Source: Candidatus Nomurabacteria bacterium | GTDB taxonomy: Bacteria > Patescibacteriota > Minisyncoccia > Phycocordibacterales > SBAW01 | Reading direction: 5' to 3' | NCBI GenBank assembly: GCA_020854065.1 | Contig: JADZGF010000008.1 | Location: 1-36,806, forward strand | DNA length: 36,806 nt | Part shown: positions 1-36,806 of the stretch, piece by piece | How the letters are laid out: the number at the start of each line of letters is the position of its first letter | Position numbering within the stretch: the first letter of the stretch is position 1 | Position numbers and translations under genes: made by a program | Notes under the pieces: generated by a model | What the model saw: the letters and a program-made list of their open reading frames with translations, nothing else | Database searches by the model: none | Told to the model about the DNA's origin: nothing

Positions 1-720
1 CAAAAAGGTCATAACTATCTCCGCTTTACCAAACGGAAAAATCCTTGTACTCAAAAATATGTTCGCGAAGAGCTCATCACTTCTCAAATTCAAAAGGAAA
101 TCAAAAAAGTTTCTTTGCCACTCGATTGGCTTTCTTGGGTGATTGAGGAGAACAGAAAAGACCAATCATCCGAAGTCCAATCGAGTACGCTTTTTGCGGA
201 TAGTATAAAAACCGATATTTCTCTTTTGGATTCTAAAATTGAGAAGCTGATGTCGGCATATTTGGAGAACGCACTTTCACTCGAAGAATATCGCGATGCC
301 AAGAGTGCGCTGGTTGCCTCAAAACAGCTTCTCAAAGAGAAATTATCGGCTTTTGAGCAAAAAGCGAATAATCGGTTCGAACTTACCGAAAAGTTTTTGA
401 AATACAATATGGAATTGGCAAACGACCGAACAAATGAAGAAAAACTTCATTTGTTCAAAAAAGTCGGTTCGAACTTTCAAATTAAGGATCGAACCGTACT
501 TTTTGAGCCACGCGGAGCGTGGAAAATCCTTTCAGATTCAGAATTTTTTGGGGGGAATGCAGGAGGGTCGGCGCTTCGCGCCGACCCCATTTCGGGCTCT
601 GATTCCGATTTCCAATTTTGGCGGAGGCGGAAGGATTCGAACCTTCGGAACCCGTTAGGGCTCAACAACTTAGCAGGTTGCTGCATTCGACCGCTCTGCC
701 ACGCCTCCAGTAGAGGCTAA
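1..720 (+). CDS. Serine site-specific recombinase, C-terminal part (truncated at window start); true C-terminus uncertain because the ORF runs antisense through tRNA-Ser
   Basis: Frame open from base 1: GHNYLRFTKRKNPCTQKYVREELITSQIQKEI..., like the zinc-ribbon/coiled-coil end of large serine recombinases; first in-frame stop at 718-720, beyond the tRNA. Confidence 0.7.
   Translation, partial: QKGHNYLRFTKRKNPCTQKYVREELITSQIQKEIKKVSLPLDWLSWVIEENRKDQSSEVQSSTLFADSIKTDISLLDSKIEKLMSAYLENALSLEEYRDAKSALVASKQLLKEKLSAFEQKANNRFELTEKFLKYNMELANDRTNEEKLHLFKKVGSNFQIKDRTVLFEPRGAWKILSDSEFFGGNAGGSALRADPISGSDSDFQFWRRRKDSNLRNPLGLNNLAGCCIRPLCHASSRG
565..588. repeat. Perfect GC-rich inverted repeat (10-bp stem, TTC loop)
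   Basis: GGGTCGGCGC-TTC-GCGCCGACCC; no T-tract on either side. Confidence 0.6.
619..708 (-). tRNA. tRNA-Ser(GCT), CCA encoded
   Basis: Minus strand GGAGGCGTGGCAGAGCGGTCGAATGCAGCAACCTGCTAAGTTGTTGAGCCCTAACGGGTTCCGAAGGTTCGAATCCTTCCGCCTCCGCCA; acceptor GGAGGCG/CGCCTCC, loop CTGCTAA, long variable arm. Confidence 0.95.
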
Positions 721-1871
721 TCTAGCACTTTTGGCAGGATTCCGCCACGTATTTCCACTTCCCCTGAGGTACCCGCACTCCCCTCCTCAGTGGAGGTCCC
801 GTGGACCTGTCCCTCATCTTCGGAATGGTCATCCTCTTCATCATGTAAGAGTGACTCGATAATATCGGTATCAAACTTTTGATGCGCTTCGAGCAATTTT
901 TGGAGCTTAACTGCTAAACGCAGTGCTGCAGAGAAGTCTTCAGACGCTTGCATATACGCCCCTGCTCCAAGCGATGCTGAGCCTAAACTCATAGAAGTTT
1001 CAACGGAAGAGAATTGTTTCTCAATTTCGCTCGTCATCTCAGCATCAAGCGTCTTTTTATTATCCTCAAAGACCTCTCGAGCCTCGGTAAGTGCCCGAGC
1101 TGCCTCGTGTTCAAGCATGGCCGCATCTTTTTGTGCAGCCGGATCTTCGTGCGAAGCGTCGCTTTCAGAAGCAACCATAAGACTCATGGTTTGCGTAGCC
1201 ATATCGGTGGCAGGGGCTGCCATTTTACTGAACACGGTTGCACCAACTGCGCTTTCTCTATCAGCGCGTGCAAGTAAGCGAACCGAGAGCGTTTCTGCAC
1301 TCTCCCTTGTTCCTTCGTCTTTATCTGCACCAATACGCGCAAGTACCCGCGCCCCCGTGTCGAGCGTTGCGGCAAGCTTTGCTCGCACCTGTCGGCTTTT
1401 ACCCGACTCTACTTCCTCTGCCTCTGCTGCACGCACCTCAGCCTCTTCAACATGTGCTTCTACCTCAACAGCAAGTGCTTCAGTCGTTGAGGCATCAAGA
1501 CGACCTTCCGCAGCAAGCGCTTGCGCCTCTTCAACACGGCGCTCAGCAAGCGATGCATGCGCTTCTGCTTTTGCTTCGGGCGTACGTGCAAGCGAGAGCA
1601 CCACACTTTCATTTACATACACTTTCACCGGATAGAGTGTGTCGCCGGGGAGCGCACCTTCTGCCGCATAGGTGGTGCCGGAGCTAATCAAAAAGACGAC
1701 AGCAAGCGGTGCTAGTACACGGGTGGAGAAAAACTGAAAGCTAAAGTGGAAATACGGAGAGGCCTGAGGTGCTACAGAAGGCATGCCGAATATCTGCGCT
1801 TTCATCGCAGATTTCTCTTCCGGAGTCATCCGGTTTTTATACGCCTCGTTTTGTAAGTTATGCAGTGTCAT
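717..1871 (-). CDS. DUF5667-like membrane protein, putative sigma-linked regulator
   Basis: TM segment FFSTRVLAPLAVVFLISSGTTYA followed by AEGALPGDTLYPVKVYVNESVVLSLARTPEAKAEAHASLAERRVEEAQAL; overlaps the upstream sigma gene by 14 nt. Confidence 0.7.
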   Translation of the reverse strand: MTLHNLQNEAYKNRMTPEEKSAMKAQIFGMPSVAPQASPYFHFSFQFFSTRVLAPLAVVFLISSGTTYAAEGALPGDTLYPVKVYVNESVVLSLARTPEAKAEAHASLAERRVEEAQALAAEGRLDASTTEALAVEVEAHVEEAEVRAAEAEEVESGKSRQVRAKLAATLDTGARVLARIGADKDEGTRESAETLSVRLLARADRESAVGATVFSKMAAPATDMATQTMSLMVASESDASHEDPAAQKDAAMLEHEAARALTEAREVFEDNKKTLDAEMTSEIEKQFSSVETSMSLGSASLGAGAYMQASEDFSAALRLAVKLQKLLEAHQKFDTDIIESLLHDEEDDHSEDEGQVHGTSTEEGSAGTSGEVEIRGGILPKVLD

Positions 1872-2403
1872 GATCCAATAGGTCGCGTAATTTTTTAAGC
1901 CCTCGGTGTACGCGCACCGACACGGTCGTCTGAGACTCCCCTACTATAGCGGCAATCTCTTGCGGTGTAAGTCCTTCGATGTAGCGCAAAGATACTGCTT
2001 CCCGGTAGAGGTCAGGTAATTCATTGAGTGCAGCGAGTGCGCGTTTACCATCAAACCGATCGATTGCTGCCTCAAGGGTATTACTCTCATCCACGGGCAT
2101 GAGCGCCTCCACATCGCCACCCTCATCCCCTTCAACCATTTGCTCAAGCGACGTCGCCTTCTTTTTGCGATACTCGTCGATGATAAGGTTGCGGAGTGTT
2201 CGATACAGGAACGGTCGCAGGTCATCAATAGTGTTGCCGCGCTTGGCATACTCAAACGCTTTTACAAAGCATTCTTGCGTTAACTCAAGTGCACGCTCTC
2301 GATCGTTTACCCGCATACTGGCATACCGAAAGAGCTCGTCATTATGAGCATTAAATGCCGCCTCGAACTGTACCTGGAGCTCCTGCATAGTAAGACGGGT
2401 CAC
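1858..2403 (-). CDS. RNA polymerase sigma factor, ECF/sigma-70 family
   Basis: Region 2 (DELFRYASMRVNDRERALELTQECFVKAFEYA) and region 4 (LPDLYREAVSLRYIEGLTPQEIAAIVGESQTTVSVRVHRGLKKLRDLL); GTG start. Confidence 0.9.
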   Translation of the reverse strand: MTRLTMQELQVQFEAAFNAHNDELFRYASMRVNDRERALELTQECFVKAFEYAKRGNTIDDLRPFLYRTLRNLIIDEYRKKKATSLEQMVEGDEGGDVEALMPVDESNTLEAAIDRFDGKRALAALNELPDLYREAVSLRYIEGLTPQEIAAIVGESQTTVSVRVHRGLKKLRDLLDHDTA

Positions 2404-2433
2404 GAGGGACCCTATTACTAAACCATTTTAGCG

Positions 2434-3588
2434 TTATTTTATGGCCTTGGCGACCGCCGCTGCCACACCACGGTCAAACGGCCCTGGCACAATATGCTCC
2501 GCGGTCGGCCGCTTTACGAGTGCCGCAAGGTTTTCTGCAGCCTTCATTTTCATGGAATCTGTAATCTGCATCACGCCCCGCTCAAGCGCTCCTTTAAATA
2601 TGCCGGGAAAAGCGAGTGAATTGTTGATTTGATTCGGAAAGTCTGAGCGTCCCGTGCCCACCACCGCGGCTCCCGCCGCAAGCGCCTCCACGGGCATAAT
2701 CTCCGGTGTTGGGTTTGCCATCGCAAACACGACCGGTCTGTGTGCCATGCTGCGGATCATTGTTTGTGTAAGGACGCGTGGTTTGGAGACACCAATAAAA
2801 ACGTCAGCATTTTGCATGGCGTCTGCCAAGTCTCCCTTCTCATCCGCCACAATAGTCTTCTCTTTCATAAGTTGCTTCTTTATCAGTGAGAGATTCTTTC
2901 GGTTTTTGCCGATAATTCCTTCGCTATCAACTGCAACGATAGAAACTTTTGGCGCATATTTTTTTATGAGCTTAATGGTTGCAACTCCCGCTGCCCCGAC
3001 CCCACTCACCACAATGCGTCGTTTATCATCATTGATCTTTTTCCCAACAACCTTCATTGCGTTAATGAGCGCTGCAAGGACGACAATAGCGGTGCCGTGT
3101 TGATCATCATGCATAACCGGAATATCAAGACGCTCCTTCAGTGCCTCCTCTATCTCAAAACATTTTGGTGCTGCAATATCTTCGAGGTTAATACCGCCAA
3201 ATGCTGGAGCGATACGCACCACTGTTTCAATGATCTCTTTCGGGTCTTGCGTATCTAAGACAATGGGAAATGCATCAACATTCGCAAATGTTTTAAAGAG
3301 CGCACATTTTCCTTCCATTACCGGAAGTGCCCCGAGTGCTCCAATGTTGCCAAGCCCTAACACTGCCGAGCCATCGGAGATAACCGCAACCATCTTGCCT
3401 TTGATCGTGTAATCACGTGCGAGTTTCTTGTTTTTTGCTACTGCTGATGATACCGCAGCGACACCAGGAGTATAGACAAGAGAGAGATCCGCGCGATTCT
3501 TAATCTTCACGGGCAAGCCAATCTGAATCTTGCCACCCATCTTTTTGTGAATCTCTATAGCCTTCGCAGCGATGTCTTTTTTGGCCAT
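2434..3588 (-). CDS. NAD(P)-dependent malic enzyme
   Basis: LSLVYTPGVAAVSSAVAKN, GDGSAVLGLGNIGALGALPVMEGK-like segment, HDDQHGTAIV, GVGAAGVATIKLI, ANPTPEI; start taken as MAKKDIAAKAIEIHKKMGG at 3588. Confidence 0.95.
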   Translation of the reverse strand: MAKKDIAAKAIEIHKKMGGKIQIGLPVKIKNRADLSLVYTPGVAAVSSAVAKNKKLARDYTIKGKMVAVISDGSAVLGLGNIGALGALPVMEGKCALFKTFANVDAFPIVLDTQDPKEIIETVVRIAPAFGGINLEDIAAPKCFEIEEALKERLDIPVMHDDQHGTAIVVLAALINAMKVVGKKINDDKRRIVVSGVGAAGVATIKLIKKYAPKVSIVAVDSEGIIGKNRKNLSLIKKQLMKEKTIVADEKGDLADAMQNADVFIGVSKPRVLTQTMIRSMAHRPVVFAMANPTPEIMPVEALAAGAAVVGTGRSDFPNQINNSLAFPGIFKGALERGVMQITDSMKMKAAENLAALVKRPTAEHIVPGPFDRGVAAAVAKAIK

Positions 3589-3590
3589 GG

Positions 3591-3606
3591 ATGCTAGTCT
3601 AGCATT
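3591..3606. promoter_or_regulatory. Palindromic bidirectional extended -10 promoter between malic enzyme and recG
   Basis: TGCTAG-T-CTAGCA at 3592-3604; reads TGC-TAGTCT-N7-ATG on + and TGC-TAGACT-N7-ATG on -. Confidence 0.6.
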
Positions 3607-3607
3607 G

Positions 3608-5734
3608 ATGCAGCTAACCGACACCCTCACAACCCATTTTCGCCTTGTGGAGGCACAGAAATCAGCACTTGCACGGCTTGGTATCCATACGATCCGCGAC
3701 CTCCTCTATCACCTCCCCTCCCGATATGACCACGGCGGCAGCGAAGGAGTCGTCTCCGGACTTCTGCCAGGGCAAGAGGTAACCATTGTGGGTTCTTTAA
3801 AGAAACTTGAGGCAAAGAAAGGATGGAAGTCCCGTATTCCCCTCACGGAAGGGTGGCTCGAAGATGCAACGGGCAAGATCAAAGTGCGGTGGTTTAACCA
3901 ACCATACATTGCAAAGATGTATGGTGAGGGTGCCTTGGTGCGCGCGACGGGGAAAGTAACGGGAAGCACAGACAAGGTATATCTTGCAAACCCACAGCTT
4001 CAAAAAGTGTCAGTAACGGAAACAGGATTTTTTAAAGAAAATCCTACGGAGGATTTCTTTGCGATATACCCCGAGAGTCGCGGAGTATCGTCACTGTGGT
4101 TTCGCAGTGCATTGAAGAAAGTATTTGCCGCGCTCAGAGAGGTAGCGGATCCAATCCCAGCGGATTTGTTGAAAAAATACAATCTTCCCACTCTGAAGAC
4201 CGCTCTCATATGGGCACATCAACCAAAAAATCTTAAAGATGCGGAAGCAGCACGAAAACGGTTTGCGTTTGAAGAAGTCTTTTACATCCAACTTGAACGC
4301 GGTGCCATACGCCGTGCGACTGAACGAGAGAAAAGTTTCGTCGTTAACGCCGATGTTGCCGACTTTGTGGACGCATTCCCCTTTGCGCCCACAGCTGCAC
4401 AAAAGAAAGCCGTAGCGACGATCTTAAAGGATATGAGCTCTGGCCATCCTATGTCTCGCCTTCTTGAAGGTGATGTGGGTTCGGGCAAGACAGCTGTCGC
4501 TGCTGCAGCAAGCTATGCGACCGTCATCACCAAACCAGAAGGCCAGAACTTTGGCACGCTCCAAGTCGCGTACATGGCTCCGACTGAAATCTTAGCCAAA
4601 CAACATTTCGAGTCGTTTATCCAATTCTTCGACACACATCCAATTAATATTGGACTGATCACGGGAAGCGGGTGTTATAAATTCCCTTCCAAGGTTAATA
4701 AAGACAAGTACACTTCTATCTCACGTGCACAGCTTCTTAAGTGGGTAGCAAATGGCGAGATCCCCATCCTTATCGGCACTCACGCACTGATCCAAAAAGC
4801 AGTGAAGTTTAAACACTTAGCGCTCGTGGTGATCGATGAGCAACACCGCTTTGGCACTAATCAACGCCGTGCGCTTGCAAAAAAAGATAACCGCCTCCCC
4901 CACCTCCTTTCCATGACCGCAACTCCAATCCCCCGCACACTCGCACTCACGATCTATGGCGACCTTGATCTCACCCTACTCGATGAGATGCCACCGGGAC
5001 GTAAACGGGTCATCACCGAGATTGTAAAACCAACTGATCGTCCTGCGGCATACGCGCACATGCATGAGCAGTTAAAGGAAGGTCGCCAAGCATATGTGAT
5101 CTGTCCTCGCATTGATGAACCCGATCCGGATAAAGCATTTGCTCTGCAAGCGAAGTCGGTGAAAGAAGAAGCACAGCGCTTAAAGAAAGAGATATTCCCG
5201 AAGTATGAGATTGAAATCTTGCACAGCAAGATGACACCTAAAGCAAAGGACGACATCATGGCACGCTTTGCCGCGCATGAAATAGATATCCTTGTCGCCA
5301 CCTCGGTAGTTGAAGTGGGAGTTAATGTACCAAACGCTACCATGATCTTTATAGAAGGAGCAGAGCGCTTTGGATTATCCCAGCTCCATCAACTGCGCGG
5401 ACGCGTCGTGCGCTCCACCCATCAAGCATATTGTTTTGTTGCTCCTGAGAGTAAAGGCGAAAGTACTATGGCACGCCTTAAAGCATTGGTAACGGCAAAG
5501 AATGGATTTGAACTTGCAGAACAAGACTTGCTGCAGCGTGGTCCCGGTGAACTTGCGGGTCGCAAACAATGGGGTATTTCAGATGTGGGAATGGAAGCGA
5601 TTAAAAATCTTAAACTGGTCGAAGCCGCTCGCACCGAAGCGCTTGCCCTCGTTCAAAAGGACGAATATTTCAAAGCTCATCCCCTACTACAGAAGACACT
5701 CACTGCACGAGCGGCACATACACATTTTGAATAG
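3608..5734 (+). CDS. recG: ATP-dependent DNA helicase RecG
   Basis: LGIHTIRDLLYHLPSRYDH; LLEGDVGSGKTAVA; VIDEQHRFG; SMTATPIPRTLALTIYGDLD; QLRGRVVRS; start taken as MQLTDTL. Confidence 0.95.
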   Translation: MQLTDTLTTHFRLVEAQKSALARLGIHTIRDLLYHLPSRYDHGGSEGVVSGLLPGQEVTIVGSLKKLEAKKGWKSRIPLTEGWLEDATGKIKVRWFNQPYIAKMYGEGALVRATGKVTGSTDKVYLANPQLQKVSVTETGFFKENPTEDFFAIYPESRGVSSLWFRSALKKVFAALREVADPIPADLLKKYNLPTLKTALIWAHQPKNLKDAEAARKRFAFEEVFYIQLERGAIRRATEREKSFVVNADVADFVDAFPFAPTAAQKKAVATILKDMSSGHPMSRLLEGDVGSGKTAVAAAASYATVITKPEGQNFGTLQVAYMAPTEILAKQHFESFIQFFDTHPINIGLITGSGCYKFPSKVNKDKYTSISRAQLLKWVANGEIPILIGTHALIQKAVKFKHLALVVIDEQHRFGTNQRRALAKKDNRLPHLLSMTATPIPRTLALTIYGDLDLTLLDEMPPGRKRVITEIVKPTDRPAAYAHMHEQLKEGRQAYVICPRIDEPDPDKAFALQAKSVKEEAQRLKKEIFPKYEIEILHSKMTPKAKDDIMARFAAHEIDILVATSVVEVGVNVPNATMIFIEGAERFGLSQLHQLRGRVVRSTHQAYCFVAPESKGESTMARLKALVTAKNGFELAEQDLLQRGPGELAGRKQWGISDVGMEAIKNLKLVEAARTEALALVQKDEYFKAHPLLQKTLTARAAHTHFE

Positions 5735-5752
5735 TCCCTTGGTTTATATTTG

Positions 5753-5824
5753 TGGGCGCGGTAGGACTCGAACCTACAACGACGGTTGTATAAGAACCGG
5801 GCTCTACCATTGAGCTACGCGCCC
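5753..5824 (-). tRNA. tRNA-Ile(TAT), CCA not encoded
   Basis: Minus strand GGGCGCGTAGCTCAATGGTAGAGCCCGGTTCTTATACAACCGTCGTTGTAGGTTCGAGTCCTACCGCGCCCA; perfect acceptor stem; anticodon stem CGGTT/AACCG around CTTATAC. Confidence 0.92.
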
Positions 5825-5860
5825 AGACAGCCTTACTGTACCTAAAAACACTTCTTTAAT

Positions 5861-6526
5861 CTACACACAGTATTTTTCTTTAAAACCATCTATGGCCATC
5901 ATTATTTTTTCGTACAGTTCCTGATTGTACGTCCAAATCGCGCATGTTCCGTGTCCAAAACGACCTCTGTAATTTCGACGTTTATTGGAATCGGACTTCT
6001 TAATATATGTATTTTTAAAAATCGAAACAGGAAGGTTGAGTTCGGTAGCCCAAAACTTTATTTGTCTATCAACCTCCATATCAGAATAGAGGTGAAGACG
6101 CGCTTTGAGTTTTTTTCTATCGACACCCAAAGTCCCTAGCCAAGCAAGAAAAAACCTCAGCATTGCGGGATCCGTATTTGTGAGAAGTACCGTCCCCCTG
6201 TCGACCTTCATACCTTCAGCCCAATACAAGAAGAATCCAGCAATCAAAAGTTCACGCTCAGATACCTTTCCTATCTCCTTCAGGACTTTTTGTCGGATTA
6301 TTTTCTTGCGAGCAATCTTTTTCTGACGAAAATTCTCTCTAAACCGTTCGATCCTTTGGGCATTGTGGTCGCGTAACTCTCGAATACGCTCTTCACTTAA
6401 CGGATAATCAACGAGCCAATAATGCAAGGTGCTTTTGCTAATACCAAGCGCTTCCTTGATTTGACTGTAACTGTGCCCTTTTAGCCTTAAGGTTATTGCC
6501 TTTTCTCTATCCTCAAGTCTCGCCAT
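5861..6526 (-). CDS. N-terminal HTH protein with LAGLIDADG-like C-terminal domain, function unknown
   Basis: MARLEDREKAITLRLKGHSYSQIKEALGISKSTLHYWL (HTH); AGFFLYWAEGMKVDRGTVLLTNTDPAMLRFFLAWL...KARLHLYSDMEVDRQIKFWATELNLPVSIFKNTYIKK. Confidence 0.6.
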   Translation of the reverse strand: MARLEDREKAITLRLKGHSYSQIKEALGISKSTLHYWLVDYPLSEERIRELRDHNAQRIERFRENFRQKKIARKKIIRQKVLKEIGKVSERELLIAGFFLYWAEGMKVDRGTVLLTNTDPAMLRFFLAWLGTLGVDRKKLKARLHLYSDMEVDRQIKFWATELNLPVSIFKNTYIKKSDSNKRRNYRGRFGHGTCAIWTYNQELYEKIMMAIDGFKEKYCV

Positions 6527-6542
6527 AGTACTAATTGTAGCA
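6527..6542 (-). promoter_or_regulatory. Extended -10 promoter, predicted leaderless transcript
   Basis: Minus strand TGC-TACAAT-tagtact-ATG. Confidence 0.5.
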
Positions 6543-6626
6543 CTTAAACGTTCAACGATAAAGAGGATACTTACCATATGCTACACTTGAGCTTTAGAGC
6601 TCTCCTGTTTTTGAAAAGAGGTACCG

Positions 6627-6812
6627 ATGGCAGACCTTGGTCCCGACGATTATCGTCACCACGAATCGCCCACCAGCAAACATAATCGTGCGGTTGCACG
6701 TGCCTGCGGATGGACGTTCGACCCGGCGTACCATGCGTACCGTGATGGGTGCAACTTTGTCCTCTTCCCCGGCAACAAGCCGCAAAAAAACAATACCGAT
6801 TGTTGGAAATGA
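6627..6812 (+). CDS. Small hypothetical protein (61 aa)
   Basis: SD-like aaaagagg upstream; terminator immediately downstream. Confidence 0.55.
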   Translation: MADLGPDDYRHHESPTSKHNRAVARACGWTFDPAYHAYRDGCNFVLFPGNKPQKNNTDCWK

Positions 6813-6820
6813 GTAACGTG

Positions 6821-6852
6821 AGCCCGGTGCGCCGCACTGGGCTTTCTTTTTG
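6821..6852 (+). terminator. Intrinsic terminator
   Basis: AGCCCGGTGCG/CGCACTGGGCT followed by TTCTTTTT. Confidence 0.75.
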
Positions 6853-6897
6853 GGTGTGCATATGATAGTGTCTCGCTGGATAAGACGGAGTATTCCG

Positions 6898-7110
6898 ATG
6901 AAGAGAACCAGGAAGAGACCGAATCAAAGGTTTCGTGTCCTCAAAAGGTGCGCAGAAAAACAAAAAGACATCGCTGACGAGGCCGAAGAGAGAATAAAGA
7001 CACAGAGAGAAACGTACACGGTGTATATTCTTGATACGTGTACCTGCGTCTTTGGTGCCAACACAAAAGGATCTTTAAAGAACTGTTCTGTCCATACCAA
7101 GGACAAATAA
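6898..7110 (+). CDS. Small basic hypothetical protein (about 70 aa)
   Basis: ORF MKRTRKRPNQRFRVLKRCAEKQ... ending just before a terminator. Confidence 0.45.
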   Translation: MKRTRKRPNQRFRVLKRCAEKQKDIADEAEERIKTQRETYTVYILDTCTCVFGANTKGSLKNCSVHTKDK

Positions 7111-7112
7111 AA

Positions 7113-7153
7113 AAACCTCCACTACATTCTACTGGCTGGAGGTTTCTTTTTTT
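7113..7153 (+). terminator. Intrinsic terminator
   Basis: AAACCTCCA...TGGAGGTTT then CTTTTTTT. Confidence 0.75.
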
Positions 7154-7197
7154 AAATTGTGGTACGCTCCAATTAGGCTCTTTAATAGGGGTACATC

Positions 7198-7665
7198 ATG
7201 TCGGCTCTGACCCGTCGCTCGTTGCTCTGTGGAGCAAGCACGCTTGCCTTGACACTCTTTCTTCCCCCGCTTGGGGTTCGGCCTCAACTCGACCGTGAAG
7301 CACTAGAATTCTTCGCGCACCGAATACGTCAATATCTTCTCGCTAGGCCAAGAGATGGTCAAATACTGTTTGACTACGTCTACGGCAATCTCATGCGAGA
7401 CTCCAGCCACAAGCTCAATGTCACACTTGAAGATTGGCTGCGTGAAGATAAGGTCGTCCATGCAACGCACCTGACCTTACAAGCGGCTTTCAATGTGCTG
7501 GCCATTGCGTCAAACGACGGGGAATACAAGTTCCCACTATGGCAGGATAGCCGACTGAACTGCTATGGGCAGCTCGTCCTGACGTATCTCCCGTTGGCAC
7601 CGTCAGACTACAAGCCGGAACTGTTTCCCATGCTCGATCGACTTGCGCCGCACTATCTTGCCTAA
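7198..7665 (+). CDS. Hypothetical protein with N-terminal signal/anchor (twin-arginine-like TRRSLLCGASTLALTLFLPPLG)
   Basis: 155-aa ORF, SD-like aggggt, terminator directly downstream. Confidence 0.6.
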   Translation: MSALTRRSLLCGASTLALTLFLPPLGVRPQLDREALEFFAHRIRQYLLARPRDGQILFDYVYGNLMRDSSHKLNVTLEDWLREDKVVHATHLTLQAAFNVLAIASNDGEYKFPLWQDSRLNCYGQLVLTYLPLAPSDYKPELFPMLDRLAPHYLA

Positions 7666-7673
7666 CAAAAACA

Positions 7674-7700
7674 ACCCCCGCCTTCTGGCGGGGGTCACTC
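7674..7700. terminator. Intrinsic terminator, probably bidirectional (7198 gene / ftsH)
   Basis: ACCCCCGCCTTCTGGCGGGGGT; T-rich on both strands. Confidence 0.75.
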
Positions 7701-7703
7701 TTT

Positions 7704-9662
7704 TTAAAAATCTACTTTAATCGGCTCAACCACAATTTCTTGCTTTTTCTTAGGCGTAATACCGTGCGTAATCAAGAGCTGTTCAAACTCTTCACGCTCA
7801 AGTGTCTCTTTCTCTACGAGTGCTTTCGCAATCGCATCAAGCGCTTTGCGGTGCTCGGTGATGATATCAAGTGCTTTTTGGTATGCACCATCGATAATCT
7901 TTTTAACCTCCGCATCAATCTCAGACGACACCTTCTCGCTATATTCTTTGCCGTTTACACCACTTCCAAAGAGTGCGCGACCGCCCTCTCCTTCAAGCGC
8001 AACCGTGCCCATCTTCTCCGACATGCCGTATTTGGTAACCATATCGCGTGCGAGTGCGCTTAATACTTGTAGATCATTGCTTGGACCGGTCGTGACATCA
8101 CCAAATACTTCCTTTTCAGCCACGTAACCTCCCAGCGACATTGCAATGTCATCCAAAAATTCTTTACGCCCCTGCATGCGTCTATCTTCAAACGGAAGCT
8201 TTAAGGTGTAGCCTGCGGCACGACCACGGCTGATGATAGAGATTTTGTGTACTGGATCAGAGTGCGGCAGGATTGACGCAACCAATGCATGTCCTGCTTC
8301 GTGATATGCAGTAATTTCTTTCTCTTTTTTATTCAGCACATGCGAGCGGCGCTCAGGACCGAGCATGACCTTTTCAATACTGCGGATGAGATCAAACTGC
8401 CCAACGGTCTTGCGATTCTCCCGCGCAGCAAGAATTGCTGCCTCGTTCATAAGGTTTGCCAAATCTGCTCCTGAAAATCCTGGAGTACGCTCAGCAATCA
8501 CCTCAAGGTTTACATCCTCCGCCAGAGGCTTCTTGCGCGCATGGATTTTCAATATCTCAAGCCGATCCCCCCGATCAGGAAGCTCGATAACGACACGGCG
8601 ATCAAAGCGACCGGGGCGCACCAGCGCAGGATCAAGCACATCAGGACGGTTGGTGGCTGCCATGACAATGACCTTCTCGTTTGGCTCAAAGCCGTCCATC
8701 TCAACCAAGATCTGGTTAAGGGTTTGTTCGCGTTCATCGTTTCCCCCACCTACACCGGTACCGCGAATGCGCCCCACCGCATCTATTTCATCCACAAAGA
8801 TAATAGCTGGCGAAGAGCGTTTGGCGGTTGCAAAAAGATCACGTACACGCGATGCCCCGACACCGACAAACATCTCAACAAACTCTGAACCCGAGATGCT
8901 AAAGAACGGCACTCCTGCTTCTCCGGCAACCGCACGCGCAAGCATGGTTTTGCCCGTACCAGATGCACCCATAAGGAGGATACCTTTCGGAATACGTGCA
9001 CCAATATCGAGAAACTTCTTCGGATTCTTCAAAAAGTCGACTACTTCCGTTAACTCTTGCTTTGCTTCTTTCGCACCTGCTACGTCGCGGAACGTAACGC
9101 GATTGCCGCTGTCATTCGGATCAATGACGCGCGGCTTAGACTGCCCGAAGGAAAACGCCTGCATACCCGCACCACGCACCTGGCGCGAGAGATACCATGC
9201 AAAAAACGCAATGAGGAGAAGCGGGATAATAAACGGTGCGAGTGCTGCAAGCCAAAATTGGAACGCACTTTCACGCTTTATATCGATAGAAACCGCATTC
9301 AGTGCCTGCGTTGAGACACCATAGTTAATGAGCGTGTCGGTCAACGCTGCATCAGGTTCTTTTTTAGACTGCTTCTCGCTGTCATCTTGGTATACGATTT
9401 TCAAATCGTTGCCATCAACTTCGATAGAGGCAACTAACCCGCGATCGACATCTTGCGCAAGTTGGGTGAGCGCAATGTCTTGTGGTTTTGGATTACCCTC
9501 CCCTACAAAATAGCTATATGCTCCGGCAAGCAAAAGAAGCAAGACAATGGCTGTTGCCAAATTGACCCAAAAACTATCTCCTCGAGGCATTTTTGGCATG
9601 GGAGGTAATGGTCCCCTGCCGCGGCGTTTCCCCGGGCCCCCTTTGTTGTTGCCCTCTGGCAT
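7704..9662 (-). CDS. ftsH: ATP-dependent zinc metalloprotease FtsH
   Basis: [33 protein letters not shown]-like [24 protein letters not shown]-terminal TMs. Confidence 0.97.
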
Positions 9663-9714
9663 GTAGACCCCATAGTACTACGCCCATACCTAAAAAGAAA
9701 ATGAGCACAATTGA

Positions 9715-9723
9715 TGATATAGT
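9715..9723 (+). promoter_or_regulatory. Extended -10 promoter of smpB, predicted leaderless
   Basis: TGA-TATAGT followed by 6 nt then GTG at 9730. Confidence 0.5.
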
Positions 9724-9729
9724 CGTGTC

Positions 9730-10173
9730 GTGAGCTTGCTGGAGCATAAAAAAGCCCGTCTTAACTACGAAATACTCGAGGAATTCGAGGCGGGTTTAGA
9801 ATTGCTGGGACCTGAGGTAAAGAGTTTGCGTAAGGGTGATGGAAAACTGGAAGGCGCTCATATAATCATCAGAGGCGGTGAGGCATATTTAGTGGGGGCA
9901 CACATACCGCCGTACCAGCCCAAGAATGCTGGAGAAGCCTATGATCCTGACCGCAGCCGCAAACTCCTCTTTACCAAAAAAGAATTAGCCGCACTCGCTG
10001 GATATGAGGGACAGAAGGGCTTGACAATAGTGCCACTTAAGGTGTATAATAAGGGGAAGGTATTAAAGCTTTTAGTGGGTGCCGCGCGTGGTCGTAAGAA
10101 TTATGACAAGCGCGCCGTCTTAAAGAAGCGAGATACCGATCGGGAGATTCGCAGAACCTTGAAAAAAGAATAG
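9730..10173 (+). CDS. smpB: SsrA-binding protein SmpB
   Basis: HKKARLNYEILEEFEAGLELLGPEVKSLRKG...GEAYLVGAHIPPY...RKLLFTKKEL...AARGRKNYDKR. Confidence 0.96.
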   Translation: MSLLEHKKARLNYEILEEFEAGLELLGPEVKSLRKGDGKLEGAHIIIRGGEAYLVGAHIPPYQPKNAGEAYDPDRSRKLLFTKKELAALAGYEGQKGLTIVPLKVYNKGKVLKLLVGAARGRKNYDKRAVLKKRDTDREIRRTLKKE

Positions 10174-10228
10174 TGTGAGATTAGGAAATCGTTCACGATA
10201 AGCGCCGGTTAAGCGTCGGGCACTTTTC

Positions 10229-10605
10229 GGGGATGACAGGCCTAGACAATTGGACTACGCGATTGATGCGCGAGTCAGAACTGGGGTACTTCTTAAAACT
10301 GCTCCACACTCTAACTGGCAAATCAGTTGCATCGCCTTAGTTTAAGGCGAATGATTTCGCGCTCGCCTAACGCTTAGGCTGAGTTCGTCAGCGCTCCTTC
10401 AACACTCGTGAGGAGGAATACGCTGTTATATTACCGAGTTGCTGCGAGGGAGCTGATCACTCCCCTGCTTAAGACATGATCTTTGCTCTGCCGCGCTTTG
10501 GTGCGCCTTTAATTCGGCAGAGTGAGCATCGAAGGTGTACTACGTCTCGTAGAAGCCCAATCCGTATCCTTTTGCACGGGGGTTCAACTCCCCCCATCTC
10601 CACCA
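10229..10605 (+). ncRNA. ssrA: tmRNA (SsrA)
   Basis: 5' GGGGATG pairs with 3' CATCTCC-ACCA; T-arm ACGGGGGTTCAACTCCCCC; tag reading AAG GCG AAT GAT TTC GCG CTC GCC TAA; directly downstream of smpB. Confidence 0.93.
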
Positions 10606-10610
10606 CACAC

Positions 10611-10641
10611 AAAAGTCCCGACACATCGCCGGGACTTTTGC
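10611..10641 (+). terminator. Intrinsic terminator after tmRNA
   Basis: AAAAGTCCCG...CGGGACTTTT. Confidence 0.7.
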
Positions 10642-10661
10642 GTAAAGAACTTCTTTTGCAG

Positions 10662-10916
10662 CTACGGGGTCATAGTGCCACCACCTGTGTTGCCCGAGCC
10701 TGCACCGCCATCTACTGACGGCACTGCAGGGGCAGGAGTATTCGGAAGCGTCACGTCGATATTGGTACCCCCTGCCGGTGCGGCAGAGTTACGTACAAAC
10801 CCCGGCCACACGAAGAGACCAATAATGATGAGCGCCGCAAGCACTACAAGCGCTACCGCCCACCCAGCACCACTCTCTTCGTTGGTTGCTGGTGTCGTGT
10901 TTATTACTGTCGCCAT
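10662..10916 (-). CDS. Small single-pass membrane protein with Ala/Pro/Gly-rich C-terminus
   Basis: MATVINTTPATNEESGAGWAVALVVLAALIIIGLFVWPGFV... Confidence 0.65.
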   Translation of the reverse strand: MATVINTTPATNEESGAGWAVALVVLAALIIIGLFVWPGFVRNSAAPAGGTNIDVTLPNTPAPAVPSVDGGAGSGNTGGGTMTP

Positions 10917-11042
10917 ATGGGTATTGTTAACGAGTAACTCTCTTATGGTAGAGGGAATGCACTGAAGCAAGTATGAACCCCTCAAGGGGGGTTTCCCCTT
11001 GTATGTACCTATGGTATAGTATGCCCAACATACCCTACTACA

Positions 11043-11555
11043 TTGGATACCCGTATTAACCACCAGATCAGGGCGAGTGAGGTCCGCGTTGTCGGCGCCG
11101 AGGGAGAAAATCTCGGTGTCCTTTCCCTCTCCGAAGCTCTGGCTCGAGCTGAGGAGGCCGGTTTGGACCTTATCGAGATAAGCCCAAATGCCAAGCCCCC
11201 GGTTGCAAAAATAATGGAATATGGTAAATTCCAATACGAACAGCAGAAAAAACGCCGGGAAATAAAGGCTAAATCCCACACCACCGAGACGAAGTCCGTC
11301 CAGGTTAAGATCGGCACCGGCGACCATGACATGCAGTTAAAGGCCCGTAAAGCAGCCGAATGGCTCTCTGAGGGTCATCGCGTAAAAGTAGACCTCTTCC
11401 TCTGGGGGCGATACAAATATATGGAGTTCAACTTCCTTAAGGAGCGGCTCGAGCGATTTTTGAAGCTCATCCCGGAGGAGTATAAGATCTCCGATACGAT
11501 CCAAAAGAGCCCGAAAGGACTCACGTGCGTGATAGAGCGAGCAAAAAAGCAATAA
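11043..11555 (+). CDS. infC: Translation initiation factor IF-3 (TTG start)
   Basis: NHQIRASEVRVVGAEGENLGVLSLSEALARAEEAGLDLIEISPNAKPPVAKIMEYGKFQYE. Confidence 0.96.
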   Translation: MDTRINHQIRASEVRVVGAEGENLGVLSLSEALARAEEAGLDLIEISPNAKPPVAKIMEYGKFQYEQQKKRREIKAKSHTTETKSVQVKIGTGDHDMQLKARKAAEWLSEGHRVKVDLFLWGRYKYMEFNFLKERLERFLKLIPEEYKISDTIQKSPKGLTCVIERAKKQ

Positions 11556-11556
11556 C

Positions 11557-11751
11557 ATGAAAGCAAACAAAGCATTCGGAAAGCGCCTCAAAGTTACCCG
11601 TACGGGGAAGATTGTTGCGCGCAAACCTGGACAGAACCATTTCAATGCAAAAGAGAGCCGCGCTACTCAGATGAGCGGCCGCCGCAGCCAGAATATCAGC
11701 GAGCGCACCATGACCCCAAAGGTTAAACAGCGCTATATCAATAATCTCTAA
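11557..11751 (+). CDS. rpmI: 50S ribosomal protein bL35
   Basis: MKANKAFGKRLKVTRTGKIVARKPGQNHF; between infC and rplT. Confidence 0.92.
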   Translation: MKANKAFGKRLKVTRTGKIVARKPGQNHFNAKESRATQMSGRRSQNISERTMTPKVKQRYINNL

Positions 11752-11756
11752 GTACC

Positions 11757-12107
11757 ATGGCACGCGTTAAAGGAGGCAAAACATCAAATAAGCGCCGCAA
11801 GAACATTCTGGCGCAGGCTAAAGGCTACCGCTTTGGTCGCTCGACTAAGACACGCATGGCGAAAGAGGCCATCTTCCATGCCGGTAAGTATGCGTTTGCA
11901 CACCGCCGCGACAAAAAGAACGATATGCGCCGACTCTGGACGGTCCGCATCAACGGCGCCCTCGACACTATGGGCAACGCAGTAAGCTACAGCCGCCTCA
12001 TCGACGCGATGAACAAAAAGGGTGTGTTGGTGAACCGCAAGATGCTTTCAGAGCTTGCAGCAAAATCTCCTCGCACATTTGAGGCAATCGTTAAGAAAGT
12101 ATCCTAA
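11757..12107 (+). CDS. rplT: 50S ribosomal protein bL20
   Basis: MARVKGGKTSNKRRKNILAQAKGYRFGRST...RRLWTVRINGA. Confidence 0.97.
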   Translation: MARVKGGKTSNKRRKNILAQAKGYRFGRSTKTRMAKEAIFHAGKYAFAHRRDKKNDMRRLWTVRINGALDTMGNAVSYSRLIDAMNKKGVLVNRKMLSELAAKSPRTFEAIVKKVS

Positions 12108-12113
12108 CAAAAT

Positions 12114-12136
12114 CCCGCCAACCGGCGGGTTTTTTG
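12114..12136 (+). terminator. Intrinsic terminator
   Basis: ATCCCGCCAACCGGCGGGTTTTTTG. Confidence 0.8.
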
Positions 12137-12137
12137 T

Positions 12138-12767
12138 TTATAAGTGCGCCGTAGCGGACATCTCCCCCACGTCCTTACTTTTCTCAAAATGGAAGGATGC
12201 CCGGTTTACTCTGTCTTGATTCACCATCTCAGCCACCCGCTCTACCAATCGTGCTGGATCAGTATCAAACACAATGCGGTCGTTCGGGCGATGTCCTTTC
12301 TCTAACAAGTTTTTTATCACCTCATCAGTCTCCCAGTCAGCCTCTAAAATACCGATTGGCTTTTTGTCTTCAAAGGCGATTGTAAACTCATGGATGGTAC
12401 CAATGCGTCCGCAGCCAAAGAGCACTGCATCGGCGCTGCGTGTCATGATGAGGTCGCGCCCAGGGAAGCCAAAGCCGGTGTAGACAATCACGTCCAAATA
12501 CTCGACCGGCAAGTTATACGAATCAATGTGTTCTTTCTCGGAGTTTGCAGGAGAAAACCCAATGGTTATACCCCTCTTCTCTTTCGCACCCATTGCTGCC
12601 CAGAGCGGAAAGCCGGTAGTTGCTCCATTTACCAAAACCGCATTCTTAAGAGCGATCTGTCGTCCGAGCTCGAGCCCTTTGTCGTACGCATCAATACCGC
12701 AGTGCCCTGTTTCGGCAGCTCCGGATATCGCGAACTTAACCTGCATATGCGGGTTCTTTGGATCCAT
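12138..12767 (-). CDS. LOG-like (SLOG superfamily) protein
   Basis: Rossmann-like AISGAAETGHCG...GATTGFPLWAAMGAKE...GFPGRDLIMTRSADAVLFGCGRIGTIHEFTIAFEDKKPIGIL. Confidence 0.7.
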   Translation of the reverse strand: MDPKNPHMQVKFAISGAAETGHCGIDAYDKGLELGRQIALKNAVLVNGATTGFPLWAAMGAKEKRGITIGFSPANSEKEHIDSYNLPVEYLDVIVYTGFGFPGRDLIMTRSADAVLFGCGRIGTIHEFTIAFEDKKPIGILEADWETDEVIKNLLEKGHRPNDRIVFDTDPARLVERVAEMVNQDRVNRASFHFEKSKDVGEMSATAHL

Positions 12768-12781
12768 TTTCTTCTATTTTA

Positions 12782-14095
12782 CTATAGGTTTATCACCGCC
12801 TGCTCCCCCGCACTGGGCGCAACTGCATCAACACTCAAATAGTCGCGGATACGCTGGGTGAGGAACGCAGCTGAGGCAGGTTCACCCTCAACCACAAACA
12901 CTTTTTCTATACCGTCTGATGACTTGTTCACCAACTCCAAAAGTCCTTCCCCGTCACGGTGTGCCGAATAGCCAAAGATTGCCTCGACTTTCGCCCCTAC
13001 CTTCACCGGCTCATGGTGCAGATCAACGGTCTTTGCCCCCTCAAGGAGACGACGACCAACAGAGCCTGCCGCTTGGTACCCGACGATAAGGAGGGTTGAT
13101 TTATTGTCCGGCAATACCCAACGCTCGTGCGCTATGACGCGACCACCGGTCGACATGCCAGAGCCCGCAAGAATAATCTTTGGGTTTGGCGCATGCTCAA
13201 GCGCACGTGACTCTTCCGTCGTTTCGATAAACTTCAACCCGGGGAAAGAAAAGATATCCCCCTTCCCCAACTCCTGTATAAACACTGCGGTCACCTTGCT
13301 CGCCAGCGGTGAATCAACATACACCGGCATAGCAGGCACTCGCTTCTCGCTCATAAGCGTTTTGATTTCATACAAAAGATCTTGGGTACGCTCGGTCGAG
13401 AATGCAGGGATAAGCAACGTGCCACCACGCCCTGCAGAGTCTTCGATAACATTCTCGAGTCTTTCGCGCCGATCCTCATCCTGCCGCACTCGATCACCAT
13501 AGACGCTCTCGAGCAATACATACTGCGCCTTAGGCAGCGTATCGATGTGTGGCAAGAGTGGTGAGTTGCCACCGCCAATATCACCGCTAAAGAGTACGGT
13601 CCTCCCATTGCGCGTAATGGTGGCCATGGCAGAGCCTAAGATATGCCCTGCATCATGGAGCGCAACAGTGCACCCATCAGCCAATGCTACATCTTCGCCA
13701 TACTGCGCCACTTTCCAAAGCGAGAGTGCTTTTTCAATATGTACCGGAGTATAAGGAGTATCTGCCTCCTTCATATCGAGGAGCTTAAATGCATCATGCA
13801 GCATCGGTTCAGCGAGCGCGCGTGTTGCCGCAGTTGAGAGTATCGTACCGGCAAATCCTTGTTTAACGAGCCACGGTATGCGACCAATGTGGTCGATATG
13901 TGCGTGAGTCACGATAAGGTGTGAGACTTCCTTTGCATCGTATGCAAACGGTACCCAATTCTTCTCCTCATCTTTATGGGAACCTTGCTGCATTCCGCAG
14001 TCGACTAAAAACTTCGCACCGCCCGTATCCAACATAAAATTAGAACCTGTCACTGTCCCTGCCCCACCGTAGAAGGTAATTGTCGATTGTTGCAT
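12782..14095 (-). CDS. MBL-fold/beta-CASP RNA-processing exonuclease-like protein
   Basis: THAHIDHIGRIP, GHILGSAM, FSGDIGG, PAFSTERTQDLLYE, IILAGSGMSTGGR, GYSAHRDGEGLL. Confidence 0.9.
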   Translation of the reverse strand: MQQSTITFYGGAGTVTGSNFMLDTGGAKFLVDCGMQQGSHKDEEKNWVPFAYDAKEVSHLIVTHAHIDHIGRIPWLVKQGFAGTILSTAATRALAEPMLHDAFKLLDMKEADTPYTPVHIEKALSLWKVAQYGEDVALADGCTVALHDAGHILGSAMATITRNGRTVLFSGDIGGGNSPLLPHIDTLPKAQYVLLESVYGDRVRQDEDRRERLENVIEDSAGRGGTLLIPAFSTERTQDLLYEIKTLMSEKRVPAMPVYVDSPLASKVTAVFIQELGKGDIFSFPGLKFIETTEESRALEHAPNPKIILAGSGMSTGGRVIAHERWVLPDNKSTLLIVGYQAAGSVGRRLLEGAKTVDLHHEPVKVGAKVEAIFGYSAHRDGEGLLELVNKSSDGIEKVFVVEGEPASAAFLTQRIRDYLSVDAVAPSAGEQAVINL

Positions 14096-14110
14096 GGATT
14101 TATCTTAACA
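14096..14110 (-). promoter_or_regulatory. Extended -10 promoter of beta-CASP gene, predicted leaderless
   Basis: Minus strand TGT-TAAGAT-aaatcc-ATG. Confidence 0.45.
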
Positions 14111-14119
14111 AAGTTATTA

Positions 14120-14268
14120 TCAGAAAATCCCGCGCCTGCGGGATTCTCTGGTGGACGCCGGGAGCAAGTGTCTGACTTTAAGCCAGGTGGGTGCTATAAA
14201 GCGGTACACCACGGTGCCCCGCATCAGGCTCCCTTTTTAACACTTAAGGACATTTGCTCCCGAAGTCC
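14120..14268 (-). ncRNA. Candidate structured ncRNA (6S-like shape), about 149 nt
   Basis: Extended -10 TGC-TATACT at 14283-14275(-); GGACuUCGGGAGCAAaUGUC pairs with GACAcUUGCUCCCGGcGUCC; internal bubble and apical hairpins; terminator AATCCCGC-AGGC-GCGGGATTTTCTG at the 3' end; no plausible ORF. Confidence 0.65.
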
Positions 14269-14287
14269 TCTATAAGTATAGCAAAAA

Positions 14288-14881
14288 CTACTCGTCGATG
14301 CCGAAACGCTTGTATTTGTGAATTGGGTGTTTCCCGAACCAGTGCTTGATCTCGTGTGCTGCCTCCTCAGTGGTCTCAGACGCATGGATAAGGTTGTATA
14401 CCGAGCGACGCTCGAGGTTAGCGGAGAGTGCAGAATCTGCAGAGTAGTCGCCACGGATCGTACCCATCTCAGCAGATGCGGGCATCGTAGCGCCAACAAT
14501 CTTGCGTACCATCGGTACTGCATGCACGCCCTGCACCACCATGCGTACCATCGGGGCGCTGACCATAAAATCAACAAGCCAGCCACGCACTACCTTACCC
14601 ACCTTAAGCAGGTCGGTTGTACCAAAGTCTTTTTTAACCTCGTCAATAGAAAGACCGTTCTTCTCGTATGTTGAAAGAGTCTTCTCCCCTAGACGGCGTA
14701 CCCAAGAGTCCGCCTTCGGATAATGGGAATCAATTTCCTTGCGGGTTGCCTGGAACATCTCCATAGCAACCACTTTTAGATCGCGCTGTTCAAAGCGCTT
14801 GATGATCTCACCGATAAGGCCCTTGCGGACCCCGTCCGGCTTGATGAGTACAAATGTCTTCTCCTCTTTAGGATGCATCAT
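14288..14881 (-). CDS. ndk: Nucleoside diphosphate kinase (long form)
   Basis: KTFVLIKPDGVRKGLIGEIIKRFEQRDLKVVAMEM...GTIRGDYS...NLIHASET. Confidence 0.93.
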   Translation of the reverse strand: MMHPKEEKTFVLIKPDGVRKGLIGEIIKRFEQRDLKVVAMEMFQATRKEIDSHYPKADSWVRRLGEKTLSTYEKNGLSIDEVKKDFGTTDLLKVGKVVRGWLVDFMVSAPMVRMVVQGVHAVPMVRKIVGATMPASAEMGTIRGDYSADSALSANLERRSVYNLIHASETTEEAAHEIKHWFGKHPIHKYKRFGIDE

Positions 14882-14921
14882 GACAGCCTAACCTTACAAT
14901 AAAAACCCTTATCTTGCAACG

Positions 14922-15680
14922 CTATCGAGTTAAAATCTCGGGACCATCTTTGGTCACCAAGACCGTATCTTCAAAGTGTGCGGCCCGACCACCATCCTCC
15001 ATCCGGTACGTCCAATCATCCTCATCAAGAATGATTGCACCCTTCCCTTCACAGAGCATCGGCTCTATCGCAAGCACCATACCCTCTACAATTTTTTCTC
15101 CCTCACCCGCACGACCATCGTTCGCAATGAAGGGCTTTTCATGCACAGCCTTGCCCACTGCATGTCCACCTAGGTCCTCGACAATGCCGAGCTTATATTT
15201 CTTCGCCACGACGCCCGTTGCAGCACCTAAATCTCCAATATGATTTCCAACCTGTGCTGCTTTAATTGACTCCTTTAGTGCTTCACGCGTACCCTCTACC
15301 AAATTATGCGCAGCCGCATCACCTTCACCCACAATCACCGTACGCGCTGCATCAACAAAGTAGCCGTTATATGAAAGTCCAAGGTCGACTGTAACGACAT
15401 CGCCTTCTTCAAGCACCTTCCCTCCGGGAATACCATGCACCACTTCATCGTTTATCGACACACACAGTGCTGCTGGATATGGCGAAGACGCCCCTTCAGG
15501 TTGATAGCGTAAAAAAGAAGAACGCGCGCCTTCTCGCACAATATACTGCTCAGCAGCCATATCGAGCGCAGATGTGGTAACACCAGGTTTAACCATACTC
15601 TCAAGCTCGCGGAGTGCCGCAGCCAATATCTTCCCTGCCTTACGCAGATTCTCTATTTCCTCTTGTTTGGTGGCTATCAT
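14922..15680 (-). CDS. map: Methionine aminopeptidase type I
   Basis: VCVSINDEVVHGIPG-like segment, VTVDLGLSYNGYFVDAARTVIVG, GHAVGKAVHEKPFI, GMVLAIEPM; overlaps adk by ATGA. Confidence 0.96.
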   Translation of the reverse strand: MIATKQEEIENLRKAGKILAAALRELESMVKPGVTTSALDMAAEQYIVREGARSSFLRYQPEGASSPYPAALCVSINDEVVHGIPGGKVLEEGDVVTVDLGLSYNGYFVDAARTVIVGEGDAAAHNLVEGTREALKESIKAAQVGNHIGDLGAATGVVAKKYKLGIVEDLGGHAVGKAVHEKPFIANDGRAGEGEKIVEGMVLAIEPMLCEGKGAIILDEDDWTYRMEDGGRAAHFEDTVLVTKDGPEILTR

Positions 15681-16270
15681 GCTAAGGTAAGTGCCTTAAG
15701 AATATCGGCATGCACTGCTTCTATCGTCTGCTCGCCATTGACCTCAACGACACGATAGTCAGGGTTGGCACGGAACCATTCCATCACCTTTCCTGTTTGT
15801 GTACGGTTCCAGGCAAGACGGTTGCGGATCCCCTCCTCGGTATCGTCTTTACGCGCACGTTTCAAAAGTCGTGTCAGCGCTTCTTCGTCTGAAATATTGA
15901 TATGGAGCAAGGTCGGCTTTGCTCGTTTATAAAAATGAATAGCCGTATCAAACATCATCAGCTGTGCTTGTTCGCGTGGAAATCCGTCGATAAAAAGATG
16001 TTCATCCCCCTTCATTGAATCGAACATAAACTGCGTCATGAGGTAGCCGGTGATAAAGCCAGGAACCAATTGTCCTGAATCAACAATCTGCTTCACTTGC
16101 TTTTGCACGTCACTCTCTCCTTTTGAAAACTCGCGTAACACCTGCCCAGCCTCAAAATACACGACCTTCCGTGCTGGATCGTGTTTCTCTACATACGCTT
16201 TGAGGAGTTCAACCTGGGTGCCCTTACCGCTTCCCTGTGGTCCTGCAAATATAATCGTGAGTGGTTGCAC
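15677..16270 (-). CDS. adk: Adenylate kinase / nucleoside monophosphate kinase
   Basis: IIFAGPQGSGKGTQVELLKAYV...FIDGFPREQAQ...RARKDDTEEGIRNRL. Confidence 0.9.
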   Translation of the reverse strand: MQPLTIIFAGPQGSGKGTQVELLKAYVEKHDPARKVVYFEAGQVLREFSKGESDVQKQVKQIVDSGQLVPGFITGYLMTQFMFDSMKGDEHLFIDGFPREQAQLMMFDTAIHFYKRAKPTLLHINISDEEALTRLLKRARKDDTEEGIRNRLAWNRTQTGKVMEWFRANPDYRVVEVNGEQTIEAVHADILKALTLA

Positions 16271-16282
16271 TAAGGTATCTTA

Positions 16283-16852
16283 CTATTCTTCGGACAATTT
16301 TTGAACTGCTGCTACAAAGTCTCGTTTTGCCTGCTCCAACCCTCCATCGAGATTCGTAACTACAATATCTGCCTGTGCTTTAAAGCTTGTCTCGTCCTCG
16401 TATCGTTTGCGGCGAGCCAACAGCTCGACTTCACCAATCGGTGCACGAGCACGGATACGTCGCTCCAAGTCTTCCCAGGAACCCGCATCGATAAAGATAA
16501 TCTTCAAAACCCCTTCTGGTATACAGTCCTGCAATTGCCGAGCTCCCTGCACCTCGACCTCCCGGACCACGAGTTTGCCTGCCTCAAGCGCCGGTATAAT
16601 CTCCGAGCGGAGCGTCCCATAATAGCTGCCACCATACGGCGCCCATTCTAAAAACTCCTCAGCCGCCTGTCGGCGTTCGAACTCTTCTTTCGTAACAAAA
16701 AAGTATTTCTCCCCCTCCACTTCCCCAGGACGTGGGGTTCGTGTCGTGCATGAGCGTGGAAATACGATAGAGGGCACCTGTTCACGCAGATGCCCAAGGA
16801 GCGCACTCTTGCCGCTGCCTGATGGTCCAACGACAAGAATAAAAGTACCCAT
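16283..16852 (-). CDS. gmk: Guanylate kinase
   Basis: ILVVGPSGSGKSALLGHLREQ...SCTTRTPRPGEVEGEKYFFVTKEEFE. Confidence 0.93.
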   Translation of the reverse strand: MGTFILVVGPSGSGKSALLGHLREQVPSIVFPRSCTTRTPRPGEVEGEKYFFVTKEEFERRQAAEEFLEWAPYGGSYYGTLRSEIIPALEAGKLVVREVEVQGARQLQDCIPEGVLKIIFIDAGSWEDLERRIRARAPIGEVELLARRKRYEDETSFKAQADIVVTNLDGGLEQAKRDFVAAVQKLSEE

Positions 16853-16855
16853 GTC

Positions 16856-18127
16856 TTAATACTCGCGGATAGAGATCTGCGCGTCAATGCGACGGGAGAG
16901 ATCAAGCACCACGGAGACGACAATGAGAAGTGCGGTACCGCCAAGTGCGATGGTCTGAATACCTGTGAGAGACTGCGCAACAATCGGCAACACAGCGACA
17001 CCCGCAAGGAAGAGTGCACCTACGAAGGTAATGCGGGTGATAACGCTCGCAAGATACTGCGCAGTCGATGGACCAGGGCGTACACCAGGGATAAAGGCAC
17101 CATTCTTTTGAAGGTTCTCCGAAATCTGATGCGGATCAAAAGTCACTGCAGTGTAGAAGTAGGTAAAGAAGAAGACCAGGATAAAGTACACCGCGCCATA
17201 GAGTACGAGATTGCTCATCCACGCATTGATGGAAGTCGAGACCGCAACAAACGTTGGGTTTCCACTTGATGCCAAGAAGGTTGCCACCATCTGGGGCATA
17301 AGGAGGAATGAGATTGCAAAGATGATGGGAATAACACCTGCCTGGTTAAGACGAAGTGGCAAGTAGGTCGATGCGCCACCAAAGAACTTCATGCCGCGAA
17401 CGCGTTTTGCGTACGTAACCGGCACGGGGCGCTCAGACTCGGTAATAAAGACCACTGATGCAATAACGGCCAACCCTGCAACGACGAAGGCAAGGTAGGT
17501 TGGAATCTGTGCGGCATCAAAGCCAAACACGGTCTGTGAGAGTGCTGTTGGAAGTCCTGCAACGATACCTGCAAAGATGATAAGGGAAACACCGTTACCC
17601 ATACCGTACTCAGAGATAAGCTCGCCGATCCACATAAGGAGAATCGAGCCGGCAACAATAACGATAAGGTTGGTGAGAAAACCTACAGTGCTGAGGTTAG
17701 GCAAAATACCCTGCTGCGAGAGAATGCTGAGGAATGCGATACCCTGCACGACTGCAAGTGGAAGTGTGAGGTAGCGGCTGATCATCGAGAATCGGATGCG
17801 ACCTGCCTCACCCTCCTCTTGGTACATCTGCTTAAAGCGCGGAATCATGAGCGTAAGGAGCTGCATGACGATCGAGGCGGTAATGTATGGACCCACACCC
17901 AACATCACGAGCGAGAGACCTGAGAGGCCACCGCCGGAGAAGAGGTTAAGCAACCCAAAGAATTGGTTGTTCGATAAGAAAAGTTCAAGCTGTACTGCGT
18001 CAATTCCTGGAATCGGAACTGCTGCAAGGACGCGAGAGAGTGCCAAAGCACCGAGTACGAAAAAGAGTCTCCCCCGCATCTGCGGATCGGAAAACAGAAG
18101 CGTTAATTTTTGTACGAATGTGTTCAC
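16856..18127 (-). CDS. secY: Preprotein translocase subunit SecY
   Basis: VPIPGIDAVQL..., GIVAGLP, LNQAGVIPIIFAIS, FIPGVRPGPSTAQYL; multiple TMs. Confidence 0.97.
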   Translation of the reverse strand: MNTFVQKLTLLFSDPQMRGRLFFVLGALALSRVLAAVPIPGIDAVQLELFLSNNQFFGLLNLFSGGGLSGLSLVMLGVGPYITASIVMQLLTLMIPRFKQMYQEEGEAGRIRFSMISRYLTLPLAVVQGIAFLSILSQQGILPNLSTVGFLTNLIVIVAGSILLMWIGELISEYGMGNGVSLIIFAGIVAGLPTALSQTVFGFDAAQIPTYLAFVVAGLAVIASVVFITESERPVPVTYAKRVRGMKFFGGASTYLPLRLNQAGVIPIIFAISFLLMPQMVATFLASSGNPTFVAVSTSINAWMSNLVLYGAVYFILVFFFTYFYTAVTFDPHQISENLQKNGAFIPGVRPGPSTAQYLASVITRITFVGALFLAGVAVLPIVAQSLTGIQTIALGGTALLIVVSVVLDLSRRIDAQISIREY

Positions 18128-18129
18128 AG

Positions 18130-18567
18130 TTATGCAACACTACCGCCCGCTTTTTCAATCTTTGCCTTTGCTGATGCAGAAACCGCACACTCGGTAACGG
18201 TGAGTTTCTTAGAAAGCTCACCACCCCCCAATATTTTTACCACTGGAGTTACCCCTTTGCGTGCGCGGACAATACCGCGGTCAAGCAACGTCTTTGGGTT
18301 TACCGCCTCGCCTGCAGCAAATGCATTCTCAAGTGCGACGACGTTAAGAACCGATGGCTTCTGCTGGATAGACGTAAAGCTATACCCGCGGAGTTTAGGA
18401 AGCTTTTTGAGCTTCTCGCGGATGTCAGGGCGAATGCGGTGACCTGCACGAGCCTTTTGACCCTTGGTACCACGACCAGAAGTCTTACCCTTGCCGGACG
18501 CATTACCACGACCAACTCGTTTAGAGCCGGCGCGTGCTGTTTTAGGTTTAAGGTCGTTCAGTTGCAT
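18130..18567 (-). CDS. rplO: 50S ribosomal protein uL15
   Basis: MQLNDLKPKTARAGSKRVGRGNASGKGKTSGRGTKGQKAR. Confidence 0.95.
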   Translation of the reverse strand: MQLNDLKPKTARAGSKRVGRGNASGKGKTSGRGTKGQKARAGHRIRPDIREKLKKLPKLRGYSFTSIQQKPSVLNVVALENAFAAGEAVNPKTLLDRGIVRARKGVTPVVKILGGGELSKKLTVTECAVSASAKAKIEKAGGSVA

Positions 18568-18574
18568 AGGAGTA

Positions 18575-19180
18575 TTACTTAAGGTTCTTAAGGGCTTCGA
18601 TTGCAGCGCGTGCATTGTTCAAACCATTCTTGCTGCCCGAGTGGATCTTGCCGATAACATCGGTGACACCTGCAAGCTCAAGTACAGGACGTACCGAAGA
18701 ACCTGCAACAAGACCACGACCCTTTGCCGGGATGAGCATGATACGGGATGCATTGTATTTTGCATCAACATCGTGCGCGATCGAATTGTTCTTCGTGAGA
18801 GGGACCGTGATCATGCGCTTCTTCGCATCACGTACTGCCTTATCAATCGCAAGCGTAGTGTCCCCTGCTTTACCAAGCCCAACACCTACTTTACCCTTTT
18901 TGTTGCCGATGATGATTGCGACCGAGAAAGAAAAGCGGCGACCGCCAGCCATAACGCGGGCAACACGGCGGATGTTGATCATCTTCTGATCAAACTCGCT
19001 CTTTTGGCGAGGTGGGCGTGTGCTTGGACGACGACCGCCACGACCACCAGGAGTACGGCCACCACGACCACGCTGTGCGCGCTCAGCCTCAGGTGCAGCA
19101 GCAACCACTTCAGGAGCCGCCTCAGGGGCTGCACCTTCTGGAGTTTCAACTACAACGTCTTTTTCAGTCTCGTTTTCCAT
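18575..19180 (-). CDS. rpsE: 30S ribosomal protein uS5 with long acidic/RGG-rich N-terminal extension
   Basis: VARVMAGGRRFSFSVAIIIGNKKGKVGVGLGKA...GSKNGLNNARAAIEAL. Confidence 0.95.
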   Translation of the reverse strand: MENETEKDVVVETPEGAAPEAAPEVVAAAPEAERAQRGRGGRTPGGRGGRRPSTRPPRQKSEFDQKMINIRRVARVMAGGRRFSFSVAIIIGNKKGKVGVGLGKAGDTTLAIDKAVRDAKKRMITVPLTKNNSIAHDVDAKYNASRIMLIPAKGRGLVAGSSVRPVLELAGVTDVIGKIHSGSKNGLNNARAAIEALKNLK

Positions 19181-19185
19181 ATAAT

Positions 19186-19491
19186 TTAAAAAGTAAGCCC
19201 ACCTTTGCGTGCGGCGTCAGCAAGCACTGCAATTTTACCAATATAGCGGAAGCCACCGCGATCAAACACTACTGCCTCAACACCTGCTGCCTTTCCTTTC
19301 TTTGCAATCTCCTCGCCAGCCTTTTGTGCATCAGCAAGCTTAACAGAAGCCAAGGTCTTTCCTGCAGTGTCATCAATGAGCTGCGCCTCGAGGTAGCGGT
19401 TTGATTTATACACGCACAAACGAGGGCGTGCGGCAGTACCGATGACTTTTGCACGTATGCGGTTGTGACGGCGAATGCGATTAGTATCCAT
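19186..19491 (-). CDS. rplR: 50S ribosomal protein uL18
   Basis: RRHNRIRAKVIGTAARPRLCVYKSNRYLEAQLIDD...FDRGGFRYIGKIAVLADAARKGGL. Confidence 0.95.
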   Translation of the reverse strand: MDTNRIRRHNRIRAKVIGTAARPRLCVYKSNRYLEAQLIDDTAGKTLASVKLADAQKAGEEIAKKGKAAGVEAVVFDRGGFRYIGKIAVLADAARKGGLTF

Positions 19492-19496
19492 ATAGT

Positions 19497-20030
19497 TTAT
19501 GCGGCCTTCTTACCCTGCTTGCGGCGGATCACCTCGCCATCGTAGCGGATACCTTTACCCTTGTACGGCTCAGGCTTCTTTAATGCGCGGATGTCTGCAG
19601 CGAACTGACCAACCAACTCTTTATCAAAACCCGAGATGGTCAATGCGCTCTTCTCCGCTACAACCGTGAGGCCCTCAGGGATTGCAACCTTAACCGGGTG
19701 AGAAAAACCAAGTGCCAAGTTAAGCGTCTTGCCCTGAACATCCCATTTGTAGCCGACACCCTCAACGAGGAGTTTCTTTTGGAAGCCCTCGGTAACACCG
19801 GTGAGCATGTTGCGGAGATGTGAAGCATACGTTCCAAGCGCTGCGCGTGCCTCGATCGTCTCAGACTTAGATACTACCTGGATGCTCTCAGGAGAAACCT
19901 CAATACCGATGAGGCGATGTGCAGGGCGCGTCAAAGTGCCCTTCGGTCCTTTGACCGAGATGATACCGCTTGCAACCGTTACTTCGGTCTTCTGCGGCAA
20001 TTGAATTGGGCGTTTAGCAAGGCGAGACAT
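19497..20030 (-). CDS. rplF: 50S ribosomal protein uL6
   Basis: MSRLAKRPIQLPQKTEVTVASGIISVKGPKGTL...EPYKGKGIRYDGEVIRRKQGKK. Confidence 0.96.
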   Translation of the reverse strand: MSRLAKRPIQLPQKTEVTVASGIISVKGPKGTLTRPAHRLIGIEVSPESIQVVSKSETIEARAALGTYASHLRNMLTGVTEGFQKKLLVEGVGYKWDVQGKTLNLALGFSHPVKVAIPEGLTVVAEKSALTISGFDKELVGQFAADIRALKKPEPYKGKGIRYDGEVIRRKQGKKAA

Positions 20031-20036
20031 ATAGAT

Positions 20037-20414
20037 TTACCAAATTTCGAACAAAGCTTCCCCGCCAACGCGTGCGACCATTGCGTCTTTGCCCGTCACG
20101 ACACCGTTTGGCGTCGAAAGCACCAAGAGTCCATGACCGCGCTTCACGGGGCGGATATCACGAACACCGAGGTACATGCGGCGAGATGGTTTAGAAATGC
20201 GCTTCACACCGGTGATTGCAGGGCGACCAGCGTATTTAAGTTCAACGACGAGGGAATTGTTCTTTTTAGAAACGGTACCCAAGTACCCCTCGCTCACCAA
20301 CACCTTAGCGATGGCGTGCTTCATAGCCGAGTATGGTGCCTCGACAGTGTTCTTCTTCACGAGAGAAGCGTTCTGAAGACGTATGAGAAAGTCTGAGATA
20401 GGGTCAGTAGTCAT
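20037..20414 (-). CDS. rpsH: 30S ribosomal protein uS8
   Basis: MTTDPISDFLIRLQNASLVKK...LSTPNGVVTGKDAMVARVGGEALFEIW. Confidence 0.95.
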   Translation of the reverse strand: MTTDPISDFLIRLQNASLVKKNTVEAPYSAMKHAIAKVLVSEGYLGTVSKKNNSLVVELKYAGRPAITGVKRISKPSRRMYLGVRDIRPVKRGHGLLVLSTPNGVVTGKDAMVARVGGEALFEIW

Positions 20415-20421
20415 AAAAGTG

Positions 20422-20607
20422 TTACCAGGAAGATTTGCGGACACCGGGAATAAGGCCCTCGTTTGCTGCCTCGCGGAAGCATGCACGGCACATACCAAAG
20501 TCACGCATAAAGGCACGCTTGCGACCGCAGCGGAAACAGCGACGAACAACCCGAGATTTAAACTTCGGGGGTCGGTTAGAGCGTGCAACAGTCGATTTTT
20601 TAGCCAT
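20422..20607 (-). CDS. rpsN: 30S ribosomal protein uS14 (zinc type)
   Basis: 61 aa with CFRC...CRAC motif. Confidence 0.95.
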
Positions 20608-20717
20608 TCTTGTTGAGTGGTCACCCCTTTTTGTCCTTCGGGGTGTACATCTCTGCTGGTTTCCCTCCCCTAAGGGCGGGACCTGACAGAAAAAGGAGCC
20701 CTACTGGGCGTGCAAGG

Positions 20718-20746
20718 ACTATAGCATAGGGGTAGGTGTAGTGCAA
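20718..20746 (-). promoter_or_regulatory. Promoter of rpsN segment: TTGCAC-N17-TATAGT
   Basis: + strand ACTATA 20718-20723 and GTGCAA 20741-20746. Confidence 0.7.
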
Positions 20747-20752
20747 ACTTTG

Positions 20753-20781
20753 TTGACACTAATGGAATTTTAGGTTATTGT
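20753..20781 (+). promoter_or_regulatory. Divergent promoter TTGACA-N17-TATTGT
   Basis: TTGACA 20753-20758, TATTGT 20776-20781. Confidence 0.7.
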
Positions 20782-20814
20782 ATCAATTGATTTAACCAGT
20801 ACAGGAGTTCTTTT

Positions 20815-20997
20815 GTGCCCCCCAGTAAACAGAGAGTGACAGTCCCCAAAACCACCCAGTTCAGCCTCACTCGTCTGGCGATCCACCAGATAGAGGAATT
20901 GCTCATTATCGAATACGCAAAGAAAGGACGTCGGCCCCCGTCGGAAGCCCAGCTAAAGACCATGGCCGAACGATTCTACAAAGAACACTTCGGCTAA
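20815..20997 (+). CDS. Small hypothetical protein (60 aa, GTG start)
   Basis: Own promoter, SD caggag and terminator; MPPSKQRVTVPKTTQFSLTRLAIHQIEELL... Confidence 0.65.
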   Translation: MPPSKQRVTVPKTTQFSLTRLAIHQIEELLIIEYAKKGRRPPSEAQLKTMAERFYKEHFG

Positions 20998-21004
20998 ATG
21001 AAAG

Positions 21005-21041
21005 AACCCCGCTTCCAACTTGGAGCGGGGTTTCAATTTTT
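21005..21041 (+). terminator. Intrinsic terminator
   Basis: AACCCCGCTTCCAACTTGGAGCGGGGTT then TCAATTTTT. Confidence 0.75.
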
Positions 21042-21069
21042 CTAATCCATTTTGGCAATTGATTTGTAA

Positions 21070-21098
21070 AAAGAGTCCCGCCCTAAGGCGAGACTCGT
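21070..21098 (-). terminator. Intrinsic terminator overlapping the protease stop codon
   Basis: Minus strand GAGTCTCGCC-TTAG-GGCGGGACTCTTTTT; the TAG stop lies in the loop. Confidence 0.75.
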
Positions 21099-21487
21099 GA
21101 GACACTTGGGTCTTTGATTTGCACGATACCGTGATTGAAGTCAGCTATCAAAATATAGCCAAGCAACATTCGGGTACCGAGCACAACAGGAAACCTACTC
21201 TGCCGAACCGTAAAGACGACCTGCATACTAGGATACAAGAGCCGGCTAAACCACGATACTTCTACTGTGGTTAGTTCAAACTGAGCCAAAGCGCCATCGG
21301 CCACTTGCGAATTACCGTCCACGCGATGCTCAATCTGCACACCAAGCAGTCGTTGGGCGACAATTGTGTCGGTCCACAGGTATCCATTAAAACCTGTGTC
21401 AACCAGACAAGGAATTTCCCGTTGGTTGATCATAAGTTTTAAGACAGGCAGGTTAGTTTCTCCATCAATTTCCCCCTGCATTACCAT
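21083..21487 (-). CDS. Clan AA (retropepsin-like) aspartic protease
   Basis: IPCLVDTGFNGYLWTDTIVAQRLLGVQIEHRV...VADGALAQFELTTVEVSW...VVLGTRMLLGYILIADF; DTG motif. Confidence 0.8.
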   Translation of the reverse strand: MVMQGEIDGETNLPVLKLMINQREIPCLVDTGFNGYLWTDTIVAQRLLGVQIEHRVDGNSQVADGALAQFELTTVEVSWFSRLLYPSMQVVFTVRQSRFPVVLGTRMLLGYILIADFNHGIVQIKDPSVSRVSP

Positions 21488-21759
21488 CTCCCTGTCGGAT
21501 ATCCATATACCGGCCCCGGATAGCCCACTCGCTTAAAGTGGCGCCAGTGTCCCGCAAATTTCTTACCCCCCAGTTCAAGTACTCGCAAATCATCCTCATC
21601 GACGAGATATTCTCCGGTCTCTACATCGATGACGATATAGTAGCCGTGATACTTCTTCTCGACTTCGGCGGCAATTTTTTTATACCAAGCTTCGCCTTTT
21701 TCGACACTTGCACGTACCTGCTTGGCTCGTTCTCGTGAGATTTCTTCCAACGTCGCCAT
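21481..21759 (-). CDS. Small partner protein of the clan AA protease
   Basis: ISRERAKQVRASVEKGEAWYKKIAAEVEKKYHGYYIVIDVETGEYLVDEDDLRVLEL...FKRVGYPGPVYGY; 7-nt overlap with protease gene. Confidence 0.7.
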   Translation of the reverse strand: MATLEEISRERAKQVRASVEKGEAWYKKIAAEVEKKYHGYYIVIDVETGEYLVDEDDLRVLELGGKKFAGHWRHFKRVGYPGPVYGYPTGRW

Positions 21760-21816
21760 CGGTTGCTCCTCAAAGTTCGTTCCTCGTTATTTTATAGCAT
21801 AAATTCACAAGAAAGT

Positions 21817-21844
21817 AAAACCCGAACTTTCGTTCGGGTTTTTG
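21817..21844. terminator. Bidirectional intrinsic terminator after rplE
   Basis: AAAACCCGAAC-TTTC-GTTCGGGTTTTT. Confidence 0.8.
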
Positions 21845-21856
21845 TCTTTCTTGAAT

Positions 21857-22393
21857 TTATTTCTTAAACGGAAAACCGAGGTGGTCTAAGTATGCCTTTG
21901 CCGACACCTTGTCTTTCGCAGTGGTGACAACCGTAATTGCCATACCAAACACGTCTTTAATATCCTCGTCTGCAGTCTCAGGGAACACGGTGTGCTCTTT
22001 GATACCAAGGGTGTAGTTGCCCATCTCATCAATACCCGCAGCAGAAATACCTTTAAAGTCCTTGGTACGTGGCAATGCGACATGGAGTAAGCGGTTCAAG
22101 AAGTCCTGTGCACGAGTGCCCCGGAGCGTAATTTGATACCCAATCTTGTCGCCAATGCGAGTCTTGTAGGTAGCGATAGATTTCTTTGCACCGCGAGAGG
22201 CAGGCTTTTGTCCGGTGATCTTTGCGAGACGATCCTCAACAAGTTTGACCTTCTCTTTGTCTTTGAGCATTTTGCCCACACCAACAGACACCACCACTTT
22301 CACTACCTTGGGGGTCTGCATCGTGCTTGTCCACCCAAAGTCTTTACCGAGGGCAGAAAAAGTTTTCTTTTGTTTGTCTTGTAGGAGTTCCAT
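21857..22393 (-). CDS. rplE: 50S ribosomal protein uL5
   Basis: VSVGVGKMLKDKEKVKLVEDRLAKITGQKP...GKSIATYKTRIGDKIGYQITLRG-like segment. Confidence 0.95.
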   Translation of the reverse strand: MELLQDKQKKTFSALGKDFGWTSTMQTPKVVKVVVSVGVGKMLKDKEKVKLVEDRLAKITGQKPASRGAKKSIATYKTRIGDKIGYQITLRGTRAQDFLNRLLHVALPRTKDFKGISAAGIDEMGNYTLGIKEHTVFPETADEDIKDVFGMAITVVTTAKDKVSAKAYLDHLGFPFKK

Positions 22394-22398
22394 ACGTC

Positions 22399-22626
22399 TT
22401 ATTTCTTCTTAGCGACTTTGCTTGCGGAAATCGGATGCTGCTTCTGCACAATCTGGCCGCGCTGGCCCGACTTGCGAGGGCGCTGATGCTTGGTGCGCAT
22501 ACCTACCCCTTCTACCGTTACAAGACCAAGCTTAGGAAACACATGCGTTACCTTGCCGCTTTTGCCTTTTTCGTTACCGCTCAAAATGACAACGGTATCA
22601 CCTTTTTTAATGTGGAGAGTATTCAT
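22399..22626 (-). CDS. rplX: 50S ribosomal protein uL24
   Basis: IKKGDTVVILSGNEKGKSGKVTHVFPK. Confidence 0.95.
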   Translation of the reverse strand: MNTLHIKKGDTVVILSGNEKGKSGKVTHVFPKLGLVTVEGVGMRTKHQRPRKSGQRGQIVQKQHPISASKVAKKK

Positions 22627-22632
22627 AGAAAT

Positions 22633-23013
22633 TTATACGACCTCAGGGGCACGCGAAATGATGGTCTGGTATCCAAGCTCCTGGAGTTCGCGTGGGATCG
22701 GACCGAAGATACGTCCTGCCTTAGGCTCCTTCTTATCCTTTGCACCCCAATCGAGTACCACCACTGCGTTTTCATCAAAGCGGATATAGCTTCCGTCCTT
22801 GCGGCGGAATGGTTTCTTCTGGCGAACGACTACACCATGGAGCACATCCTTTTTCTTCACCTGCTTGCGAGGCTCAGCGGTTTGCACCGAGAAGATAACA
22901 ATCTCCCCTATCTCCGCATAGCGCTTCTTGGATGAACCAGGAATCTTGAAAATGCGTCCAATCTTGGCGCCGGAGTTGTCTGCAACAATTACGAGTGAGC
23001 GATCTTGAATCAT
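22633..23013 (-). CDS. rplN: 50S ribosomal protein uL14
   Basis: MIQDRSLVIVADNSGAKIGRIFKIPGSS...FGPIPRELQE. Confidence 0.96.
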   Translation of the reverse strand: MIQDRSLVIVADNSGAKIGRIFKIPGSSKKRYAEIGEIVIFSVQTAEPRKQVKKKDVLHGVVVRQKKPFRRKDGSYIRFDENAVVVLDWGAKDKKEPKAGRIFGPIPRELQELGYQTIISRAPEVV

Positions 23014-23019
23014 AGTAGT

Positions 23020-23256
23020 TTATGCGAAAACGATTTCGAAATGCTTGGTTTTGGAAAGCGGACGGCAGCTGCGGATAACAACCTGCTCTCCCTCTTTAGC
23101 CTTGTTGCCTGGATTGTGTGCCGAAAAGCGTGCAGTCTTCTTGATGTACTTCTTGTATTTTGGGTGCTTCACATAGCGAGACACAGCCACGATAGCAGTG
23201 TCCTGCATTTTGTCAGAGACGACGACACCCTTAAATTGTTTACGCTTTGTTTCCAT
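23020..23256 (-). CDS. rpsQ: 30S ribosomal protein uS17
   Basis: FKGVVVSDKMQDTAIVAVSRYVKHPKYKKYIKKTARFSAHNPGN...CRPLSKTKHFEIV. Confidence 0.95.
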   Translation of the reverse strand: METKRKQFKGVVVSDKMQDTAIVAVSRYVKHPKYKKYIKKTARFSAHNPGNKAKEGEQVVIRSCRPLSKTKHFEIVFA

Positions 23257-23264
23257 AGTGTTGT

Positions 23265-23453
23265 TTATGCGACCTTCTTCAACTGGGTGAGTGCGCGAGC
23301 AATCTCCTTGCGCAATTTGCTCATCGCATTGACGTCTCTGTTTTTACTACCTGCGCCGCCAAAACGCAAGGAGCGGAGTTCTTCACGCTTCTCCCCTACC
23401 AACTTCTCAAGGTCGGTTTTCGTATGCTTGCTGAGGTCTGTTTTCTTAGCCAT
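23265..23453 (-). CDS. rpmC: 50S ribosomal protein uL29
   Basis: LEKLVGEKREELRSLRFGGAGSKNRDVNAMSKLRKEIARALT. Confidence 0.92.
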   Translation of the reverse strand: MAKKTDLSKHTKTDLEKLVGEKREELRSLRFGGAGSKNRDVNAMSKLRKEIARALTQLKKVA

Positions 23454-23459
23454 ATCAGT

Positions 23460-23882
23460 TTAATGCGCACGTGCGACGACCTTAGTTTTAAGCGGAAGCT
23501 TCTTTCCTGCCTTGTTGAGGGCATCAACTGCCACCGTCTCAGCAACACCGTCTACCTCAAAGAGTACACGGCCTGGCCATACCTCGACCTCATAGCCCTG
23601 AGGATCGCCCTTACCTTTACCGAGCTTTACCTCGGGCGGTTTCTGGGTGAATGGCTTGTCAGGGAAAATGCGGATCCAGCTCTTGCCGGTCTTGCCCAAC
23701 GAGCGAGCGATAACCTTACGTGCAGATTCGATCTGGTTAGAGCGAACACGTGCATGGGTGATGGCTTTAAGGCCATGGCTGCCGAAGGCAACGGTAATAC
23801 CGCGAGTTGCCACCTTAGGGGCTTTCGGGTTGCGGCGCATCGTGTGCCATTTGCGGAATTTTACTTTCTTGGGTACCAACAT
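23460..23882 (-). CDS. rplP: 50S ribosomal protein uL16
   Basis: MLVPKKVKFRKWH...GSHGLKAITHARVRSNQIESARKVIAR...KPFTQKPPEVKLGKGKGDPQ. Confidence 0.95.
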   Translation of the reverse strand: MLVPKKVKFRKWHTMRRNPKAPKVATRGITVAFGSHGLKAITHARVRSNQIESARKVIARSLGKTGKSWIRIFPDKPFTQKPPEVKLGKGKGDPQGYEVEVWPGRVLFEVDGVAETVAVDALNKAGKKLPLKTKVVARAH

Positions 23883-23886
23883 AAGC

Positions 23887-24552
23887 CTATTTGTCTTTAT
23901 TCTTGTTGGTAAAGACTTCGCCCTTGTAGATCCAGACCTTCACCCCAATAACGCCGAGCGGAAGGATTGCGCGTTCACGTGCGTAATCAACATCTGCGCG
24001 GATTGTCTGGAGTGGCACCTGACCCTTTTTAAGGGTCTCCGTGCGAGACATGGAACCACCGCCGAGCATGCCGGAGAGCGTAATGCGTACACCCTTCACG
24101 TCGCGGTTTGCCATAACCTTCTCGATGGTCTGCTTGAGCACACGGCGGAAGGCAAGGCGCTTCTCAAGACCCTCAGCAATCATGTATGCAACAATCGCTG
24201 CATTTGCTTCTGGAGTGCGGATCTCCTCGATATCGAGCTTGATCTCAGGAACCGGGAGACCCTTCTTGCGGAGGAACGTCTCAATAGACTTCTTGATCTT
24301 GGTAGAACCCTCACCCGAGCGGCCAATGATGATGCCAGGACGGCTGGTCTTCACGATGATGCGGAGCACTTTGCCACGCTCGATCTCGAGCGCACCAACG
24401 TACATACCGCGAAGTTCTTTCATCAAAAACTCACGCAACAGAATGTCGCCCTTGAGGTTCTCGCGGTATTGGGCACCCTCAGCAAACCAGCGATGACGCC
24501 AGTCACGGAGAATTCCCAAACGATGTGCAAATGGATGGACTACTTTAGACAT
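23887..24552 (-). CDS. rpsC: 30S ribosomal protein uS3
   Basis: MSKVVHPFAHRLGILRDWRHRWFA...IIIGRSGEGSTKIKKSIETF...LGVIGVKVWIYKGEV. Confidence 0.95.
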   Translation of the reverse strand: MSKVVHPFAHRLGILRDWRHRWFAEGAQYRENLKGDILLREFLMKELRGMYVGALEIERGKVLRIIVKTSRPGIIIGRSGEGSTKIKKSIETFLRKKGLPVPEIKLDIEEIRTPEANAAIVAYMIAEGLEKRLAFRRVLKQTIEKVMANRDVKGVRITLSGMLGGGSMSRTETLKKGQVPLQTIRADVDYARERAILPLGVIGVKVWIYKGEVFTNKNKDK

Positions 24553-24553
24553 A

Positions 24554-24904
24554 TTATTTTTCAGCGTTCGGTGCCTTTGCTGCCTTCTGTGCGAGCGCAA
24601 GCGTTACATGGCTGGTCTTCTTGCGAATAGCGCTGGCACGACCACGAGCACGAGGCATGTGGCGCTTAAACACGATACCGCCATTTACCTCGATCTTTGC
24701 AATGTAGAGCTCAGTTGCAGGAACCTTTGCGTTCGATACTGCTGACTTGATGAGCTTTGCCATTGGGTCGCTTGCACGCTTTGGAAGGTTTGCAAGCAAG
24801 TTGAGTGCACGATCAGCAGATTTGCCGCGTACCAAGTCAGCAAGCAAACGCACTTTGCGCGGTGCCTGGCGATAGTTGGTGAGTTTTGCAGTTGCAGCAG
24901 TCAT
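24554..24904 (-). CDS. rplV: 50S ribosomal protein uL22
   Basis: LTNYRQAPRKVRLLADLVRGKSADRALNLL...FKRHMPRARGRASAIRKKTSHVTL. Confidence 0.95.
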   Translation of the reverse strand: MTAATAKLTNYRQAPRKVRLLADLVRGKSADRALNLLANLPKRASDPMAKLIKSAVSNAKVPATELYIAKIEVNGGIVFKRHMPRARGRASAIRKKTSHVTLALAQKAAKAPNAEK

Positions 24905-24912
24905 ATATCAGT

Positions 24913-25260
24913 TTATTTCTTCTTGGCAGCATCACCTGCAGTTTTTGCAGCCTGTGCGGCAGCAATCTCAGCCTCCTTAGCCTTGGTTTCCATCTCCTTC
25001 TGCATCTTACCGCCGTGACGGACGAACTTCTTGGTTGGAGAGAACTCACCGAGCTTGTGACCGACCATATCTTCAGAGACAAGGACTTCAATATGGGTTT
25101 TGCCGTTGTGAACGCCAAACTTAAAGCCCACCATTTCAGGTGCGATAGAAGAGCGACGTGACCACGTCTTAATCACCTCCGTTGTTTGAGGCTTTTTACC
25201 CTCAATTTTCTTGAGGAGCTTTTCGTCCACGTAGGGACCTTTTTCGAGGCTTCTTGCCAT
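24913..25260 (-). CDS. rpsS: 30S ribosomal protein uS19 with Ala/Lys-rich C-terminal tail
   Basis: [19 protein letters not shown]...[49 protein letters not shown]. Confidence 0.95.
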
Positions 25261-25324
25261 AATTAAAGCCCATGTCCGCCGTAGCCAAAGAGCGGCTAGG
25301 CCTTGCAACACGGGATTACGCACC

Positions 25325-25353
25325 ACTGTACCCTAATGGCTCTTGAAGTGCAA
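25325..25353 (-). promoter_or_regulatory. Promoter of rpsS segment: TTGCAC-N17-TACAGT
   Basis: + strand ACTGTA 25325-25330 and GTGCAA 25348-25353. Confidence 0.65.
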
Positions 25354-25370
25354 GCTTTTGTGTAGAAACC

Positions 25371-25398
25371 TTGCCTAAACTGAAAAAGATTGCATAAT
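25371..25398 (+). promoter_or_regulatory. Putative promoter TTGCCT-N16-CATAAT
   Basis: Upstream of the 57-aa ORF. Confidence 0.45.
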
Positions 25399-25429
25399 AG
25401 CTCCAGATCAGAGGGAAGGAGATCTCCTC

Positions 25430-25603
25430 ATGCGCGTATACCAATTCCGCTACCTGAACGGGCAATCAATGCCCTACACAACCATCAGCGCTAAGGACGA
25501 CGAGGAATTTTCGAGTAAACTTGCCACTTGGGAGAAGGAAACTGGTTTTCGCCATATTCCCTCTACTATGAGCTGGACCTCGGGAGTCCTCCCGCAAAAG
25601 TAA
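25430..25603 (+). CDS. Small hypothetical protein (57 aa, below the ORF-track cutoff)
   Basis: MRVYQFRYLNGQSMPYTTISAKDDEEFSSKLATWEKETGFRHIPSTMSWTSGVLPQK; SD gaaggagat; terminator downstream. Confidence 0.65.
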   Translation: MRVYQFRYLNGQSMPYTTISAKDDEEFSSKLATWEKETGFRHIPSTMSWTSGVLPQK

Positions 25604-25639
25604 ATGGTCAGGGACACATGCTCTACCAACCGCAACGAA

Positions 25640-25672
25640 AAATCCCGGCGATAAGCCGGGATTTGTTTTATA
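25640..25672. terminator. Bidirectional terminator (57-aa ORF / rplB)
   Basis: AAATCCCGGCGATAAGCCGGGATTTGTTTT. Confidence 0.75.
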
Positions 25673-25676
25673 TGTT

Positions 25677-26522
25677 TTAACCTTTCTTGCGCTTGCCAAC
25701 CTTGCGGCGGGAAACAATAAGGTAGTTGCTGTATTTCTTCGGACGGCGAGTCTTCTGACCTTTGCCCGTTGGCTTGCCCCAAAGGCTCTTTGCGCGGCGC
25801 AAACCACGGCCCTGGCGGCCTTCACCACCGCCGTGTGGGTGATCTACCGGGTTCATTGCAGTACCGCGTACGGTAGGGCGGATACCGAGCCAGCGGCTGC
25901 GGCCTGCCTTACCGATCGTGCGGAGATGATGTTCCTCGTTGCTGACCTCGCCAAGCGTTGCGTAGCAGGTCTCAAGCACGCGGCGTACCTCGCTTGATGG
26001 CATCTTAAGGTCTGCATATCCCTGATCGCGAGCGATGATTTCGATGTGAGTACCGGCTGCACGACCAAGCTTGCCACCCTGACCTGGCTTAATCTCTACG
26101 TTGTATATAAATGCGCCAATAGGCATTGCGGAGAGTGGCATGCGATTGCCTGGAGTTGCAGGAACATGCTCCCCTGCCTCGATCGTGGAACCGACGGTAA
26201 CGGACTGAGGAAGGAGTGCATAGCGGCGAGAACCATCACGGTAGACGAGGAGACCGATAAAGCCCGAGCGACTTGGATCGTACTCAACAGTCTCAACACG
26301 TGCAGGAATCTTCTTCTCGTACGTAAAATCAACATCACGGAAGAGGCGCTTGTGACCACCTCCCTTGTGACGGACCGAAATGCGGCCATTGCTCGAGCGA
26401 CCAACACCGCGCTTACCACCAGTCGTCAAAGACTTGTGCGGTTCAGACGCCGTAAGCTTCCCACGGAAGGTTACGGTGGTCATGTGGCGACGAGACTTTG
26501 TGTATGGCTTGTAGGATTTCAT
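25677..26522 (-). CDS. rplB: 50S ribosomal protein uL2
   Basis: MKSYKPYTKSRRHMTTV...RGTAMNPVDHPHGGGEGR. Confidence 0.97.
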   Translation of the reverse strand: MKSYKPYTKSRRHMTTVTFRGKLTASEPHKSLTTGGKRGVGRSSNGRISVRHKGGGHKRLFRDVDFTYEKKIPARVETVEYDPSRSGFIGLLVYRDGSRRYALLPQSVTVGSTIEAGEHVPATPGNRMPLSAMPIGAFIYNVEIKPGQGGKLGRAAGTHIEIIARDQGYADLKMPSSEVRRVLETCYATLGEVSNEEHHLRTIGKAGRSRWLGIRPTVRGTAMNPVDHPHGGGEGRQGRGLRRAKSLWGKPTGKGQKTRRPKKYSNYLIVSRRKVGKRKKG

Positions 26523-26531
26523 AGTAGTTCG

Positions 26532-26819
26532 TTATGCAAGATCGATCTTTTCGCCCTTTTTAAGAAAGACGTATGCCTTTTTGCCACCAGCGCTGTACCC
26601 AATACGATTGGTGCCACGGGTGCGGACCGACTTACGTGCAATTGCAGAAAAGGTAACTTTGCGTGGGTTTACGCTGTAGATCTCTTTCACCGCACGTGCA
26701 ACATCGCTCTTGGTTGCATTCGTTGCAACGTTAAAGGTGTAGCAGCCCGACTCTGCAAGGTATGCAGCCTTCTCGGTGATGCGGGGTGTATGCAAAATGT
26801 GAAGTGCAGGCTTATTCAT
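26532..26819 (-). CDS. rplW: 50S ribosomal protein uL23
   Basis: PRITEKAAYLAESGCYTFNVATNATKSDVARAVKEIYSV. Confidence 0.93.
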   Translation of the reverse strand: MNKPALHILHTPRITEKAAYLAESGCYTFNVATNATKSDVARAVKEIYSVNPRKVTFSAIARKSVRTRGTNRIGYSAGGKKAYVFLKKGEKIDLA

Positions 26820-27450
26820 GGTTTTTTGCGAGTGCCTTAAGGGCCATATCGGGGTTTGCGATGATGAGCTGGCGCTTCGAGAGGATAGAAATTGGGTTTA
26901 GGTTGCGAATCTCCTCGACTGCAACGTTGCCAAAGTTACGGAAGCTCTTCTTCGTTGCGACTGCAGCCTCAGGGATAGCGATGAGAGCAGCATTCTTGCG
27001 GCGGATGATCTTGAGCGCTGAGAGGACTGCCTTGGCATCTTTTGCCTTAGGTGCAGCGAAGGTAAGGCTATCGAGGAATATAATCTCGCCATCCTTTGCC
27101 TTCTTTGAGAGCACGACAAGCAATGCCTTCTGGCGCATGCCACGAGTAATGGTGCGAGTGTAGTTCTTCTCGTTGCGTGGACCATGTGCCACACCGCCGC
27201 CGCGCCAGATAGGGCTGCGAGACGAGCCGTGACGTGCACGACCAGTACCCTTCTGCTTCCACGGCTTCTTACCACCGCCACGGACCTCACCACGATCTTT
27301 CGTGTGTGCAGTACCTGCGCGAGCATTGCTTTGCATGGAGGTGACCACCTGGTGAACCAAGTCGGCGTTCCATGTGTGGCCAAAGATATTCTCCGGCAGC
27401 TTTACGCTCCCCGATTCCTTGCCCTGCATGTTGTACATTTTTGCTTCCAT
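26812..27450 (-). CDS. rplD: 50S ribosomal protein uL4
   Basis: RAGTAHTKDRGEVRGGGKKPWKQKGTGRARHGSSRSPIWRGGGVAHGP. Confidence 0.96.
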   Translation of the reverse strand: MEAKMYNMQGKESGSVKLPENIFGHTWNADLVHQVVTSMQSNARAGTAHTKDRGEVRGGGKKPWKQKGTGRARHGSSRSPIWRGGGVAHGPRNEKNYTRTITRGMRQKALLVVLSKKAKDGEIIFLDSLTFAAPKAKDAKAVLSALKIIRRKNAALIAIPEAAVATKKSFRNFGNVAVEEIRNLNPISILSKRQLIIANPDMALKALAKNHE

Positions 27451-27458
27451 AGTATTTT

Positions 27459-28067
27459 TTAGCCGCGAATCTCAACGACGGTACCTTTGCGACCCGGTAC
27501 AGCACCTGCGAGCACCAACTCACCGCTCTCCGGATGTACCTGGAGCACTGCGAGATTGCGTACGGTAACACGATCCGAGCCCATGCGGCCTGCCATGCGC
27601 ATACCTTTTGCCACACGACCACCAGCACGACCACCCGAGCCACCGATAGAACCTGGTGAGCGCTCAGAGTGCTTCTGACCGTGAGAGCGAGGACCGCCAT
27701 GGAAACCATGACGCTTCACGACGCCCTGGAAGCCCTTACCTTTCGAGATAGCGGAGACCTCTACTTTGTCGCCGACTGCAAATGTAGTCACATCGACTAC
27801 CGAGCCAACCTCAGGAGTCTCGGTGGTGCGGAGTTCTTTAAAAACCTTAAATGCCTTGCCTTTTGCATGGCCAAGCTGGGGCTTGCTGACGCGAGACGGC
27901 TTCGTCTCGAGTGCTGCAAGCTGGACGGCCTGATAGCCTTCCTTTTCAGTAGTCTTGATTTGGGTGACGGTGTTTGGAGCAGCAGTAATGACAGTCGCAG
28001 CATAAGCCCGACCGTCTTCGGTGAACACAGTAACCATCTTCCCCTTGGTTCCAAGGATAAATTTCAT
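27459..28067 (-). CDS. rplC: 50S ribosomal protein uL3
   Basis: MKFILGTKGKMVTVF...SKGKGFQGVVKRHGFHGGPRSHGQ...GRMGSDRVTVRNL. Confidence 0.95.
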   Translation of the reverse strand: MKFILGTKGKMVTVFTEDGRAYAATVITAAPNTVTQIKTTEKEGYQAVQLAALETKPSRVSKPQLGHAKGKAFKVFKELRTTETPEVGSVVDVTTFAVGDKVEVSAISKGKGFQGVVKRHGFHGGPRSHGQKHSERSPGSIGGSGGRAGGRVAKGMRMAGRMGSDRVTVRNLAVLQVHPESGELVLAGAVPGRKGTVVEIRG

Positions 28068-28125
28068 AATGTTGTGGTTGGTCCCCGGGGGGACGCACAT
28101 CAACGCTATTTCTAACGTCCCGAGC

Positions 28126-28154
28126 ACTATATATCAAAGGTTCCTTTTGTGCAA
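28126..28154 (-). promoter_or_regulatory. Promoter of rplC segment: TTGCAC-N17-TATAGT
   Basis: + strand ACTATA 28126-28131 and GTGCAA 28149-28154. Confidence 0.7.
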
Positions 28155-28155
28155 G

Positions 28156-28180
28156 AAGAGACCTCCTTTCGGAGGTCCAG
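28156..28180 (-). terminator. Intrinsic terminator
   Basis: GGACCTCC-GAAA-GGAGGTCTCTTCTT on minus strand. Confidence 0.6.
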
Positions 28181-28182
28181 TT

Positions 28183-28521
28183 TTAGTATTCGATGCTTAA
28201 CATATCGAGCTCATAGGTATGGACAAAAACCGAAAAAGATTCTTTGTCCCGATAGAGCTCTTCGTAGGTTGGCACAAACACATAGTTGTCACCTTGCTTA
28301 TTCTTTCCGCTCAGAATGCGGTTGAGACGCGCAGGACCACCTTTGCGTTTGGTCCTTAAAGGCAAGGCATCGAACTCACGTTGAGCGAGATTTCCATAAA
28401 AAACCTCACCTTCTTTTCGTTCAAAATCTTGATTGAGCGCGCCACGTTTTAGGCGAGCCTCTTTATTTTGCAACAAACGCGCCCTGATTGGCGCGAAAAT
28501 CGTATCGTCTATATAGCTCAA
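28183..28521 (-). CDS. Hypothetical protein (112 aa, TTG start)
   Basis: SD AGGAGGGA; MSYIDDTIFAPIRARLLQNKEARLKRGALNQDFERKEGEVFYGNLAQREFDALPLRTKRKG... Confidence 0.65.
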   Translation of the reverse strand: MSYIDDTIFAPIRARLLQNKEARLKRGALNQDFERKEGEVFYGNLAQREFDALPLRTKRKGGPARLNRILSGKNKQGDNYVFVPTYEELYRDKESFSVFVHTYELDMLSIEY

Positions 28522-28605
28522 CCTTCCCTCCTTCGATGTTGATGTGCTTTCAACAAGCCTATCATCGAAAAGATGGCCGAAAGGGAGAGGTGTGAACAGC
28601 AGAAA

Positions 28606-28623
28606 GGGGGCTTAGCCGCCCCC
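28606..28623 (-). terminator. Hairpin overlapping the stop codon, weak terminator
   Basis: Minus strand GGGGGC-GGCTAA-GCCCCCTTTCTG; TAA stop in loop. Confidence 0.5.
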
Positions 28624-28923
28624 AGAAGTCCTTTTTCTCCACTCATGACCAGGTTTGGTGATCGTGGCCTGACTTGAAGACACAATTTCACAGTCCTTAT
28701 TTATACGGAGTACCCGGATGAGAACCATCGTAGAGGTCTCCCCCTCCAGGAGCCGAATTTCCATAATTCCCGGCTTACCATAGATCGCTCTCACCTCTTG
28801 CACGTATTCGCGTCTGAGATCACGTTCCTTTAAACACGTGTGAAATCGGGTCAGAAACGAATCGGGCAACGGACCAAGTGCCTTCCGAGCTGTTTTCAAT
28901 AGATCTACTACCTTGAGCGTCAC
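28612..28923 (-). CDS. Hypothetical protein (103 aa, GTG start)
   Basis: SD TAGGAGGG; MTLKVVDLLKTARKALGPLPDSFLTRFHTCLKERDLRREYVQEVRAIYGKPGIMEIRLLEGETS... Confidence 0.65.
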   Translation of the reverse strand: MTLKVVDLLKTARKALGPLPDSFLTRFHTCLKERDLRREYVQEVRAIYGKPGIMEIRLLEGETSTMVLIRVLRINKDCEIVSSSQATITKPGHEWRKRTSGGG

Positions 28924-28982
28924 TCTTCCCTCCTACCAATGTGCTTTGTCGTAGAGTACCAGCGTCAAATCTTTATGCAAAT

Positions 28983-29015
28983 AAAAAACCCGAGGCGACG
29001 CCATGACGCCTCGGG
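28983..29015 (-). terminator. Intrinsic terminator (minus)
   Basis: CCCGAGGCG...CGCCTCGGG followed by TTTTTT on minus strand. Confidence 0.7.
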
Positions 29016-29085
29016 CCACTTCTACCGGATGAAAGGTAGTTGTCCCTGGAAAGGACACCTCTATCATACTAGATTTATGCAAACG

Positions 29086-29113
29086 AAAAAGTCCCTCGCG
29101 CGAGGGACTTTTT
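29086..29113. terminator. Perfectly palindromic bidirectional terminator
   Basis: AAAAAGTCCCTCGCGCGAGGGACTTTTT. Confidence 0.75.
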
Positions 29114-29269
29114 CGGCATGCCCGACCTATAGTATCGGACGTATTTTGTTGTGTGCACAACACCCTGAAAACAATGAGCACCTTTTTTCTATTCTATCAG
29201 AAATGAGAGACAAAACAATGAAGAATTTCCACATACAAAAAAATAAACGTGTGGCATACTAAACTCTCC

Positions 29270-29653
29270 ATGCTTTCGTATATCCTTAAAAAACGTTCGT
29301 GGTGGGAACATCCCGTCATAGATCTTTGGACTATTCCCCACACTCTCTCAGGCGCACTACTCGCCTATGCAGTCATCTGGTTTGGAATCAATCTATGGCT
29401 CGGTTTAGGAATTGGTATCGCTATAGCGATTGGATGGGAAATCTTTGAAAAAATCACCCATATATCGGACGTTGAGCACCATACCAATGGGGCAAGCGAT
29501 GTCATCGTAGCTCAAATTGGCTATGGCGCAGGTGTATGGCTCTTTACCACTTACACCACTATTGGGTTTGGTGCTGGCATTGCAGCATGTCTCCTCCTTA
29601 TTTTTGGAGGCATATCTCTCTTAGGATGGCTTTCCCATCATTGGTACGGATAG
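29270..29653 (+). CDS. Small multi-pass membrane protein
   Basis: MLSYILKKRSWWEHPVIDLWTIPHTLSGALLAYAVIWFGINLWLGLGIGIAIAIGWEIFEKITHISDVEHHTNGASDVIVAQIGYGAGVWLF... Confidence 0.75.
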   Translation: MLSYILKKRSWWEHPVIDLWTIPHTLSGALLAYAVIWFGINLWLGLGIGIAIAIGWEIFEKITHISDVEHHTNGASDVIVAQIGYGAGVWLFTTYTTIGFGAGIAACLLLIFGGISLLGWLSHHWYG

Positions 29654-29661
29654 ACATACTT

Positions 29662-29692
29662 AAAAACTCCCCTCATGCGAGGGGAGTTTTAG
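29662..29692. terminator. Bidirectional terminator (membrane protein / rpsJ)
   Basis: AAAACTCCCCTCATGCGAGGGGAGTTTT. Confidence 0.8.
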
Positions 29693-30058
29693 TTAGGCCA
29701 TCTTTACGTCAATCGTCACACCGGACGGGAGCGAGAGGTTGGTCAGCGCCTCGATAACCTTAGGCGTTGGGTCCAAAATATCGATCACGCGCTTGTGAAT
29801 ACGCATTTCAAACTGCTCGCGTGCATCTTTGTAGATGAAGGTTGAGCGGTTGACCGTATATTTCTTAATCTCAGTCGGAAGCGGAATCGGACCAGCGACT
29901 TTTGCATCGTAACGCAATGCCGTATCCAATATCTGCTTCACTGACGCATCGAGCACTTTGTGCTCATATGCACGCACCTTAATGCGCAGGCGTGCTGCTG
30001 GTGCTTCTGCTTTCTTTGCACGAGGCTTTGAGACCTTCTTTTTTTCTTCGGTTGCCAT
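29693..30058 (-). CDS. rpsJ: 30S ribosomal protein uS10
   Basis: LRIKVRAYEHKVLDASVKQILDTALRYDAKVAGPIPLPTEIKKYTVNRSTFIYKDAREQFEMRIHKR. Confidence 0.96.
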   Translation of the reverse strand: MATEEKKKVSKPRAKKAEAPAARLRIKVRAYEHKVLDASVKQILDTALRYDAKVAGPIPLPTEIKKYTVNRSTFIYKDAREQFEMRIHKRVIDILDPTPKVIEALTNLSLPSGVTIDVKMA

Positions 30059-30157
30059 ACTGTGTGAGTCTAGTTCTCCCCTGCCCTAGCAGAAGTAACC
30101 TATACCCGATTAGCTAACGCTTACAGATAATAAACGAACGCTTTGGATACTAGCATA

Positions 30158-30187
30158 GAAAAACCCCGCAGAGAAGCGGGGTTTTTC
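30158..30187. terminator. Bidirectional terminator after tuf
   Basis: AAAAACCCCGCAGAGAAGCGGGGTTTTT. Confidence 0.8.
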
Positions 30188-30206
30188 GTTCAATCACTTA
30201 GAGAGA

Positions 30207-31400
30207 TTACGCGATGATCTTGGTGACGACACCTGCACCTACCGTCTTGCCGCCCTCGCGGACTGCAAAGCGGGTCTTGTCCTCGAGTGCTACAGGAGCA
30301 ACGAGTTTGACCTTAAAGGTAACGGTATCACCTGGCATGACCATCTCGGTACCTGCTGCCAAGGTTACCTCGCCCGTTACGTCCGTAGTGCGGACATAGA
30401 ACTGTGGCTTGTAACCAGTGAAGAATGGGGTGTGACGACCACCTTCGTCCTTGGTGAGGATGTATACCTCTGCCTCGAACTCAGTGTGTGGGGTAACGGA
30501 GCCTGGCTTCGCAAGCACCTGACCGCGATGGATATCCTCCTTCGCAGTACCGCGTAAGAGAATACCTGCGTTGTCACCTGCCTGACCCTGGTCGAGCTGC
30601 TTGTTGAACATCTCGATACCAGTGACAGTCGTCTTAGAGGTTGGCTGGAGACCAACGATCTCGATTTCCTCACCTACCTTAAGAACACCGCGCTCGATAC
30701 GGCCGGTAACGACAGTACCGCGACCTTCAATCGAGAAGATGTCTTCAACAGGCATAAGGAATGGCTTGTCGAGCTCGCGAGTTGGATCTGGGAAATAGCT
30801 GTCCATGGTGTTCGCAAGATCCAAGATCTTCTGCGCCCACTCATCGGTCAAGTCAGTTGCCTCAAGAGCCTTGAGACCTGAACCACGAATAACTGGAGAG
30901 TCAGCGTAGCCTTGTTTTGCAAGAAGATCCTTTACCTCCTCTTCAACGAGGTCGATAAGGTCTTTGTCATCAACCATGTCGCACTTGTTAAGGAAGACGA
31001 TGATTTTTGGCACACCGACCTGTTTTGCGAGCAGAATGTGCTCACGAGTCTGGGGCATAACACCGTCAGTTGCTGCAACCACGAGTACTGCGCCGTCCAT
31101 TTGGGCAGCACCAGTAATCATGTTCTTGATGTAGTCGGCGTGACCCGGTGCATCAATGTGCGCGTAGTGACGCTTAGGAGTCTCGTACTCCGAGTGGTGG
31201 AGCGCGATTGTAATACCGCGAGCCTTCTCTTCAGGAGCATTGTCGATACCATCGACACCCTCAACGCGGGCACCGTAGCCCTGGCCCTTTGCCATGTCGA
31301 GCGTGTGGAGGATCGATGCAGTGAGCGTAGTTTTACCGTGGTCGACGTGACCAATGGTACCTACGTTCATGTGCGGCTTAGACCTCTCAAAATTTGCCAT
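30207..31400 (-). CDS. tuf: Elongation factor Tu
   Basis: [30 protein letters not shown]...[26 protein letters not shown]. Confidence 0.98.
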
Positions 31401-31501
31401 ACAAAATACCTAAATTACTAATTGACCTGATAATTAATTTCGAGCAAAAGGAAGCACGCCCCTTATGCGTTAGGGGTAATACTATACAAAACACCCTAAA
31501 A

Positions 31502-31529
31502 GCGCAACCCCGATGGACGAGGTTGCGCC
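31502..31529 (-). terminator. Intrinsic terminator
   Basis: Minus strand GCGCAACCTCGTCCATCGGGGTTGCGCTTTTA. Confidence 0.7.
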
Positions 31530-31542
31530 TCTATATTTCTAT

Positions 31543-32055
31543 TTAATAGAGCCCGGTTTGATACAACGCCTCGCTGAGTGACGCAGCCATCGCTTTCCCG
31601 GGAACCAACCCGAGGGTGGCCAATATATCAGGCACCCTACTCATGGTCTCGTACAAACTCTCAGGCATATAGACCATGGCCTCAATGCTTGCAGCCAGAT
31701 TCTGGTCGAACGCTTCGGAATAGGCTTGCAAAAACTCAAGCGGCCCAAAATATACAGATGCTGACATTGCCACCTGCTCTTCCGGCACACTGTAGGCTGC
31801 AAGAGGTTCCTGCACAGGCTCTGCGTAATACGAGAGAGGTTCCGCAGAACCCCGCAGTACTTCCTCAACCGAAGAAACAGTCCCTTGATCTACTCCAAAA
31901 GATGAGAGGAGTAATAAAACAGAAGAGACTTGGGCTTCGGTGAGCGCAGCAGCGCGCGCCGTGAGTGGCATCACGCCAAAGGCAAGCACCAAGAGAGACG
32001 CAAGAACAAAGGCACGGACTGGATTATTTATGTGTATTGAGAGAGCGCGGGTCAT
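31543..32055 (-). CDS. Secreted hypothetical protein
   Basis: Signal peptide AFVLASLLVLAFGVMPLTARAA then ALTEAQVSSVLLLLSSFGVDQGTVSSVEEVLRG. Confidence 0.7.
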   Translation of the reverse strand: MTRALSIHINNPVRAFVLASLLVLAFGVMPLTARAAALTEAQVSSVLLLLSSFGVDQGTVSSVEEVLRGSAEPLSYYAEPVQEPLAAYSVPEEQVAMSASVYFGPLEFLQAYSEAFDQNLAASIEAMVYMPESLYETMSRVPDILATLGLVPGKAMAASLSEALYQTGLY

Positions 32056-32089
32056 ACTTTTTCTAAAATCGAACCTAATAAAGCGAGAA

Positions 32090-32118
32090 AGGGCCCCACG
32101 TATGACGTGGTGCCCTGT
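32090..32118 (-). terminator. Intrinsic terminator
   Basis: AGGGCACCACGTCATACGTGGGGCCCTTTCTCGCTTT on minus strand. Confidence 0.65.
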
Positions 32119-32175
32119 TGCTCGTTAGTATAGATCCCTTTCTCTCACTCGCAAGAGTCGAGTGTGGATATCTTT

Positions 32176-33282
32176 TTAGTCTTCTATCTCGAAGGTGACA
32201 CTGTCATCCTCGTCGATCTCATCGCGGTAGCCGTAGTAGTCGTCTACCAACGTTACTTTGATATAGAACTCCCCGTCGAGATCATAACCACAAAGGCCGT
32301 TCGGGTATTGCTGGGTGCAGTAATCCCGGCGCTCAGGGATATCCCACTCATAGCTCTCCTCATCTGCATCCTCTATAGCAATGGTGCCTACAAAGTCATC
32401 GTCCTCGTCGTAGAGGTCTATAATTACCGAGCTGTTGCGTGGTTCATCCGTTACTGTCCACTTAATCTCAAGCTCGTCGCCCTGTTCGTACGTACGGCTA
32501 CCGCTTGGGGACGTAACATTAACTGTTCCGTCGTCATCGTTGTCGCCATCCTCATCGCGCACGATAAAGCTTGCGCGGTTGCTGCGGATCTCAGTGACCT
32601 CAATCTCGTAGTCGCCAAAGTCCTCAGAATCACCCTCTTCAAGCACAAAGGTTTCCTGACGATTCCAGAGGCAGTATGTGCCTGGGCGGCAGGACTCAGA
32701 TACGGTAATGCGGACCTCATCATCATTGCGGGAATTGCCGTAATACCATGCGTAGCCACCACCAATCTGGTTGAGAACAATGGTCAATTCGCCGTTGCGT
32801 TCGCGAATGGTTTGGCCCTGGTATAGATCAAATTCACGATCCAAGCGGAATGTCTCACCTACCTGACCTGGGGTTGTAGGGTATCCAGGTGTATAGCCAC
32901 CCTGGCCACAAGTGCGCTGGATAGCTGCACGGGTCAAAGGACCTACGCCACCAGTTGCCGGAGAAACACCCTGCTCGCGCTGGAACTGCGCAACGTTTGC
33001 AGAGGTAAGAGAGCCATAGTAACCGGTAACCAACTGGTTATAGCCGCGGGTTGCCAAAAACTGCTGGAGCTCAGTTACCTGTGCGCCGCTCATACCAACC
33101 GTAAGGTTAGTGTAGAGGTTTGGGCATACTGCAGTAGGAGCGTATGCAGTTGGGTACTGATAGCTATACTGCGGAGCTGGGTACTGGTATCCGTACTGGT
33201 TGTAGTACTGGGCAGACACCGCCGAGACCCCGAAGAGACCGAGTACAAGGACCGAGAGACCTATAATTTTGCCTGTATTCAT
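32176..33282 (-). CDS. Secreted protein with peptidoglycan-binding-like domain and acidic Ig-like C-terminal domain
   Basis: Signal peptide; Tyr/Gln-rich linker; LTVGMSGAQVTELQQFLATRGYNQLVTGYYGSLTSANVAQFQREQGVSPATGGVGPLTRAAIQ; VNVTSPSGSRTYEQGDELEIKWTV. Confidence 0.85.
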   Translation of the reverse strand: MNTGKIIGLSVLVLGLFGVSAVSAQYYNQYGYQYPAPQYSYQYPTAYAPTAVCPNLYTNLTVGMSGAQVTELQQFLATRGYNQLVTGYYGSLTSANVAQFQREQGVSPATGGVGPLTRAAIQRTCGQGGYTPGYPTTPGQVGETFRLDREFDLYQGQTIRERNGELTIVLNQIGGGYAWYYGNSRNDDEVRITVSESCRPGTYCLWNRQETFVLEEGDSEDFGDYEIEVTEIRSNRASFIVRDEDGDNDDDGTVNVTSPSGSRTYEQGDELEIKWTVTDEPRNSSVIIDLYDEDDDFVGTIAIEDADEESYEWDIPERRDYCTQQYPNGLCGYDLDGEFYIKVTLVDDYYGYRDEIDEDDSVTFEIED

Positions 33283-33348
33283 AGTAAAAGTGTGGCGTTA
33301 ATAACGCGCTCACAATACCACAAGACGCATGAAGCGCAACTGTATTAC

Positions 33349-33379
33349 AAAAAACCCCCGGTATAAGCCGGGGGTTTTG
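33349..33379. terminator. Terminator after fusA
   Basis: AAAACCCCCGGTATAAGCCGGGGGTTTT. Confidence 0.8.
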
Positions 33380-33382
33380 ATT

Positions 33383-35530
33383 TTATTTACGAGCAGCAAT
33401 AATCGTCTGCGCCACGTTTGGTGGGACGACCTCGTAGTGGTCGAACTCCATCGTAAAGGAGGCACGACCCTCGGTCATAGAGCGCAACACCGTCGTGTAG
33501 CCAAACATTTCCGAGAGCGGCACTTTGGCCTTAACGGCACGTGCAAGACCACGCTCTTCCATACCCTCGATCTGACCGCGCTTGGAGTTAAGAGAGCCGG
33601 TGACGTCACCCATGAACTTCTCTGGAGTAACAACCTCAACTTTCATAATAGGCTCAAGCAACACTGCCTTCGCTCTTTGTGCTGCCTCTTGGAAGCCCAT
33701 CGATGCAGCGATTTTGAAGGCAATTTCTGAGGAGTCGACGTCGTGGTAGGAACCGTCGTAGAGCTCCACTGAAATATCAACCATCTTGAAGCCTGCCACA
33801 AAGCCGCGCTCCATTGCTTCGCGGACACCTTTTTCTACGGGGCCGATAAACTCGTTTGGCACCACACCTCCCTTAATGGAGTTGATGAACTCAAAGTGGT
33901 CCTCACGGGTAATGTTCTTCGCAAGCTTTTTCTCAGGATCGAGCGGTGGGAGTGGCTTAATGCGCAAGCGCACGTGACCATACTGACCTTTACCGCCCGT
34001 CTGCTTGATGTATTTACCTTCAGCTTCAGCCTCTTGGAGAATAGTCTCGCGATATGCAACCTGTGGCTTGCCCACGTTTGCCTCGACATTAAACTCGCGC
34101 TTCATGCGGTCAACGATAATTTCCAAGTGAAGCTCACCCATACCTGCGATAAGGGTCTCGGAAGTTTCAGGATCAGTCGTCACTCTAAAGGTTGGGTCCT
34201 CATCAGCAAGCTTCTTCATTGCCATACCCATCTTCTCTTGGTCGGCCTTTGTTTTTGGCTCAATGCGAAGGTTAATAACCGGCTCAGGGAATTTAATCTG
34301 CTCGAGAATGATTGGGCTATTCTCATCACACAAAGTGTGCGATGTCTTTGTATCTTTCAAACCTACGGCTGCAGCAATTTCACCGGCAAATACTTTCTTA
34401 ACCTCTTCGCGTTGATCTGCCTGCAAGCGCACGATGCGGCCCAAACGCTCTTTCGTACCAGTGGTTGAGTTGTAGATATAGGAACCTGCCTCGATCGTAC
34501 CTGAGTACACACGGAAGAAGGTAAGCTGTCCGACGAACGGATCAGCCTGAAGTTTAAAGGCAAGCGCGGTAAATGGCTCGGTGTCTGATGCGGTGCGCAA
34601 TATCTCTTCGCCGTTTGCTGGGTTAATACCCTTTACCGGAGGCATGTCGATTGGCGATGGAAGATAATCAACGACTGCGTCGAGTACCAACTGTACGCCA
34701 CGGTTCTTCAATGCAGAGCCGGTGTAGACCGGGAAGATTTGGTTTGCAATGACTGCCTTGCGGAGTGTTTCTTTAAGTTGCTCGAGTGTTGGCTCTTTGC
34801 CGTCGAGGTATGCCGTCATGAGTGCATCGTCGTTCTCGACGATTTTCTCGATAAGTTCAGCGCGATACTTCTTGGCCTCTTCAACCAAGTTCTCTGGGAT
34901 TTCATAGGTCGAGACGATCTCCCCCATTGAGCCGTCGAACTTGTATGCCTTCATGGTCAAGAGATCGACGACACCATCGAAGTCGCTCTCGGCACCAATC
35001 GGAAGCTGCATGCGTACTGCTTTTTTGGTGAGACGATCAAGGATAGATGCGTACGATTTTTCAAAAGATGCACCCATGCGATCCATTTTGTTGATGAAGC
35101 AGATACGTGGAACGTTTGCTTCGTCTGCATAGCGCCAGTTCGTTTCAGACTGTGGCTCTACGCCGGCAACGCCGTCGAACACGACCACTGCGCCGTCGAG
35201 CACACGCATAGAGCGCTTCACTTCAACGGTAAAGTCGATGTGACCTGGAGTGTCGATAATGTTGAAACGATATTTTTTAGCGAGATCTTTTTTGTCTTCC
35301 TCGTCAGTCTTTGTCCAAAAACACGTTACCGCAGCGGCAGTAATAGTGATGCCGCGTTCGCGCTCCTGCTCCATCCAGTCGGTGGTCGTCTCACCCTCGT
35401 GCACCTCGCCAATTTTGTGCTGGCTGCCGGTGTAATAGAGAACACGCTCAGACGTGGTGGTCTTACCTGCATCGATGTGAGCGATGATGCCGAAGTTACG
35501 GAGTTTTTCGAGTGGATAATCGCGATTCAT
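33383..35530 (-). CDS. fusA: Elongation factor G
   Basis: [35 protein letters not shown]...[30 protein letters not shown]. Confidence 0.98.
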
Positions 35531-35573
35531 AGATAATGTGAGATAAATAAAAACCGCCCAAGGCGTTGCAGAC

Positions 35574-35601
35574 ACTATATACGATGCTCCTCTAAAAGCA
35601 A
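35574..35601 (-). promoter_or_regulatory. fusA promoter: TTGCTT-N16-TATAGT
   Basis: + strand ACTATA 35574-35579 and AAGCAA 35596-35601. Confidence 0.6.
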
Positions 35602-35675
35602 AGTCTCGTACCGACGACGCTTTACTGAGTACAGCCCCTGGGCTAGAGTTGCGCCAGAAGAAAGGAGTACTACCG

Positions 35676-35918
35676 ATGAGTCAGTTTCAACAGCTCTTGG
35701 CAGCCGAGCGCCAAAAACTTGAAAGTATCGGCTTCACAAAAGCCGACACACCCCGGACCAAAGAGTACTACGGCCACATGCAGAAGCGCACCTTCATGCG
35801 TCCGATTGGATTTAAGTCGACCGTGGTAATGGACCGCGGCGGAGAACTATGGATCCATACAGACTCTATCGACATGTCTCTCCATGGATACGAGCCGCAC
35901 TACCCTACCGACGACTAA
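35676..35918 (+). CDS. Small hypothetical protein (80 aa)
   Basis: SD AAAGGAG, upstream TTTACT-N17-TAGAGT, terminator downstream; [40 protein letters not shown]... Confidence 0.7.
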
Positions 35919-35950
35919 TCAGACTCTCTATACGCTTGGAGCACCAAACA

Positions 35951-35984
35951 AAACGGCACCCTAACAGGTGCCGTTCGTCTTTAT
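35951..35984. terminator. Bidirectional terminator (35676 gene / rpsG)
   Basis: ACGGCACCCTAACAGGTGCCGT. Confidence 0.7.
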
Positions 35985-35994
35985 TTTTTTGAAA

Positions 35995-36465
35995 TTACCA
36001 GGCGAAGTGTGCGAATGCCTTGTTTGCCTCGGCCATGCGCAATGTGTCGTCTTTCTTCTTGATTGCGCTACCCTCGTTGTTTGCTGCTGCCATAATCTCG
36101 GTAGCCAACTTCTCTGCCATCGGTTTGCCCTTGCCACCACGTGCGGCCAAAAGGATCCAGCGGAATGCCAATGCTTGCTTGCGCTCAGGGCGAACCTCGC
36201 GCGGCACCTGGTAGTTTGCACCACCAACGCGACGGCTGCGGATCTCCATTGCAGGACCTACGTTGCGGACTGCAGTCTCAAATACTTCGATAGGATCCTC
36301 AACTTTTGCTTTCTCTTTAATGAGATCGAATGCGTCATACACCACCTTGCGAGCAGTCGACTTCTTTCCATCCCACATAACTGAGTTGATGAACTTCTCA
36401 ACACGGACCGAATTAAATTTCGGATCAGGACCGGCAATATTACGATTTTTTACTGGGCGACGCAT
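35995..36465 (-). CDS. rpsG: 30S ribosomal protein uS7
   Basis: [49 protein letters not shown]...[12 protein letters not shown]. Confidence 0.96.
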
Positions 36466-36471
36466 AATTTT

Positions 36472-36806
36472 TTATTTAGGGCGCTTTGCACCATAGCGGG
36501 AACGCGATACACGGCGCTTGTCGAGACCTGCTGCATCGAGCTTGCCACGTACGACTTGGTAGCGAACGTTAATGTCCTTCACACGACCAGCGCGTACGAT
36601 AACGACCGAGTGCTCCTGGAGATTGTGACCCTCGCCTGGGATGTAGGCAGTGATCTCCTGACCGTTGGTGAGGCGTACGCGGGCGATCTTACGAATAGCC
36701 GAGTTTGGCTTGCGAGGAGTCGTCGTCGTTACTTTAAGGCATACCCCGCGCTTAAAAGGCGACGGGTAGAATACCGGCTTGTTTTGCAACGTGTTAAAGC
36801 CGCGCG
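36472..36806 (-). CDS. rpsL: 30S ribosomal protein uS12 (N-terminus outside window)
   Basis: [68 protein letters not shown]... Confidence 0.96.

Follow-up and report, generated by a model that had tools for sequence, protein, structure and literature searches.

A short and highly divergent RNA, very probably 6S RNA, encoded between ndk and a β-CASP nuclease gene in a Candidatus Nomurabacteria genome

Introduction

6S RNA (SsrS) is a global regulator of transcription, an open-promoter mimic that restrains RNA polymerase. Typical 6S RNAs are about 180 to 200 nucleotides long, although length does not define the family, and the Rfam model (RF00013) has 187 positions. In the 6S-1 RNA of Bacillus subtilis, both a hairpin in the 3′ strand of the central bubble and a helix formed on collapse of the bubble have been described, and a version reduced to the bubble and 2 short arms still runs through the cycle in vitro, although its affinity is about 10-fold lower (PMC8876501). 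The Ms1 RNA of Actinobacteria, which is also a 6S-like rod with a bubble, is about 300 nucleotides long, carries extra terminal hairpins, and binds the core polymerase (PMC9130861). In the phylum Patescibacteriota, 6S RNAs of a few members are already detectable by Rfam (Rfam 15). No paper on 6S RNA in this group was found in the open-access literature, and novelty is judged here against that literature and Rfam 15.

Here, we examined a stretch of 36,806 nucleotides from a Candidatus Nomurabacteria bacterium of the order Phycocordibacterales (contig JADZGF010000008.1), referred to in its full length as the window. A previous reading made from the sequence alone had placed an unannotated structured noncoding RNA on the minus strand between ndk and a β-CASP gene, had noted that its long rod and bubble resembled 6S RNA, and had left the family open.

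Results

A structured RNA in the gap between ndk and the β-CASP gene

The gap extends from position 14096 to 14287, and the RNA and both neighboring genes are read on the minus strand. The features of the locus are given below in the direction of transcription. R1 and R2 refer to covariance models built from the genus homologs and from 43 genus- and order-level sequences, respectively.

14288..14881, minus strand: ndk, the conserved upstream neighbor, which keeps this position and orientation at most loci in the genus and the order
14275..14283, minus strand: extended -10 promoter TGC-TATACT, TGCTATACT, from sequence and promoter scan
14152..14269, minus strand: core of the putative 6S RNA, with closing stem, central bubble, and terminal arm (R1 95 bits, E = 2.9e-22; R2 83.3 bits; folding z = -4.8)
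14249..14268, minus strand: 5′ strand of the closing stem and putative pRNA template, in covarying pairing with 14153 to 14172
14234..14248, minus strand: 5′ strand of the central bubble (CUUAAGUGUUAAAAA), unpaired in the MFE structure
14240..14245 with 14166..14171, minus strand: candidate collapse helix AAGUGU/ACACUU, from complementarity
14189..14233, minus strand: terminal arm, with a GGGaGC/GCaCCC base and a GC-rich apical hairpin, from conservation and covariation
14173..14188, minus strand: 3′ strand of the central bubble with the ACCUGG motif and the 3′-bubble hairpin, as predicted in the window
14153..14172, minus strand: 3′ strand of the closing stem, a covarying helix
14121..14150, minus strand: terminator-like hairpin 3′ of the RNA (-22.7 kcal/mol, z = -6.7)
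12782..14095, minus strand: β-CASP metallo-β-lactamase-fold nuclease, the conserved downstream neighbor

The RNA has a core of 118 nucleotides and measures about 150 nucleotides through the end of the hairpin. No shuffled sequence folded as well as the gap segment from 14100 to 14290 (z = -5.4) or as well as the core (z = -4.8), and the long closing helix of the previous reading is thus real. The closing stem joins the 5′ and 3′ ends of the RNA by 18 pairs, which covary in both the genus and the order. The central bubble is large and asymmetric: its 5′ side has 15 nucleotides, and its 3′ side has 16, some of which form a small hairpin. The UCCUUAA segment of the 5′ bubble strand was unchanged in the first 18 genus homologs, and the 3′-bubble hairpin was better than in shuffled sequences (p ≤ 0.05) in 31 of 43 homologs. 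At the base of the terminal arm, the GGG/CCC pairs were invariant in all 43 homologs, and each of the 8 pairs of the apical helix had changes on both sides. The central bubble and the GCGGggCAC/GUGuaCCGC apical hairpin proposed earlier were both predicted and conserved. An AGCC/GGCU pairing, which had also been proposed, was unsupported and was rejected in favor of the conserved GGGaGC/GCaCCC base. The structure predicted by RNAalifold from a MAFFT alignment agreed with the one drawn by hand.

The extended -10 element was confirmed at positions 14283 to 14275, just upstream of the closing helix. A -10 hexamer with a match of at least 5 of 6 bases was present in all 32 genus homologs checked, 28 of which also had TG one base upstream, and the distance from the -10 element to the start of the helix was about 5 to 7 nucleotides in nearly all of them. 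A stable hairpin directly after the rod was likewise present in 32 of 32 homologs. The intrinsic terminator of the previous reading was recovered in part: a strong hairpin is located at 14150 to 14121, but the U-run lies inside its 3′ arm, which is why a simple terminator scan gave it no score. Since the -10 element and the hairpin were found at all 32 genus loci, the gene looks, as far as sequence can tell, like a stand-alone transcription unit.

Homologs and covariation

When 60 related genomes were searched at the DNA level, matches were obtained in 18, including that of the window itself, all of which belong to the same genus. In the alignment of these 18 homologs to the hand-drawn structure of 33 pairs, 95.3% of the cells were paired and 18 of the 33 pairs changed on both sides, a level of covariation that was reached in 0 of 500 shuffles. 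When the partner was slid by 1 to 3 columns as a control, pairing fell to 36% to 43%. In the extended alignment of 43 genus and order sequences, 92.6% of the cells were paired, 29 of the 33 pairs had changes on both sides, and 451 cells were changed on both sides compared to 123 ± 12 in shuffles, all counts that are biased toward the structure by the fitting of this alignment to the model. The sequence of the closing stem has turned over almost completely, and there is little doubt that its pairing is real despite the fitted alignment. The covariation counts (18 of 33 pairs in the genus, 29 of 33 with the order) strongly contradict the view that no helix covaries across the homologs.

Distribution in the genus, order, and phylum

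A search with the Rfam 6S model and with a new covariance model had been suggested together with the original proposal. RF00013 gave 0 matches in the window genome even at an E-value of 10, whereas R1 identified a single sense-strand copy in 34 of the 35 genus genomes, the exception being the complete genome G030, in which no match was obtained. Within the order, R1 matched 71 of the 147 genomes and R2 matched 128 (E ≤ 0.1), which leaves 19 genomes with no R2 match. In the phylum, R2 matches were obtained in 83 of 240 genomes (E ≤ 0.01). The near-universal conservation as a single copy in the genus and order and the covariation bear out the presence of an unannotated structured RNA in the gap. 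Matches of the models to the opposite strand at the same locus were dropped because they are mirror images of a near-palindromic rod and have far lower scores (49.6 vs. 95 bits in the window). An exact-pattern scan of viral contigs gave no match.

It was also noted that 3 genomes of the order contained 2 tandem 6S-like copies a few hundred bases apart, which suggests that 6S genes have been duplicated:

L082: 1481-1599 and 1940-2051
L081: 1501-1646 and 1793-1916
G094:C10: 6914-7041 and 7114-7240

Assignment to the 6S RNA family

The previous reading had recognized no conserved 6S sequence in the RNA, which proved to be wrong. The RNA contains GGGAGC...GCACCCACCU(GG), where conservation of the Rfam 6S consensus is highest, and the combination of the invariant GGGAGC...GCACCCACCU with a 3′-bubble hairpin is as in that consensus. 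In an alignment to the Rfam consensus, the bubble-proximal GGGagc...gcaCCCACCUgg was shared, with the small hairpin of the 3′ side of the bubble directly behind it; the conserved bubble-proximal GGG...CCCACCU of 6S RNA is thus present in the window RNA.

RF00013 exceeded the Rfam cut-off in none of the 147 order genomes and in 4 genomes elsewhere in the phylum. Its weaker matches coincided repeatedly with the loci identified by our models. The best weak match in the genus, with 19.5 bits over the full model, was exactly the homolog in genome G021, and 2 further weak matches in the genus corresponded to R1 loci, as did 5 in the order and 7 in the phylum. In total, 15 of the 39 RF00013 matches in related genomes overlapped R1 matches on the same strand, an overlap for which the computed chance probability overstates the significance since both models favor GC-rich rods. 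Conversely, R2, which contains sequences from within the order only, was applied to the 20 RF00013 loci from the rest of the phylum. All 20 were recovered at identical coordinates, with E-values between 7.5e-10 and 0.053 in 105 kb of sequence. The 4 loci above the Rfam cut-off were among them, and the best of these received a weak score of 24 bits. In a whole-genome search of the phylum, R2 matched 18 of the 25 genomes with RF00013 matches at E ≤ 0.01.

When the window and the gap were scanned directly against Rfam, no family was above the threshold at the gap; matches to RsmY, istR, and RAGATH-21 were far below the cut-offs and were discarded as chance matches. The missing direct match above the Rfam cut-off reflects a limit of detection, and the cut-off itself is not a biological definition. 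Because of the reciprocal matches of RF00013, R1, and R2, and the shared bubble-proximal sequence and hairpin, the RNA was classified as divergent 6S RNA. The family that had been left open can thereby be named, and we consider it very probable that the gap encodes a short, highly divergent 6S (SsrS) RNA.

The window RNA shares with RF00013 members the closed rod, the asymmetric central bubble, and the GGGagc/gcaCCC arm base followed by ACCUGG and the 3′-bubble hairpin, as well as the apparent organization as a single-copy, stand-alone gene and the reciprocal model matches. It differs from them in its shortened terminal arm, with a core of 118 nucleotides compared to the 187 positions of the model and the 180 to 200 nucleotides of typical members, in falling below Rfam detection, and in its location between ndk and the β-CASP gene. 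The closing-stem element UGUUCGU/GCGGC of the Rfam-grade 6S RNAs of the phylum is absent from it. Like B. subtilis 6S-1 (PMC8876501), the window RNA has a 3′-bubble hairpin and may form a helix that collapses the central bubble, but it is shorter, and the collapse helix has been kept in only part of the genus and order.

Gene neighborhood

The order ndk, RNA, a small open reading frame in some loci, and β-CASP gene is kept across the genus and in much of the order. In many loci, the reading frame between the RNA and the β-CASP gene codes for a hydrophobic protein of about 130 amino acids (L045, 1670-2053; L060, 1689-2105), for which no match to a Pfam family was obtained. The models nearest to the β-CASP protein (12782 to 14095) were type VII Cas14 and archaeal aCPSF1, both below the curated cut-offs. 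The window also contains a tmRNA gene on the plus strand (10229 to 10605) with the predicted tag APHSNWQISCIALV. Elsewhere in the phylum, ndk was located nearby only at loci L091 and L101 and this β-CASP gene at none, as judged from the fetched flanks, and some loci adjoin a tRNA gene (L110) or the RNase P RNA gene (L092).

Alternative explanations

A position upstream of the β-CASP gene on the same strand, which was seen at most order loci and at 31 of the 32 loci inspected in the genus, together with the hairpin that stands between the two, would also suit a cis-acting leader or attenuator whose structure and terminator control read-through into the β-CASP gene. This is unlikely because the RNA is kept elsewhere in the phylum at loci of which 30 of 32 had neither ndk nor the β-CASP gene in the fetched flanks. 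Furthermore, an extra small open reading frame separates the RNA from the β-CASP gene in many genus and order loci, some genus members (such as L009 and L018) have a promoter-like -10 element between the hairpin and the β-CASP start, and the RNA has the closed rod of 6S RNA, with homology to RF00013.

A rod-shaped RNA that merely resembles 6S RNA and has another function, such as binding of the core polymerase in the manner of Ms1 or protein binding as a small RNA, is about equally improbable. For the members of this clade, a 6S function is a prediction from sequence, and Ms1 is an example of a 6S-like RNA that targets another form of the polymerase (PMC9130861). However, the homology to RF00013 members of the same phylum is continuous, the conserved sequence at the bubble is specific to 6S RNA, and no other Rfam family was above the threshold. 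Ms1, with its 300 nucleotides and extra terminal hairpins (PMC9130861), is also unlike the window RNA, whose 118-nucleotide core has no terminal hairpins inside the rod. Hairpins are common in intergenic gaps, and RF00013 by itself finds nothing in the window genome, as would be expected for chance inverted repeats or remnants of terminators, but that explanation is refuted by the covariation, and the near-universal conservation and the promoter and hairpin architecture make it scarcely credible.

Discussion

By analogy with described 6S RNAs, the bubble of the window RNA would imitate an open promoter, and the RNA would occupy the active cleft of the polymerase that carries the primary sigma factor, so that less is transcribed when nutrients are short. 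A homolog of the primary sigma factor (RpoD-like) was identified in the genome with a score of 343.4 bits, which is below the curated cut-off of 354. On recovery, the polymerase would copy the 5′ strand of the closing stem into a short pRNA, with a predicted start near 14246 to 14248 and a sequence of about 5′-AAGGACAUUUGCUCCC. The 3′ strand, once displaced, may then pair through ACACUU with AAGUGU of the 5′ bubble strand, by which the bubble would collapse and the enzyme be released. Polymerase binding, pRNA synthesis, and pRNA-driven release are thus inferred for the window RNA from the described systems. In folding predictions, blocking of the 5′ closing strand, as by a pRNA, caused the window RNA to refold into the AAGUGU/ACACUU helix.

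Of 15 genus sequences tested in alignment A2, all but L011 had a complementarity for the collapse helix above that of shuffled sequences (p about 0.01 to 0.06), although these 14 are close relatives. Among the order members, significance was reached in 8 of 29. Within the genus, one lineage (L043, L045, and L047 to L052) had a strong 3′-bubble hairpin and no collapse helix, whereas the reverse pattern was observed in most of the core group of the genus, for which L023 to L036 were compared. The window RNA contains both putative release devices. It is conceivable, albeit doubtful, that these RNAs form a minimal 6S subfamily whose lineages swap 2 release devices, the 3′-bubble hairpin and the collapse helix, and that the fixed placement between ndk and the β-CASP gene is a sign that polymerase sequestration is functionally tied to the supply of nucleotides and to RNA turnover in these ultra-small bacteria, which probably depend on a host.

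If the assignment is true, Rfam detection is blind to 6S RNA in almost all genomes of the order (0 of 147 above the cut-off, compared to 128 of 147 with R2), and very reduced genomes of about 0.4 to 1.3 Mb retain the 6S regulator. The covariance model for the order and the set of short natural 6S RNAs may then serve structural work on a minimal open-promoter mimic.
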